A stretch of 44,734 nucleotides of DNA from a virus. Under the pieces are notes generated by a model. The model was given only the letters and a program-made list of their open reading frames with translations. It ran no database searches and had not been told where the DNA came from. The position numbers and the translations under genes are program-made. This document shows positions 1 through 44,734 of the stretch, in pieces. The stretch is taken from positions 1 to 44,734 of IMG/VR virus record IMGVR_UViG_3300028592_000032; one strand, written 5' to 3'. Each line of letters begins with the position of its first letter. Position 1 is the first letter of the stretch.

Positions 1-29
1 GTGGTGGACATGTCGAAGTCAAGGCTCAT
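1..29 (-). CDS. 5' end of the 199-aa virion protein (complete copy at 43936-44535)
   Basis: Only the first codons, starting at an ATG whose complement is at 27-29, are present here because the window starts inside the gene. The full gene is at the other end of the window, across the circle junction. It lies directly upstream of the 173-aa gene in the leftward virion operon, separated from it by a hairpin. Confidence 0.8.
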
Positions 30-50
30 GTGGGTTGCTCCAGAAATGGG

Positions 51-72
51 AAAGGGGCGCCGAAGCGCCCCT
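51..72 (-). terminator. Hairpin with UUCG loop, possible terminator in the virion operon
   Basis: On the minus strand an 8-bp perfect stem (AGGGGCGC / GCGCCCCT) closes a TTCG tetraloop and is followed by TTTCCC. It lies just downstream of the stop codon of the 173-aa gene (78-599) and upstream of the 199-aa gene. It is a very stable hairpin with a short T run, so it may attenuate rather than fully terminate transcription after the highly expressed capsid genes. A second copy lies at 44557-44578 in the terminal repeat. Confidence 0.6.
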
Positions 73-77
73 CAGGA

Positions 78-599
78 TCAGTTGGTGGTGCCGACAGTCG
101 GCCAGTTGAGGTAACCGGGGGCCGTACCGGCCGAAGCAGCGCGCGCCGTGGTGAGCCACATGCCCGTGATGTTCTTGGTCGGGTTGGCCACCGCGTCGTC
201 AAGCTGACCGGCGGTAACGGTGGAGGCGAGCGGCACGTTGGCCGCGGCCGATGCCGAGACCTGGATTGCGTCACAAGTGCCGTACATCTGCACCCAGCCA
301 TAGTCGCCAGCGGCGGCCACGGCAGGAGCCACGGCGACCTTGTCACCGAGGGCGCCTACAGAGTTGGACATCATGACGGCGAGGAAGTCCTCATCCACCA
401 CGACGCTGTAGCCGAGGCCGGTCACGCCACCGACGCCGAACAGCACGTAGACCCACTTGGAGCCGTCAGTGCCGTCAGCGATGGTGCCGATAGCGACCGG
501 GGCAAGCTGCCCGGTATTGTACGAACCCGCTGCCGGCGGGGTGAAGGTCTGCGAGAAAGCAAACCCCGCCGCATTGGAGGTCGAGTAGGGAATAGCCAT
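78..599 (-). CDS. Virion protein downstream of major capsid, possible head decoration protein (173 aa)
   Basis: This 173-aa protein is rich in Ala, Gly, Val and Thr, with no obvious membrane segment or signal peptide. It looks like a beta-rich structural protein. It is the gene directly after the major capsid gene, 22 bp away, and has a strong ribosome binding site (GGAAAGGAG). That position and strength are usual for a head decoration or head-completion protein, but I do not recognise the family, so this is inference from context. The partial copy in the terminal repeat at 44584-44734 differs by one residue (Lys to Asn). Confidence 0.6.
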   Translation of the reverse strand: MAIPYSTSNAAGFAFSQTFTPPAAGSYNTGQLAPVAIGTIADGTDGSKWVYVLFGVGGVTGLGYSVVVDEDFLAVMMSNSVGALGDKVAVAPAVAAAGDYGWVQMYGTCDAIQVSASAAANVPLASTVTAGQLDDAVANPTKNITGMWLTTARAASAGTAPGYLNWPTVGTTN

Positions 600-621
600 A
601 GTGATTGCTCCTTTCCGGCGA

Positions 622-1620
622 TCAGGTGGGGTAGTGAACCGCCTGGAGGCGGCGGTTGCTGATGGTCATGTTGCCGGCCCATGCCGTGAGCTTCACGACC
701 GCGTCCTGATTGATGGAGAAGCGGTCGGGGTTCAGCGGCACGAAGTTGCGGGCGCGGTGCGGGCGGTACTGGACGTATTTGGTGTTGAGGAACCAGGTGA
801 AGCCAGCGGGCACACCACCGACCGGAACTGGGTCGGTCGAGTAGCCCTGGAAACCGCCGTCGAGCACCACCGGAGCGCCCATGTATTCGAGGGTGATGAA
901 GCCCGCCGAAGCCATGTCCGCGTTGGTGATGCGCTGCAGCGGCTGCATCGACTCGTTGAACAGCCGCCAGTTGGTGTTGTCGCAGACCAGCAGGTCCGGC
1001 TTGTCGGTGCCGCGCACCAGCTGGGGATAAATCGTGTCCCAGTAGCGGCGGATATTGGCCGAGGTCGTTGCAGCGCCACCGTTGGTGATCGAACCGTAGG
1101 TGATGTTGCGCCAGAACTCCCAGCTGTTGGCGTCGATGCCGCCGACCGAGTTGGTCGGGGTGGTCGCCACGAGCTGCTGCAGACCGCCGATCGACTTGGG
1201 GTTGGTGCCGTCCGAGTAGATGCCATAGGCGATGAGCGCCTGGAGCGTGTCCTCGGCGTTCTTCACTCGGCTTTCGACCAGATCGATCATCTGCTCTTCG
1301 CCGGCATTCTGCAGCTCTTCGAGGCCCGAGATGCTGACCGCGACGGCGGCCTGGCGGATCGGGAATTCTGCTGCGGTGAGGATCTGGCTCGGGCTGACGT
1401 TCAGCTGCTCGTAGCCCGAATACCACCCTGCAGTGGAGTTCTGGGCGTATTCGAGTTCCTGCCAGAGGTTGCGACCGCCGGAGAACGGCTTGGCAGTGCC
1501 ACGCTTCATCATGCGGTTCAGAAGCGCGTTGTTGCGGGTAATGTTGTCGGCGGCCTTTTTCGAGCGGTTCTCGATGGTGGTCGCGACAATGTCACCAATC
1601 GAGGGATTGGGGGTTGCCAT
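622..1620 (-). CDS. Major capsid protein (332 aa)
   Basis: The 332-aa product forms the head shell. It begins with a helical N-terminus (MATPNPSIGDIVATTIENRS) and then has the Trp/Tyr-rich beta segments seen in phage coat proteins of the HK97 fold (NLWQELEYAQN near residue 55, WYSGYEQL near 66, MGAPVVLDGGF near 240). It lies immediately downstream of the scaffold gene and two genes from the portal, the usual order for procapsid genes. The start is set by AAGGAAA a few bases upstream of the ATG. The length suits a coat protein without a protease-cleaved delta domain, consistent with a separate scaffold gene and no protease gene. Confidence 0.85.
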   Translation of the reverse strand: MATPNPSIGDIVATTIENRSKKAADNITRNNALLNRMMKRGTAKPFSGGRNLWQELEYAQNSTAGWYSGYEQLNVSPSQILTAAEFPIRQAAVAVSISGLEELQNAGEEQMIDLVESRVKNAEDTLQALIAYGIYSDGTNPKSIGGLQQLVATTPTNSVGGIDANSWEFWRNITYGSITNGGAATTSANIRRYWDTIYPQLVRGTDKPDLLVCDNTNWRLFNESMQPLQRITNADMASAGFITLEYMGAPVVLDGGFQGYSTDPVPVGGVPAGFTWFLNTKYVQYRPHRARNFVPLNPDRFSINQDAVVKLTAWAGNMTISNRRLQAVHYPT

Positions 1621-1647
1621 TGGTTATTTCCTTGAGATGGAGGGTGA

Positions 1648-2700
1648 TCAGCTCGCGTGCTGACGGAACGCAGCCTGCACTGCTTCCCGGACGGTCTCGT
1701 ATTCGGGCTTGGCCTGCGGAGCCGGGCCACCAGCGGGGGAACCACTGAGGCTGAGGGCGCCGGCACGGGCCTTGTCGGCCGCGGCCTTCTCTGCGGCCCG
1801 ACGCGACGCCTGCTCAGATGCGGTTTGAGCCGCTATGAGCTGGGGGCGAATGCTCGGGTCGAGCCAGATAGCCTTGTCATAGGCGTCGTTCAGGTCGTTG
1901 GCCTGACCGGCTTCCATGAGCTGGCCCATCCGGGCTTTGACGGTCTCGAAATGCTCGTGACCGGGAGAGGAGGCGAAGGACTCGATAGCTGACTTTGCCT
2001 CAGCGACTTCCCGCTGCTGCAATGTCGACTTGAGGCCGGAGACTTCCTGATGCAGTTGGGCGATGCGCGGGTCAGCCTGGGGCTGTGGTGCATTGCTGTT
2101 GGAAGGCGTAGACAGATCGACGCCGTAGGCTTTGGCGAAGGCTGCCAGAGCCCCCTTGGGATCGCGCTCGAGCCATTCGTTGGCGCTCAGGAGACGGTTG
2201 ATGGTCTCGCGCTCGTCAACGCCATGCTGTTGCGCCAGCCCACGAACCGGGGACAGCACTTCGTCATATTGGCGCTTCTCTTCAGACCACCGACGACCGC
2301 CTTCGTTGATCTCGTTCTCCCTCTTGATGACTGCCTGTTGAACGGCAGGAGGGAGCTTTGACCACTCGGCTTTCACGTCGGCCGACCAGCTCTTGGGAGG
2401 CTCGACAGCGGTTGAAGGCTGTTCGAGCTTATCCGTTGCCGGGTCTGCGTCGGGAACTGTTCTGGCGGCCTCGGCTTCGGTGTCTACCGTGCCGTCCGCC
2501 TTGATAAATTGGCCGCGCTCGTTGCGGGGGCGCTCGGGAGAAGCGTCAACCTCGCTGGTGGCTGCGGCCGGTTCTGCGCCAGTGTCTGGGGCGGGTGTCT
2601 CTGGGGCGGCGGAGTGCTGGCGAAAGGCAGCAATCACATCCGCACGAACGTCATCGTTGCCAGCGCCCGTTTCCGGGGCCGGTTGAACTTCCGTTTCCAT
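1648..2700 (-). CDS. Capsid scaffolding protein (350 aa)
   Basis: This acidic, Ala/Glu/Gln-rich, low-complexity and largely helical protein guides procapsid assembly and would leave the head before or during packaging. It has a long Pro/Ala/Glu-rich N-terminal half, coiled-coil stretches in the middle, and a basic, Ala-rich C-terminal helix ending in AAFRQHAS, like the coat-binding end of P22-type scaffolds. Start is the ATG at 2700, preceded by AAAGGA; a longer upstream reading frame exists but overlaps a separate small gene. The next gene downstream is the major capsid protein. Confidence 0.75.
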   Translation of the reverse strand: METEVQPAPETGAGNDDVRADVIAAFRQHSAAPETPAPDTGAEPAAATSEVDASPERPRNERGQFIKADGTVDTEAEAARTVPDADPATDKLEQPSTAVEPPKSWSADVKAEWSKLPPAVQQAVIKRENEINEGGRRWSEEKRQYDEVLSPVRGLAQQHGVDERETINRLLSANEWLERDPKGALAAFAKAYGVDLSTPSNSNAPQPQADPRIAQLHQEVSGLKSTLQQREVAEAKSAIESFASSPGHEHFETVKARMGQLMEAGQANDLNDAYDKAIWLDPSIRPQLIAAQTASEQASRRAAEKAAADKARAGALSLSGSPAGGPAPQAKPEYETVREAVQAAFRQHAS

Positions 2701-2710
2701 GTGTGGTCCT

Positions 2711-2872
2711 TTAGTGGGCGGTTCGCTCGGTGAGCTTACGCATGATGGCCCCGATGCGTTCGGGTGCCATGGGAAGGCGCAAGTAGTCGCGCCGCACAGT
2801 CCGCGGCAGCTCCGCAAACTGTTTCATCGTCATTTTGTCGATCTGGAGGGCCTTCGTCGCAGTCATCTTCAT
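2711..2872 (-). CDS. Small conserved-context protein before scaffold (53 aa)
   Basis: A 53-aa basic, mostly helical protein (starts MKMTATKALQIDKMTMKQ, ends KLTERTAH). Its ATG overlaps the stop of the upstream 119-aa gene by four bases (ATGA) and its stop sits 10 bp before the scaffold start, so it fills an otherwise empty gap in the operon. Function is unknown; it has no transmembrane segment and no cysteines. The tight coupling is the main evidence that it is real. Confidence 0.6.
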   Translation of the reverse strand: MKMTATKALQIDKMTMKQFAELPRTVRRDYLRLPMAPERIGAIMRKLTERTAH

Positions 2873-3228
2873 GACCAACCCTCCGCTGTAGCGGTCGACG
2901 CTTCTACCTGGGGTTTGTAGCCCGCTTTCACCATCTGAACGGCTTGGGCCACTTCGTCCTTGGTCACTCGATCAACCTTGCGGTTGTCGGTCTGCACATC
3001 GTTGCCGACTTCTTCCCCGCCAGCCGCCTTGGTGATGGCGCGAAACTCCGACTTGCTCTCGTATTTGCGTCCGTCGTGGGGGTGCCAGAGGGCATCCATC
3101 GTATCGAGGGACAGCATGGGCGCCGGGAGCGATGAGCGCTCTGGCTGGGTCTCTACGTGGTTCGCAGGCCAGTTGTCGGTCCAGTGGTAGTCCCCACAGG
3201 CCTTGCAGCGACGGAAGCGCGTTCTCAC
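2869..3228 (-). CDS. Hypothetical protein with Cys motif (119 aa)
   Basis: A soluble 119-aa protein whose N-terminus carries CKACGDYHW, with His24 nearby, suggesting a small metal-binding site. The middle (DALWHPHDGRKYESKSEFR) is compact and polar. It resembles small proteins often found between portal and scaffold genes of alphaproteobacterial podophages, which look like FmdB-type zinc ribbons. It overlaps both neighbours by four bases (ATGA), so translation is coupled. The role is not known. Confidence 0.6.
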   Translation of the reverse strand: MRTRFRRCKACGDYHWTDNWPANHVETQPERSSLPAPMLSLDTMDALWHPHDGRKYESKSEFRAITKAAGGEEVGNDVQTDNRKVDRVTKDEVAQAVQMVKAGYKPQVEASTATAEGWS

Positions 3229-3572
3229 CGCTCCATCTCCGCCAGTTTGTGCGAGACCGCTATCTGGGCGTCATTGCGGATCTGACGCAGCGAGCGCGAC
3301 GTGGGCTTGCTGGGGAAGAACGCCTTCATTGCCCCCGTTTCGATGACGAGACCGTCAAGGGCTTCAACCGCGTGACGCATGCAGCGCCGGGTTTCTTCCT
3401 TCACCGGATCGGTGGACTGCTTCCATGTCGGATAGTCCTCGGGGCGGCCGCCAACAGCGCAATAGCCGGTGCGGAACGCGTCCCAGTACCGCTCGCACAT
3501 GAGTTCGACCACATCGACGGGCGTTGAGCGCTTCGGCGGGGTGATCTTGGAGAGGGTCTTGCGGGAGGCCAT
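3225..3572 (-). CDS. Hypothetical virion-operon protein (115 aa)
   Basis: A basic, helical 115-aa protein of unknown function, with no membrane segment. It is coupled to the genes on both sides (ATGA overlap downstream, one-base overlap upstream) in the block between the portal and scaffold genes. I recognise no catalytic motif. Its position suggests a head-assembly or internal head role, but that is only inference. Confidence 0.55.
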   Translation of the reverse strand: MASRKTLSKITPPKRSTPVDVVELMCERYWDAFRTGYCAVGGRPEDYPTWKQSTDPVKEETRRCMRHAVEALDGLVIETGAMKAFFPSKPTSRSLRQIRNDAQIAVSHKLAEMER

Positions 3573-3766
3573 CAGTGCATCGCCTTGCGGGCCTTACGCC
3601 ACGCCTTGTTGAACTCACGCTTCAGGCGGCGGTGATCCCGGCCAGCGAACTCGACAAGCGCACGCATGCCGGCGTACTGGGGCGTCGGTATCAGGATTAC
3701 GTCCGGCGTCGGGTGCTCCAAACTCGCCGTCATGAAGGCATCCACCATTGTCTTGGTAAGCGTCAC
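3572..3766 (-). CDS. Hypothetical small protein after portal (64 aa)
   Basis: A 64-aa protein with a very basic C-terminus (RRLKREFNKAWRKARKAMH), which suggests binding to nucleic acid or to an acidic protein surface. Its ATG overlaps the portal stop codon (ATGA). No family recognised. Confidence 0.55.
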   Translation of the reverse strand: MTLTKTMVDAFMTASLEHPTPDVILIPTPQYAGMRALVEFAGRDHRRLKREFNKAWRKARKAMH

Positions 3767-6189
3767 TTCTTCGCTCCATTCGGTTTCGCCGCCGCCTGCT
3801 GCTTTGCAGCCTGCGCTTTGGCTTCCATGGTCTCTAGTCCGAGTTGATGCTTCTGCTGCTGGGTATCGAGGTCCAGCGAATGCTGTTCACGGCTGGCGCC
3901 CAACTGCATGGCGGTCTCTTCCGCCTTCACCTGGGCCTGCTGCTGCGCGGCGATGGCTTCCATGCCGAGCTTTTCGCGTTCGAGGTTCAACCGCTCGCGC
4001 TCGATCTGGAGTTCGGCCTGCATCTTGGCCATTTCCATCTCGTTGCGCTGGCGCTCCATATCCAGCTCCATCTGGGCCTTCTGCTGCTCAAGCGCGAACT
4101 CCGCCTGCTTGGCCTGCATGTCCACCTGGTGCTCTTCCCGAGCCCTCTGCATCTCCATCTGCTGCTTCTGCATCTCGGCCTGTGCGGCCTGCTGCTCCGG
4201 GCTCGGCTGCGGATTGGCCGCCTGCTCTTCCAGTCGCTCCTTGACCTTCGTCAGCGCGTCCTCGAGCCCGCTCTCCATCGATCGCCCGACACGGAAGCGG
4301 CGGAACGTGAACAGCAGCATATCGCCCACAGGGTCGACCAGCTCTGGCGCTACCTGCACGATCGGCGCAATGGCGTTGATGCCCTGCATCGTGGCGCTGA
4401 ACAGTTCCGTTGCTGCCATCTTGTCGGCTTCCGCATCGGCCTGCAGCGTCGAGTCCGTCTCGATATCGACACGGAAGCCGCGGAGCTTGTCCGAGCGCAG
4501 GATTTCCAGCGCCTTGTCGAACTTAGCCTGTTCTGCCTGCTGGGCCTGCATGGCGGCCTGCTGCTGCATCTGCTGGAACTGGACCTGCATCTGCTGCTGG
4601 GCCGCCTGTTGCGCCTCTGGCGGGGCGCCCTGAAGCTGTTGCTGCAGTTCCGGGGGCATCTGCGGCGGCTTGACCTTGGCAACGGCCTTCTGCACCGCAT
4701 CGGCCATCATCTGGTCAACGCCTGACATCTGTTTCAGGCTCTCGGGGGAGAACATTTCCGAGACGATTTCAGCCATGATGCGCAGCGTCGAGCGGCAGAA
4801 TTCAGCCACCCGGTCCTGACGGTCCTGCAACCGAAGGGCGGCGTACTGGCCCTTGATGCGCTGCTCGGTGGCTGTCTTTGCTGCCCCGCCCGACGCCTGG
4901 CCGCGGACAATGTCCGACATGCCGGTCACCTGATCGAGGTCGTTCTTGACCTGCGCGCGGGCTTCGTAGAGGCGGAGCAGCACCTCTGCGATTTCCTTCA
5001 TCGGCAACAGATCGACCGACCCGGCCATGCCGCCCTTTTCGGCAAACACCGCCCAGCTATCCACCGGGATCAGCTTGTTATCCGTCCCCTCCAGCAGCAG
5101 CCGCGCCAGCGCCGGCACCGAGGCGTCATAGACACCGTTCGCCCGAATGGCCGTCGTGATCTTCGAAATGCGGTTGGTGAGGTCGTCAATTTCCTGCGCC
5201 TGGTCCTGATACTCGACATAGTCGGGCACCGGGATAAGGCTGTCATTGGTCAGCGTGGTGAACAGCGGCTCCGGGCATGGCCAGAAGCCTTCCAGCTTCA
5301 GCACCGGGTCTTTCGTCTCCTTCAGCACCACGCTCGGCGTGCTGGGGGCGATGAAGTAGACCGTCCGGTCAGCCTTGTTCCAGATCTCCCAGATTTCGGC
5401 CTTCTTGAAGTAGCTCAGCGAGCCCTCGGCAAAGGTGCCGTCCGTGTTCCGCATGCGCTGCGGGGTATAGTCCAGCGTGATCTGCTTCGCCTTCTGCAGA
5501 TCGCCGTCATAGAACTTTTCGGCAATCTCGGTGTGGGTCTGCCACGAACGGCGAGCCACCCACGGCACTTCCTGCCAGCACCGCGCGGCGCCCCAGAGGA
5601 AGTCGGTGTAGAACACGTAATCGACGCAGACCCGCTCATAGGCGAGCTTGTCGTAAGGAACGCCGTCGCCCTCTTCCTGAATGTCCTCGGCGGTCTGGTT
5701 CGGGCTTTCGGCCTTCACCTCGCCTTCAACACGCTCGTTCTCGTAGGCCTCTTCCGACGCCTCAAACTGAGGCTCGTAGCGCAGCCAGGTTTGCCCCATG
5801 CCGGGCAGCAGGTAGTCCAGCACCGATTTGCTGACGGACTGGTTGTAGTAGCCCACCTCCATCTGGAATGCGCAGACGCGCTCGAGGATGGTGGATGCCA
5901 GCCGAGCCGCCGGGTCGCGGTCCATGAACCGGCGCTCCACAATGGCCTTGGGCATCTTGCCGTAGACGGCCGGCATGAGCGTCTGCACGTTCGACCACAG
6001 GATATTCATCTTGCGGCGGAGCATGTCGGCTTCGTTGCGCTCGTCGCGGTAGCGCTTGACGATCTTCTCCGAGCGGGTCAGCCACTCGACGTATTTCGGG
6101 TCCTTCTGCGCGAAGTCGAGTTCTGCCTTCCACCGGGCAAAGGTCTCTCGTACCCGCGCTTGCGCGTCTGGCATGATGGCAGTGGCCAT
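3763..6189 (-). CDS. Portal protein, P22 type (808 aa)
   Basis: This is the dodecameric ring at the packaging vertex, through which DNA enters and leaves the head. The 808-aa length, the N-terminal region (RYRDERNEADMLRRKMNILW, then LMPAVYGKMP) and the core (QDQAQEIDDLTNRISK, GMSDIVRGQASGGAAKTATEQ) match P22-type portals, which are much longer than siphophage portals. From about residue 500 to the end the chain is an extremely Gln/Glu/Met/Ala-rich coiled coil, equivalent to the long barrel helix that runs into the head in P22. The start ATG is preceded by GGGGACG. Confidence 0.9.
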   Translation of the reverse strand: MATAIMPDAQARVRETFARWKAELDFAQKDPKYVEWLTRSEKIVKRYRDERNEADMLRRKMNILWSNVQTLMPAVYGKMPKAIVERRFMDRDPAARLASTILERVCAFQMEVGYYNQSVSKSVLDYLLPGMGQTWLRYEPQFEASEEAYENERVEGEVKAESPNQTAEDIQEEGDGVPYDKLAYERVCVDYVFYTDFLWGAARCWQEVPWVARRSWQTHTEIAEKFYDGDLQKAKQITLDYTPQRMRNTDGTFAEGSLSYFKKAEIWEIWNKADRTVYFIAPSTPSVVLKETKDPVLKLEGFWPCPEPLFTTLTNDSLIPVPDYVEYQDQAQEIDDLTNRISKITTAIRANGVYDASVPALARLLLEGTDNKLIPVDSWAVFAEKGGMAGSVDLLPMKEIAEVLLRLYEARAQVKNDLDQVTGMSDIVRGQASGGAAKTATEQRIKGQYAALRLQDRQDRVAEFCRSTLRIMAEIVSEMFSPESLKQMSGVDQMMADAVQKAVAKVKPPQMPPELQQQLQGAPPEAQQAAQQQMQVQFQQMQQQAAMQAQQAEQAKFDKALEILRSDKLRGFRVDIETDSTLQADAEADKMAATELFSATMQGINAIAPIVQVAPELVDPVGDMLLFTFRRFRVGRSMESGLEDALTKVKERLEEQAANPQPSPEQQAAQAEMQKQQMEMQRAREEHQVDMQAKQAEFALEQQKAQMELDMERQRNEMEMAKMQAELQIERERLNLEREKLGMEAIAAQQQAQVKAEETAMQLGASREQHSLDLDTQQQKHQLGLETMEAKAQAAKQQAAAKPNGAKK

Positions 6190-6192
6190 GGG

Positions 6193-8565
6193 CTACGTCC
6201 CCGACATCATGATTACCCAATTGGTACCGTTGCTCACCAGTACGCACCACGCCCCGATGGTGGCTGGGAGCATTGCTGTAGTCGTAGTTGCGCCGCCCTT
6301 TTGCACCACGTTCGCTGACGCCGAAATGGTTGTCTGCGCCTGGTAGCTCTGGAACATAATTTCACGACCCAAATAGCTGGCGGCAGCGGGCAGCGTGACC
6401 GTGCAGCTCGATCCTGATTTGTTGTTGATCAACCAGTTTTCAGTGTCAGCAACCGTGAAGTTGGCCGTTTTGGTGACCGGCGCGCCGCGGCCGGCGTTGC
6501 CATAGAGCCGCTGCGTCGGTCCGTCCATAACGCGACCGGATGCAGGCGCCGAGCCAGCGGTGAACGCGCCAACCGACCCCTTGGCATTTCCGGATACCTG
6601 GACGTTCGTAACGCCAGTGCCGAGCACAATGCAATTGCCGATGGAATTGAAGTAGTTGCCTTCGATGACGATCCCATCAGCGTTGTTGGCGATATTGATG
6701 CCTTCGTTGCCGCTGTTGGAGGCCCCCTGCAGCACACACCCGGTGACGACCAGCCCTTTACCCTGAAAGACGATAAGCTGACCGCCGGTCACGGTGGCGT
6801 CACCCGACCAGCAATTGATGAGCGACAGGTTCAGTGCGTCCTCGGTGCATGAGATTGCAGCCTGATAGCCCGCGTTATTGTTCCCCTCAAACGTGCAATT
6901 TACGAATGCCCAAGCCTCGCCGGGATTGTAAACGGGATAAGTGTTGCCCGCACTGGACGGCTGGAAATTACAACTGATGAAATTCATCACGTTGGAAAAA
7001 CCATTGCCGCCGCCAGCGGTATTTCGGCCCCACACCAGCGGGCTCTGGCCCGCAAAATTGCAGTGCTCGAACAGCCCTCGCGTCGCTCCATCCAAACTTA
7101 ATAGATGCATGGAACTGGCTGTACCGGTGGCAAAGAAACTGCACCGCACGAAGTGCATGAATACACTGTCGGTGTTGAGGCCCCCCGCGTTACGCGCGAA
7201 GTCAAACGCGTTCCCCGCATTGGCGCTGAAGATGAAGTCTATGTTCTCCCACGTAGCGCCCATCGAAGACCGACAGTCGATCACAATGCTGGCCGCGCTC
7301 GAGCTGCGCCAAATGCAGGCAGACCCCGCGCCAGCGTTCAGCCCCCCCGTGCCCACAAAATGAATATCAACGCTGTCGCTCATATCCAGCGTGGTGAAGA
7401 CCACATTGCCGGAGATGTAGACGGTGCCACCGTTGCCCAAACTGAGTGCCGTCGCCAGCGCCGGGATAAAGTCGATAAGAGCTTGTAACGCCGTGGTCTG
7501 GTTCGTTCCATCGCCAGCTACCCCAAACCACGAGGCGGTATAGGTGCTGGCTTGGTGGACCCTCACCCACGCGCCGCTCGCGCCGGTAGGCGCCGAGGCG
7601 GGAGCGACGTAGATGCCCTGCTGTGTATCGATCGTTACCAGGGCCGAGAGGTTGGAGCCGTTCCAAACGAACACGCCCTCGCGCCCCGCCTCCTTGAGGA
7701 TCGCAACGCTGTCCTTGGTAGTGTCGAGAGCCGCCAGTGCAGCTCGGTTCGCAACGTACGGCCCCGTATCCAGATAGTTCCGAACGTCAGCCGCCGGATC
7801 AAGCGCTACGATGGGGTTCTCTGGGTCGGTCGCGTCGACATCAATCCCTGTGCCCGCGACGACTGTTTCCACCCCGCTGGGCGGCACCGTCGCAGAGACA
7901 ATCGGGTTCTGCGGGTCGGTCGCATCAACGGTGATGTTCGCGCCCGCGACGATGGCCGCCACAGCGCCAACGTCGGTTGCGTCAAGCGATGCATTGCCCG
8001 TCTGACCATTAACCGAAACAACGCCCGCATTGATGACGACGGGGTTCTGCGGGTCTGTGACATCGACTGAGATGCCCGTGCCGCCCGATACAGACAGGAC
8101 GCCGTCGTTCGATACAACCGGATTGTCGGGGTCGGTGTTGTCTACGTTGATGCCAATGCCGGCAACGACGCTCTCGATGCCCCCGCCGCCCTCACCGCTC
8201 GGCATCGATACCCAGCGGCCTTCCTCAACCCGCATGAACACGCGGGCCAGGTCGGTTTCGATCTCTACGGATGCATCAACCGCGTTGGCATCGATCGTGT
8301 CGCCAACCGGCGGGAAGATCAGCGCCGTCTCTGCCGTCGTGTTCAGCAGGAAATACTCTTGGAAGAACTCTGCCTCTGCCGGGAGCCTGAACGCAGTATC
8401 CCCAGCGCTCGTGCCCATTGCGACGTTGGTCTGCGTCGGCAGCAGCTCGGTAGCGCTGTCCTGCGTCGTGCCGTTGCCGTCGAGCGGTACGCGGTCCTCA
8501 TAGCCAAGCCGGTTGGCCTGTTCGGCTGGAATGCCGACAGCCATGAGGGTTGTAGCGAGCGTCAT
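6193..8565 (-). CDS. Tailspike, beta-helix receptor-binding protein / probable depolymerase (790 aa)
   Basis: This is the trimeric adsorption protein, with four visible parts. Residues 1-122 are an anchor domain homologous over its full length to the separate 124-aa virion protein at 43557-43931. Residues about 130-255 carry four copies of a TDP-x-NPxV repeat. Residues about 330-690 have the regular spacing of short beta strands and Asn/Gly turns of a right-handed parallel beta-helix, like pectate-lyase-fold spikes that cut surface polysaccharide. The last ~90 residues (KTANFTVADTENWLINNKSG onward) form a beta-rich tail common in phage fibres. It lies between the portal and a polysaccharide-lyase-like gene. 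The catalytic residues and substrate cannot be read from sequence alone. Confidence 0.8.
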   Translation of the reverse strand: MTLATTLMAVGIPAEQANRLGYEDRVPLDGNGTTQDSATELLPTQTNVAMGTSAGDTAFRLPAEAEFFQEYFLLNTTAETALIFPPVGDTIDANAVDASVEIETDLARVFMRVEEGRWVSMPSGEGGGGIESVVAGIGINVDNTDPDNPVVSNDGVLSVSGGTGISVDVTDPQNPVVINAGVVSVNGQTGNASLDATDVGAVAAIVAGANITVDATDPQNPIVSATVPPSGVETVVAGTGIDVDATDPENPIVALDPAADVRNYLDTGPYVANRAALAALDTTKDSVAILKEAGREGVFVWNGSNLSALVTIDTQQGIYVAPASAPTGASGAWVRVHQASTYTASWFGVAGDGTNQTTALQALIDFIPALATALSLGNGGTVYISGNVVFTTLDMSDSVDIHFVGTGGLNAGAGSACIWRSSSAASIVIDCRSSMGATWENIDFIFSANAGNAFDFARNAGGLNTDSVFMHFVRCSFFATGTASSMHLLSLDGATRGLFEHCNFAGQSPLVWGRNTAGGGNGFSNVMNFISCNFQPSSAGNTYPVYNPGEAWAFVNCTFEGNNNAGYQAAISCTEDALNLSLINCWSGDATVTGGQLIVFQGKGLVVTGCVLQGASNSGNEGINIANNADGIVIEGNYFNSIGNCIVLGTGVTNVQVSGNAKGSVGAFTAGSAPASGRVMDGPTQRLYGNAGRGAPVTKTANFTVADTENWLINNKSGSSCTVTLPAAASYLGREIMFQSYQAQTTISASANVVQKGGATTTTAMLPATIGAWCVLVSNGTNWVIMMSGT
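7807..8166 (-). repeat. Tandem repeats in the tailspike stalk (TDPxNPxV units)
   Basis: Four degenerate units of about 18 residues, pattern V(V/S)-x-G-x-x-I-x-V-D-x-TDP-x-NP-x-V, occur at spike residues about 134-151, 160-177, 206-223 and 236-253. At DNA level they are visible as repeated gtcgg-gtcg stretches. They sit between the anchor domain and the beta-helix, so they probably form an extended linker or stalk. Repeats like these can expand or contract by recombination and so alter spike length. Confidence 0.7.
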
Positions 8566-8583
8566 TGCGTAGCTGTCTCGCTT

Positions 8584-9453
8584 TTACACTGGATCTGGGT
8601 TCAGTATCTTACTGCTGAGGTCCGTAAGGCCCCAGCGCATGTTCGATGTGGTCACGGCGGCCGGGAGGCTTGACCGCTTTCGGTAGAGCCCCCACTGCAA
8701 CTGCGCGAGGTCGCCCGCAAAGTTGTAGTAGCCGATTGGTGCGGCGACATTGACGATTTCGACGCCACCCCGCCACACCTGAAGCGCACCAGACTGTCCC
8801 AGCACGATGCGGCAGACGTAGTTCACCGGGCCAGCCGGCAACACGTCCGCGAACCTTGTCTTGGCAACTGCGAAGCCGCCAGAATACTCAGCGTCCGATC
8901 GAGTGGTGATCTTGAAGCCGTTATTGCCGTAGTCGAACGCTATCGGTGGCGACAGCGCGCTGGGGTTGCTGGTATCGATCGCCTGCCACTGAGAGAATAT
9001 TCCCCATCCGCCTTGCTGCACCTGTTCAAAGCCGTCGCGAACATTGATCTCAGTCGTCCATGACTGCCAGATTTCAACTCCAGCGCCATATCGATCCTGC
9101 GACCCAGCGAACTCCGACCTCTGGTCTGTCGCCGTATCGTCACCGCCGCGCACCTCGAAACGGTGCCCAGAGTTGGTCGCCTGCAATGACCATTTGCTGT
9201 CGTCTGCAGTGATCCTCGCTCGCTTACCGTCGACAAGGATGTACTCGCCGGTCACGGGGACAGAGGCGAAATTGCCCGCCGCTACTACTGATCCCTGCTG
9301 CAATACCGGCCAATGTTCTTCATGCGCCGGGTCAACGAGCGTGACCTCCGAGCACCCGTGGCGCCCGTCCGTAAGCAGCCGGGGGCGGATGACATGCGCG
9401 GGGTTGTGACTGACACGCACTTGGAGCATCTGCGCGCTGGTGAGTGCCAGCAC
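8584..9453 (-). CDS. Probable polysaccharide lyase, heparin-lyase-I-like jelly roll (289 aa)
   Basis: This 289-aa protein has a concanavalin-like beta-sandwich pattern. Motifs resemble polysaccharide lyases of the heparin lyase I / PL20 type: RFEVRGGD (98-105), QRSEF (111-115), FSQWQ (153-157) and, near the end, LQWGLYRKR (252-260). It would cut acidic polysaccharide of the host capsule or slime. It has no signal peptide, so it is probably carried on the virion. The start is GTG right after the stop of the upstream 265-aa gene. It is unusual for a podophage to encode this beside a beta-helix spike. An inactive carbohydrate-binding lectin is the main alternative. Confidence 0.6.
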   Translation of the reverse strand: MLALTSAQMLQVRVSHNPAHVIRPRLLTDGRHGCSEVTLVDPAHEEHWPVLQQGSVVAAGNFASVPVTGEYILVDGKRARITADDSKWSLQATNSGHRFEVRGGDDTATDQRSEFAGSQDRYGAGVEIWQSWTTEINVRDGFEQVQQGGWGIFSQWQAIDTSNPSALSPPIAFDYGNNGFKITTRSDAEYSGGFAVAKTRFADVLPAGPVNYVCRIVLGQSGALQVWRGGVEIVNVAAPIGYYNFAGDLAQLQWGLYRKRSSLPAAVTTSNMRWGLTDLSSKILNPDPV

Positions 9454-10251
9454 TTAGGCCGCCCCGATGGCCTGCAGATAAGTCTGGAGTGGTGTGTAGG
9501 CTGCCGCCACCTCACCAGCCGTGAGGTTTGAGCCGAAGTGCGCCGTTGCGATCTGGTTCACGCCAAAGGAGCCGTCACGGCTGCGCAGAAGAGCGAATGT
9601 CGTGTTGATCGGGGCTGCGCTCGCGGTTGTGCCGCCTCCGCTATCAACGCCTTGTGCGTACCCCTCCCATATGGCGGCGGCCGATCTGGTCCAAGCCGCG
9701 TATCCGGGATAAACGCCACTTCCGATTACCTGCCCCGACGCCGCATTTGGCCTCGTGGCGCCTCGGCCTGAAAGCGAAACAGCCCGCGAGATGTAGCTGT
9801 TTGACGAGCCCATGTCGAAGCTATCGCCCGCGCCATTCGGCAGATTGGTCCGCGCCCAAAGTGCTTGGTGCGCGCTGTCCTGCACGAACTTGGGCGAAGA
9901 TGCCGTCGTCGGGTTGAAGCTCGTCTCGAGGTAGCTCGTCGCCCCGTCGCCGGTATAGCCGCGATCTGCCACGAAGGCCGGGGAGTTGACCGCAGTCAGG
10001 TTGTAGGACGTAGACACCCAGTTGAGCAGCGACGACTGCGCATCGGCCGCAGCCAGCATGTAGAACGCATCGAGCTTCGACCAAACACCTGCGGTGACCA
10101 GCGAGCCGATCAGCGTATTGATCAGCACCATGCGCGTAAGCGTTGGCGGGGTCGTGAACCTGGCAAACAGCGCCAACGACTCCGGCAGGAACGCTACACC
10201 GCCGCCGGCAATGCCCGTTCTCAGCCGGTTGCCCTGGACCTTCCGAAGCAT
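9454..10251 (-). CDS. Putative virion/tail-associated protein (265 aa)
   Basis: A 265-aa protein with a helical first third (TLTRMVLINTLIGSLVTAGV, then KLDAFYMLAAADAQSSLLNW) and a beta-rich, Ser/Gly/Thr-rich remainder that looks like a LamG/concanavalin-type sandwich. It lies in the block between terL and the tailspike with other adsorption-type proteins, so it is probably a tail-fibre or receptor-binding subunit. No catalytic motif can be claimed. It is separated from the previous gene by three bases. Confidence 0.5.
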   Translation of the reverse strand: MLRKVQGNRLRTGIAGGGVAFLPESLALFARFTTPPTLTRMVLINTLIGSLVTAGVWSKLDAFYMLAAADAQSSLLNWVSTSYNLTAVNSPAFVADRGYTGDGATSYLETSFNPTTASSPKFVQDSAHQALWARTNLPNGAGDSFDMGSSNSYISRAVSLSGRGATRPNAASGQVIGSGVYPGYAAWTRSAAAIWEGYAQGVDSGGGTTASAAPINTTFALLRSRDGSFGVNQIATAHFGSNLTAGEVAAAYTPLQTYLQAIGAA

Positions 10252-10254
10252 CGG

Positions 10255-10545
10255 CTATTCGCCGTCGCCGCGCGTGAAATACAGCGTTGTAGAGGTCGTC
10301 CCGATGGCCGCAACGTGAGTGACATCGGCAGCGATCGTGAACACCTGCACAGTGCCAGGCAGGATCGGCGTGTCTGTGACAGCGGCAGTGACAGAGCTGG
10401 TGCCGAACTTAATGAAGGCAATCGTGTTGCCGGCGGCGCTGGTGACCATAACCTGCAGGCCGCCGCCGGCTCCAAGCGCCACGCTTGCCGACGAGCCAGT
10501 AACCGCACGCGACACAGTCGCGCCCGGAGTAAAGGGGTTCATCAT
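10255..10545 (-). CDS. Small beta-rich virion protein (96 aa)
   Basis: A 96-aa protein made almost entirely of Ala, Val, Thr, Ser and Gly with alternating hydrophobic residues, suggesting a single beta-sandwich domain. Similar small proteins sit near spike and decoration genes. Ribosome binding site is AAGGAT; two adjacent ATG codons (10545 and 10542) are possible starts. It is the first gene after terL. Its role is unknown, but a structural or adsorption function is likely from context. Confidence 0.5.
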   Translation of the reverse strand: MMNPFTPGATVSRAVTGSSASVALGAGGGLQVMVTSAAGNTIAFIKFGTSSVTAAVTDTPILPGTVQVFTIAADVTHVAAIGTTSTTLYFTRGDGE

Positions 10546-10556
10546 GGGATTGATCC

Positions 10557-11906
10557 TTAGATGCGGTTGCTCTGCTGCGGAGCGGCTGCGTAAACGTCTT
10601 CAAGGCTCAGGGTATTGCCGGGACCGACCTCGAGATGGCGGGGCTTCTCGGCTTCAGTAGGAGGCGGTACTTCCTGCATGCGCTGGCTGCCATAGGCGTA
10701 GCTGTCGCCCGGGTGAGAGGCCCAGTTGTGCAGCGGCTCGCGGGAGAACACGTTGTTGTCCTCGTTCCACTCGAATTCCCATGCGCCGAGACCATCAAGG
10801 CCAGCCTCGCACCGCTCTTTGTGGAACTCGCAGCGATCGATGACATCGCGCGCCGAGCTGATCTGGTCTGCCTTCTTCGATGGCGGGATGACGCCGATGT
10901 GCTGCACGCCGAACTTGGCGATGAAGCGCTCAACCGTCGTATGCTTGGACTGGAACGTCTTGGCCTTCGCATCTGGCGGAAGCCAGATCTTGCCCAGCCT
11001 GGCTAATGGTACGCCCCACTCAGCCATTTTGGCCTGCAGCTCGGGCGCCCAGTCGTCTGCATCCATCCCGGATGCGCCAACATAGCCGAGGAGCGAAAAG
11101 CCCTTGATCTTGCGCTGCCACAGCCACCACGACGCAGTATCGTGAAAGCCAATGTCCGATGACCACTCGACGTTGATGCCAGAGGGGTCGAACACCACGC
11201 TGTTGTTGATGCGGCCGTCGCGCTCTGCCTTGTTCACCCATCGAGCGAGGATTGCGCCTTGCCCCGCACCATAAGCGCCGTTCCAGACGTGCTCGGCTTT
11301 GTCAGGGTCGGCTGCGAAGTCCGCCAGCATGTCCTTGTAGAGCGGCGTATCCTTGAACCAAGGGTTGTCCGACCAGTTGATCGGAACGGCGATTGCACCC
11401 TCAGGCAGCCGCTTGCGGAAGAAGATATCGACCGGGTCGGTCTTGTATCGAGGGTTCCAACTGAACCACAGTTCCGAGCCGTCCTTACGCATCGTCGGGC
11501 GCAGGAGATCGAGACTGTGCTGGGACAGCGTCTGCGCTTCCTCCACCCAGGCTATGTCGTAGGCCTCGAGCGACTTGATATTGGCCGCGTTGTAGGACTG
11601 CATGCCCTTGAAGATGATCAGCGAGCCGTTGGGCCCGCGTATCTCCTGCTCGAGCACGTCGAACTCGCTCTCCAGCCCGAGCTTCGAAATCTTGTCGCTG
11701 AGTAGCTGCTTGACCGAGTCCTTGATGGAGTTCTGGATCTCACGAATGCACACGCCGCGGGTTGGCGACATGAAGCACCGGAGGATCATCTGCTCTGCGA
11801 AGAAGTGTGACTTGGCGCCGCCGCGACCGCCGTATGCCCCTTTGTAGCGAGCCGGCTGCAGTAGCGGCTTCAGCTTGCGCGGGACTTCAACCCTCAGCGT
11901 CGACAA
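10557..11906 (-). CDS. terL: Terminase large subunit (449 aa)
   Basis: This is the packaging motor ATPase and nuclease. Walker A is GGRGGAKS (residues 26-33), the Walker B/catalytic segment is YDIAWVEEA (116-124), and the coupling motif is FSWNP (148-152). The nuclease half contains SSDIGFHDT, which provides an acidic metal-binding residue. The overall pattern is that of the PBSX/Terminase_3 family at its usual length (~450 aa). It overlaps terS by 20 bases. This family is often used by headful (pac) packagers, in keeping with the circularly closing contig. Confidence 0.92.
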   Translation of the reverse strand: MSTLRVEVPRKLKPLLQPARYKGAYGGRGGAKSHFFAEQMILRCFMSPTRGVCIREIQNSIKDSVKQLLSDKISKLGLESEFDVLEQEIRGPNGSLIIFKGMQSYNAANIKSLEAYDIAWVEEAQTLSQHSLDLLRPTMRKDGSELWFSWNPRYKTDPVDIFFRKRLPEGAIAVPINWSDNPWFKDTPLYKDMLADFAADPDKAEHVWNGAYGAGQGAILARWVNKAERDGRINNSVVFDPSGINVEWSSDIGFHDTASWWLWQRKIKGFSLLGYVGASGMDADDWAPELQAKMAEWGVPLARLGKIWLPPDAKAKTFQSKHTTVERFIAKFGVQHIGVIPPSKKADQISSARDVIDRCEFHKERCEAGLDGLGAWEFEWNEDNNVFSREPLHNWASHPGDSYAYGSQRMQEVPPPTEAEKPRHLEVGPGNTLSLEDVYAAAPQQSNRI

Positions 11907-12264
11907 TGACCATCTCGACGCGATGCACGAGCGGGTTGTTCGGATCGCCCTTGTGGGTCTGCTCCTGCCGTTCGGTGTAGTCGTCGCGGAAGCGGGCCTC
12001 TACGGACTTCTTCCAAACCGCGGCGTTGAAGCCCGGCTTTTCGAGGCCATCCATGCCCTTCGACTCCCACCATGCCTGGCAGTGAGCCTTCGCACGATTG
12101 AGCGCTGCTAAAAATTCTTCGTGCGCTTCAGCCCAGTTGTTCAGCGTTTCGCGCGCCACATCGAAGTGCGCAGCCATCTGAGCTGGCGAATACCCGATCT
12201 TGCCGAGTTCTACGACCTGCTCGCAGTACGCGGGGTCATATGTGGATGGGCGTCCTGCCGGCAT
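11887..12264 (-). CDS. terS: Terminase small subunit (125 aa)
   Basis: This is the DNA-recognition subunit of the packaging machine. The N-terminus (GRPSTYDPAYCEQVVELG, then YSPAQMAAHFDVARETLNNW) is a helix-turn-helix typical of small terminases, followed by a helical oligomerisation segment and a C-terminal tail. It overlaps terL by 20 bases, so the pair is translationally coupled. The pac site often lies in or near terS, but I cannot identify it here. Confidence 0.85.
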   Translation of the reverse strand: MPAGRPSTYDPAYCEQVVELGKIGYSPAQMAAHFDVARETLNNWAEAHEEFLAALNRAKAHCQAWWESKGMDGLEKPGFNAAVWKKSVEARFRDDYTERQEQTHKGDPNNPLVHRVEMVIVDAEG

Positions 12265-12267
12265 GGT

Positions 12268-12525
12268 CTATCTCGCTCTGTGCCGGTAGATTGCCTTGGT
12301 GCCGAGTGAACGACCCGCAGGGATATCGCGGCCTGTTGCGTGCTGCTTCTTCCACTCGCTCAGCGCTTCAGCGTCGAACGTGGGGAACCAGTATGATCCG
12401 TTGGATGGGGGCCCTTGCTTGGCCCAGGCCATTGCGTGTAGGGCGTCTGGCTGCACGCCGAGAAACACGGCGGCCTCTTGCAGGCTTAGCTGAGCCACCC
12501 TGTTGCCCCAAGGGTCGGTGTTCAT
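12268..12525 (-). CDS. Helix-turn-helix DNA-binding protein upstream of terS (85 aa)
   Basis: An 85-aa protein with a short helix-turn-helix (LSLQEAAVFLGVQPDALHAM), then a WFPTFDAEALSEWKKQHATG segment as in HTH_17/excisionase-like domains. It is three bases upstream of terS and begins the packaging operon. It may help choose the packaging site or regulate late genes; neither is proven. No convincing ribosome binding site precedes the ATG. Confidence 0.6.
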   Translation of the reverse strand: MNTDPWGNRVAQLSLQEAAVFLGVQPDALHAMAWAKQGPPSNGSYWFPTFDAEALSEWKKQHATGRDIPAGRSLGTKAIYRHRAR

Positions 12526-12558
12526 GTGGAACAGTTAGTGGGAACTGGCGGAGGCTAA

Positions 12559-12646
12559 GGCGGCGTGAGGAGTCGAACCTCTCTTACCCGCCGGGATCGA
12601 ACCAGCACCCGCGCAGCGCGCGAGGACATCACCAGATGCCACCACC
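12559..12646 (-). tRNA. Class II tRNA-like element, degenerate (possible anticodon GCU)
   Basis: On the minus strand, GGTGGTG (5') and CGCCGCC (3') can form a complete 7-bp acceptor stem with two G-U pairs. A 5-bp anticodon-like stem holds the loop GCGCTGC. A T-arm-like GAGG-TTCGACT-CCTC lies next to the acceptor, and a second T-arm-like GCTGG-TTCGATC-CCGGC fills the variable-arm position. The 88-nt length fits a serine-type tRNA. Against it: the D-loop is too short, position 33 is C, and no CCA is encoded. It is either a decayed tRNA or a chance tRNA-like fold, in the otherwise empty gap 12526-12738. Confidence 0.3.
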
Positions 12647-12655
12647 AAAGAAGAA

Positions 12656-12680
12656 GCCCCGGGAGGTCAAACCACGGGGC
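12656..12680 (-). terminator. Hairpin in the gap before the terminase operon
   Basis: On the minus strand GCCCCG pairs with CGGGGC across a 13-base loop, followed by TTCTTCTTT. A smaller hairpin (GGCGC-TTC-GCGCC) lies just upstream at 12687-12699. Together they follow the 248-aa gene and precede the terminase operon, so they may end early or middle transcription. The late regulator would then have to read through them. Moderate stem strength; not conclusive. Confidence 0.35.
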
Positions 12681-12738
12681 CGGTTCGGCGCGAAGCGCCA
12701 TTCTGATTTGCCTGACACTAACGATTTGGACAGCAGTG

Positions 12739-13485
12739 TCAAGGACCGCCGCGCTCTCTGTCACCGATCTTGAAATGGCGAATGAGCGCATTGGCCGCGT
12801 GACGCAGGTCGCCCACGAGGTGGAAGAACTCACGGTCTCGCTCGACGCACTCGTAAAGCGCCGCAAACAGCACGCCCCTACCCCGCAGTTCGTTCTGTGC
12901 CGTCTGTATCGCCTCATGGGCGTTGCGATAGTCTTCCTCGACCTTGGCCGCATAGCCATTGCCCACACCAGAGCCGCGCCCACTGACCTTGTTCGGGTCA
13001 AAGGCCCCGTCGCCTCGAGGAGCTGCCACAACGCCGCGGTGCTGAGCCGCCAGTTCTTCCCACCTGCAGAGCGCTTCGTACTGCGAGGCGGTGATGCCCT
13101 CTACCCCATTGCCGCCTCGACCTTGGACACAGAGCCGGCCGATGAAGGTGCCGCCGTCTTGGCTGCGTGCATCGTCCTTCGACAGCCCGAACAGCCGCTG
13201 GCGGGCGTCCCTGGCTACGGCAATGGTCTCGTCCTGCGCTTTGTCGAATGCTGACTGCTTGCGCTTCTTCTTCTCCGGCGCCTTGCGGGTCAGCCGTCCG
13301 TTGGGTTCACGCTTTTCCGGCACGCCAGTCGCCCCAGTCATGCCACGCCGTACTGCTACCGACATGGCTATGAAAGGGATCTGCTCCCGAGCCTTCACCT
13401 CACGACGCATCAGCACGTGAGCGTCCTGCGCTTCGATGGCCAAAAACGCAGCCAGCATTTCATCGTGGAGTTCGTCGGTGCCCAT
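12739..13485 (-). CDS. Unknown protein at the early/late boundary, candidate late regulator (248 aa)
   Basis: A basic 248-aa protein. It has a Lys/Arg-rich middle (RLTRKAPEKKKRKQSAFD), then GITASQYEALCRWEELAAQ and a C-terminal helix segment GDLRHAANALIRHFKIG. The last two resemble the C-terminal DUF6456-type DNA-binding region of alphaproteobacterial regulators, though only loosely. It is the last gene before the gap, the hairpins and the terminase operon, the place where phages usually keep a late activator or antiterminator (Q-like). The function is inferred from position and basic character only. RBS is AAGGGG, about ten bases upstream. Confidence 0.5.
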   Translation of the reverse strand: MGTDELHDEMLAAFLAIEAQDAHVLMRREVKAREQIPFIAMSVAVRRGMTGATGVPEKREPNGRLTRKAPEKKKRKQSAFDKAQDETIAVARDARQRLFGLSKDDARSQDGGTFIGRLCVQGRGGNGVEGITASQYEALCRWEELAAQHRGVVAAPRGDGAFDPNKVSGRGSGVGNGYAAKVEEDYRNAHEAIQTAQNELRGRGVLFAALYECVERDREFFHLVGDLRHAANALIRHFKIGDRERGGP

Positions 13486-13537
13486 TGGTGTCGTGCCCCT
13501 TGTGCTTAGATGGATGGTAGATGGGTTAGGAGGGTGG

Positions 13538-13750
13538 TTATGTTGACTTTTCCGCCGATTTGAGGTCTACTTCCAGTTCGTACTGCAACAGCGCAAGCTC
13601 TTGATCGAGACGGAGCGCGCGGCACGAAATGCAGCCGAAGTCTTGCTCAAGGCGGCAGCCCTCGCTGATCCACTCCTCAGCCAAATGCTTCCGCACCACG
13701 GCCATTGCCGACAGCACTTCGGCAGCGTTCGCGAACAGGGTGGCCGTCAT
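13538..13750 (-). CDS. Hypothetical protein (70 aa)
   Basis: A small helical, acidic protein with CRLEQDFGCISC (three Cys), which may bind a metal. It has a strong ribosome binding site (AAGGAGAGAAGGA) and its ATG overlaps the previous stop by four bases. It belongs to the leftward middle operon of small genes. Function unknown. Confidence 0.5.
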   Translation of the reverse strand: MTATLFANAAEVLSAMAVVRKHLAEEWISEGCRLEQDFGCISCRALRLDQELALLQYELEVDLKSAEKST

Positions 13751-14010
13751 TCCTTCTCTCCTTGGTTAGAAAGGTGGGTGCCTAGGGCGGTTCGAAGCGC
13801 TGCGACAAAGCCAGCCCTGAACTCGTCTTCGGTCGGCTCAAGGTCGTCCCGAGCCATGGCATCCATGCCGAAGAACACCATGGGCTTTGTCGGCTCCATT
13901 AGGGCTTCGATGACGGCGCGGGCGGCGGAAATGGCTCGCGCTGGCGGAGCCCCGTTGACATAAAACATGTCGATGTGGCTCGCGATAATGTCCGCGCACC
14001 TCTCCACCAT
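13747..14010 (-). CDS. Hypothetical protein (87 aa)
   Basis: A small soluble protein with an Ala-rich amphipathic region (ARAISAARAVIEALMEP). The first ATG is at 14028, but GAGGGGG lies seven bases before the second ATG (codon 7, at 14010), so the second is the likelier start. The same junction sequence precedes the next gene upstream. Function unknown. Confidence 0.5.
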   Translation of the reverse strand: MVERCADIIASHIDMFYVNGAPPARAISAARAVIEALMEPTKPMVFFGMDAMARDDLEPTEDEFRAGFVAALRTALGTHLSNQGEKE

Positions 14011-14020
14011 GTTCTCCCCC

Positions 14021-14242
14021 TCAGTCATGGCGGAGCAGCCCGTTTTTGATAGCGAGGCCGATCATCGACTGCAGAGGACCAACAGCGCAGAGGCTGCTGT
14101 GCATCGTGTCGTCGCCGTAAATGCCTCGAAATTCGCGATGGAAATCGAGGATCATCTGCGCCACAACCTTACCGTCGATCCGCGCTTGAGCGTCCTCGCG
14201 GACGTTCCTCCGCTGCGCCAGATCCCATGCATGGTCCGGCAT
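14021..14242 (-). CDS. Hypothetical protein (73 aa)
   Basis: A 73-aa protein starting MPDHAWDLAQRRNVREDA. As in the neighbouring gene, an earlier ATG (14263) exists, but GAGGGGG is well placed for the ATG at 14242. The stop of the upstream 90-aa gene (TGA) is inside the shared junction ATGACTGAGGGGG. Function unknown. Confidence 0.45.
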   Translation of the reverse strand: MPDHAWDLAQRRNVREDAQARIDGKVVAQMILDFHREFRGIYGDDTMHSSLCAVGPLQSMIGLAIKNGLLRHD

Positions 14243-14255
14243 CGTGTCCGCCCCC

Positions 14256-14528
14256 TCAGTCATGGGAAGACCGGATGGCTTGGGCGATGCGATCAGCAAC
14301 GAAGGCTTGGGCGTTAGAGGCCATCTTCTGCTGCCGGCGCTGAGCCTTGGCGCCAAAGTCTCGGCAATCCTGGGCCACGGCCTCTGCTACCTTTGCTGCG
14401 CGCTCTCTCTCAGCTAGGCTGGCGCGGGCGAACGCACCGACACAGAACGAGGCATCGGCACCGCAGTTCTCGTTGGCAAGCTTCAGCGCAGTTGCCATCA
14501 CGTCATCTGGTATCGTCACGTCGCTCAT
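14256..14528 (-). CDS. Hypothetical protein (90 aa)
   Basis: An Ala/Arg-rich helical protein (AERERAAKVAEAVAQDCRDF) of unknown function, with a GGAGG ribosome binding site and an ATGA overlap with the upstream gene. It is part of the leftward run of small middle genes between the replication and packaging genes. Confidence 0.5.
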   Translation of the reverse strand: MSDVTIPDDVMATALKLANENCGADASFCVGAFARASLAERERAAKVAEAVAQDCRDFGAKAQRRQQKMASNAQAFVADRIAQAIRSSHD

Positions 14529-14782
14529 GATGCCTCCGGGGCGGGGCTGGCCGAAGCTAGCGCCAGTTCAGCCGCCTCCATCCGTTTCCACACAGCGCAG
14601 AGCCCAGCGAGACGGATGGCGCCAGCGCGTGTGACGGTCTGCTCCGGCAGCATGTCGATGTCGTAAAGCAGGGACATTAGTTCAGCGCGGTCGTTGATGA
14701 ATTGGCTGTAGTCCGCGAGGATGTCGGTCACGCCGCTTTCCCGCTCTGGCCATTGCTTCGGTTCATTCGTCTCGTCGCTCAT
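14525..14782 (-). CDS. Hypothetical protein (85 aa)
   Basis: An acidic 85-aa protein with a Leu-rich helical centre and no transmembrane segment. It overlaps the genes on both sides by four bases. No family recognised. Confidence 0.5.
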   Translation of the reverse strand: MSDETNEPKQWPERESGVTDILADYSQFINDRAELMSLLYDIDMLPEQTVTRAGAIRLAGLCAVWKRMEAAELALASASPAPEAS

Positions 14783-14955
14783 GATCCCTTACCTTCCCGA
14801 GCTTCGCGCTCACGCATCGTCTTCTCGATGAGTTCGTAAGCCTCGATCGCCTCGCGAACCGCGCCAGCAACATTCAAACGGCTGGATCCAGCCCCGCGTG
14901 CGGCGTTGAGCACGTACTGCTGAAAGAATTCGCGACTGTCGTCCGATTTGCTCAT
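14779..14955 (-). CDS. Hypothetical small protein (58 aa)
   Basis: A 58-aa charged, helical protein (starts MSKSDDSREFFQQYVLNAAR) with a good ribosome binding site (AGAGGATC) and an ATGA overlap with the next gene. It fills the gap between the DUF1376 replication gene and the 85-aa gene. The pattern -FFQQYVLNAARGAG- looks like small accessory proteins of rhizobial phages, but no function is known. Confidence 0.55.
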   Translation of the reverse strand: MSKSDDSREFFQQYVLNAARGAGSSRLNVAGAVREAIEAYELIEKTMREREAREGKGS

Positions 14956-14983
14956 GATCCTCTACTCTCGCTCTGTGGGGTTG

Positions 14984-15835
14984 CTAGGCTGCGGCACGGC
15001 TTAGGAATTGGGCTGGGACACGGCAGCCAGGCTCACCCGGTTTTGGCCCCCAGCCGGCGGCCCAGTTGCCTGGATCCTCGCGGAAGAGGTCCAGAGCGGC
15101 CTGCCAGTTGAAGCCATCCGGCGCCGCGGCGAGGTTCGTGAACTTGAACCCTGCGTTTCGCAGATACTCAATGTCGACCGATACCCAGCCCTTCTTGATC
15201 GCCAGCTTCAGCGCCTCGGCTGGATTGCCGCCGAGCCGCACCACCTCCCGCAGCGTGTCGACCAGCATCTCGGCTGACTGCGACGAAAGCGGCCGGCGCT
15301 TTTCCTCGAGGTGGCCGACGAACTGCTGAGCCGTCATCGGATCAACTACCGACTGCAGCACCACGCTCGGATTTGCGAAGCGCTTTTGACTAAGGGGGTT
15401 TGGGGGATCTCTCTTCTCTTCTTCTCTTATCTCTTCTGGTTCGTTTTGCTTCGAAGCAATTGCTTCAGCCGTATCCTGCGATTTCAATGTCTTAGCGCGC
15501 GACTTTCCGCTCTCGACGCCACCCCGGCGACCCGCCGACGAACGGTCCACGCTCAGCCCACGACGCGTCGACACCTCGTCCATGGCCCGCCGATTGGAAA
15601 TATGGCCGTCCTCGATGATCAGTTTCCCAGCCTCAACCAGCTCAGAAATGAGCCGCTTGGCCTTCCGGTCGCTGCACCTCAAAAGCCCGGCGATGACGAA
15701 CCAGTTTTCACGGATCGGACGCTCGGTGATGTAGATGGCATTGCAGATGCGGAGGTACGCCGCCTCCTGCTCGAGCGTCAGATCCTCGGTGCCATCGTTC
15801 CAGTCTACCGGGTTCATCTTGTACCAATCGGTCAT
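14984..15835 (-). CDS. DUF1376-type replication initiation protein (283 aa)
   Basis: Phage replication protein of the DUF1376 (YdaU-like) class. The N-terminus MTDWYKMNPVDWNDGTEDLT with LEQEAAYLRICNAIY is the family signature, forming a winged-helix DNA-binding domain over about residues 1-90. A variable basic/acidic linker follows, and a C-terminal helical part probably contacts the helicase. It lies two bases downstream of the DnaB-type helicase, the common initiator-plus-helicase pairing. The ATG at 15835 is chosen because it begins the conserved domain. The linker DNA holds a purine-rich tract and a palindrome that could be the origin. Confidence 0.8.
   Translation of the reverse strand: MTDWYKMNPVDWNDGTEDLTLEQEAAYLRICNAIYITERPIRENWFVIAGLLRCSDRKAKRLISELVEAGKLIIEDGHISNRRAMDEVSTRRGLSVDRSSAGRRGGVESGKSRAKTLKSQDTAEAIASKQNEPEEIREEEKRDPPNPLSQKRFANPSVVLQSVVDPMTAQQFVGHLEEKRRPLSSQSAEMLVDTLREVVRLGGNPAEALKLAIKKGWVSVDIEYLRNAGFKFTNLAAAPDGFNWQAALDLFREDPGNWAAGWGPKPGEPGCRVPAQFLSRAAA
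15408..15466. other. Candidate replication origin inside the initiator gene
   Basis: A strongly strand-biased tract (pyrimidines on the plus strand, repeated TCTTCTCT-like words, about 15408-15440) is followed by the perfect 14-base palindrome GAAGCAATTGCTTC at 15453-15466. The stretch is visibly more AT-rich than its surroundings. It encodes the low-complexity linker of the replication protein. In lambda and many other phages the origin lies inside the initiator gene in just such a linker. No iterons were seen, so this remains a candidate. Confidence 0.35.
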
Positions 15836-15837
15836 GG

Positions 15838-17184
15838 CTATTCGTCCCGGATCATCGAGTGGCCAATGGAGCACCACAGCCTTACATCGGCCGTCTCTCC
15901 GTTGCGGTTCTTGCGGATAAGGAACTCGAGCCGGTTCCTTACCTCTGAGACTTTGTAAGGATCGGCGTTGGCGTCTTGAGCCAGGTAGTAGGCTTCGCGG
16001 TAGAGGAAGCCGATCACATGGGCGTCCTGCTCGATCTCGCCAGACCAGCGAAGATCCGACATCACCGGGCGCTTGTCGTCTCGCTTCTCAACCTCGCGGC
16101 TGAGCTGGCACAGCAGCACTACACAGCAGTCCAGTTCCTTCGCGAGCGCCCTCGCCTGCCCTGAGACTTCGCCGGCCTCGGCTACCTTGTTGCCGCGGTA
16201 GCGATCGGAAGGCGTCACCAGCCCCATGTGGTCGATGCAGACCACAGATAGCGGGATGCCCTGCGCCTCGAACTTGGCCTTGGCCTGACGCGCCTTGGCG
16301 ACGATCTGCGACCATGTCTGGCGGGCGTCATCATCGACCAGCATGGGCAGCCCGCTAAGGCTGTCCTGCGCCACCTGTAGGTCCGCCTCCTGCCCTTCGG
16401 ACATCAGCCCTTTCAGAATGTCGCCGAAGTACGGTGCGTGCACGCTGTCGAGCCCATCGGACAGACACCGGCAGGCGATTTCCTCCGCCGTCATCTCCAG
16501 CGAGAAGATTGCCACGCCCTTGCCCGACTGTGCCGTGCGCCGAAGCGACGAGCACATAAAGGCCGACTTGCCCATACCAGGGCGGCCGGCGATGACGTAA
16601 AGCTGCCCCGGCACGTATCCGTTGAGCTTGACATCTAGCGCATGCAGCCCGGTGCTGGCGCCGCGGCGAACAGTCTTCTTCTCCCGCACGTTCTGCATGG
16701 CCGTGTCGAGTGACTTGACCTTTGTGCCCGACCGATCGGCGTTGATGCTGTCCAGCGAGACGATGACATCGCTGGCGAGGTCGTAGGGGTTCTCGCTGAA
16801 CATGTCGGCGCGTTCCCTGATCTGCTCGGCCTGTTCGATCAGCTCGCGCCGCGCCCATCGATCCTTCACGATGGATACGACGCCCGGGATGGTGTTCACC
16901 GGCAGCGCTGCGCCACAGACACGGGCATAGAGGGCGTTGCGGGCGATGCCGCCGCAATCCTCGGGCAGCGACGAGATGACGGACTGCGGCGTCAGCCGGA
17001 GCCCTTCATCGATCATCTTGCGGCACGCCTCGAACATGTAGCGCAGCATGCCATCCGAGAACCACTCGGGGCGGATGCTGCCGCCCATCTGCTCAAACGC
17101 CCCAGGCGCCATGAACAGCGATCCCAGCAGAGTGATCTCGCTATCGACTTCGGACAGGACGATCTTGGACGCGGGAAGGTTCAT
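15838..17184 (-). CDS. dnaB: Replicative DNA helicase, DnaB family (448 aa)
   Basis: Ring helicase that unwinds the phage replication fork. The N-terminal DnaB domain (about residues 8-110) precedes the RecA-like core. Walker A is GRPGMGKS (200-207), the H1a region has FSLEM (227-231), Walker B is VVCIDHMGLV, and the H3/H4 region has LCQLSREVEKR and RWSGEIEQDA. The length is typical. The start at 17184 is supported by GAGGAAGG and by an ATGA overlap with the upstream small gene; a longer frame exists but is not needed. It pairs with the DUF1376 protein. Confidence 0.92.
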   Translation of the reverse strand: MNLPASKIVLSEVDSEITLLGSLFMAPGAFEQMGGSIRPEWFSDGMLRYMFEACRKMIDEGLRLTPQSVISSLPEDCGGIARNALYARVCGAALPVNTIPGVVSIVKDRWARRELIEQAEQIRERADMFSENPYDLASDVIVSLDSINADRSGTKVKSLDTAMQNVREKKTVRRGASTGLHALDVKLNGYVPGQLYVIAGRPGMGKSAFMCSSLRRTAQSGKGVAIFSLEMTAEEIACRCLSDGLDSVHAPYFGDILKGLMSEGQEADLQVAQDSLSGLPMLVDDDARQTWSQIVAKARQAKAKFEAQGIPLSVVCIDHMGLVTPSDRYRGNKVAEAGEVSGQARALAKELDCCVVLLCQLSREVEKRDDKRPVMSDLRWSGEIEQDAHVIGFLYREAYYLAQDANADPYKVSEVRNRLEFLIRKNRNGETADVRLWCSIGHSMIRDE

Positions 17185-17360
17185 GCCTTCCTCGTGAACA
17201 GTTCGACAAACTGGCGGTAGGCCTTGCCGGCGGCAATGCCGTCCTCGACAAGCAAAGTCTCTTTCGACTTCTGCATGGCCGCGACGTAGCGATCCCATGC
17301 CTGTTGCACAGTCACGTCTCGCTGCCGCGCAGCTTCTTCGATGAACACGACTTTGCCCAT
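17181..17360 (-). CDS. Hypothetical small protein before helicase (59 aa)
   Basis: A basic helical protein starting MGKVVFIEEAARQRDVTVQQ. The ATG at 17360 has a well-placed AAGGAC; an upstream TTG at 17420 in the same frame has no ribosome binding site. It ends in an ATGA overlap with the helicase start. The EEAARQRDVTVQQAWDRY segment could be a small helix-turn-helix, but that is uncertain. Confidence 0.5.
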   Translation of the reverse strand: MGKVVFIEEAARQRDVTVQQAWDRYVAAMQKSKETLLVEDGIAAGKAYRQFVELFTRKA

Positions 17361-17434
17361 TCTTGGGTCCTTGCGGAAAAGCGCAGTACGGATATTATCA
17401 ACCGAAACGGGGGTTTCCAAATTTCTCGGCCGAT

Positions 17435-17809
17435 CTATTCAAGGCTTTCTTCTGTGAATTGCTCCGACGCAGGGGTTGAAGTGGAAAGCGTGGAAAAGCT
17501 GATTTGGCGACGGTGCATCGCCAGTGTCTCCCGAGCACCCTTGGCGGATCGCCGGATGATCGCCTCGCGGCGCTTGTCCTCGTCGTAATCCCACATCGGG
17601 TGAACGGGTCTGGCCGGCACCGGCGCCTCGGCCACGATCCCCTCCAGGGACAGAAGCGTTCGAACATCGGCAACCAGCATCCCCAGCCGGTTTGCAATGT
17701 CGTAGGGCTGATGGCCGTCGAGATATCGCTCGAGCACAATCTGCCGCGTCATAGCTGGCGAATGCATCGCCCGGTTCTTCATGCGGATGTAGTCGTTCGG
17801 ATGGCTCAT
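17435..17809 (-). CDS. Helix-turn-helix protein (124 aa)
   Basis: A 124-aa protein with a clear helix-turn-helix-like segment in the middle (RQIVLERYLDGHQPYDIANR, then LGMLVADVRTLLSLEG), resembling sigma region 4 or the replication/recombination accessory HTH proteins of rhizobial phages. The start at 17809 has GGAGG seven bases upstream; the longer frame lacks support. It probably binds DNA in early regulation or replication. It overlaps the upstream gene by four bases. Confidence 0.6.
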   Translation of the reverse strand: MSHPNDYIRMKNRAMHSPAMTRQIVLERYLDGHQPYDIANRLGMLVADVRTLLSLEGIVAEAPVPARPVHPMWDYDEDKRREAIIRRSAKGARETLAMHRRQISFSTLSTSTPASEQFTEESLE

Positions 17810-17982
17810 GCCCGCCTCCAATCCCGCTGCTGCGGTTCCTCGTGCTGGCGCTGAGCTGCGGCGATCTGCTCTGCCGTCAGCTCCCACGCTTCCGCAACTG
17901 TGCGATGTGTTCGATCTGGCCAAGCCGGGACTGCCAACCCCTCGGCTACTGCGGTTCCTATGTGTTTAGGGGGGGGGGTCAC
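17806..17982 (-). CDS. Small protein with C10 tract after a GTG start (58 aa)
   Basis: A 58-aa protein starting GTG-ACC-CCC-CCC-CCT. Its GTG overlaps the previous stop (GTGA), its TGA overlaps the next ATG, and GAGG lies eight bases upstream, so it is well supported as a translated gene. The C-terminal half (LTAEQIAAAQRQHEEPQQRD) is a polar helix. The ten-C run right after the start codon means that gain or loss of one base gives a stop within a few codons. Function unknown. Confidence 0.6.
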   Translation of the reverse strand: MTPPPKHIGTAVAEGLAVPAWPDRTHRTVAEAWELTAEQIAAAQRQHEEPQQRDWRRA

Positions 17983-18281
17983 GCAGGCACCTCAGTCTTC
18001 CGATTGGCGGAAAGGTGCTGATTGAAATGCGCCGCGAGATCGTCGGATTGGGAAATCGCCGGCCTGAAGCCATTCAGGTCGAAGCCGTGATCGCTAGGGA
18101 ACCCATCGAGGCCGCAACACACCGCCCCCAAGTCTGGGTAATCGCCGACCCACGCGAGCCGATATGTCCGGTTGATCACTGGCATCTCTCGATAGCCTTG
18201 GTCGTAAACCGTGCGGGCGTTCTCGAAGCTTCTGACGCAAACAACCGCAGCCCCGGCCACGGCCCAGCTAGGAACGCTCAT
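17979..18281 (-). CDS. Hypothetical conserved-type phage protein (100 aa)
   Basis: A 100-aa protein that may contain a small beta-barrel (RTYRLAWVGDYPDLGAVCCG). The N-terminus is hydrophobic (VPSWAVAGAAVVCV) but short. RBS is GGGGAGGG. Function unknown; it belongs to the leftward early operon. Confidence 0.5.
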   Translation of the reverse strand: MSVPSWAVAGAAVVCVRSFENARTVYDQGYREMPVINRTYRLAWVGDYPDLGAVCCGLDGFPSDHGFDLNGFRPAISQSDDLAAHFNQHLSANRKTEVPA

Positions 18282-18487
18282 CGCGCCCTCCCCTGCATCC
18301 GCATGAGCCCCCGGCTTTTCGCCGCTTCACGCTGTTCTGGCGTCATGTGGATGGCCATGAACTCAAGCTCGAGACGGCGGCCAATGGCACGGGCACGAGC
18401 TGCCTTGCTCTCAGCCTTCGTCGCCGCGACGTAACGGACTTCCGTGTGAACGGGCTTGCGATGGAAGAACTCGAGGAAGTGCATCAT
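18278..18487 (-). CDS. Hypothetical protein (69 aa)
   Basis: A very basic 69-aa protein (ATKAESKAARARAIGRRLEL) starting at one of two adjacent ATG codons that overlap the stop of the methyltransferase gene. The basic helix suggests nucleic-acid binding. No family recognised. Confidence 0.5.
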   Translation of the reverse strand: MMHFLEFFHRKPVHTEVRYVAATKAESKAARARAIGRRLELEFMAIHMTPEQREAAKSRGLMRMQGRAR

Positions 18488-19149
18488 GCTGCGAGCCTTT
18501 CGCTTTCGATGTGATCGATGGCGGCGCGGCCGATGAACTCGGAATAGGCAGGCGGGATGGCTTCGTTCAGTTCATCCTTGGTCATCCAGTCGATGCCCAT
18601 GGCCGATGCCGCGTTCGACACGGAGCAATTGCCGCCGCCTGTCACCTGAACAAACGAGCTGTTCTGATCGAGCTTGCCGTAGTGCGCCTTGCGCTTGTCG
18701 TGGGTGAACACCAGCGGATGCGAGGGGTGCACCGGCTGCTCAATCGCGAAGTTTGTTTCGAACAGGCGATGCCGCAGAACACGGAGGCCAGGGAACATCG
18801 TTCCACACAGCACCACGTCACGCCGAAGCGGGGCGCCGTCCACATTCTCGATGACGAAGTAGGCGCCGGATGCTATAAGTTTGGAGCGGATCGGCTCCAC
18901 CAAATCCGGCCAGTCGGCGGCGTTCCCGTTGCGCTTCGCGAGATCGGAATACCTCTGACATGGAGGAGAGGCCCAGATGAAGTCGAACCCATCCACCTGG
19001 AACGTCAACGCATCCGCCTGGCGGAACTCGAACGGATACCGCGGCTGAGGCCGGATATCGACGCCAACGACTTCAAAGCCCGCTCTCGCAAGCCCCATGC
19101 CGGCCCCACCCGCACAACAGAACAAATCCAACGCCCGTAGTTTCATCAT
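18484..19149 (-). CDS. DNA cytosine-5 methyltransferase (about 220 aa)
   Basis: Transfers a methyl group from S-adenosylmethionine to cytosine in DNA, probably to protect phage DNA from host restriction or for regulation. Motif I is DLFCCAGGAGMGLA, motif IV with the catalytic Cys is ASPPCQRYS, motif VI is VIENV, and motif VIII is LRHRLF. Motifs IX/X follow near IPPAYSEFIG. At about 220 aa it is much shorter than bacterial Dcm (~400 aa), having a very small target-recognition region, as in some phage enzymes. No restriction gene is nearby, so it is an orphan. Two adjacent ATGs (19149, 19146) are possible starts. Confidence 0.9.
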   Translation of the reverse strand: MMKLRALDLFCCAGGAGMGLARAGFEVVGVDIRPQPRYPFEFRQADALTFQVDGFDFIWASPPCQRYSDLAKRNGNAADWPDLVEPIRSKLIASGAYFVIENVDGAPLRRDVVLCGTMFPGLRVLRHRLFETNFAIEQPVHPSHPLVFTHDKRKAHYGKLDQNSSFVQVTGGGNCSVSNAASAMGIDWMTKDELNEAIPPAYSEFIGRAAIDHIESERLAA

Positions 19150-19184
19150 AGCGGCCCCTAGTGATGCTGGTTGAGGGAGGGAGG

Positions 19185-19526
19185 CTAAGCAGCGAGGAGT
19201 AGGGCTGCCCGAGCGCGACGCGCTGCCGAGTGCAGGTACTTGTCGTCGCGTTCGTCGTAGTTGAAGCTGTGAGTGGCTGTGACGCGGGAGGCGTAGGCCC
19301 GCCATTCCCTCGTCTTGCGGTTGGCGTTATGCGCCGGATGCCGCTTCGGCTTCACCTTGTTGCCGTTGCCGTCGTACTCGACAGGTGCGGCAAACGTCGG
19401 CGTGCGACGAGAGCCAAAGGCCGGCATCTCGTTATCGAATGCGCGCATCGCCCCGCCGAGGAGGCTCGATCCCAACAACAGGGCTGCGGTTGCCGCTCCC
19501 AAAAGTGACTTCCGTACTGTGGCCAT
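19185..19526 (-). CDS. Small exported or membrane-anchored protein (113 aa)
   Basis: The N-terminus (MATVRKSLLGAATAALLLGS) is a short positive patch followed by a hydrophobic stretch, a signal peptide or membrane anchor. The mature part is basic, with KPKRHPAHNANRKTREWRAY. Start is the ATG at 19526, where the signal begins. Function is unknown; an envelope-located early protein (for example superinfection exclusion) is possible but unproven. Confidence 0.5.
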   Translation of the reverse strand: MATVRKSLLGAATAALLLGSSLLGGAMRAFDNEMPAFGSRRTPTFAAPVEYDGNGNKVKPKRHPAHNANRKTREWRAYASRVTATHSFNYDERDDKYLHSAARRARAALLLAA

Positions 19527-19552
19527 CTCGCTCTTCCTTCTGTTCAGGGGGT

Positions 19553-19615
19553 TCAGACGCGGTAGTTTCGGTCGTCTGGTTTGGTTGGATCGAATGGCGG
19601 GCGCGGCGGGCACAT
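19553..19615 (-). CDS. Possible micro-ORF (20 aa)
   Basis: A 20-residue Pro-rich frame (starts MCPPRPPFDPTKPDD) preceded by a well-spaced GAGG and placed between two genes of the same operon, four bases after the stop of the 113-aa gene at 19620-19961. The size alone makes it weak. It could be a leader or simply chance. Confidence 0.25.
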   Translation of the reverse strand: MCPPRPPFDPTKPDDRNYRV

Positions 19616-19619
19616 CGCC

Positions 19620-19961
19620 TCAGCGTCGTCCGTCAGTTGCCGCGCGGAGGCCAGCCATCTGGTCGTGATGGAATTCCTCGTCGCTCTGGAAAAGCGCTGC
19701 TTCAAGGCGAGCAATGCGCGCCTGTAGAGCCTGGAAATCATCCCGATTTGCCTCTTCAATCTCTCGCTGTTGCAGCGACTGGATCGCTGCCATCTCGTCC
19801 GCACGGACACGAACCCCGAACTCGTTCTGGTAGAGCGCGCGCACCCTGCGGTGCCCCATGCGCAAATGGCCTGCCAACCGAGCCATGCGGCCCTTGTGGT
19901 TCAGGGTCGGCCACTGATGGCCGGCGTAATCCCGCAGAAGAAGCTGCGCAGTCGCACTCAT
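19620..19961 (-). CDS. Hypothetical protein with helix-turn-helix-like and coiled-coil regions (113 aa)
   Basis: The first half (GRMARLAGHLRMGHRRVRAL) looks like a winged or simple helix-turn-helix. The second half (REIEEANRDDFQALQARIAR) is a coiled coil likely to dimerise. It is thus a candidate DNA-binding regulator. The start at 19961 is chosen as the first ATG giving this domain; upstream residues in the open frame look random. An inverted repeat lies just upstream at 20007-20031. Confidence 0.5.
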   Translation of the reverse strand: MSATAQLLLRDYAGHQWPTLNHKGRMARLAGHLRMGHRRVRALYQNEFGVRVRADEMAAIQSLQQREIEEANRDDFQALQARIARLEAALFQSDEEFHHDQMAGLRAATDGRR

Positions 19962-20006
19962 GTCATGACGCTCGTTTTTGGGTTGGATTTCCAATTTTCC
20001 GGTCTC

Positions 20007-20031
20007 CGCATTGCCTAGGTTGGTCAATGCG
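20007..20031. promoter_or_regulatory. Inverted repeat between divergent genes (possible operator)
   Basis: CGCATTG and CAATGCG form perfect 7-bp arms around an 11-base spacer. The repeat is in the gap between the leftward 113-aa gene (start 19961) and the possible rightward gene at 20050. It could be a regulator-binding site. It is unlike the CI operators (CTTGCA), so it would belong to another protein. No clear promoter boxes were seen. Confidence 0.35.
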
Positions 20032-20049
20032 AGAGACGGAGATTTTGGA

Positions 20050-20382
20050 ATGGCTTGGAAGCACATCAGCGACAGCTTGCCGGCATGGCTGAGTGCGGAA
20101 ATCGAAAAAGGCGCCGCGAGCGCGAAGCCCGCGGCCAGTGCTACGGAGCAACGACAGGGGGAGGAGTTTCCTGTTGCTGCCAGCCACGAACGAATGAACG
20201 TGGCCCTGCGCTTGGTGAGCAGCAGGTGTAAGTCGGCACATGACCCCAGACGCGAGCCCCCGCGTCGTGCCGACTTTCATCTGATGCTTGTTTGGAGTGA
20301 TGGTCATGCTACTGCACCGCGCCAGCAGCTTCGACATGGGCGCGACGACGCAGGCACGACCCGCATACGTGGTTCCAGCTAG
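20050..20382 (+). CDS. Possible plus-strand accessory protein (110 aa)
   Basis: A 110-aa frame facing against the operon, starting MAWKHISDSLPAWLSAEIEK after GGAGATTTTGG. Its first 60 codons favour G/C in third position, as real genes here do, and the N-terminus looks protein-like. The last 74 bases overlap the tail of the opposite gene, and a weaker competing frame exists on the other strand. Function unknown; probably an independently expressed accessory gene if real. Confidence 0.4.
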   Translation: MAWKHISDSLPAWLSAEIEKGAASAKPAASATEQRQGEEFPVAASHERMNVALRLVSSRCKSAHDPRREPPRRADFHLMLVWSDGHATAPRQQLRHGRDDAGTTRIRGSS

Positions 20383-21046
20383 CCTCTATCCCGCAGTCTT
20401 CTGGGTCCTGACAGATCGGGTTCGGCTTGGTTCGATCGGCAACGACGAGAGCAGCGGAAGGGAGCACCGCGCTCTCGTCGCCGTGGCCCGCAGAGGTCGG
20501 AGTGACACCCTCTGCCGGTTGGGGAATGGGTGCCGAGATTTCATCAGCGGCGCTCTCGGTGGGCGCGATGTGTGTTGCAGCAGGTTGCGGGTGCTGATGC
20601 TCATCCGCATTTGCGCCTTCAGCGGCGCGGTCGCGAAATTGTCGCCGGCCCAGGTTTACAAGCTCAGAGTGTTCAGACGTTTCATTGTCGCCTCCGTTGG
20701 TGGTTGGGGAACTGGTTTCGAGGATCACGCCATCAGCATCGTGCGGCGGAATTTCCTCAATGATTTCTCGTGTACGCGTGGCGCGCGGCGCACGAGGGCT
20801 GCGGATGAGCGACAGGAACCTATCGGCCTCCGCATCTACCTCGTCAGCAGCCTCGCGCTTGTCCGCATCCATGCGGTAACGCTTGATGGCAAGTTTCAGA
20901 GCGTCTGCCGTACGCTTACCGAACGCATCCCGAACGCTGGCATAGGTGGCCTTCTTGTCGTCCTGCAGCTCGTTGATACGGCCTTCGAGGTCGATCAGGT
21001 CGGCGGCATACGCGACAATGGCTTCGTCGCTGATGCCGTTGCTCAT
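20309..21046 (-). CDS. DUF2312/GapR-like protein with long C-terminal tail (245 aa)
   Basis: Residues about 10-85 (DLIDLEGRINELQDDKKATY, then ADALKLAIKRYRMDADKREA) match the pattern of DUF2312/GapR proteins. These alphaproteobacterial nucleoid proteins bind overtwisted AT-rich DNA ahead of forks and polymerases. GapR is about 90 aa; here a long disordered Pro/Glu/Thr-rich tail follows, ending in a Cys-containing HVCGSCLRRR. The start at 21046 overlaps the stop of the 24-aa peptide. Being second after cro, it is an early product that may act in replication or host takeover. Confidence 0.65.
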   Translation of the reverse strand: MSNGISDEAIVAYAADLIDLEGRINELQDDKKATYASVRDAFGKRTADALKLAIKRYRMDADKREAADEVDAEADRFLSLIRSPRAPRATRTREIIEEIPPHDADGVILETSSPTTNGGDNETSEHSELVNLGRRQFRDRAAEGANADEHQHPQPAATHIAPTESAADEISAPIPQPAEGVTPTSAGHGDESAVLPSAALVVADRTKPNPICQDPEDCGIEASWNHVCGSCLRRRAHVEAAGAVQ

Positions 21047-21117
21047 GACAGCACCGTCAGGCACGCGAGAAAGAACGCGACAGCAGCCATACCGGTGAGG
21101 AAGAGAGCTGTGCTCAT
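21043..21117 (-). CDS. 24-residue membrane peptide in the early leftward operon
   Basis: ATG at 21117 overlaps the stop of the cro-like gene, and its TGA overlaps the start of the GapR-like gene; both are four-base ATGA overlaps. The peptide (MSTALFLTGMAAVAFFLACL plus four residues) is one transmembrane helix. Coding is well supported by the double coupling; the role is unknown. It is too short for usual gene callers. Confidence 0.55.
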   Translation of the reverse strand: MSTALFLTGMAAVAFFLACLTVLS

Positions 21118-21308
21118 GCTGCTTCACCGAAAATGTCGGGGCGCAAGTCATGACGCGAGAGACCGGTGATACGCTCCACTTCCAGCACGCGGCCGGCAGG
21201 AACCTTGACCCACTGAGAGATGGCCTGGGGCTTCAGGTCGCCAAGCGCTTCAGAAAGCCTGACCGGCCCCCAACCGATTTCCTTGAGTTTTGCAACTGCT
21301 GTGTCCAT
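21114..21308 (-). CDS. cro: Cro / YdaS-type regulator (64 aa)
   Basis: A small helix-turn-helix protein (MDTAVAKLKEIGWGPVRLSE, then LKPQAISQWVKVPAGRVLEV) of the Cro/YdaS-like class, expected to bind the operators shared with CI and push toward lytic growth. It lies back-to-back with cI. The ATG at 21308 is only about two bases past the predicted transcription start, and there is no ribosome binding site, so its mRNA is probably leaderless. It heads the leftward operon. Confidence 0.8.
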   Translation of the reverse strand: MDTAVAKLKEIGWGPVRLSEALGDLKPQAISQWVKVPAGRVLEVERITGLSRHDLRPDIFGEAA

Positions 21309-21309
21309 G

Positions 21310-21368
21310 GCTTGCACTGTAAGCACAGCTTGCACTTCACTGCAAGGACTTTCAGCGTGCGTGCAAGC
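21310..21368 (-). promoter_or_regulatory. Leftward early promoter with CI/Cro operators (cI-cro intergenic)
   Basis: Reading leftward, TTGCAG (21340-21345) and TTACAG (21317-21322) are spaced by 17 bases and form a promoter into cro. A perfect operator CTTGCA-N6-TGCAAG covers 21329-21346, overlapping the -35 box and spacer. Degenerate sites lie on either side (CTTGCA at 21311, TGCAAG at 21362). The 17 bases 21318-21334 recur exactly, inverted, at 22206-22222, next to the matching operator of the rightward promoter. A repressor bound here would block cro expression. Confidence 0.7.
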
Positions 21369-21394
21369 GACGCCTGCGGCACATTCCCGAAACC

Positions 21395-22123
21395 ATGAAA
21401 ACGCTGGCTAGTAGGATTGCTTATCTACGTAAGGACGTGCTGGGCTTCTCCCAAGCCCAGTTCGGCGGTCATGTCGGCGTGAGCCGAGGCGCCGTCGCAA
21501 ACTGGGAAGTTGGCGGCGACATATCCCGTGAAAACCTACGGAACATATCCACAGCCTTCAATGTGACTTTAGACTGGCTCGACAAGGGGCGCGGCGCGCC
21601 GCCAGAGTCCCCTCTGTCACAATCTCGTCATACCCCCGTTGCTTCCGGTACCACTAATGGGCAATATTTGCCCAGTGGGGCCGCAACTCAAGCAAACGCT
21701 AAAATTGACAAGACCCTCGATGGTCCGTGGCGTGAGATCCCTGTATACGGACAAGCAGTTGCCGGCGTAGATGGGGAATTCCTTATGAACGGCAATGTGT
21801 TGTTTCATGCGTTTGCTCCTCCCAACGTCGTCGCGATAGAAAATGCCTATGGCGTTAGAGTCTCTGGCGAGAGCATGAAGCCTAGATACCTCGACGGAGA
21901 GGTGGTCTTTGTCGACCCCTCCCGCACGCCCCGCCGGGACGATTATGTGGTTGTCCAGGTGATGGAGGATGAGCACTCCGAGCCGTGGGCCTACGTGAAA
22001 CAGTTCGTCCGGCACAACAACCGCGAGCTGGTGCTCACCCAGCACAACCCTCCCAAAGAGATGGTGTTCGACCACGCCCGTGTTGTTTCGGTGCACGTGG
22101 TCGTCATGGCCGGAATGGCCTGA
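21395..22123 (+). CDS. cI: CI-type repressor with S24 autoprotease domain (242 aa)
   Basis: Prophage repressor that keeps lysogeny and is probably inactivated by RecA-stimulated self-cleavage. The N-terminal helix-turn-helix (FSQAQFGGHVGVSRGAVANW, residues 18-37) is followed by a linker and a LexA/S24 peptidase domain. The cleavage pair is Ala123-Gly124 (QAVAGVDG), the catalytic Ser160 lies in SGESMKP, and the catalytic Lys202 lies in YVKQF. The length is typical for lambda CI-like proteins. It faces cro, with operators between, and a second operator set just beyond its 3' end. No clear ribosome binding site precedes the ATG. Confidence 0.92.
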   Translation: MKTLASRIAYLRKDVLGFSQAQFGGHVGVSRGAVANWEVGGDISRENLRNISTAFNVTLDWLDKGRGAPPESPLSQSRHTPVASGTTNGQYLPSGAATQANAKIDKTLDGPWREIPVYGQAVAGVDGEFLMNGNVLFHAFAPPNVVAIENAYGVRVSGESMKPRYLDGEVVFVDPSRTPRRDDYVVVQVMEDEHSEPWAYVKQFVRHNNRELVLTQHNPPKEMVFDHARVVSVHVVVMAGMA

Positions 22124-22193
22124 GTCTACCCTATCATTTGATGCATTCTCGGCTTGCACCGGCAAGGTAAACTTGCACGTCTGCTAGATTGCG

Positions 22194-22223
22194 CTTGCAC
22201 TCAGATGCAAGCTGTGCTTACAT
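22194..22223 (+). promoter_or_regulatory. Rightward early promoter with CI/Cro operator
   Basis: TTGCAC (22195-22200) and TTACAT (22218-22223), spaced by 17 bases, form a promoter toward the recombination arm. A perfect operator CTTGCA-N6-TGCAAG covers 22194-22211. The 17 bases 22206-22222 are identical (inverted) to the cro promoter. Further degenerate CTTGCA sites at 22153 and 22172 extend toward the end of cI. By position it corresponds to a lambda PL/OL placed on the other side of the repressor gene. Confidence 0.7.
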
Positions 22224-22271
22224 CCTCTTCAGACAACACGAGCCATGGGGCTTGTGGAAGGGGAGACTGAG

Positions 22272-22505
22272 ATGGTCGAGGACACCTACACCGAAGCGAA
22301 GGTTCGCGAGCTTCTCCCGTTCGTGACGCGTGACGCGCGCCGATTCCTGACCGACTTCGACACGTCGCCCGAATACGAAAGCGATGTCGACCGGTTCATC
22401 ACCTGCCACCACAGCTGGGTCACCAGCGAAGCTGACCTCAACAACTTCGGGAAGGCGGTTCGCGCCTACCTGCTGGCGAACCCTGAACTGGTGGAGGCCG
22501 CCTGA
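22272..22505 (+). CDS. First gene of the rightward arm, hypothetical (77 aa)
   Basis: An acidic 77-aa protein (EDTYTEAKVRELLPFVTRDA) of unknown function. The ATG at 22272 has a strong GGAAGGGGAG upstream; an earlier ATG at 22245 has none. It directly follows the rightward operator-promoter, so it is an immediate-early product. Its stop overlaps the next start. Confidence 0.6.
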   Translation: MVEDTYTEAKVRELLPFVTRDARRFLTDFDTSPEYESDVDRFITCHHSWVTSEADLNNFGKAVRAYLLANPELVEAA

Positions 22506-22765
22506 TGTCCCCCACCCTCACCGAGCGCAACCCGTCTGAACGTCCGGTCAACATCGACACGAAGTTCGTCAAGACATACACGCGCCGCCCGTTCGATGAC
22601 AGCGATGAACTGGTCTACGTCCTCACTTGGGCCGATGGGGAAGTCACCGAGCGCTACACCATCCCGAACGAGTGGCACGACTTCTACGTCGAGTGCGTCA
22701 AGGCGCGGCAGACCGCTGCTTGGGTTGCCAGCATTGACCAGCGTGTGAACGGGAGGGCCGCATGA
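22505..22765 (+). CDS. Hypothetical early protein (86 aa)
   Basis: A small alpha/beta protein (DELVYVLTWADGEVTERYTI) of unknown function, with GGAGG upstream and overlaps with both neighbours. It is in the early rightward operon. No motif recognised. Confidence 0.55.
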   Translation: MSPTLTERNPSERPVNIDTKFVKTYTRRPFDDSDELVYVLTWADGEVTERYTIPNEWHDFYVECVKARQTAAWVASIDQRVNGRAA

Positions 22766-23115
22766 GCGCGGAACCCGCATACAGCGCCACCGGAACGATG
22801 ATCCACAAGGCCCCAGTCCACACCAAACTCGCTGAGGGCGGCACCAGCATTTCGCTTGGCTTCCCTGTCTGCGAAGTCACCGAATGGGTCGGCGAAGAAC
22901 AGGCTTCGACTGTAGCAGATTTGCTGTGTCGAGGCGAGCAAGTTGACGCGCTGCGGGAAGCTTTGGCCGCCTGTTATTGGGCACTTCAGCAGGCGCAGGA
23001 AGACCTCTCCGCCTTCGAAGCTGGCACCCGCACCAAGCGGTCTGTGTCCACGTCCTCGGCAATCACTGCTGCCCTCTCCCGCATCCCCGATATCCAGATC
23101 AAAGGAGCTGCGTAG
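22762..23115 (+). CDS. Hypothetical early protein (117 aa)
   Basis: A 117-aa soluble protein with two Cys residues and a helical C-terminal half (LREALAACYWALQQAQEDLS) that may form a coiled coil. RBS is GGGAGG; ATGA overlap with the previous gene. Function unknown. Confidence 0.55.
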   Translation: MSAEPAYSATGTMIHKAPVHTKLAEGGTSISLGFPVCEVTEWVGEEQASTVADLLCRGEQVDALREALAACYWALQQAQEDLSAFEAGTRTKRSVSTSSAITAALSRIPDIQIKGAA

Positions 23116-23523
23116 ATGAACCGCGAGAACATTCTGGCTGTCGCTGACGCTATCGAGAAGCACTCGATCCCAGATCTGGGGTTCAACATGCGACCGCTTC
23201 TCAGCGACTTCAACGCCGGCGACGACATGAAAAACCACTTCGGCACCGATTGTTCAACGATCGCCTGTGTTGCGGGATGGTCCTTTCTGCTTTCCGGCGG
23301 GGATGCCAAGGAACGGGACACCGAGACCATCTGGGACGGAGCGACGGACTGGCTTGGTCTACCACGACCGCAGTCTGTACGCCTTTTCGCCCCGGGTGAG
23401 TACCTCGGCCATTTTCGCGCGCTCACCGACACGCAAGCCGTCTCTGTCCTCCGTCACCTCGCTGAAACCGGCGAAGTAGACTGGAACCGCGCTCTCTCTC
23501 CTACTGAAGGAGAAAGAGGATGA
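23116..23523 (+). CDS. Conserved phage protein with CVAGW motif (135 aa)
   Basis: A 135-aa protein resembling a widespread phage/plasmid family with a Cys-containing N-terminal half around DCSTIACVAGWSFLLSGGDA, preceded by MNRENILAVADAIEKH. No activity is established for the family as far as I recall. Strong ribosome binding site (AAAGGAG). It is probably an early accessory protein. Confidence 0.6.
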   Translation: MNRENILAVADAIEKHSIPDLGFNMRPLLSDFNAGDDMKNHFGTDCSTIACVAGWSFLLSGGDAKERDTETIWDGATDWLGLPRPQSVRLFAPGEYLGHFRALTDTQAVSVLRHLAETGEVDWNRALSPTEGERG

Positions 23524-23729
23524 CCTTCACCCTCGTTGCGGATTGGTGGCTTGCGCCGCTCGCCGTGACCATCATCGCTTTCGGATGGTCCACGTTCAAG
23601 TGCAGTTCCATCCAGCCTTCGGGCGGCGGCTCGTTCCCCGACATGCCGCCGCTGGTGTGGCTGTTCTTTCACTCGGTCGCGTTTGTTGTGACGCTGATCG
23701 CATGGCTGATTTGGGCGGTGTTGACGTGA
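23520..23729 (+). CDS. Small membrane protein, two transmembrane helices (69 aa)
   Basis: Two hydrophobic segments (LAPLAVTIIAFGWSTF and LVWLFFHSVAFVVTLIAWLI) flank a short Ser/Gly/Pro loop. It is therefore an inner-membrane protein, perhaps for superinfection exclusion or host interference. AGAGG precedes the start and ATGA overlaps the previous gene. No family recognised. Confidence 0.6.
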   Translation: MTFTLVADWWLAPLAVTIIAFGWSTFKCSSIQPSGGGSFPDMPPLVWLFFHSVAFVVTLIAWLIWAVLT

Positions 23730-23890
23730 CCCTCCCATCCCCCTCCACCCCCATACAGCAGATACCGGTAGAGGCGCCCGTCGACTTCGAAACGATGCTG
23801 TTGCTTTGGAACAGCGAAGACGAACGCAAGCGCCGCATGGCCCTCGAGATGGCCGAACGCAACCGAGTGAACGCCAGGAGCAGCAAATGA
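23726..23890 (+). CDS. Hypothetical small protein, GTG start (54 aa)
   Basis: The GTG at 23726 overlaps the stop of the membrane-protein gene (GTGA), and its TGA overlaps the next ATG. The C-terminal half (NSEDERKRRMALEMAERNRV) is a charged helix. Coupling on both sides is the evidence for translation; function unknown. Confidence 0.5.
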   Translation: MTLPSPSTPIQQIPVEAPVDFETMLLLWNSEDERKRRMALEMAERNRVNARSSK

Positions 23891-24111
23891 ACCGCGCCCT
23901 TCGATTGGCTGTGCCGGCCGATGTTGCCGAGCCTGTCGCCAGCTTCGACTACCGCAATCTCACCGACCTGCATTTCGCCCTGCGATCGGCTGACGAAGCT
24001 GTCCAGATGGCCCGTGCAACACCCCGCCGCGGTGAACTGTCCGAACTGGTCAGCCTGCGTGATGCGGCTGTGGTCGAGGCGCTGGAAAACCTCCGCAAGG
24101 TGCTGCCATGA
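23887..24111 (+). CDS. Hypothetical protein (74 aa)
   Basis: A helical 74-aa protein (DEAVQMARATPRRGELSELV) preceded by AGGAG, with ATGA overlaps at both ends, directly before the Gp157 gene. Possibly an accessory to the recombination genes; unproven. Confidence 0.55.
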   Translation: MNRALRLAVPADVAEPVASFDYRNLTDLHFALRSADEAVQMARATPRRGELSELVSLRDAAVVEALENLRKVLP

Positions 24112-24620
24112 ACGACTATCTCGCGGCCGATGTATCGTACACGAGTTCGGCTATCGACGCCATGCTCAAGGCCTATCCGGAGCTGATGGACGACGAGGAA
24201 CTGCGCTCCGATATGCTCGAAGCCGAAACCTCGCTGCCGGCCGTCGCGTCGAAGATCGTCCGCGCCCGCCAGGAGCGGCTAGCGATGGCCGAAGGGCTGA
24301 ACCTCTACATCAAGGATCTCACCGAACGCCGGGACCGGCTGTCACGCGGCGCGGACGGACTCAAGGGCCTGCTGCTCAAGCTGATGGCTACGGCCAAGCT
24401 TCCCACCCTGCCCCTGCCCGAAGCCACTGTGAGCGTCCGCGCTGGCAACACGTCCGTGTCGATCACCGACCTAGACGAGCTGCCGCAGGGCTTCTTCACC
24501 GAGGAAGTCAGGCGAGTGCCGCGCAAAGACGCGCTGAAGCTCGCGCTTGAGGCCGGCGCCGATGTGCCAGGCGCGGCGCTGGTGACCGGCGAGAACGTGC
24601 TGACAGTGAGGGTGAAATGA
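24108..24620 (+). CDS. Gp157-like protein (170 aa)
   Basis: Matches the Siphovirus Gp157 family (protein first noted with phage resistance in streptococcal phages). The first ~90 residues are a helical coiled region (LPAVASKIVRARQERLAMAE), followed by a compact beta domain with LPEATVSVRAGNTSVSITD and LPQGFFTEEVRRVPRKDALK, the family signature. In phage genomes this gene commonly sits next to single-strand annealing or replication proteins, as here beside the Rad52-type gene. Its molecular activity is not settled. Confidence 0.8.
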   Translation: MNDYLAADVSYTSSAIDAMLKAYPELMDDEELRSDMLEAETSLPAVASKIVRARQERLAMAEGLNLYIKDLTERRDRLSRGADGLKGLLLKLMATAKLPTLPLPEATVSVRAGNTSVSITDLDELPQGFFTEEVRRVPRKDALKLALEAGADVPGAALVTGENVLTVRVK

Positions 24621-25333
24621 CCTTCACCGACGCACAAAAGGCGGAGCTTGCCAAGCCGCTCGATCGCTCCACCGTCAAGGAGCGGAAGCAGGCGGGGCGG
24701 AAGCTATCCTACGTCGAAGGCTGGCACGTCATAGCCGAGGCGAACCGCATCTTCGGGTTCGACGGCTGGCAGCGGGAAACCGTTCTGCTCACTGAGACGA
24801 ACCGCGACCTAGTGCATCTCACCGGCGACAGCGGCCCCTATGATCAGTGGCGCATTGGCTACATCGCGAAAGTGCGCGTGACCGTTGGCGATGTCATCCG
24901 GGAGGGCACAGGGTACGGCTCCGGGATGGGCAAGCCGGAAGCCATCGGCGACGCCGTCGAGGGCGCGATCAAGGAAGCCGAGACGGACGCTATGAAGCGA
25001 GCGCTTATGACGTTCGGCAACCCGTTCGGACTGGCGCTTTACGACAAGACCCAAGCGAACGTCGCGGACGAGCCGGCGCCCACGCCCGCGCCCCGTATGA
25101 GCTACGCCGACCAGATCCAGTCTGGCAACACCATCAAGAGCGTCGACGAAGTCTGGGAGCGCATCAAGTTCCTGCCCGAGGCTGAGATGCCTCAAGTGGA
25201 ATTCGACCGTCTGTACGGCATCTACCAGAAGCGCATTCTGGCGTTGAAACCCATGCCGGCGACGTTGGGCGCTCACCTCGACAATTTGGAACGCGCCGAA
25301 AAGTCAGGCGCTTCCGCAACAGTCCCCAACTGA
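24617..25333 (+). CDS. Rad52-family single-strand annealing protein (238 aa)
   Basis: Anneals complementary DNA strands in phage recombination. The Rad52/22 signature is clear: LSYVEGWHVIAEANRIFGFD (residues 30-49), a following beta region with WRIGYIAKVRVTVGD, GTGYGSG, and EAIGDAVEGAIKEAETDAMK followed by LMTFGNPFGLALYDK. The C-terminal third is a variable tail. It overlaps the Gp157 gene by four bases. No partner exonuclease was recognised next to it. Confidence 0.9.
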   Translation: MTFTDAQKAELAKPLDRSTVKERKQAGRKLSYVEGWHVIAEANRIFGFDGWQRETVLLTETNRDLVHLTGDSGPYDQWRIGYIAKVRVTVGDVIREGTGYGSGMGKPEAIGDAVEGAIKEAETDAMKRALMTFGNPFGLALYDKTQANVADEPAPTPAPRMSYADQIQSGNTIKSVDEVWERIKFLPEAEMPQVEFDRLYGIYQKRILALKPMPATLGAHLDNLERAEKSGASATVPN

Positions 25334-25339
25334 AAGGGC

Positions 25340-25365
25340 GGCGGCGGGGATCGTAACCCGTCGCC
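25340..25365 (+). terminator. Stable hairpin after the Rad52 gene
   Basis: GGCGGCGGG pairs with CCCGTCGCC over 9 bp (one G-U) around an 8-base loop, followed by GGTTTCTCC. It begins seven bases after the Rad52 stop and ends nine bases before the next gene's GTG. It may attenuate transcription, protect the upstream mRNA end, or control translation of the next gene. The weak T run argues against a full terminator. Confidence 0.45.
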
Positions 25366-25374
25366 GGTTTCTCC

Positions 25375-25827
25375 GTGACCGACGCAGCAATCATTGAAGC
25401 CGAGTACGTCGAATGGAAGATGGTGAAGACCCGCAAGGCGCTTCAGCTAATTTTCGAGGTGCCGCTTGAGCACCAGGCGCTCGTGCAGGCCGCGCTCGGA
25501 ACGCCGATGCCGGACACCAGCACGCCGGTTGCCATCGCCCGGATGTATCTCGAACCAACTGTTACAGAAAACGTAACGGTTGCCGAGATTGAGCCGCCGC
25601 GCCCGCAGAAGTCGCTGGCGCAGATCGCCGGCATCATCTGCGCCCAGCCCGCCTTCTGGAAATACATCAATGTGGCTGATGCCGATGCCGCCGCTGATTA
25701 TGTGCGTGGCCATTGCAACGTCAGCAGCCGCGCCGCGCTCGATCACAACGAGGACGCGGCGACCGCCTTCCGCACTCTGAACACCGATTACAAGCTCTGG
25801 CTCGACGGCAGGGATTTGGCTGCATGA
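25375..25827 (+). CDS. Hypothetical protein downstream of Rad52 (150 aa)
   Basis: Two halves are seen: an N-terminal beta-rich part (YVEWKMVKTRKALQLIFEVP) and a helical part with LAQIAGIICAQPAFWKYINV and CNVSSRAALDHNEDAATAFR. The second half resembles proteins found with phage recombination genes that describe maximum template lengths, but no motif is decisive. The GTG at 25375 is the presumed start; it has no clear ribosome binding site and follows the hairpin directly. Confidence 0.55.
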   Translation: MTDAAIIEAEYVEWKMVKTRKALQLIFEVPLEHQALVQAALGTPMPDTSTPVAIARMYLEPTVTENVTVAEIEPPRPQKSLAQIAGIICAQPAFWKYINVADADAAADYVRGHCNVSSRAALDHNEDAATAFRTLNTDYKLWLDGRDLAA

Positions 25828-26048
25828 CCCGCATCAGCTCCACCAAGTACCTCGCCGGCTCCCGGGGCGCGACCTGCAAACTGCAGATCCCCGGCGTTTG
25901 CACTGGCGACACCGAGACCACCATTCCAGCGCACATCCGTGACCGGCATACCGGGCGCAGCCAGAAGGCCAGCGACCTGTCTGTCGCTGATGCGTGCTTC
26001 GCCTGCCACGAGACATGCGCGCGAAGCTGCCGAACGGCACGTTCTTGA
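25824..26048 (+). pseudogene. ybcO: YbcO/DUF1364-like nuclease, N-terminal part, frameshifted
   Basis: Residues 1-64 align well with YbcO-type (DUF1364) HNH-like nucleases of lambdoid nin regions: RGATCKLQIPGVCTGDTETT, PAHIRD, then ACFACHE. Right after CHE (26005-26013) the frame runs into unrelated residues and stops. The expected continuation is in another frame, starting at the ATG 26015. A one-base loss near 26011-26015 explains it. It is thus a broken gene, a sequencing error, or a two-peptide version. ATGA overlap with the previous gene. Confidence 0.6.
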
Positions 26049-26275
26049 CCGGCGAGGATTGGTTGTTCTTTGCCCTACGCGGGCTTCAGGACACGCTGGA
26101 AAGCCGCGTTGATGCTGGGCTGCTGTTCGTCAGCCAGGATGTGGTCAAGAGCTTCCACGATCGCCCCGCGAAGCAGCGTAGTTCGAAGCCCTCCCGCCCC
26201 ATTCCCCAGCGCGAGAACCCGTGGCCCGAAGGCCGCAAGCTGGTGTCTCGCCCCCTCTCCCGCAACGTCAGATAG
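26015..26275 (+). CDS. YbcO/DUF1364-like nuclease, C-terminal part in the next frame (86 aa)
   Basis: Begins MRAKLPNGTFLTGEDWLFFA and continues ALRGLQDTLESRVDAGLLFV, which matches the helix after the CHD motif in YbcO-like proteins (CALEGMARTQ-like). A basic C-terminal tail follows (SSKPSRPIPQRENPWPEGRK), absent from YbcO. It overlaps the N-terminal part by 34 bases. If the ATG at 26015 is used, the two halves could be made as separate chains, but it has no ribosome binding site. Confidence 0.5.
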   Translation: MRAKLPNGTFLTGEDWLFFALRGLQDTLESRVDAGLLFVSQDVVKSFHDRPAKQRSSKPSRPIPQRENPWPEGRKLVSRPLSRNVR

Positions 26276-26284
26276 GACACTGCC

Positions 26285-26665
26285 GTGACCAGAACCGTCG
26301 CATTTCTTGCCGCCGCCGTCGCAATCACCGGCTTGGCCGCATGCAGTGACGCCGATGTGGCGTCCCGCAACCTCAGCCAAGCCGCCGACAACTTTGAAGT
26401 CCCGCGCCGCGTCGTCCTCTACAACGGCATCACCGACGCCTACATTCAGGAGGTGAAGGGCTTCTGCTCGCGCGGCAACGCCGACACCGGCAACGAAGTC
26501 ACCATCACCTGCAAGACGCCCACTGGCTTCGTCAAGCACATGTGGATCCTCGGCGACAACCAGCTCGTGTTCGTAGAGCAGTTGCAGGACGTGAAAGTTG
26601 GGACCGACTTCTACACGGTGAACTTCAAGCCGTCCGTCATCATCCCTGATTTCAAGGTGAGGTGA
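26285..26665 (+). CDS. Small lipoprotein (126 aa)
   Basis: A GTG start after AGGACA, then a signal peptide with lipobox (MTRTVAFLAAAVAITGLAAC), so Cys20 would be lipidated and the protein placed in the envelope. The mature part has two further Cys residues (FC...TC) that may form a disulfide, and is predicted beta-rich (TPTGFVKHMWILGDNQLVFV). Such beta-sandwich lipoproteins are common in rhizobial phages and may exclude related phages. That role is inference. Confidence 0.7.
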   Translation: MTRTVAFLAAAVAITGLAACSDADVASRNLSQAADNFEVPRRVVLYNGITDAYIQEVKGFCSRGNADTGNEVTITCKTPTGFVKHMWILGDNQLVFVEQLQDVKVGTDFYTVNFKPSVIIPDFKVR

Positions 26666-26668
26666 GCC

Positions 26669-26983
26669 ATGACCTCCCCTGACACTGCCGTGAACGAAGT
26701 GAGGACGACGCGCTGGCTGGATCAGCCGAACGACGAAGACACTGCGGTAAACATCGTTTCCGATCGGTGGCCCCGACCTATCGCCACGGTGCTCTCCTAT
26801 GCCTCAAGGGATATCGGCCCCGGCCGCGCAGAGCGCGACAAGCACGCCCGGCTGATCGCCGCCGCACCGGAAATGCTGGACGCATTGCGCCAGGCTCGCG
26901 AGTGGCTTGAGGGCTGGGCGAGCGCTACTCACCAGCTCGAAGTCATCAACGCCGCCATTGCTTCTGCGGAGTCCTCCTCATGA
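26669..26983 (+). CDS. Hypothetical phage protein with AAPEMLDAL motif (104 aa)
   Basis: The C-terminal half has the very common phage signature ARLIAAAPEMLDALRQAREW, found in many small accessory proteins of unknown role. RBS AAGGTGAG. ATGA overlap with the next gene. The 127-aa gene at 30922 carries a related version (YAAAPELLSALIEAE). Confidence 0.6.
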   Translation: MTSPDTAVNEVRTTRWLDQPNDEDTAVNIVSDRWPRPIATVLSYASRDIGPGRAERDKHARLIAAAPEMLDALRQAREWLEGWASATHQLEVINAAIASAESSS

Positions 26984-27555
26984 CCGTAGCAGGACAGATC
27001 ACAGACGAGCGGTTGGGAGATCTTCGATGCTTCGCGCGCCTCAAGGAAGATGCGTGTCTGCGCGATGAAGCGCTGTTGACGGCAAAACAGTTCGCGGACT
27101 TTGGGCTCGCCCTCACCGAACTCCAGCACCGCAGAGAGGCAGAGGCGGGGGCATTGCCGGCCGACGACAACGCGCTTGCGCAGATGTGCGAGGACTTCCA
27201 GCAGGGCAGTGTGGCATTTGCGAACGATCCGGATGAGTTCCACCACCTGATCGAGTTCACGCCGCCGCAGTTGCGCGAATTCATCGCGACCCGCGTTCGC
27301 GCCGCCTCTCCATCCTCTCCAGCATCCGGGGTGCGGGTGAAGGTCAAGCCGCTTGAGTGGCACGGGCCAGATTTCGAGGACGAGTATTGGGCCGCCTCGT
27401 TGGACCTAAAGTACGTGATCCATCCGCCCAACGAGCGCGGTGTTCGATGGCTAGGCGGTGTCGGTGGATACTTCCGGCTCGTTGATGAGGCCAAGTCCGT
27501 AGCGGAAAAACACAACGAGGCTCGCATCCTTTCCGCCCTCGGGGAGCATCCCTGA
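26980..27555 (+). CDS. Hypothetical mosaic protein (191 aa)
   Basis: The N-terminal 100 residues are helical and polar. The C-terminal half (VRVKVKPLEWHGPDFEDEYW, then LDLKYVIHPPNERGVRWLGG) resembles a module repeated in phage accessory proteins that starts with KVKPLEW. It therefore looks like a modular accessory protein. Function unknown. Confidence 0.55.
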   Translation: MTVAGQITDERLGDLRCFARLKEDACLRDEALLTAKQFADFGLALTELQHRREAEAGALPADDNALAQMCEDFQQGSVAFANDPDEFHHLIEFTPPQLREFIATRVRAASPSSPASGVRVKVKPLEWHGPDFEDEYWAASLDLKYVIHPPNERGVRWLGGVGGYFRLVDEAKSVAEKHNEARILSALGEHP

Positions 27556-28043
27556 TGGGCAAGGAACAGGAACTGCGGCCCGACCTCCCCACGTTTTTGC
27601 TGTGGGTTGCTGACAGCTACGAAGCGCTTGCCAGTGTCTCCACGATCCCGGAAGAAATCGAGGGGTTCAAGGGCAGCGCCGAAATGGCCCGCGAGCATCA
27701 CGCCGCCCTCGCCCGCCGCTCTAGCGATGAACAGGCGGAGGTGGTGGGGTGGCGCTATCGGCGGCGATACCAGAACACAGATGGCGAACGCGTCTGGTCC
27801 AAGTGGTTGCTGATGGATCATCGGCCGACTGGGCTCGACGCAGAGTGCGAAAGCGAACGGCTCGTCCGCGCCTCTCCAGTGGCTATGGGTGGGGTAACGG
27901 AGGAGATGGCAAAGACCGCGATTGCGGTGTTTCTCGATGATCCAGAGTGGGACATGGGCCTCGGCAACGGCGACAAAATTCGCCGCATGGTAGCCGCACT
28001 TACCGCCGCCCTCTCTCCACCGGGAAAGGGGGATGGGCAATGA
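27555..28043 (+). CDS. Hypothetical mosaic protein (162 aa)
   Basis: A soluble 162-aa protein whose middle (VVGWRYRRRYQNTDGERVWS) is a common phage accessory module and whose end (GDKIRRMVAALTAALSPPGK) is helical. GGGGAG precedes the start, which overlaps the previous stop by one base. Function unknown. Confidence 0.55.
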   Translation: MGKEQELRPDLPTFLLWVADSYEALASVSTIPEEIEGFKGSAEMAREHHAALARRSSDEQAEVVGWRYRRRYQNTDGERVWSKWLLMDHRPTGLDAECESERLVRASPVAMGGVTEEMAKTAIAVFLDDPEWDMGLGNGDKIRRMVAALTAALSPPGKGDGQ

Positions 28044-28315
28044 AGCTCCTCAAGACTCGCCTTCACTGCCCAAAGTGCAAAGGTGATAATCTAAACCTAG
28101 TCGAGTGCGGCACTTTCACTACGACGTTCCGCGCTGAGGCTGGCGTCTTCGACCGAGAGTTCGGCATCCACGAGCCTGAGGGCATCGACCGAATCGAGGC
28201 GCATTGCCGTGACTGCGGCCATGCATGGAAGCCGCGCGGCGCTCTGCAGATTGATGATGTCGCGATCGACCCTTTTGGCCTCGGATCCGCCCTCCCTACG
28301 GATAAACAGCCATGA
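28040..28315 (+). CDS. Zinc-ribbon protein (91 aa)
   Basis: Two CxxC pairs (HCPKCKGDNLNLVEC early, and EAHCRDCGHAWKPRG later) form a zinc ribbon, suggesting nucleic-acid or protein binding. RBS GGGGGATGGG; ATGA overlap with both neighbours. Exact role unknown. Confidence 0.6.
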   Translation: MKLLKTRLHCPKCKGDNLNLVECGTFTTTFRAEAGVFDREFGIHEPEGIDRIEAHCRDCGHAWKPRGALQIDDVAIDPFGLGSALPTDKQP

Positions 28316-28413
28316 GCCCGATGGAACGCAGAGAACGCTGGCGCTGGAGGATTGCAGTTGTTGTCGGCGCTGTCCTGCTGCTGGCGTGGGGTATGGGGGG
28401 GTTGGGGAAATGA
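28312..28413 (+). CDS. Single-pass membrane peptide (33 aa)
   Basis: MSPMERRERWRWRIAVVVGA followed by VLLLAWGMGG: a strongly basic, Trp-rich head and one transmembrane helix, oriented with the basic end inside. It is linked by ATGA overlaps to the zinc-ribbon gene upstream and the excisionase gene downstream. Function unknown; the second such micro membrane protein in this genome. Confidence 0.5.
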   Translation: MSPMERRERWRWRIAVVVGAVLLLAWGMGGLGK

Positions 28414-28700
28414 CGGCGCGCCCGATGACGCCAGAGCAGGTTGCCGACCATTGGGGGTGTTCCCCGAACCACGTTCGCAACCTTATCCACCGCGGCGAGC
28501 TGCGGGCTTTCCGGCTTGGGAAAAGGCTGATTAGGATTCCGGCCGAAGCAATCGGGGAGTACGAAGAATGTCAGACGCGACAGAATACCGGATCGGACGA
28601 CTTGACGGAGGTTTCTGTGTCTCCTGGTGGGAGGACGGAAAGCGGCGGCGCTATCGTCTTGATGCACAGTCGCGAAAGGAAGCCGAGAGCGAGGCCATAG
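28410..28700 (+). CDS. xis: Excisionase-like MerR-type helix-turn-helix protein (96 aa)
   Basis: The first ~60 residues (MTPEQVADHWGCSPNHVRNL, then HRGELRAFRLGKRLIRIPAE) are a typical HTH_17/excisionase winged helix, which bends DNA at the attachment site and directs excision. It lies directly upstream of the integrase and overlaps it by 133 bases in another frame. The C-terminal 35 residues, encoded in the overlap, are low-complexity. Confidence 0.75.
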   Translation: MTARPMTPEQVADHWGCSPNHVRNLIHRGELRAFRLGKRLIRIPAEAIGEYEECQTRQNTGSDDLTEVSVSPGGRTESGGAIVLMHSRERKPRARP

Positions 28701-29581
28701 ACGTAGTTCGACGGGAAACGGTGAAGCAGAAAGCCCCGACCGTCAAGACCCTATGGGATCTGTACCGGCAAGAGAAATCCGGGCGCCGCGTGGCGGCGGC
28801 GATGAAATCTGAGTGGGGGGTGATAGGGCCCAGCTTCGGCGCCCTGCGCTACGACCAGATCGGCGTCGATACCTGCCGCGCCTACGTTCGCGAGCAGCGC
28901 AGGGCCAAGCGCAAGGACGGGACGATCTGGACCGAGATGGGCCATCTGCGCACTGTGCTGGTGTGGGCCGTGAAGCGCCAGCTCATCCCGTATGCCCCGG
29001 AGATCGAGCGGCCGCAGAAGCCTGCATCGAAAGACCGCTGGCTGAACGACGCCGAGATCACGAAGCTACTGGCGGTCGACTGCGCGCCTCACATCAAGCT
29101 GGCAATCCAGTTGATGTTGCAGACGGCAGGGCGCGTCACCGCCATTCTCGAGTTGACCTGGGATCGGGTGGATTTCGAGCGCGGACAGATCAATCTGCGC
29201 TCCGACGACGAAGGGCCGCGCAAGGGCCGCGCCGTGGTCGCCATGAACCCCGGCCTCAAGGCTTCGCTGAGCCAGGCAAAGGCGATGGCGCTGACAGACT
29301 ATTGCATCGAGTGGGGAGGCCAACCGGTGAAGCGGATCAAGACAGGCTTCAAGCGTGCCGTAGCTGACGCCGGGCTGGTCGACGTATCGCCGCATGTCCT
29401 ACGCCACACAGCGGCGGTTCACATGGCAGCGGGCGGGATACCGATGGAACGGATCAGCCAGTTCCTTGGCCACACCAGCACGTCGGTGACGGAGCGGGTA
29501 TATGCGCGATTCGCGCCCGACCATCTGCGCGAGGCAGCGGCGGTGCTGGACTTCACCACCCGGCTTCGGCTGGTGAAATAG
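28568..29581 (+). CDS. int: Tyrosine-recombinase integrase (337 aa)
   Basis: Integrates and excises the prophage. An N-terminal arm/core-binding part (about 1-150) precedes the catalytic domain. The catalytic residues are Arg189 (TAGRVTAILELTW), His276 and Arg279 (SPHVLRHTA), His302 (FLGHTSTS) and the nucleophile Tyr312 (VYARFAP). All expected residues are present and the length is usual. The attachment site lies 67 bases beyond the stop. The 5' 133 bases overlap the excisionase gene. Confidence 0.93.
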   Translation: MSDATEYRIGRLDGGFCVSWWEDGKRRRYRLDAQSRKEAESEAIDVVRRETVKQKAPTVKTLWDLYRQEKSGRRVAAAMKSEWGVIGPSFGALRYDQIGVDTCRAYVREQRRAKRKDGTIWTEMGHLRTVLVWAVKRQLIPYAPEIERPQKPASKDRWLNDAEITKLLAVDCAPHIKLAIQLMLQTAGRVTAILELTWDRVDFERGQINLRSDDEGPRKGRAVVAMNPGLKASLSQAKAMALTDYCIEWGGQPVKRIKTGFKRAVADAGLVDVSPHVLRHTAAVHMAAGGIPMERISQFLGHTSTSVTERVYARFAPDHLREAAAVLDFTTRLRLVK

Positions 29582-29647
29582 GTTCGATGAACTAGAGGCC
29601 CAACACGTAATGGACTGGCTAAGTGCTTGTATCTATGATAGAAAGAA

Positions 29648-29692
29648 TGGTGGGCCCACCAGGACTCGAACCTGGAACCAGACCGTTATGAG
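29648..29692 (-). other. attP: attP core: 3' half of a CAU-anticodon tRNA gene
   Basis: On the minus strand the sequence runs from an anticodon loop CTCATAA through a variable loop, a perfect T-arm (CCAGG-TTCGAGT-CCTGG), an acceptor strand TGGGCCC, A, and CCA. The 5' half of a tRNA is absent: the bases before the loop do not pair with the anticodon stem. This is the usual appearance of a phage attachment core that rebuilds the host tRNA on integration. The sequence best fits tRNA-Ile2 (CAU); tRNA-Met is the alternative. Confidence 0.85.
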
Positions 29693-29852
29693 CAGGTGGT
29701 TTTGTGGCGCAACCCGCGCAACAGCGCCAAAAAGGCCACTTTCGTTTGGGGCTTCGCGCAACCAGTTCCGTGAGTGTTCTCGTGGAGCAGGTTCAGCGTG
29801 CCAAAGGCCCAACTGTTTTGCCTGATCCCCACCACCTGTATGGAGAACGAGA
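29693..29852. other. Non-coding region beside attP with repeated GCGCAAC words
   Basis: No gene is seen between attP and the next gene. The word GCGCAAC occurs three times (29707-29713, 29716-29722, 29756-29762), which could be integrase arm or excisionase sites, but the copies are short. The end of the region holds the ribosome binding site GGAGAACGAG of the next gene. Confidence 0.3.
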
Positions 29853-30128
29853 ATGACGAAGTTCAGAAAGAGGCCCGTCGTGGTTGAGGCCATCCAGTAC
29901 ACTGGGACCCGAGTCGCCGTTACGGATGTGCCAAAGTGGTTCTTCGACGCCCTTGTTGACAGAACCGTGAGATCCAGCCCCGATGAGGCGCCGACCCCGT
30001 ATCTGACCATCAAGACACTTGATGGCGACCACCGGGCAGACATAGGCGACTGGATCATCCAAGGCGTGAAGGGCGAGCTGTATCCCTGCAAGCCGGATAT
30101 CTTCGCCGCGACTTACGAACCGGCTTAG
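29853..30128 (+). CDS. Conserved phage protein starting MTKFRKRPVVVEA (91 aa)
   Basis: A very common small phage protein family recognised by the N-terminus MTKFRKRPVVVEAIQYTG and the centre TIKTLDGDHRADIGDWIIQG. No function is established. It is the first gene after attP and is read rightward, so in a prophage it would lie near one end. It ends overlapping the opposite-strand gene by four bases. Confidence 0.65.
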   Translation: MTKFRKRPVVVEAIQYTGTRVAVTDVPKWFFDALVDRTVRSSPDEAPTPYLTIKTLDGDHRADIGDWIIQGVKGELYPCKPDIFAATYEPA

Positions 30129-30364
30129 CGCCCCAGCCCCTCAATGACCTCATCCGCGAAGACAGCCCCGCATCCCGCAAAGTTTGTCGTATCCCGCTTC
30201 CGACTACAGACTGCCCTGACCGTCTGGGTGAGAAAGGTCGGGAGGGCGATATCACCGAGTGAGGCTATTGCCCTATCCCGGCTGTAGTCCCCATGACGGG
30301 AACATGTATCGCAGTGGATGACGATCCGGGGCGGAGCATCGGAGAGCAGGTAGGCGGTACGCAC
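30125..30364 (-). CDS. Zinc-finger-like hypothetical protein (79 aa)
   Basis: A GTG start one base after the stop of the small upstream gene. Four Cys in two groups (IVIHCDTCSRHG, and VCSRKRDTTNFAGC) suggest a zinc-binding fold. It is one of two minus-strand genes within the rightward arm. Function unknown. Confidence 0.55.
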   Translation of the reverse strand: MRTAYLLSDAPPRIVIHCDTCSRHGDYSRDRAIASLGDIALPTFLTQTVRAVCSRKRDTTNFAGCGAVFADEVIEGLGR

Positions 30365-30365
30365 T

Positions 30366-30503
30366 TCAGTTCTTCGCGGGTTTGGGCTTTCGGGCCTCTC
30401 GTGCTTCGATCTCGGCGAGGGTCTGGCAGTTCTGGAGGGTGTAGAAGGGGTAGCGCTTCTGGAGTTCGGCGGCGCGGGCTGAAATGTCAGGTTTTGTGGG
30501 CAT
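30366..30503 (-). CDS. Small basic protein (45 aa)
   Basis: A 45-aa protein (starts MPTKPDISARAAELQKRYPF, ends EAREARKPKPAKN) directly upstream of, and one base from, the 79-aa minus-strand gene. It is helical with a basic tail. The likely promoter lies in the divergent gap near 30510-30540. Function unknown. Confidence 0.5.
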   Translation of the reverse strand: MPTKPDISARAAELQKRYPFYTLQNCQTLAEIEAREARKPKPAKN

Positions 30504-30512
30504 TTCAGCGCT

Positions 30513-30541
30513 TTTCTATGACTTTAGCGGCTGAATATGAT
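30513..30541 (+). promoter_or_regulatory. Possible rightward promoter in the divergent gap
   Basis: TATGAT at 30536-30541 is a near-consensus -10 box; the -35 position 17 bases upstream (TTTCTA) is poor. It lies between the leftward 45-aa gene and the rightward 70-aa gene, so these accessory genes could be expressed independently of the phage early promoter. Confidence 0.3.
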
Positions 30542-30572
30542 AGCGTGAACGGATGAGGAACGCGAGCTTAGA

Positions 30573-30785
30573 ATGGCTATTCGGGACAAAGAGAACGGGC
30601 ACGAGATCGACCTGAGCGATTTGGTCGACAGGGAGATGGGGAGCGAACGTCTAGCGATAACGCTCGGGCGCCTACTGCAGCTTCTGTGCGACAAAGGCGT
30701 CATCTCGGAGCAAGACGCGATCGACCTGACGTATACGCAGCGCTGGGCCGAGGTCGCCCCCTCCCTCCAAGACAGTGAGGTATGA
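30573..30785 (+). CDS. Hypothetical accessory protein (70 aa)
   Basis: An acidic helical protein (LAITLGRLLQLLCDKGVISE) of unknown function. It ends with DSEV inside a 24-bp sequence that recurs exactly at the end of the 127-aa gene downstream. It is the first rightward gene after the divergent gap. Confidence 0.5.
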   Translation: MAIRDKENGHEIDLSDLVDREMGSERLAITLGRLLQLLCDKGVISEQDAIDLTYTQRWAEVAPSLQDSEV

Positions 30786-30792
30786 AGATGAC
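30769..30792 (+). repeat. 24-bp direct repeat at gene junction (copy 1)
   Basis: An exact match to 31289-31312. Both copies contain the last codons (DSEV) and stop of one gene, a GTGAGG ribosome binding site, and ATG-AAG-ATG. This is probably a mobile or recombining gene boundary that lets small accessory genes be swapped. Confidence 0.75.
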
Positions 30793-30888
30793 TGGGTCAA
30801 CGGTGAATGCCAAACCTGCGGGGCGCAGCATCAGGGCCACGAGGTGCATGGCGACTTCGCCTGTCCAAGCTTTGCGAGCCGCAATTGA
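30775..30888 (+). CDS. Small zinc-binding-type protein (37 aa)
   Basis: A frame with two CxxC-like Cys (GECQTCGAQH), several His and a third Cys, beginning at a GTG inside the direct repeat. The metal-binding pattern suggests it is real. A competing frame from the ATGs at 30782/30788 is longer but has no sensible composition. Start is uncertain. Ends before the next gene's GGAACGGAG. Confidence 0.4.
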   Translation: MRYEDDWVNGECQTCGAQHQGHEVHGDFACPSFASRN

Positions 30889-30921
30889 CCCTCCCCCACT
30901 GCAAAGGAACGGAGTGAGACG

Positions 30922-31305
30922 ATGACCGAGAACATCCCCGACTACCCAGCGGATTTTGAGTTCGCGGCGCTGCTGATCAGCAATGATCGGAAGCGGACAA
31001 AGTGGGTGGTTGTCCCCGATGGGCAGAAGCTCGACGCGGAAGAAGGGTTTGGGTCTGCCAGACCGTGGCTAAGCCCGCACACTGGATCAGATTATCATCT
31101 CCAAGCCTTGGTCAGTCTGCGGTCGCTATCGGACAAGGATGCGAAAGTCTACGCTGCCGCGCCGGAATTGCTGAGTGCATTGATCGAGGCGGAGTACTTC
31201 ATCGGTAAGCTCGCGGGTGGCGGAGAAACAGACTTCCGCGCCAAGCTCATCGCTGTAATCCGGGCTGCCGCTCCGCACCTCTTCCCCAAAGACAGTGAGG
31301 TATGA
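30922..31305 (+). CDS. Hypothetical accessory protein (127 aa)
   Basis: The middle (KVYAAAPELLSALIEAEYFI) contains the common phage APEL/M-LxAL motif also present in the 104-aa gene at 26669. The N-terminal part is a small alpha/beta region. It ends with DSEV in copy 2 of the 24-bp repeat. Function unknown. Confidence 0.55.
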   Translation: MTENIPDYPADFEFAALLISNDRKRTKWVVVPDGQKLDAEEGFGSARPWLSPHTGSDYHLQALVSLRSLSDKDAKVYAAAPELLSALIEAEYFIGKLAGGGETDFRAKLIAVIRAAAPHLFPKDSEV

Positions 31306-31312
31306 AGATGAC
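31289..31312 (+). repeat. 24-bp direct repeat at gene junction (copy 2)
   Basis: Identical to 30769-30792, about 520 bp apart. Here the GAGG is seven bases before the second ATG (31308), which is therefore the likely start of the next gene. Confidence 0.75.
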
Positions 31313-31565
31313 GGACGAGGCCGTTAAGCGAATGGCTGTGGAGGGGCTGGCACAGATTGCCGAGATCAACCGCCTCATAGAGCAGCGACCCGTCTCGCAT
31401 CGCTCGTGCGAACGCTGCAACTCGACGGAATGGGTTTGCGAGTTCCACCCGGATCGGCCATGGGGCGACGCTCTCAACTCCGGCCCTAATGCCTGTCACT
31501 GTGGTGGAGCAGGTAAGCCGTGTCCTGAGTGTAATCCGTTGAGCAAGGAGAGACGTGATGTCTGA
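31308..31565 (+). CDS. Zinc-binding accessory protein with CGGAG-PCPECN motif (85 aa)
   Basis: Cys/His-rich: CERCNSTEWVCEFHPDRPW and CHCGGAGKPCPECN. This matches a widespread small phage family with DnaJ-like zinc-binding repeats. Its role is unknown, though such motifs bind zinc. The ATG at 31308 is preferred to 31302 from ribosome-binding-site spacing. Confidence 0.6.
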   Translation: MTDEAVKRMAVEGLAQIAEINRLIEQRPVSHRSCERCNSTEWVCEFHPDRPWGDALNSGPNACHCGGAGKPCPECNPLSKERRDV

Positions 31566-31824
31566 GACGCCGACATTCGTTGAAGCTGGAACCCGCATCT
31601 ACGCCGATAGCGGACAGTTCCTCGAGGTCACCGACTGGACCGCGGTGGGAATGCACGGGAAGCTCTACCAGACCCACGCTTGGGCGGAGCGGGTCGCGAA
31701 GAACAAGGCTGATTGGGAGGGTCGTTCGTGGTGGCGCAAGCTGTGGAACATGCCGCCGCGTGGGTATCCAACGGAGCAGATGGTGCCGCTGTTTCCGAAC
31801 TGGCTTGGGTTGCCGTTCGATTGA
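31558..31824 (+). CDS. Hypothetical protein, last rightward gene (88 aa)
   Basis: A Trp-rich basic protein (KADWEGRSWWRKLWNMPPRG) of unknown function. The ATG at 31558 follows AAGGAGAG and overlaps the previous stop. It is convergent with the leftward lysis block, with only 30 bases between the stops and no strong terminator there. Confidence 0.5.
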   Translation: MSETPTFVEAGTRIYADSGQFLEVTDWTAVGMHGKLYQTHAWAERVAKNKADWEGRSWWRKLWNMPPRGYPTEQMVPLFPNWLGLPFD

Positions 31825-31854
31825 GCCCTCTAGCGCAGGCGGGTAACGCAGACC

Positions 31855-32157
31855 TCACTGCTTCGGAGGCGGCAGCTTCATGCTGTTGAAGGCGCGTGTT
31901 CCAACCCCGATAGCGGCATAGGAGAAGAACGCCATACCAGCACCGCCTGCAAAGTCGTGCCGCGCCGACTCCGGCCAGCCTACGGTATCCCCGACGATGA
32001 AGCCGAAGATCCCGCCAACCAGCAGGGACACCACCAGCCTTGCGATGAACTCAGCCCGCGTCTTGGGGCTGGAGTAGGTCAGCGAGATCACCGTCCCGGC
32101 AACGGCGCCGACCCACTCCCAGAGGTTGAAGTCGGGGGGTAGGTGGTGACTAGCCAT
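31855..32157 (-). CDS. Membrane protein at the end of the lysis block (100 aa)
   Basis: Three hydrophobic segments (EWVGAVAGTVISLTY, FIARLVVSLLVGGIFGFIVG, GMAFFSYAAIGVG). It is the last gene of the leftward arm. A holin or holin-like role is possible, as several membrane genes cluster with the endolysin, but which of them is the holin cannot be decided. Confidence 0.55.
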   Translation of the reverse strand: MASHHLPPDFNLWEWVGAVAGTVISLTYSSPKTRAEFIARLVVSLLVGGIFGFIVGDTVGWPESARHDFAGGAGMAFFSYAAIGVGTRAFNSMKLPPPKQ

Positions 32158-32162
32158 CCGGC

Positions 32163-32729
32163 TTAGTGCCAGAGCGAGCGCTTCGCTGGCGCCCTGAGGT
32201 ACGAATGGCCAACATGAAGAATACGACCCACAAGGCCCCCAATACCGCCACGGCCATGCTGCACCCGGTCCAGTATGCCCGTGCCCCCGATAAGCACCAG
32301 AGCGGCCAAATTCATTGCTTCAAGAATGGCGCCGAGTGTTCCCCTATCCGGGATCGGCGGAAACCCGATGATGAGCCCCGATGCGTAAAGCAGGTTCGTC
32401 CCCATCATCGCGAGGCAGATGCCGTAGAGCCAGAGCGTTTCCCAGCGCTCCTTGCCGAGAAAGTAGATCATCACGCAGACCAGGGCATCGCAGGCAGCGG
32501 CAACGATCGAGGGCGGCAGCCAGTCCCGCAGCAGCGGCACCATCTCCCCATCGGTGTAAGCCGCCGACAGGTTGCTCAGCTCAATGGCTTGGTAGCCCCT
32601 GAGGTAGCCAACCGAGATGATAAAGGCCGCCGCTAGCGCTGCGACCCACAGCCAGGCGCGAGGCGTCTTTCTGGCGATCACGGCAGCCGCAATGGCAGCG
32701 CCGGCCATGACGTAGTGATACCACTCCAT
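32163..32729 (-). CDS. Polytopic membrane protein (188 aa)
   Basis: Six or so hydrophobic segments, starting MEWYHYVMAGAAIAAAVIAR, with a short polar C-terminus. It lies in the lysis block, one base from its neighbour. Function unknown; too long and too hydrophobic for a typical small holin. Confidence 0.55.
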   Translation of the reverse strand: MEWYHYVMAGAAIAAAVIARKTPRAWLWVAALAAAFIISVGYLRGYQAIELSNLSAAYTDGEMVPLLRDWLPPSIVAAACDALVCVMIYFLGKERWETLWLYGICLAMMGTNLLYASGLIIGFPPIPDRGTLGAILEAMNLAALVLIGGTGILDRVQHGRGGIGGLVGRILHVGHSYLRAPAKRSLWH

Positions 32730-33034
32730 CAGCGGCCACCGGACGCGATCACGGGCAAGTCGATCCCCTTCTCCTGCGCCTTCTTCGTCAGTTCCTGATG
32801 GTGGCTGGCAATCGCCAGCAAAGCGTCGTTGACGACGAGCCCGGTTTGCGCGGTCAGCTCCATCGCCTCGATGCCGCCGAGGCTGCCGCCGTCACGTACC
32901 GCGGCATAGATCTTCGGCATTTCGCTCGCCAGCTTGGCCAGCGCTGCCTCTGCATCGGCAAACAGCTTGGCGCCCTTCTGCACTGCTTCTTCGGATGTCA
33001 TGGCCATGGTGGCTCCTTGGATGATTTGGTTCAT
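32729..33034 (-). CDS. Hypothetical soluble protein in lysis block (101 aa)
   Basis: Helical, Ala-rich, no membrane segment. Ribosome binding site GGGAGGG sets the start at 33034. Its helical profile could fit a spanin-like or regulatory protein, but no lipobox or signal anchor is present, so no assignment is made. Confidence 0.5.
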   Translation of the reverse strand: MNQIIQGATMAMTSEEAVQKGAKLFADAEAALAKLASEMPKIYAAVRDGGSLGGIEAMELTAQTGLVVNDALLAIASHHQELTKKAQEKGIDLPVIASGGR

Positions 33035-33066
33035 TTGTCCCTCCCTGTTGAGAGGGGCAGCTTAGC

Positions 33067-33345
33067 TCAGAAAATGGTCCGCTTCTTCTTCGGCTTCGGC
33101 GGGGGCGGTGCAGCGTCCTTGCCGCCGGCCAGATGCTCGTGAACGTCAGCCGTCTTGCCGGACACCTTGAGCGCCAGAGCGAGGCCAACCACGAGAGACA
33201 CCCCGACCTTGCCGAGGATCGCGCCTACCGCCATCCAGACCGTGGCCTTGATGCCTTCGAGACCGAACGGATACCAGGCGATGAGCGCGGCAATGCCGGA
33301 GTTGAAGCACCCACCCGGGTCGAGGAAACAGCCGAGCGCTTCCAT
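33067..33345 (-). CDS. Membrane protein with basic C-terminus, holin candidate (92 aa)
   Basis: Two hydrophobic segments (GIAALIAWYPFGLEGIKATV and WMAVGAILGKVGVSLVVGLA), then a Pro/Lys-rich tail KDAAPPPPKPKKKRTIF. A charged C-terminus after two membrane helices fits a class II/III-like holin. ATG at 33345 overlaps the upstream stop (TGATG). AAGGAC upstream. Confidence 0.5.
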   Translation of the reverse strand: MEALGCFLDPGGCFNSGIAALIAWYPFGLEGIKATVWMAVGAILGKVGVSLVVGLALALKVSGKTADVHEHLAGGKDAAPPPPKPKKKRTIF

Positions 33346-33560
33346 CACTCAACGTCCTTTGCCATGACAGCCGGGCGCGGGCGCATCCAGATATTGAGCA
33401 GCAGCGCCGCGACGAAGACGTACTTCTGGTACTGGACCGGAACGACTGCGATCACCTCGGGCGCGTTCAGCAACTCGGGAATGAGGATCATTGCTGCGGC
33501 GAACATGTTGACGACCCACGTCCTGAACCGAACGAGGGCCTCCCAGATTTGAGCGAGCAT
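33345..33560 (-). CDS. Small membrane protein, holin candidate (71 aa)
   Basis: Two membrane segments (VVNMFAAAMILIPELL and YQKYVFVAALLLNIWM). It lies directly after the endolysin with a one-base overlap. Either this or the next gene may be the holin. Function inferred from position and topology only. Confidence 0.55.
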   Translation of the reverse strand: MLAQIWEALVRFRTWVVNMFAAAMILIPELLNAPEVIAVVPVQYQKYVFVAALLLNIWMRPRPAVMAKDVE

Positions 33561-34300
33561 CAGAAGAGCCCTCCGAAGAAGTTGGCGATGTGCTGCCAGA
33601 GCGCAGCCGCCCCAGAGGCGATGCCGACAGCAGCGAGGATGATCCAGCCGACAATGCCGCGCGTGTTGCGGGGCTTGGCGGCCTCGCTGGCGGGCGTTTG
33701 GGGTTGTGGGGCGGGAGTTGGTGCGGGAGCGGGCTTGGGGACGCCCTGGGCCTCTACGATGGCCTTCAGGAACCCATAGGCGTAGCCGGAGATCATCACG
33801 GCGCGGTCCATGCCGTTGACGATGCGCCTGCTCTCAACGAAATCGTGGGGATAGTCCGCCAGCTTCCTGCCGGTGAACGTGCCTTTTAGCATGCCTTCGA
33901 CTAGAATGCGGGCCGCAACGTCGAGCCCTTCAGCCAACGTCGGCTTGCTGAGCATGTCGAGCCCGAGGCGTTTGGACCAGTCGGCATAATTGCGCCGGCC
34001 GGTGATCTGCACGAAGCCGCGCCCCATGAAGCGCTTGCCGTCACCCTTGACGGTGTTGCCGAGATCTTTGCGTCCCTCGTAGCCCTTCTGAGCTGGCGTC
34101 GGGCCCCATATCTCGCGCATGTACTGGAACGCGCCGCTTTCATGCTTCGCAGTAGCGAGGATGTAGGCCAAATGTCGGGGGTTGCCGTCGCCGTGGGCGC
34201 CCCATGCCTTCAGAATGGCGTTGAGCGCGTCGACCTGTCGTTGAGAGAGTTCGCCACCAAATAGCGGTCGCACCCCTGCGTAGAACGCGGGGAGGTTCAT
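33560..34300 (-). CDS. Endolysin, GH19-type with C-terminal membrane segment (246 aa)
   Basis: Cuts the cell-wall glycan for release. Residues about 1-175 match the glycoside hydrolase 19 (chitinase-type) phage lysozymes: the catalytic Glu54 in AKHESGAF, and GRGFVQITGRRNYADW near residue 93. A Pro/Ala-rich linker (about 185-215) leads to one transmembrane helix (GIVGWIILAAVGIASGAAAL). Phage lysozymes usually have an N-terminal SAR anchor or none, so a C-terminal membrane tail is unusual. No signal peptide is visible. Confidence 0.85.
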   Translation of the reverse strand: MNLPAFYAGVRPLFGGELSQRQVDALNAILKAWGAHGDGNPRHLAYILATAKHESGAFQYMREIWGPTPAQKGYEGRKDLGNTVKGDGKRFMGRGFVQITGRRNYADWSKRLGLDMLSKPTLAEGLDVAARILVEGMLKGTFTGRKLADYPHDFVESRRIVNGMDRAVMISGYAYGFLKAIVEAQGVPKPAPAPTPAPQPQTPASEAAKPRNTRGIVGWIILAAVGIASGAAALWQHIANFFGGLF

Positions 34301-34384
34301 GGATGTCTCCGGGGATGTTGAGGGGTGTGCTTGTGCGCGCTGCTGAACAGGACTAGCTTGCTGGCTTCACGTCGGGAGCAATAA

Positions 34385-34651
34385 ATGCTGAAGTTGTCGC
34401 CTGATCGTCAGCCAACAAACGCGGTAATCAGCGATCTTCGTGGGCGCCTTACACTCTGGCTGTCGCGCCACCAGTTGGAGTGGGGGGACGATCTTACCAC
34501 GATACACGGTGCCCGTAAGACAAAGGCGGCCGGTGCTGGTGAGGATGTGTCTTTCGATTTCATCCACACGCCTGAGGACCACGTTACGCCAGGCGACCTC
34601 GCGTATCGATCCACCCGCGAGTCTGCAGAGCTACGCCGAAAGACGCGCTAG
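34385..34651 (+). CDS. Possible plus-strand accessory gene between endolysin and tail fibre (88 aa)
   Basis: A frame starting MLKLSPDRQPTNAVISDLRG after GGGAGC, facing against the leftward operon. It is soluble and polar, with KAAGAGEDVSFDFIHTPEDH. Its codon use is less G/C-biased than the neighbours, as often seen for recently acquired morons, but that also weakens the coding signal. The last 68 bases overlap the fibre gene's 3' end. The gap 34301-34583 otherwise has no leftward gene. Confidence 0.4.
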   Translation: MLKLSPDRQPTNAVISDLRGRLTLWLSRHQLEWGDDLTTIHGARKTKAAGAGEDVSFDFIHTPEDHVTPGDLAYRSTRESAELRRKTR

Positions 34652-35924
34652 ACGCAGACAGCCGATAGCGGATCTGACCCGAGGTATTGGTGGGCACCCC
34701 AAGCTGTGCAGCTTTGTCGCCGGTTTCGGTCGTCCTGAGGGTGTAGATAGAACTCGACGGGGTCGTATCCGCTGCCGAAAGCGGGGTGACCAATAGCGAA
34801 ATGTCTGAGGTCGCGCCCGCGCTCATGTTAGCAACGATCAGCGCCTCGACCACTATGCCCACCGGGACTGTCAGGGTGGAGGTAATGGCCGAAGACCCGG
34901 GATTGTTAGTGTTGACATCCTGCACTTGTGCCAACCATAGGAATTGATCGCCGTTTTGCACGAAAGCCTTGATGGCCCCGCCAGTGCGCACTATCGACCC
35001 GATCCGTCGCACATAGGCATACGATGAGCCGCCTGTCTCTGCCTGAAGATGCGTCAAGACGGTCGCCGCTACTGCCGATGGGTCGGCATAGAAGTCAGGG
35101 GCCACGCCGCCGGCCTGCCATACTGCATAGAGATGGTACGTGGTGTTGGCGATTGCCGCCCCGGAATATCGCATGCCTTGGTTTGTGCCGGACGCCCAGT
35201 TCGCATCAAGCTGCTTGGTCTTTGCAGTAATGGCAGCGATCGACACATTGGTTGCGTCCGCGCACTTGCCGGCGCCGAAATCGATATCGTTCGTGGCGTC
35301 GACCGCGTTATTCGCTATGGTGCTGCCGTATAGGAACCCGCTCGGGAACGTGTTAACGCCGTTGAGCAGATAGGTGGGGAAGTTCAAACTCCCTGCGCCG
35401 CCATCTCCGAGCGTGGCTGTCGGAGCGTAAATGCCCGCCCCAACATAGGCGCGCGTCGCCAGCGCCCCAGCAATGACCGACTGGAGGAACAGCCTCCCGT
35501 CCTCGCTTGCAGCGGTCGCGTCGACAATGTCCGCGCCGATGAGCCCATAGGTCTGAGTGGCGGCGGCGCTATCCCGCCCGCTGAATACCACCTCGCCAAG
35601 GATATCGGACGCGGCCGGCGTAGCCGAGTTGCGGTCCAAGGTGAGGAGCGGCCCAGCCGTTGCGCCATCGTCAGCAAGCCGGATCGTCTGATTGGCCGCG
35701 AAGGTATTGGCGGAGGTAAGAGACGCGCCGCCGAGGGCTGCCAGCGCAGCCGCCGCATTGCTCGCTCCAGTGCCCCCCCATACGATGGGTTGCACACTAT
35801 TGAACGTCGAGGCGATGTCCTCGAGCGGCTCATTGTGCTGCGCAGCAGTGATCGTCGTGCCAGGGACCGCGATATAAATCGGTGGGAGGGTATACGTGTA
35901 GGTCGGGGGACCAGAACGAGGCAT
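34584..35924 (-). CDS. Tail fibre protein (446 aa)
   Basis: A beta-rich, Thr/Ser/Ala/Gly-rich fibre. Its N-terminus (PPIYIAVPGTTITAAQHNEP, then LEDIASTF) is a recognised start of fibre proteins of alphaproteobacterial podophages. A middle section has NTFPSGFLYGSTIANNAVDA, and a beta-sandwich C-terminal part ends GWIDTRGRLA. It gives a second adsorption protein in addition to the spike. It lies after the ejection-protein genes and before the lysis block. Confidence 0.7.
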   Translation of the reverse strand: MPRSGPPTYTYTLPPIYIAVPGTTITAAQHNEPLEDIASTFNSVQPIVWGGTGASNAAAALAALGGASLTSANTFAANQTIRLADDGATAGPLLTLDRNSATPAASDILGEVVFSGRDSAAATQTYGLIGADIVDATAASEDGRLFLQSVIAGALATRAYVGAGIYAPTATLGDGGAGSLNFPTYLLNGVNTFPSGFLYGSTIANNAVDATNDIDFGAGKCADATNVSIAAITAKTKQLDANWASGTNQGMRYSGAAIANTTYHLYAVWQAGGVAPDFYADPSAVAATVLTHLQAETGGSSYAYVRRIGSIVRTGGAIKAFVQNGDQFLWLAQVQDVNTNNPGSSAITSTLTVPVGIVVEALIVANMSAGATSDISLLVTPLSAADTTPSSSIYTLRTTETGDKAAQLGVPTNTSGQIRYRLSASSASFGVALQTRGWIDTRGRLA

Positions 35925-35939
35925 CTGCTGTTTCCTTTG

Positions 35940-36464
35940 TTACCGACCGCCGCTGGCGTATTCGCCGCCAACCGCTGGGCCGCCGCTGTAACTGCTGCCG
36001 CCGCTGTGCTTCCGCTCCATTTCCGCCACGGAGCCGGTACGGGGAGCGCTGGGCCTGCTGCGGAAGATTTCGCCCATGAGGGCCATGAGGCCGCCTTGAG
36101 GCGCCTGCGACTTGCCGCCGAACATGCTCATCAGCGAGCCGGCCGGCGTGCCGAACAGGGGATTGCGCTCCATGCGGCCCGTGACGCCAGATGGCTGCTG
36201 AACCTGCTGCGGCGCGGGGGCCTGTCCCGGCTGTGGGGCGTAGCTCATAGCGGGAGATGGCGCTTGCCCACCGCCTGGCGCCGCTTGGTCGATAGCGGCA
36301 ACGGCGGGATTGCTGGCATACGGATCGATACGCTGGCCTTGAGCGTCAACGGCCCAACGCTGTGCAGGGGCGCCGGCCAGAGCAGTATCGACAGCTAGAT
36401 TGTTGTGCGTGCCCTGCAACAGCGCAGCCATTTGCTGCAGCTGCTGTGGTGTCCACTGAGCCAT
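35940..36464 (-). CDS. Gln/Pro/Gly-rich low-complexity virion-operon protein (174 aa)
   Basis: N-terminal MAQWTPQQLQQMAALLQGTH, then disordered Pro/Gln/Ala sequence and a Gly/Ser tail. It may be an internal head or ejection protein like the small ones in P22-type virions, based on composition and position between the pilot proteins and fibre. No motif proves this. Confidence 0.5.
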   Translation of the reverse strand: MAQWTPQQLQQMAALLQGTHNNLAVDTALAGAPAQRWAVDAQGQRIDPYASNPAVAAIDQAAPGGGQAPSPAMSYAPQPGQAPAPQQVQQPSGVTGRMERNPLFGTPAGSLMSMFGGKSQAPQGGLMALMGEIFRSRPSAPRTGSVAEMERKHSGGSSYSGGPAVGGEYASGGR

Positions 36465-36505
36465 GGTGTCTTGTCCGGAGGTGAGGGAGAGGTTACTTGT
36501 GGCGG

Positions 36506-36751
36506 ATGCCAGATATCGAGCTAAAGCCGGAGAGTTATCGCGTCAAAGGCGCGCGGCGCATTCGTCCTAGACTTGTTCCGGTAGAGTGGTGGGGGCGCCT
36601 TGCGACCGCGAGCGGCGTCTGGGCTGTCACATGCATATTCCTTGGTGGCTACGTCCTCGACGCCCTGCCCCACTTGGCTCCGATCTGGGTCATCGTTGCC
36701 GCGCTGGCGCCCGGCATGCTCCTGTGGTTCTACGCCGCGTTCACTGACTGA
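36506..36751 (+). CDS. Plus-strand small membrane protein (81 aa)
   Basis: A rightward frame inside the leftward virion operon: PDIELKPESYRVKGARRIRP, then two transmembrane helices (SGVWAVTCIFLGGYVLDAL and LAPIWVIVAALAPGMLLWFY). The ATG is at 36506; a TTG at 36497 follows GGAGAGG more closely and is an alternative start. It overlaps the next minus gene by 11 bases at its 3' end. It is probably an independently expressed membrane accessory protein, for example for superinfection exclusion. Confidence 0.5.
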   Translation: MPDIELKPESYRVKGARRIRPRLVPVEWWGRLATASGVWAVTCIFLGGYVLDALPHLAPIWVIVAALAPGMLLWFYAAFTD

Positions 36752-38465
36752 GCGTCTTGTTACGCCCCAGCAGCTCGTCAACGTAGGCCTTGAGCTTGTC
36801 GCGTTCGATCAACGTGCCACGGGCCGAGGCGTTGACCGCCCCGCCGATAAGGCCGGATGCGCCCGGGCTCAGCAACTGCTTGGCGATCTCTGCGCCCTGC
36901 TTGCTCATCAGCGCGTCGGCCGCGGCTGCATTGGTGGCGGCGCGCCGTGAGCGGCCAATCCAGCCGAGCCCCCTATCAGCGGCCTTGGCGGCCGCGGTGC
37001 CGGGCTGCAGGTTCAGCACGCTCTGGACGATGCCGGGCCCCGTAGATGCCGGCCCTTGGATCTCGTCTTGAGCCGCCTTCAGAACCTGAGTGCGAGAGCC
37101 GTGCAGTGCACCATCTTCGAGTTCCTTGTATCGCAGTTCTCGCGTGATGATTGCCAGCAGTTGATCGGCTTTTTCTTCCCCAAACACCGCCGCGAGTTTT
37201 GCGCGGTTCCAATCGCCTTCGCCACCGACCGCCTGCTTCAGCGCCTGAAGGTCATTGGCCTTGGTGCCGATCAATCTATCGATATCGGCGCGCGCGCCCT
37301 GGCTCAGTCGGAAGGGGACAGCTGAGGGCCCCACGCCGAGACCATTTGGTACGGAACCCGAGAGCATCTGCTCTACGACATCTGCCGGGTGCGGGGCTTC
37401 TGGACCCGTGCGCAAAATCTGGGTTCCGGTATCAAAGCCCTCCTTCTGGCGGGCCAGCTCGGAGAACATAGCGTCGACCTCTTTGATGCCGGGGGCAGCC
37501 TGTCCCAGCATCTCGTCCACTTGCTTCCTGATCTCCCCCAAGAGCCCGAGGGCGTTGGTGTCTTTCTCGGTTCCCATCATGCCATCTATGGCCTTGCGGG
37601 TCTCGAGCAGCGTGGCCGGCGACGGGTCGAGTTCGTCAGCCCCGACGACGTTGAGCATGCCGCGCACTCTCTTCGCGGCTGCCTGCGCCTCGCCGCGAAG
37701 GTTCACAATGGCGCTGTCGAGTGTCAAAGCGATCGGTGAGGTATCAACCCGAGAAGCCCCCGCCAAAGCACGATTATAGTAGGGGCTGAGGGCATCTTGC
37801 CCCTCGCGGATCCCCGCTTTCACGGCCGATGGCACAGGAGCCGGCCCCAAGGTCGTATCAACATCACCCATGACGCGGCTATCGCGCCCAGCCGCTCGCA
37901 TGCGCAGCGCATCGATAACCGTCTTCTGGCCTGGGCCGGGCATAGTGGCGATAGCCTGCGCCTGCTTCTGGAGCCGCGGCCCCAGATCGGCCAGCACCGC
38001 GTCGGGGCCAAGTGCGCCCATCCGCGGCCCGACTTCGTTTGGCGGAATGCCCTCGTCCCTCAAAGCCCTTGCGATTAAGCTACGCGCGCCGGGGGACATG
38101 GCGCCACTGCGAGTTGCCGCCATTTCTGCAGTGACTGCTGCACCGCCGCTGCCCAACATCGGAATGCCAGCCAAGGTGGCAGCATCGCCCATCATCTCGC
38201 GGTTGAATGGCTCGACGACACCAGTTTCCGGGTCCGCCAGCACATCGTTATACTCGCCACGAAGCGCGTTGCCCGGCGCGTGCACGGCGTCCACCAGGTC
38301 GGTGATGATCTGCGGCATCGCCAGCCGCATCTCGCCCGTGCCCTTCTTGAACTGGATCGGGACGATAGCGCCCGGCGGCCCCCATTCCTCGGCCTTGGGC
38401 TTGAACTTGTCCCACGGCCCGGCATCGGCCGAGACGGCCTGATAGCGTTCCCACGGGCCGGCCAT
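36741..38465 (-). CDS. Ejection / pilot protein (574 aa)
   Basis: A large, Ala/Gly-rich helical protein carried in the head and injected with the DNA. It starts with two GPW-x-(R/K)-(Y/F) repeats (AGPWERYQAVSADAGPWDKF), a hallmark of many podophage pilot proteins. Long amphipathic helical regions follow, with two weakly hydrophobic stretches near residues 98-115 and 525-545 that could insert into membranes. It overlaps the 406-aa gene by one base. Confidence 0.65.
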   Translation of the reverse strand: MAGPWERYQAVSADAGPWDKFKPKAEEWGPPGAIVPIQFKKGTGEMRLAMPQIITDLVDAVHAPGNALRGEYNDVLADPETGVVEPFNREMMGDAATLAGIPMLGSGGAAVTAEMAATRSGAMSPGARSLIARALRDEGIPPNEVGPRMGALGPDAVLADLGPRLQKQAQAIATMPGPGQKTVIDALRMRAAGRDSRVMGDVDTTLGPAPVPSAVKAGIREGQDALSPYYNRALAGASRVDTSPIALTLDSAIVNLRGEAQAAAKRVRGMLNVVGADELDPSPATLLETRKAIDGMMGTEKDTNALGLLGEIRKQVDEMLGQAAPGIKEVDAMFSELARQKEGFDTGTQILRTGPEAPHPADVVEQMLSGSVPNGLGVGPSAVPFRLSQGARADIDRLIGTKANDLQALKQAVGGEGDWNRAKLAAVFGEEKADQLLAIITRELRYKELEDGALHGSRTQVLKAAQDEIQGPASTGPGIVQSVLNLQPGTAAAKAADRGLGWIGRSRRAATNAAAADALMSKQGAEIAKQLLSPGASGLIGGAVNASARGTLIERDKLKAYVDELLGRNKTLSQ

Positions 38466-39685
38466 TACAGTTTTCTCCAGCTCGACTGCAGCGACGGGTC
38501 GCCACCCTCATAGACAAACCCTTCGACGACGGCCCCCACTTCCGGTGCGGCGGACGGCTCACCAGCGCCAACACCGGCAAGCGCCTGGCGCATTTCCGGG
38601 GTAACGATGGAAGCACTGTTGAGGCGAGCCATTTCCGCTCTGGCCTGCTCGGCCGACAGGTCGCCAGCCTGGTACGCCGTCACGATATCCGAACGCTGCT
38701 TGTTGATCGCCGCCTTGGACTTCATGATCTGGTTGATGAGCATGTTGCCTTCGGGCGAATTCTTCAGTGCCGGCAGCGAGTCGAGAAAGCCCTGGTACTC
38801 AATGTCCGACGTCGCGCCGGAACCGGGCGTGCGAAGCGACGGGGCGACACGCTTGACGATCGACTGGAACGCATCGCCGGCCGAGCTGAAGCCCTTGAAG
38901 GTTTCCGCCAGCGGCCCAATGATTGGCCCCTGCGGCGCCACCTTGATCAACTCATCGAGCAGCGCAAGATCCTGCGCCATAGCCCCGGCGACCATGCCGG
39001 CGTCCTTGATCGTTGCCCAGCTCTCCCCTTCTTTCGTGCTCAGTGCCTTGTTCAGAGCCCCGTCCGAGGTTTCGCCAGTGTTGACCGTGACCAGCGGGTC
39101 TTTCGGCGCAGCTACGCCGCCAAAGTCCTGCCAACCGGCTTCACCGCCCCACTGCTTCTTGATCGGGCGCCCGGTCACGGGGTCAAAAGCCTCCTCGATG
39201 CGCGGCGGTTCCGGGGCGGCGTCGGGCCCATCGAAGAACAACTCTGGGTCTGAGTTCGGATCCTTGGCGTTGAACCGGTAGCGGTCCCCACCACTTTCAA
39301 AGAACTCCCAGTCTGGGACCGCCTGCTGCTGAGCAAAACGGGCATCCTCGCGCGCCCAATTGGCCTGCTGGTCCTGCTGGTTCCACTCGCGGCCCTGAAG
39401 CATTGAGGCCAGGGCCGCCTGCTGCGGGTTCGCCCATTCATTGCCCAGCACGCCCGCGTAATCCTTGCCGGCGAGCAGTTCAGCAATCTGCTTGTTGCCA
39501 GCCGCTTCGGCGCCGCTGGCTTCCTTGTCATAGACGCCGCTGAGCCCCCCCTCCAGCGACATGGCCAGAGCGCCCAGTGGGTTCCGGGCCCGGAAGTCTG
39601 AGCCCATGAGCTGCTTTGCCAACGCGCGTTTGCGGTCCGCGTCCGCCTTGGTGTACGTGCCGGAGTTCGCGCCGATGATCGCCAT
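38465..39685 (-). CDS. Ejection / internal virion protein (406 aa)
   Basis: A polar, Ala/Gln/Glu-rich helical protein with no membrane segment (N-terminus DADRKRALAKQLMGSDFRAR; coiled regions near WNQQDQQANWAREDARFAQQ and IMKSKAAINKQRSDIVTAYQ). Its size, composition and place between the two other internal-type genes fit an injected protein of the P22 gp7/gp16/gp20 kind. Exact equivalence cannot be assigned. Confidence 0.6.
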   Translation of the reverse strand: MAIIGANSGTYTKADADRKRALAKQLMGSDFRARNPLGALAMSLEGGLSGVYDKEASGAEAAGNKQIAELLAGKDYAGVLGNEWANPQQAALASMLQGREWNQQDQQANWAREDARFAQQQAVPDWEFFESGGDRYRFNAKDPNSDPELFFDGPDAAPEPPRIEEAFDPVTGRPIKKQWGGEAGWQDFGGVAAPKDPLVTVNTGETSDGALNKALSTKEGESWATIKDAGMVAGAMAQDLALLDELIKVAPQGPIIGPLAETFKGFSSAGDAFQSIVKRVAPSLRTPGSGATSDIEYQGFLDSLPALKNSPEGNMLINQIMKSKAAINKQRSDIVTAYQAGDLSAEQARAEMARLNSASIVTPEMRQALAGVGAGEPSAAPEVGAVVEGFVYEGGDPSLQSSWRKL

Positions 39686-40567
39686 TTAGCTCATCACCTT
39701 GTCGTAGTTCACCATCATGAAGCCGCCAGGCCCGCGCTTGACGGCGTCTGGCCGCTCCTTCTTGGCCTCTTGTGCAATGACCCCGAGCTGCATCATGGGG
39801 GAGCCCTTGTAGCGGTAGCTTTTTATCGGAATGCCGTCCTCGGTGCGCTGGCCGGTCGAGTGAACGTCGGTCTTCAATCGCTCGTCAGAGAACAGCCAGC
39901 CGCCCACCGATTTGCCGATGTTGCCGATTGCACCCCAAGTGTCTGCGTAATTCTGGCTGTCTGCCGCGTACTTCTGACCGACAAGCGAACTGTAGTCGGT
40001 TGGGGCCACGCCGGCCTGCGGCGTCGGGGCGTTCATTTGGTTGCCGCCGAGCATCGCGTTCATTTCGTTCAGCGGCTGGTTGCGGCCCTGCAGCAGCTCG
40101 GAGATCGCCTGATTGCGACCACCCAGCGCCAACTGGTTCCACTGGTCGTTCTCGCCTTCGCTCACCGCACGCATGGCACGGTCATAGGCCTCTGTGCCGG
40201 GGCGCACGCCGCGGTTCATCAGCGACTGTTCGGTAGACACCCGGCGCTGCTCGAGCATCGGGTTGACCCGCTTGCTCGACAGGTCCATCAGGCGGCTCTC
40301 GATGGCGTCCGTGTCCATCGTGAAGGGCTGAGACAGAGTGCCCAGCGTGTTGTCGACAACGCTCTGCGCCTGCCCGTTCAGCGCCGTGGTCTGCCCGTAT
40401 TTCGGCGTGCCGTCCGGGTTGGTGCCGATCTGCTTGTAGGTGGTCGAGCCCAGCGGCCCGGTCTGGTCCACCATGTTCATGTTCTGCTGGGCAATCGCAG
40501 TGTCTTTGTTCATCTGCGTCTGCGCCTGCGCAGTCTTCATCGGGTCGGGCATCTTGGGTGCGTTCAC
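39686..40567 (-). CDS. Internal/tail virion protein with S74-like C-terminal motif (293 aa)
   Basis: Starts at GTG (40567) with GGAGAC upstream; a longer frame overlaps the previous gene and is not needed. The body is Gln/Asn-rich and helical (MDLSSKRVNPMLEQRRVSTE). The end has SDERLKTDVHSTGQRTEDGI, GSPMMQLGVIAQEAKK and PDAVKRGPGGFMMVNYDKVM, the signature seen in the peptidase S74 chaperone and in related non-cleaving virion proteins. It is probably an assembly or ejection protein; self-cleavage cannot be decided. Confidence 0.6.
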   Translation of the reverse strand: MNAPKMPDPMKTAQAQTQMNKDTAIAQQNMNMVDQTGPLGSTTYKQIGTNPDGTPKYGQTTALNGQAQSVVDNTLGTLSQPFTMDTDAIESRLMDLSSKRVNPMLEQRRVSTEQSLMNRGVRPGTEAYDRAMRAVSEGENDQWNQLALGGRNQAISELLQGRNQPLNEMNAMLGGNQMNAPTPQAGVAPTDYSSLVGQKYAADSQNYADTWGAIGNIGKSVGGWLFSDERLKTDVHSTGQRTEDGIPIKSYRYKGSPMMQLGVIAQEAKKERPDAVKRGPGGFMMVNYDKVMS

Positions 40568-40568
40568 G

Positions 40569-40985
40569 TCAGGTCTCCAACCACTTGCCGGCATGCTCTC
40601 TGAACAAGACGTAGCAGAGCGCGTCATCGCCCTTCTCGGGCCCGTAATAGCGTTTCTGGACGCCCTCGAATTGAAACCCGGCCTTGGGCAGCAGTCGGCG
40701 GACAATGGTGTTCCTGCGCGCCGTACGAGCCGTGAGCCGAGATGCATCGCAGTGGACGAACGAGAACTGCATGATGGCCTTCTGCACCCGCCAGGTGAGC
40801 ATGCCGGGCCCCACCAGCGTCATTTCGATGTTGCCGCCGTGGTAGTGCTCATTGAAGATCACCGCGCCACACAGCGTCTCGCCATCGACAACGCCCATGG
40901 CCTTGAAGGGGCGCTGGAAAGTCACACCGAGCTGAGCACCGGCCCAGCCAGCAACTTCCTCGTCGTATCCAAACACCGGCTGCAT
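40569..40985 (-). CDS. GNAT-fold acetyltransferase-like protein (138 aa)
   Basis: Acetyltransferase (GNAT) fold: beta-rich start with FKAMGVVDGETLCGAVIFNE, central MTLVGPGMLTWRVQKAIMQF and C-terminal RNTIVRRLLPKAGFQFEGVQ, the usual acetyl-CoA-binding helix and final strand. Such genes are frequent among tail and head genes of podophages, where they may modify a host or virion protein, but the substrate is not known. It overlaps the gp10-like gene by one base. Confidence 0.65.
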   Translation of the reverse strand: MQPVFGYDEEVAGWAGAQLGVTFQRPFKAMGVVDGETLCGAVIFNEHYHGGNIEMTLVGPGMLTWRVQKAIMQFSFVHCDASRLTARTARRNTIVRRLLPKAGFQFEGVQKRYYGPEKGDDALCYVLFREHAGKWLET

Positions 40986-42583
40986 CAGATGAACGCGCCC
41001 GTGTCGTAGATCATGTCAAAGCCGTTGACCTTCAGTGCTCGAGCCGACAGGAGGTCTGCCGACCAAGGGATGCTGACGGTCATTCGCACCGAGGCGCAGT
41101 AACCGAGGCCGCCGATCGAGAACCAGTTGGCCTGCGTCGAAACGCCGGGCCACTGCGCCTCGTCCCATATGGCGCTGTCCCAGAGAGCCACGGCTGCCCC
41201 GCTGTCGAACTCCACTGGGGACAGTTCGGCATTCTCGCCAAAGTCCACGTTGAGCCCGATGAACGGCTGCACCGGGAAAGTCGCGTCAATGGTGATAGAG
41301 GGCCGGATCATCGTCCAGCGCTTTTCCCGACCGCGCGCGCCGTAGTAGTTGAACGAGCAGCGCATGTCGGCCTCAAGCGTCTGGTTCTGGTCGCCCCCTG
41401 CCTCATCCGCCAGCCTGACAATGCCGTCATTGCCGCCGAAGTACGCCCGGTCCTCGAATATCTCCCAGCAGGAGCCGTTTTGCCCGACGAACCGCCCCCA
41501 GGCGCCGGTAATGGTGTTCATCACGAACTGGTCCTGCGTCGTGTTCTCGACTGCCGGGACATTCAGAATGGCCATAGTGTTGCGGGGGTAGCTGATGAGC
41601 TGCCAGCCGAAGAACTCGGAATAGTTCTGGGCGGCGTCCGTCATCGCCTGACGAATGTTCTTGGTTACCGAGGCGCCGAGCAATGCCGCCTTGTCGTAGC
41701 TCAGCACCTGCGAAAGCGGCAGGACGCCATCAATGGTGATGATGCCGAGGTCTGAGCCGATCTTGCAGAGGCACCGACGCCCGATCGGCGTCGAAAGCGA
41801 GGCCGTTCCCCGAAAGAAAATGGTGCTGGCGTCGGTCGGGTCCTCGATCTGATAGACCGCCACGTCCCCGAACTGCGAAATGAACGCGATGAACTCGTTC
41901 GGCCCATCGTTGGTGTCGGTGGACCACGTGCCGATGGCCTGCAGATAGCCACCGTTGCGGAAGTTGGCGCCCACATCGAACGCCACAGCTGCGCCCTGAA
42001 TGCTGTCCGCCGGCAGGTAAGCCGCTTCCGTCGAGTCCTTCAGCACCGTCCACAGCCGGGAGCGGTACACCGTGACCGCCACCATGTCCTCGGGCGTCAC
42101 GCCGGTAATGACCAGGGGCGCCAGTGCCGCTCCGTCCCAGTATTGCGGCGTGTCCTCGCCATTGCACATCCAGAGGAACGAGCCGCCGGAAGTGATGAAG
42201 TTGGTATGCTGCCAGCGGTTGGAGGTGAAGCCAGAGCCTACTGAGGCGACAGTGGACGTGCTGACATCGAAGATCTCGCCATCAGAGGCGGCGAACAGCG
42301 CGTTCAGGCTGGCGTCTGCTGCTTGGTAGGCCATGACGGTTTCCACCGGCAGGCCTGTCCCAGTGTCGGCGTGCTCGATGAACCCGCGGCGCAACTCGAC
42401 ATAGCCGGGCTGGGGGAACCAGTTGACCAGCGCGATAGCGTTCTGAGGCGGCATTGCTGCGATAGGCGAGATGGCATCCCAGCCGCCTACAGGGGATGGG
42501 ATGGACGAGCCTTGCGCCACGTTCGCCGCGGACATGGAAGGACGTCCGCTGGTGCGGTTGCGCATGAGCGACGTGTTGCGCAT
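40985..42583 (-). CDS. P22 gp10-like tail hub / DNA stabilisation protein (532 aa)
   Basis: Beta-propeller-type tail accessory protein that plugs the portal and carries the spikes. Evidence: GGWDAISPIAAMPPQNAIAL and LVNWFPQPGYVELRRGFIEH near the start, then repeated W/F-G-containing beta blades, with a final beta region (MTVSISWSAD-like) at the end. Size and neighbourhood fit the gp10 class. The start at 42583 is near alternative ATGs at codons 7 and 17. Confidence 0.75.
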   Translation of the reverse strand: MRNTSLMRNRTSGRPSMSAANVAQGSSIPSPVGGWDAISPIAAMPPQNAIALVNWFPQPGYVELRRGFIEHADTGTGLPVETVMAYQAADASLNALFAASDGEIFDVSTSTVASVGSGFTSNRWQHTNFITSGGSFLWMCNGEDTPQYWDGAALAPLVITGVTPEDMVAVTVYRSRLWTVLKDSTEAAYLPADSIQGAAVAFDVGANFRNGGYLQAIGTWSTDTNDGPNEFIAFISQFGDVAVYQIEDPTDASTIFFRGTASLSTPIGRRCLCKIGSDLGIITIDGVLPLSQVLSYDKAALLGASVTKNIRQAMTDAAQNYSEFFGWQLISYPRNTMAILNVPAVENTTQDQFVMNTITGAWGRFVGQNGSCWEIFEDRAYFGGNDGIVRLADEAGGDQNQTLEADMRCSFNYYGARGREKRWTMIRPSITIDATFPVQPFIGLNVDFGENAELSPVEFDSGAAVALWDSAIWDEAQWPGVSTQANWFSIGGLGYCASVRMTVSIPWSADLLSARALKVNGFDMIYDTGAFI

Positions 42584-42586
42584 CGG

Positions 42587-43534
42587 TCAGGGGTTCCCTG
42601 GGCCTGGGAAATTGCCATCTTGGATGTTCTGCGGGCCGAGCAGGTAGTTCTCGCCGCGGGGAATGCCGAGCGTGAGGTCTGCTGCTCCACCGTCACGGGC
42701 CATGAGCCGAGCGACGTAGTCGTTGCTCTCCGCCTGCATGGCCCCGTATTCGAAGCCCTTGGCGGCCCACAGGCGCCATTTGACGGCCAGAATGATGGCC
42801 TGAGCGTCGATCACCGGATAGTCTGTGTCCGCGGTGAATTTCTCCTTGCGGATGCCGAGCGCATCGGCCGCCCAGTATTTCGAGTTGTACTCGAACACCA
42901 TCGTAGCCGGATACTCGCCGGTAGCCGTAGGAGGGGGCCACAGGCGCCAGTTGGTCGGCTCAACGCCGATCTGCCGCCAGCGACGCCGAGGCCCGATAGT
43001 GACGATGCCCGAGCGCTCCCACTGGTCGGCCTGAGGCGACATGGGGCCGATCAGTTCCCAGTGGTTGGTCCGGTCCCACATGGTGCGGTTGGCGAACCAC
43101 TTGAACTCGGGCGGAACGTTATAAGTGTCCTGCGCGAAGATCAGATCGGCCCCGACCAGTGTTTCGGTGGCATACATATCCACTTCGATGGTGGTGGCGT
43201 CGACCACCTCCACCACGCGGGTAGACTGCTGCAGCTGATTGCCGGAGACCGCCCACGAGCCCGCAACGATGCCGGCCGTGGACGGGATGTTGGAGATGGT
43301 CCCGGAGCCCGAGGTCACGTCGCCCGTTGTCGTGATCGGGCTGCCGATCTCCACGATGTGCTGGGCCTGCGACACGATCCAGGGGTGAGCCTGATAGATC
43401 TCATCCCCGGAGCGGTTCGCAAGCGCCAGGATTTGCCGGGCAGTGACGTTCGAATTGCCGACGATCGAGCCAAGGCTGGGAAGCGCTAGCTCGTTGACCA
43501 CCGACTGGCCGATGTCGAGTAGTGTCGTGGGCAT
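42587..43534 (-). CDS. Head-tail connector / tail tube A-like protein (315 aa)
   Basis: Connector attached to the portal (gp4-like, tail tubular protein A-like). It has a helical N-terminus (QSVVNELALPSLGSIVGNSN, then NRSGDEIYQAHPW), a beta-rich middle, and the typical VPPEFKWFANRTMWDR, WPPP, and FEYNSKYW motifs of this group. The C-terminal helix region (AIILAVKWRLWAAKGFEYGA) is as in family members. It is four bases from the gp10-like gene. Confidence 0.75.
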   Translation of the reverse strand: MPTTLLDIGQSVVNELALPSLGSIVGNSNVTARQILALANRSGDEIYQAHPWIVSQAQHIVEIGSPITTTGDVTSGSGTISNIPSTAGIVAGSWAVSGNQLQQSTRVVEVVDATTIEVDMYATETLVGADLIFAQDTYNVPPEFKWFANRTMWDRTNHWELIGPMSPQADQWERSGIVTIGPRRRWRQIGVEPTNWRLWPPPTATGEYPATMVFEYNSKYWAADALGIRKEKFTADTDYPVIDAQAIILAVKWRLWAAKGFEYGAMQAESNDYVARLMARDGGAADLTLGIPRGENYLLGPQNIQDGNFPGPGNP

Positions 43535-43556
43535 GAAGCGGCCTCAGGTCAGAGGA

Positions 43557-43931
43557 TCAGGCAGCGAGGAACGAAACCCAGCGGGTTGCCGACTTGCGGA
43601 TGAACAGCCGCGTCAGGTTGATCGCGATCGACACCGAGGCGTCGGCCGCAGCGGCGTTGATGGCGCCGCCACTCGGGGGGAAGATCAGCGCCGCGTCAGA
43701 GGTGGAGTTGGTGACCGAATACGGCACCTCCAACTCAGCATCCGAGGGGAGCACGAACGCCGTCTGCCCCGAGGCTGTGGTCGCGAGGACGTTGTTGGTC
43801 TGGGCGGGGATGGCCTTGCCGCCTACCTGCGCAGTGCCGACACCGGCAAGCGGGGTGAGGGCGGTGAATCCGAGACGAGTGGCCTGCTCTTGCGGCAGGC
43901 CAACGCCCATGAGGTCTACAGCAAGGGACAT
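43557..43931 (-). CDS. Virion protein homologous to the tailspike anchor domain (124 aa)
   Basis: Aligns over its full length with residues 1-122 of the tailspike: both start with a short helix ending GxPxEQAxRLG(F/Y), share PTQTN/PAQTN, ALIFPP, DASVxI, and end RxFxR...RWVS. The stand-alone copy is probably an adapter or decoration protein at the vertex or tail. The shared domain implies the spike uses the same binding surface or came from fusion with a duplicate. Confidence 0.7.
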   Translation of the reverse strand: MSLAVDLMGVGLPQEQATRLGFTALTPLAGVGTAQVGGKAIPAQTNNVLATTASGQTAFVLPSDAELEVPYSVTNSTSDAALIFPPSGGAINAAAADASVSIAINLTRLFIRKSATRWVSFLAA

Positions 43932-43935
43932 AGCC

Positions 43936-44535
43936 TTACTCCTTGGTTTTCGGGGTTTTGTCGGCGGTCTCGAGCGCCCGGAGGCGTTCGCCCATCGACT
44001 TGATGAGATCTTCCTGCTCGATGCGCTTCAGCTCCGACTCCTCGAGCCGGCTTTCGAGCGCATGGAAGCCCTTGCCTTTCTCGACGCCTTCGAGGAATTC
44101 GGCCGCCTTCTTGCGGTAGTCGAAGAGGAACGGGATCTTGGTCAGGCTGCTGTCTGCAACCGTCACCAGGGCCTGCACGGTCCAGATGTGGTTCGCCTGC
44201 AGTGTGCTGACGATTTCGGGGTTCTTCGGGAACAGCACGCCGAGCGGCGTACCATCCTGCACCTGCTCCATGCCGCGCTGGTATTGCTCCCAGGCGTGGG
44301 GGAAACGGCGCTTCTCGTTGTCGGTGACTTCCAGAATGGTGGAGTCACGCTCACCGACCTGGCGGATTTCCACGAAGTCGACAGCCTTGGCGACGGGTGC
44401 GCCCTGCTGCTGGGACTGGAAGAAGTCCGTCTTCTGGCCACGGTAGAAGCGAGCGAATACCTGGTTTTCTTTGCCCCCCCAGCCGCGGCCGTCGTGGCCG
44501 GTGGCAGTGGTGGACATGTCGAAGTCAAGGCTCAT
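43936..44535 (-). CDS. Virion-operon protein with C-terminal coiled coil (199 aa)
   Basis: The first 150 residues are compact and polar (AWEQYQRGMEQVQDGTPLGV, then IPFLFDYRKKAAEFLEG); the last 45 form a coiled coil (LEESELKRIEQEDLIKSMGE). It is made between the 173-aa decoration-type gene and the adapter gene. Similar proteins are found in alphaproteobacterial podophages, function unknown. Its first codons also appear at 1-29. Confidence 0.6.
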   Translation of the reverse strand: MSLDFDMSTTATGHDGRGWGGKENQVFARFYRGQKTDFFQSQQQGAPVAKAVDFVEIRQVGERDSTILEVTDNEKRRFPHAWEQYQRGMEQVQDGTPLGVLFPKNPEIVSTLQANHIWTVQALVTVADSSLTKIPFLFDYRKKAAEFLEGVEKGKGFHALESRLEESELKRIEQEDLIKSMGERLRALETADKTPKTKE

Positions 44536-44734
44536 GTGGGTTGCTCCAGAAATGGGAAAGGGGCGCCGAAGCGCCCCTCAGGATCAGTTGGTGGTGCCGA
44601 CAGTCGGCCAGTTGAGGTAACCGGGGGCCGTACCGGCCGAAGCAGCGCGCGCCGTGGTGAGCCACATGCCCGTGATGTTATTGGTCGGGTTGGCCACCGC
44701 GTCGTCAAGCTGACCGGCGGTAACGGTGGAGGCG
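44507..44734. repeat. Terminal direct repeat, right copy
   Basis: Repeats 1-228 with one substitution (A at 44680 versus C at 174). Contains the start of the 199-aa gene, the UUCG hairpin (44557-44578) and, at 44584-44734, the 3' part of the 173-aa gene. The mismatch changes a Lys codon to Asn in that gene. Confidence 0.9.
44584..44734 (-). CDS. 3' part of the 173-aa virion protein (complete copy at 78-599)
   Basis: The right-hand copy of the decoration-type gene is cut by the window end. It encodes the same C-terminus, except Asn replaces Lys in the NPTKNITG segment (A44680/C174). Confidence 0.75.
   Translation of the reverse strand, partial: ASTVTAGQLDDAVANPTNNITGMWLTTARAASAGTAPGYLNWPTVGTTN

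Follow-up and report, generated by a model that had tools for sequence, protein, structure and literature searches.

Two forms of one domain in a single genome

This locus raises the question of how a protein of 124 residues and the front of a much larger spike came to carry the same domain in one viral genome, and what that domain does in the particle. The first-pass annotation had proposed that the spike evolved by fusion of a depolymerase to a copy of a vertex protein. We followed this up in the window, i.e., the whole 44,734-nt stretch of IMG/VR record IMGVR_UViG_3300028592_000032. Its ends (1-228 and 44507-44734) repeat each other over 228 bp apart from one mismatch (C at position 174, A at position 44680), perhaps a strain variation or an assembly error. 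Given this end repeat, the molecule is a 44,506-bp circle or is circularly permuted.

The virion genes lie on the minus strand. From the terminase end, the order is terminase, a 96-aa protein, two cargo genes, spike and portal, followed by two small genes, scaffold, capsid, a 173-aa protein, p199, the small protein (which we call DOM), adaptor and nozzle. This is the podoviral order of phage Mx8. The main genes are:

10557..11906, minus strand: terminase large subunit (phrog_3717, E 6e-51)
6193..8565, minus strand: spike, 790 aa, directly upstream of the portal gene (open reading frame; weak fold matches to tailspikes)
3763..6189, minus strand: portal (phrog_12082, E 1e-184)
622..1620, minus strand: major capsid protein (phrog_9953, E 3e-98)
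43936..44535, minus strand: p199, 199 aa, adjoining DOM; counterpart of Mx8 p50 by position (gene order)
43557..43931, minus strand: stand-alone DOM, 124 aa (124-codon frame in the list of open reading frames; homologues of 76%, 56% and 51% identity at the same gene position in relatives; strong Shine-Dalgarno-like AAGGAG upstream)
42587..43534, minus strand: neck adaptor, SU10_adaptor-like, tail tube A (PF24175, E 7e-5, just under the curated cut-off; phrog_6013, E 1e-27)
40985..42583, minus strand: probable nozzle / stabilisation protein, from gene order (phrog_5107, labelled amidase in PHROGs; a relative is annotated 'phage stabilization protein')

The capsid protein is 42% identical to that of Mx8 and 49% to that of Bradyrhizobium phage ppBjS10J-1 (97-99% coverage), a range of 42-49% that includes Stenotrophomonas phage BUCT555, and the adaptor is 28% identical to Mx8 p51 over 55%. 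With homologous capsid and adaptor genes in the Mx8 order, the window carries a Mx8/Pr-like structural module. The Mx8/Pr lineage has kinship with the P22 and LUZ24 modules (PMC10386132).

Two further genes of this module drew our attention. The product of the gene in ejection position (39686-40747, minus strand; phrog_4287, 'DNA ejection protein') has at its end a Peptidase_S74 chaperone domain, normally found in tail fibres (Pfam E 3e-7, above the cut-off). Between the nozzle and ejection genes lies a GNAT-type acetyltransferase gene (40569-40985, minus strand), and a gene similar to it or so annotated occupies the same spot in L004, L010, ppBjS10J-1, BUCT555 and RHph_I3_18.

Homology of DOM and the spike front

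The two proteins were divided into the following parts:

43866..43931, minus strand: DOM N-terminal arm, residues 1-22, MSLAVDLMGVGLPQEQATRLGF (conserved above the core)
8200..8565, minus strand: DOM copy within the spike, residues 1-122 (identity to DOM; pLDDT mostly 91-97 for residues 31-120)
8500..8565, minus strand: spike N-terminal arm, residues 1-22, MTLATTLMAVGIPAEQANRLGY (14/22 identical to the DOM arm)
7771..8199, minus strand: spike linker, residues 123-265, low-complexity repeats (...GTGI.VD.TDP.NP.V...; direct reading; pLDDT mostly <50)
7435..7755, minus strand: spike residues 271-377, module common with rhizobial phage fibres (tblastn)
6586..7446, minus strand: spike body, residues 374-660, predicted beta-helix-like (model strands; Beta_helix match in L006)
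6211..6498, minus strand: spike C-terminal domain, residues 690-785 (identity to a segment of a DSL-LC05 protein)

In a local alignment, DOM matches spike residues 1-120 over its whole length, with 60 of 121 columns identical and two single-residue gaps. The score of 267 (BLOSUM62) compares with a mean of 31 (SD 5.7) for 2000 shuffles, a z of about 41, which bears out the end-to-end homology noted in the first-pass annotation. The two copies share 47-50% identity (47% in the family alignment), and at the DNA level 71% identity is still detectable across 97 bp. Comparisons with relatives gave a dN/dS of ~0.1-0.27, indicating purifying selection on both copies. The distance of about 20 kb originally given for them needs correction, as the starts lie 9.1 kb apart through the junction of the circle and the gene edges ~6.8 kb apart.

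Predicted fold

Structural models of DOM (pLDDT 73) and of the domain in the spike (mostly pLDDT 91-97) contain the same helices and strands in the same order. The different folds that had been named as counting against the proposal were thus not found, in a comparison that the overlapping alignments behind the two models make a weak test. The top Foldseek matches were the N-terminus of TSP4 (7rej), CpaA (6o38) and StcE (4dny), often at high probability and with E-values of 2e-3 to 1 (the best, 1.7e-3, came from the small protein; those from the spike exceeded 0.05). The same set, together with T4 gp9 and gp10, has been listed as relatives of the TSP4 XD1 fold (PMC8825819). As these E-values are weak, we treat the apparent resemblance of the modelled DOM core to the XD1/gp9-like beta-sandwich of T4 and CBA120 baseplate and tailspike proteins as a lead.

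A sequence search of the PDB with the DOM profiles returned no credible match to a solved XD1/gp9-like member. Hits to designed WD-40 repeat proteins (profile A1) and, from E 0.004 and across the domain junction, to Fab light chains (profile A4) were taken as chance or composition.

Cores lacking the N-terminal arm turn up in L120-L122 as small proteins encoded next to DUF2213, in the fibres of L123 and L127 at a central or terminal position, and in L125 as the front of a 323-aa protein whose gene adjoins a capsid gene. This recurrence among head proteins and fibres of other phages means that an anchor cannot be told by its fold alone. The arm-less cores that adjoin capsid or DUF2213 genes in unrelated phages (L125:1417-2388, L120:1498-2079) possibly belong to a wider family of head-surface proteins.

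Distribution of the stand-alone and fused forms

A search of 50,697 phage records for direct relatives of DOM returned none, two distant members of the family gave no convincing relatives in the phage records, and a first contig scan with a domain pattern found no relative. As domain searches yielded so few relatives, we fetched loci by portal similarity instead, obtaining 80, and built a DOM profile from 12 members that was refined to 26. Scanning these 26 members against PHROGs and Pfam gave best E-values of 0.0038 and 0.026, respectively, each in one member. The family is absent from both databases and is undescribed.

Besides the window, the profile detected DOM in about 18 related phages or prophages, either as a stand-alone protein of 118-131 aa or in a longer form. 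Its usual order is p199-DOM-adaptor-nozzle, the p199 gene being the post-capsid one. Variants include two tandem DOM genes in L011 (10001-10794), a single protein with two DOM units in L073 (7583-8362), DOM between portal and scaffold in L075, L076 and L078, and DOM upstream of the terminase in L104. L012 has a 294-aa form at the usual place, where an extension of ~170 residues sits on the stand-alone locus itself. A 316-aa protein of Ruegeria phage 45A6 occupies the DOM slot and was set aside, giving no match to the DOM model. Mx8, BUCT555 and ppBjS10J-1 have no detectable DOM gene.

The search for the domain at the N-terminus of other phages' spikes and fibres, proposed in the first-pass annotation, was successful in L006 (933 aa), L009 (374 aa) and the fragment L007, so that together with the window the fused spike occurs in four loci only. 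It sits between terminase and portal wherever both are in view, and L007 ends inside the spike. L004/L025, L008, L010, L029 and L068 carry DOM as a stand-alone gene, with none in the terminase-portal interval. For L068, the stand-alone form lies within a 510-kb contig of Rhizobium sp. BK251, presumably in a prophage. One DOM each, and no second, was found in the whole virus records behind L004, L008, L010, L029 and L030, and the whole host genomes of L068 and L104 likewise hold one copy each. Among the relatives, the terminase-portal interval (6193-10545 in the window) is a variable cargo site: in the window it holds the spike plus two other genes, in L010 a 253-aa protein and in MW202489 a phoD-like phosphatase.

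Direction and age of the fusion

To place the fused copies, we used a maximum-likelihood tree of the 26 domains, which is unrooted and for which the root was inferred. The four spike copies form one clade with support of 100/100, so that on this tree the fused form has a single origin. An arrangement in which the canonical stand-alone proteins form a clade without the spikes was rejected (AU p = 0.006), while for the six nearest stand-alone proteins the tree is undecided whether the spikes are their sister group or lie among them (p = 0.23). A midpoint drawing puts the spikes among the stand-alone proteins. This nesting makes fusion onto the small protein the likelier direction; the spike would then have come about when a new body was joined to a part that the phage already had. 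The first-pass proposal of a spike made from a copy of the small protein is strengthened by the nested clade and by the stand-alone copies in many relatives without a fused spike; its term 'vertex protein', like the place in the virion that the term implies, fares less well, drawing only on gene order and fold analogy.

The identity between spike DOM copies tracks that between portals (82 and 78% for the window and L006, 58 and 60% for the window and L009). Such tracking fits an old fusion that would have been passed on together with the portal and, in several relatives, lost or replaced. The L007 spike gene lies behind a different terminase, so that horizontal movement or terminase exchange occurs as well.

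The N-terminal arm

Between spikes and canonical stand-alone proteins, arm residues 1-22 share a mean identity of 54%, compared with 32% for the core, a contrast seen in 48 of 48 pairs. In L009, the two copies agree at 13/22 arm residues and at 19/96 core positions (p = 3e-4). The contrast is weaker in the window (p = 0.064) and in L005/L006 (p = 0.058), neither being significant alone, and arm conservation is also high among the stand-alone copies. Helices are predicted in the spike arm at residues 2-9 and 14-20 (pLDDT ~66). Judging from this conservation, docking is probably the role of the first ~22 residues; the occurrence of arm-less cores elsewhere makes the arm, rather than the sandwich, the better candidate for that role.

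Different bodies on one anchor

The spikes of the window and L006 are ~84% identical over residues 1-160, ~50% identical up to residue 360 and ~28% identical beyond. Counting this low-similarity pair of predicted beta-helix-type spikes and the 374-aa fibre of L009, a short protein matching tail-protein families, three different distal bodies are borne by the DOM anchor. Parts of the window spike recur elsewhere: residues 271-377 are 37-42% identical to the tail fibre of Rhizobium phage 16-3 and to phage RHph_X2_24 (tblastn), and the C-terminal 96 residues resemble part of a DSL-LC05 protein annotated as sialate O-acetylesterase (61.5% identity) as well as stretches of unrelated, DOM-less proteins (46-55%). 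As the bodies differ or their modules recur, the anchor behaves as an exchangeable front part. The earlier idea of a docking module for exchanging receptor-binding parts is thus upheld as far as the three bodies go, and has to be narrowed in that the core fold is not specific to anchors.

The body itself was modelled poorly, as repeated short strands (pLDDT ~50-72) with weak matches to tailspikes. The window spike gave no Pfam match below E 1, and its relative in L006 matched Pfam Beta_helix at E 4.7e-5, below the curated cut-off. These predictions agree with a beta-helix, and a depolymerase role is putative. The DOM domain was also sought at the spike C-terminus, where hhalign gave no significant match (probability 0.7%, E 0.09).

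A model for the origin of the spike anchor

We consider it reasonably probable that DOM is a conserved virion part whose copy, fused to the spike body, anchors the spike. This reading builds on the homology of the two copies, their co-occurrence in one genome, the wide spread of the stand-alone form, the single origin of the fused one, the different bodies and the same predicted fold. In Mx8/Pr-like podoviruses, DOM would be a conserved part of the virion, probably a trimer, built of a ~22-residue N-terminal arm and a ~100-residue XD1/gp9-like beta-sandwich, with the arm presumably plugging into a site in the neck or head. An ancestor of part of the group would have gained a copy of the DOM gene in the terminase-portal cargo interval, joined in frame, if the direction is right, to a spike body. 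Arm and sandwich would have been retained in this copy as its anchor, on which distal bodies have since been replaced, and both forms may dock at the same or an equivalent site.

Co-divergence as a guide to the partner of DOM was best with the adaptor (Spearman 0.62) and was discarded: the adaptor gene is adjacent, the differences are small and the L004 portal entry is a fragment. The capsid spike of Pa223 was likewise dropped as a guide to location, being LUZ24 gp49 by sequence, encoded elsewhere and without detected sequence similarity to DOM. A more specific scheme, which we regard as rather unlikely, is that DOM fills symmetric sites for which the fused spike competes with the same arm, so that a virion would mix plain and spike-bearing units in a ratio set by expression, and new spikes would enter by fusing to the arm.

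Other explanations assign the two forms different roles or a different history. DOM could sit on the virion as an adapter onto which the matching domain of the spike stacks, in the manner of K1-5 gp37, a short adapter that bears the two receptor-binding proteins of that phage. Short adapters akin to the fronts of receptor-binding proteins in other phages have been described (PMC6872550), and related beta-sandwiches often meet along a common three-fold axis (PMC8825819). However, the stand-alone protein is common in relatives without a fused spike, the spike retains an arm of its own and the two cores in L009 are only ~20% identical, so that we think this arrangement unlikely. More doubtful still is the reverse history, in which the spike form came first and the small protein was left behind when a spike shed its body. 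Loss of the distal part was favoured for K1-5-type adapters in a study that also allows the opposite path (PMC6872550), and the unrooted DOM tree could be rooted on the spike branch. Against this, the stand-alone protein reaches far relatives, with portals ~30-36% identical, whereas the fused form occurs in four close loci only, and the spikes fall among the stand-alone proteins both in the midpoint drawing and by the AU test.

The domain might also be a generic trimerisation bead whose front position is incidental, the spike attaching otherwise. Its use as an apparent spacer in XD1-containing proteins (PMC8825819) is in line with this, as are the arm-less cores in fibre middles and ends and in small head-module proteins. 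Yet every fused spike has the domain at its extreme N-terminus, with the arm intact and best conserved. Podoviral spikes, moreover, generally attach by their N-terminus, as in T7 and Peru-2, and the P22 spike does so too. We regard a bead without docking role as decidedly improbable, and retain the anchoring copy of a virion part as our reading.

Comparison with known systems

Fusion of structural domains onto receptor-binding proteins is already known, and the DOM spike is a clear new case. Recombination has mostly hidden how receptor-binding proteins acquired their virion anchors; here the two forms persist together in one genome, the fused form has a single origin on the tree, and the path from small protein to spike anchor is favoured, a direction that is supported though not proven. 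DOM thereby offers annotators a marker for anchors in Mx8-like podoviruses, and its 22-residue arm is a testable docking element.

The predicted fold of DOM may be like that of CBA120 TSP4 XD1 and T4 gp9/gp10, which is used both in stand-alone baseplate proteins and near the front of tailspikes, XD domains being common to T4 gp10 and TSP4 (PMC8825819). We found no sequence similarity to them, and they belong to myovirus baseplates, whereas DOM would act in a podoviral neck or head. TSP4 also has a separate beta-helical anchor domain before XD1, unlike the window spike. The short adapter gp37 of K1-5 and SP6, with its T4 gp10-like domain, is another short stand-alone protein related to the fronts of receptor-binding proteins; whether short adapters came from spikes or spikes from short adapters was left open (PMC6872550). 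There, the adapter carries separate spikes via short peptides, whereas here both forms hold the whole domain and arm in one genome. In KP36 fibres, a domain of a structural protein has likewise moved to the front of a receptor-binding protein, in that case a different domain, from a siphovirus distal tail protein. The Pa223 capsid spike (PDB 9ny6, LUZ24 gp49), a head spike of a related podoviral lineage, gave a weak fold match, but its gene lies at the far end of the module. With the Mx8/Pr-like structural module (PMC10386132), the window shares the gene order of capsid, p199-position gene and adaptor, but not the DOM gene, which was not detected in Mx8, BUCT555 and ppBjS10J-1.
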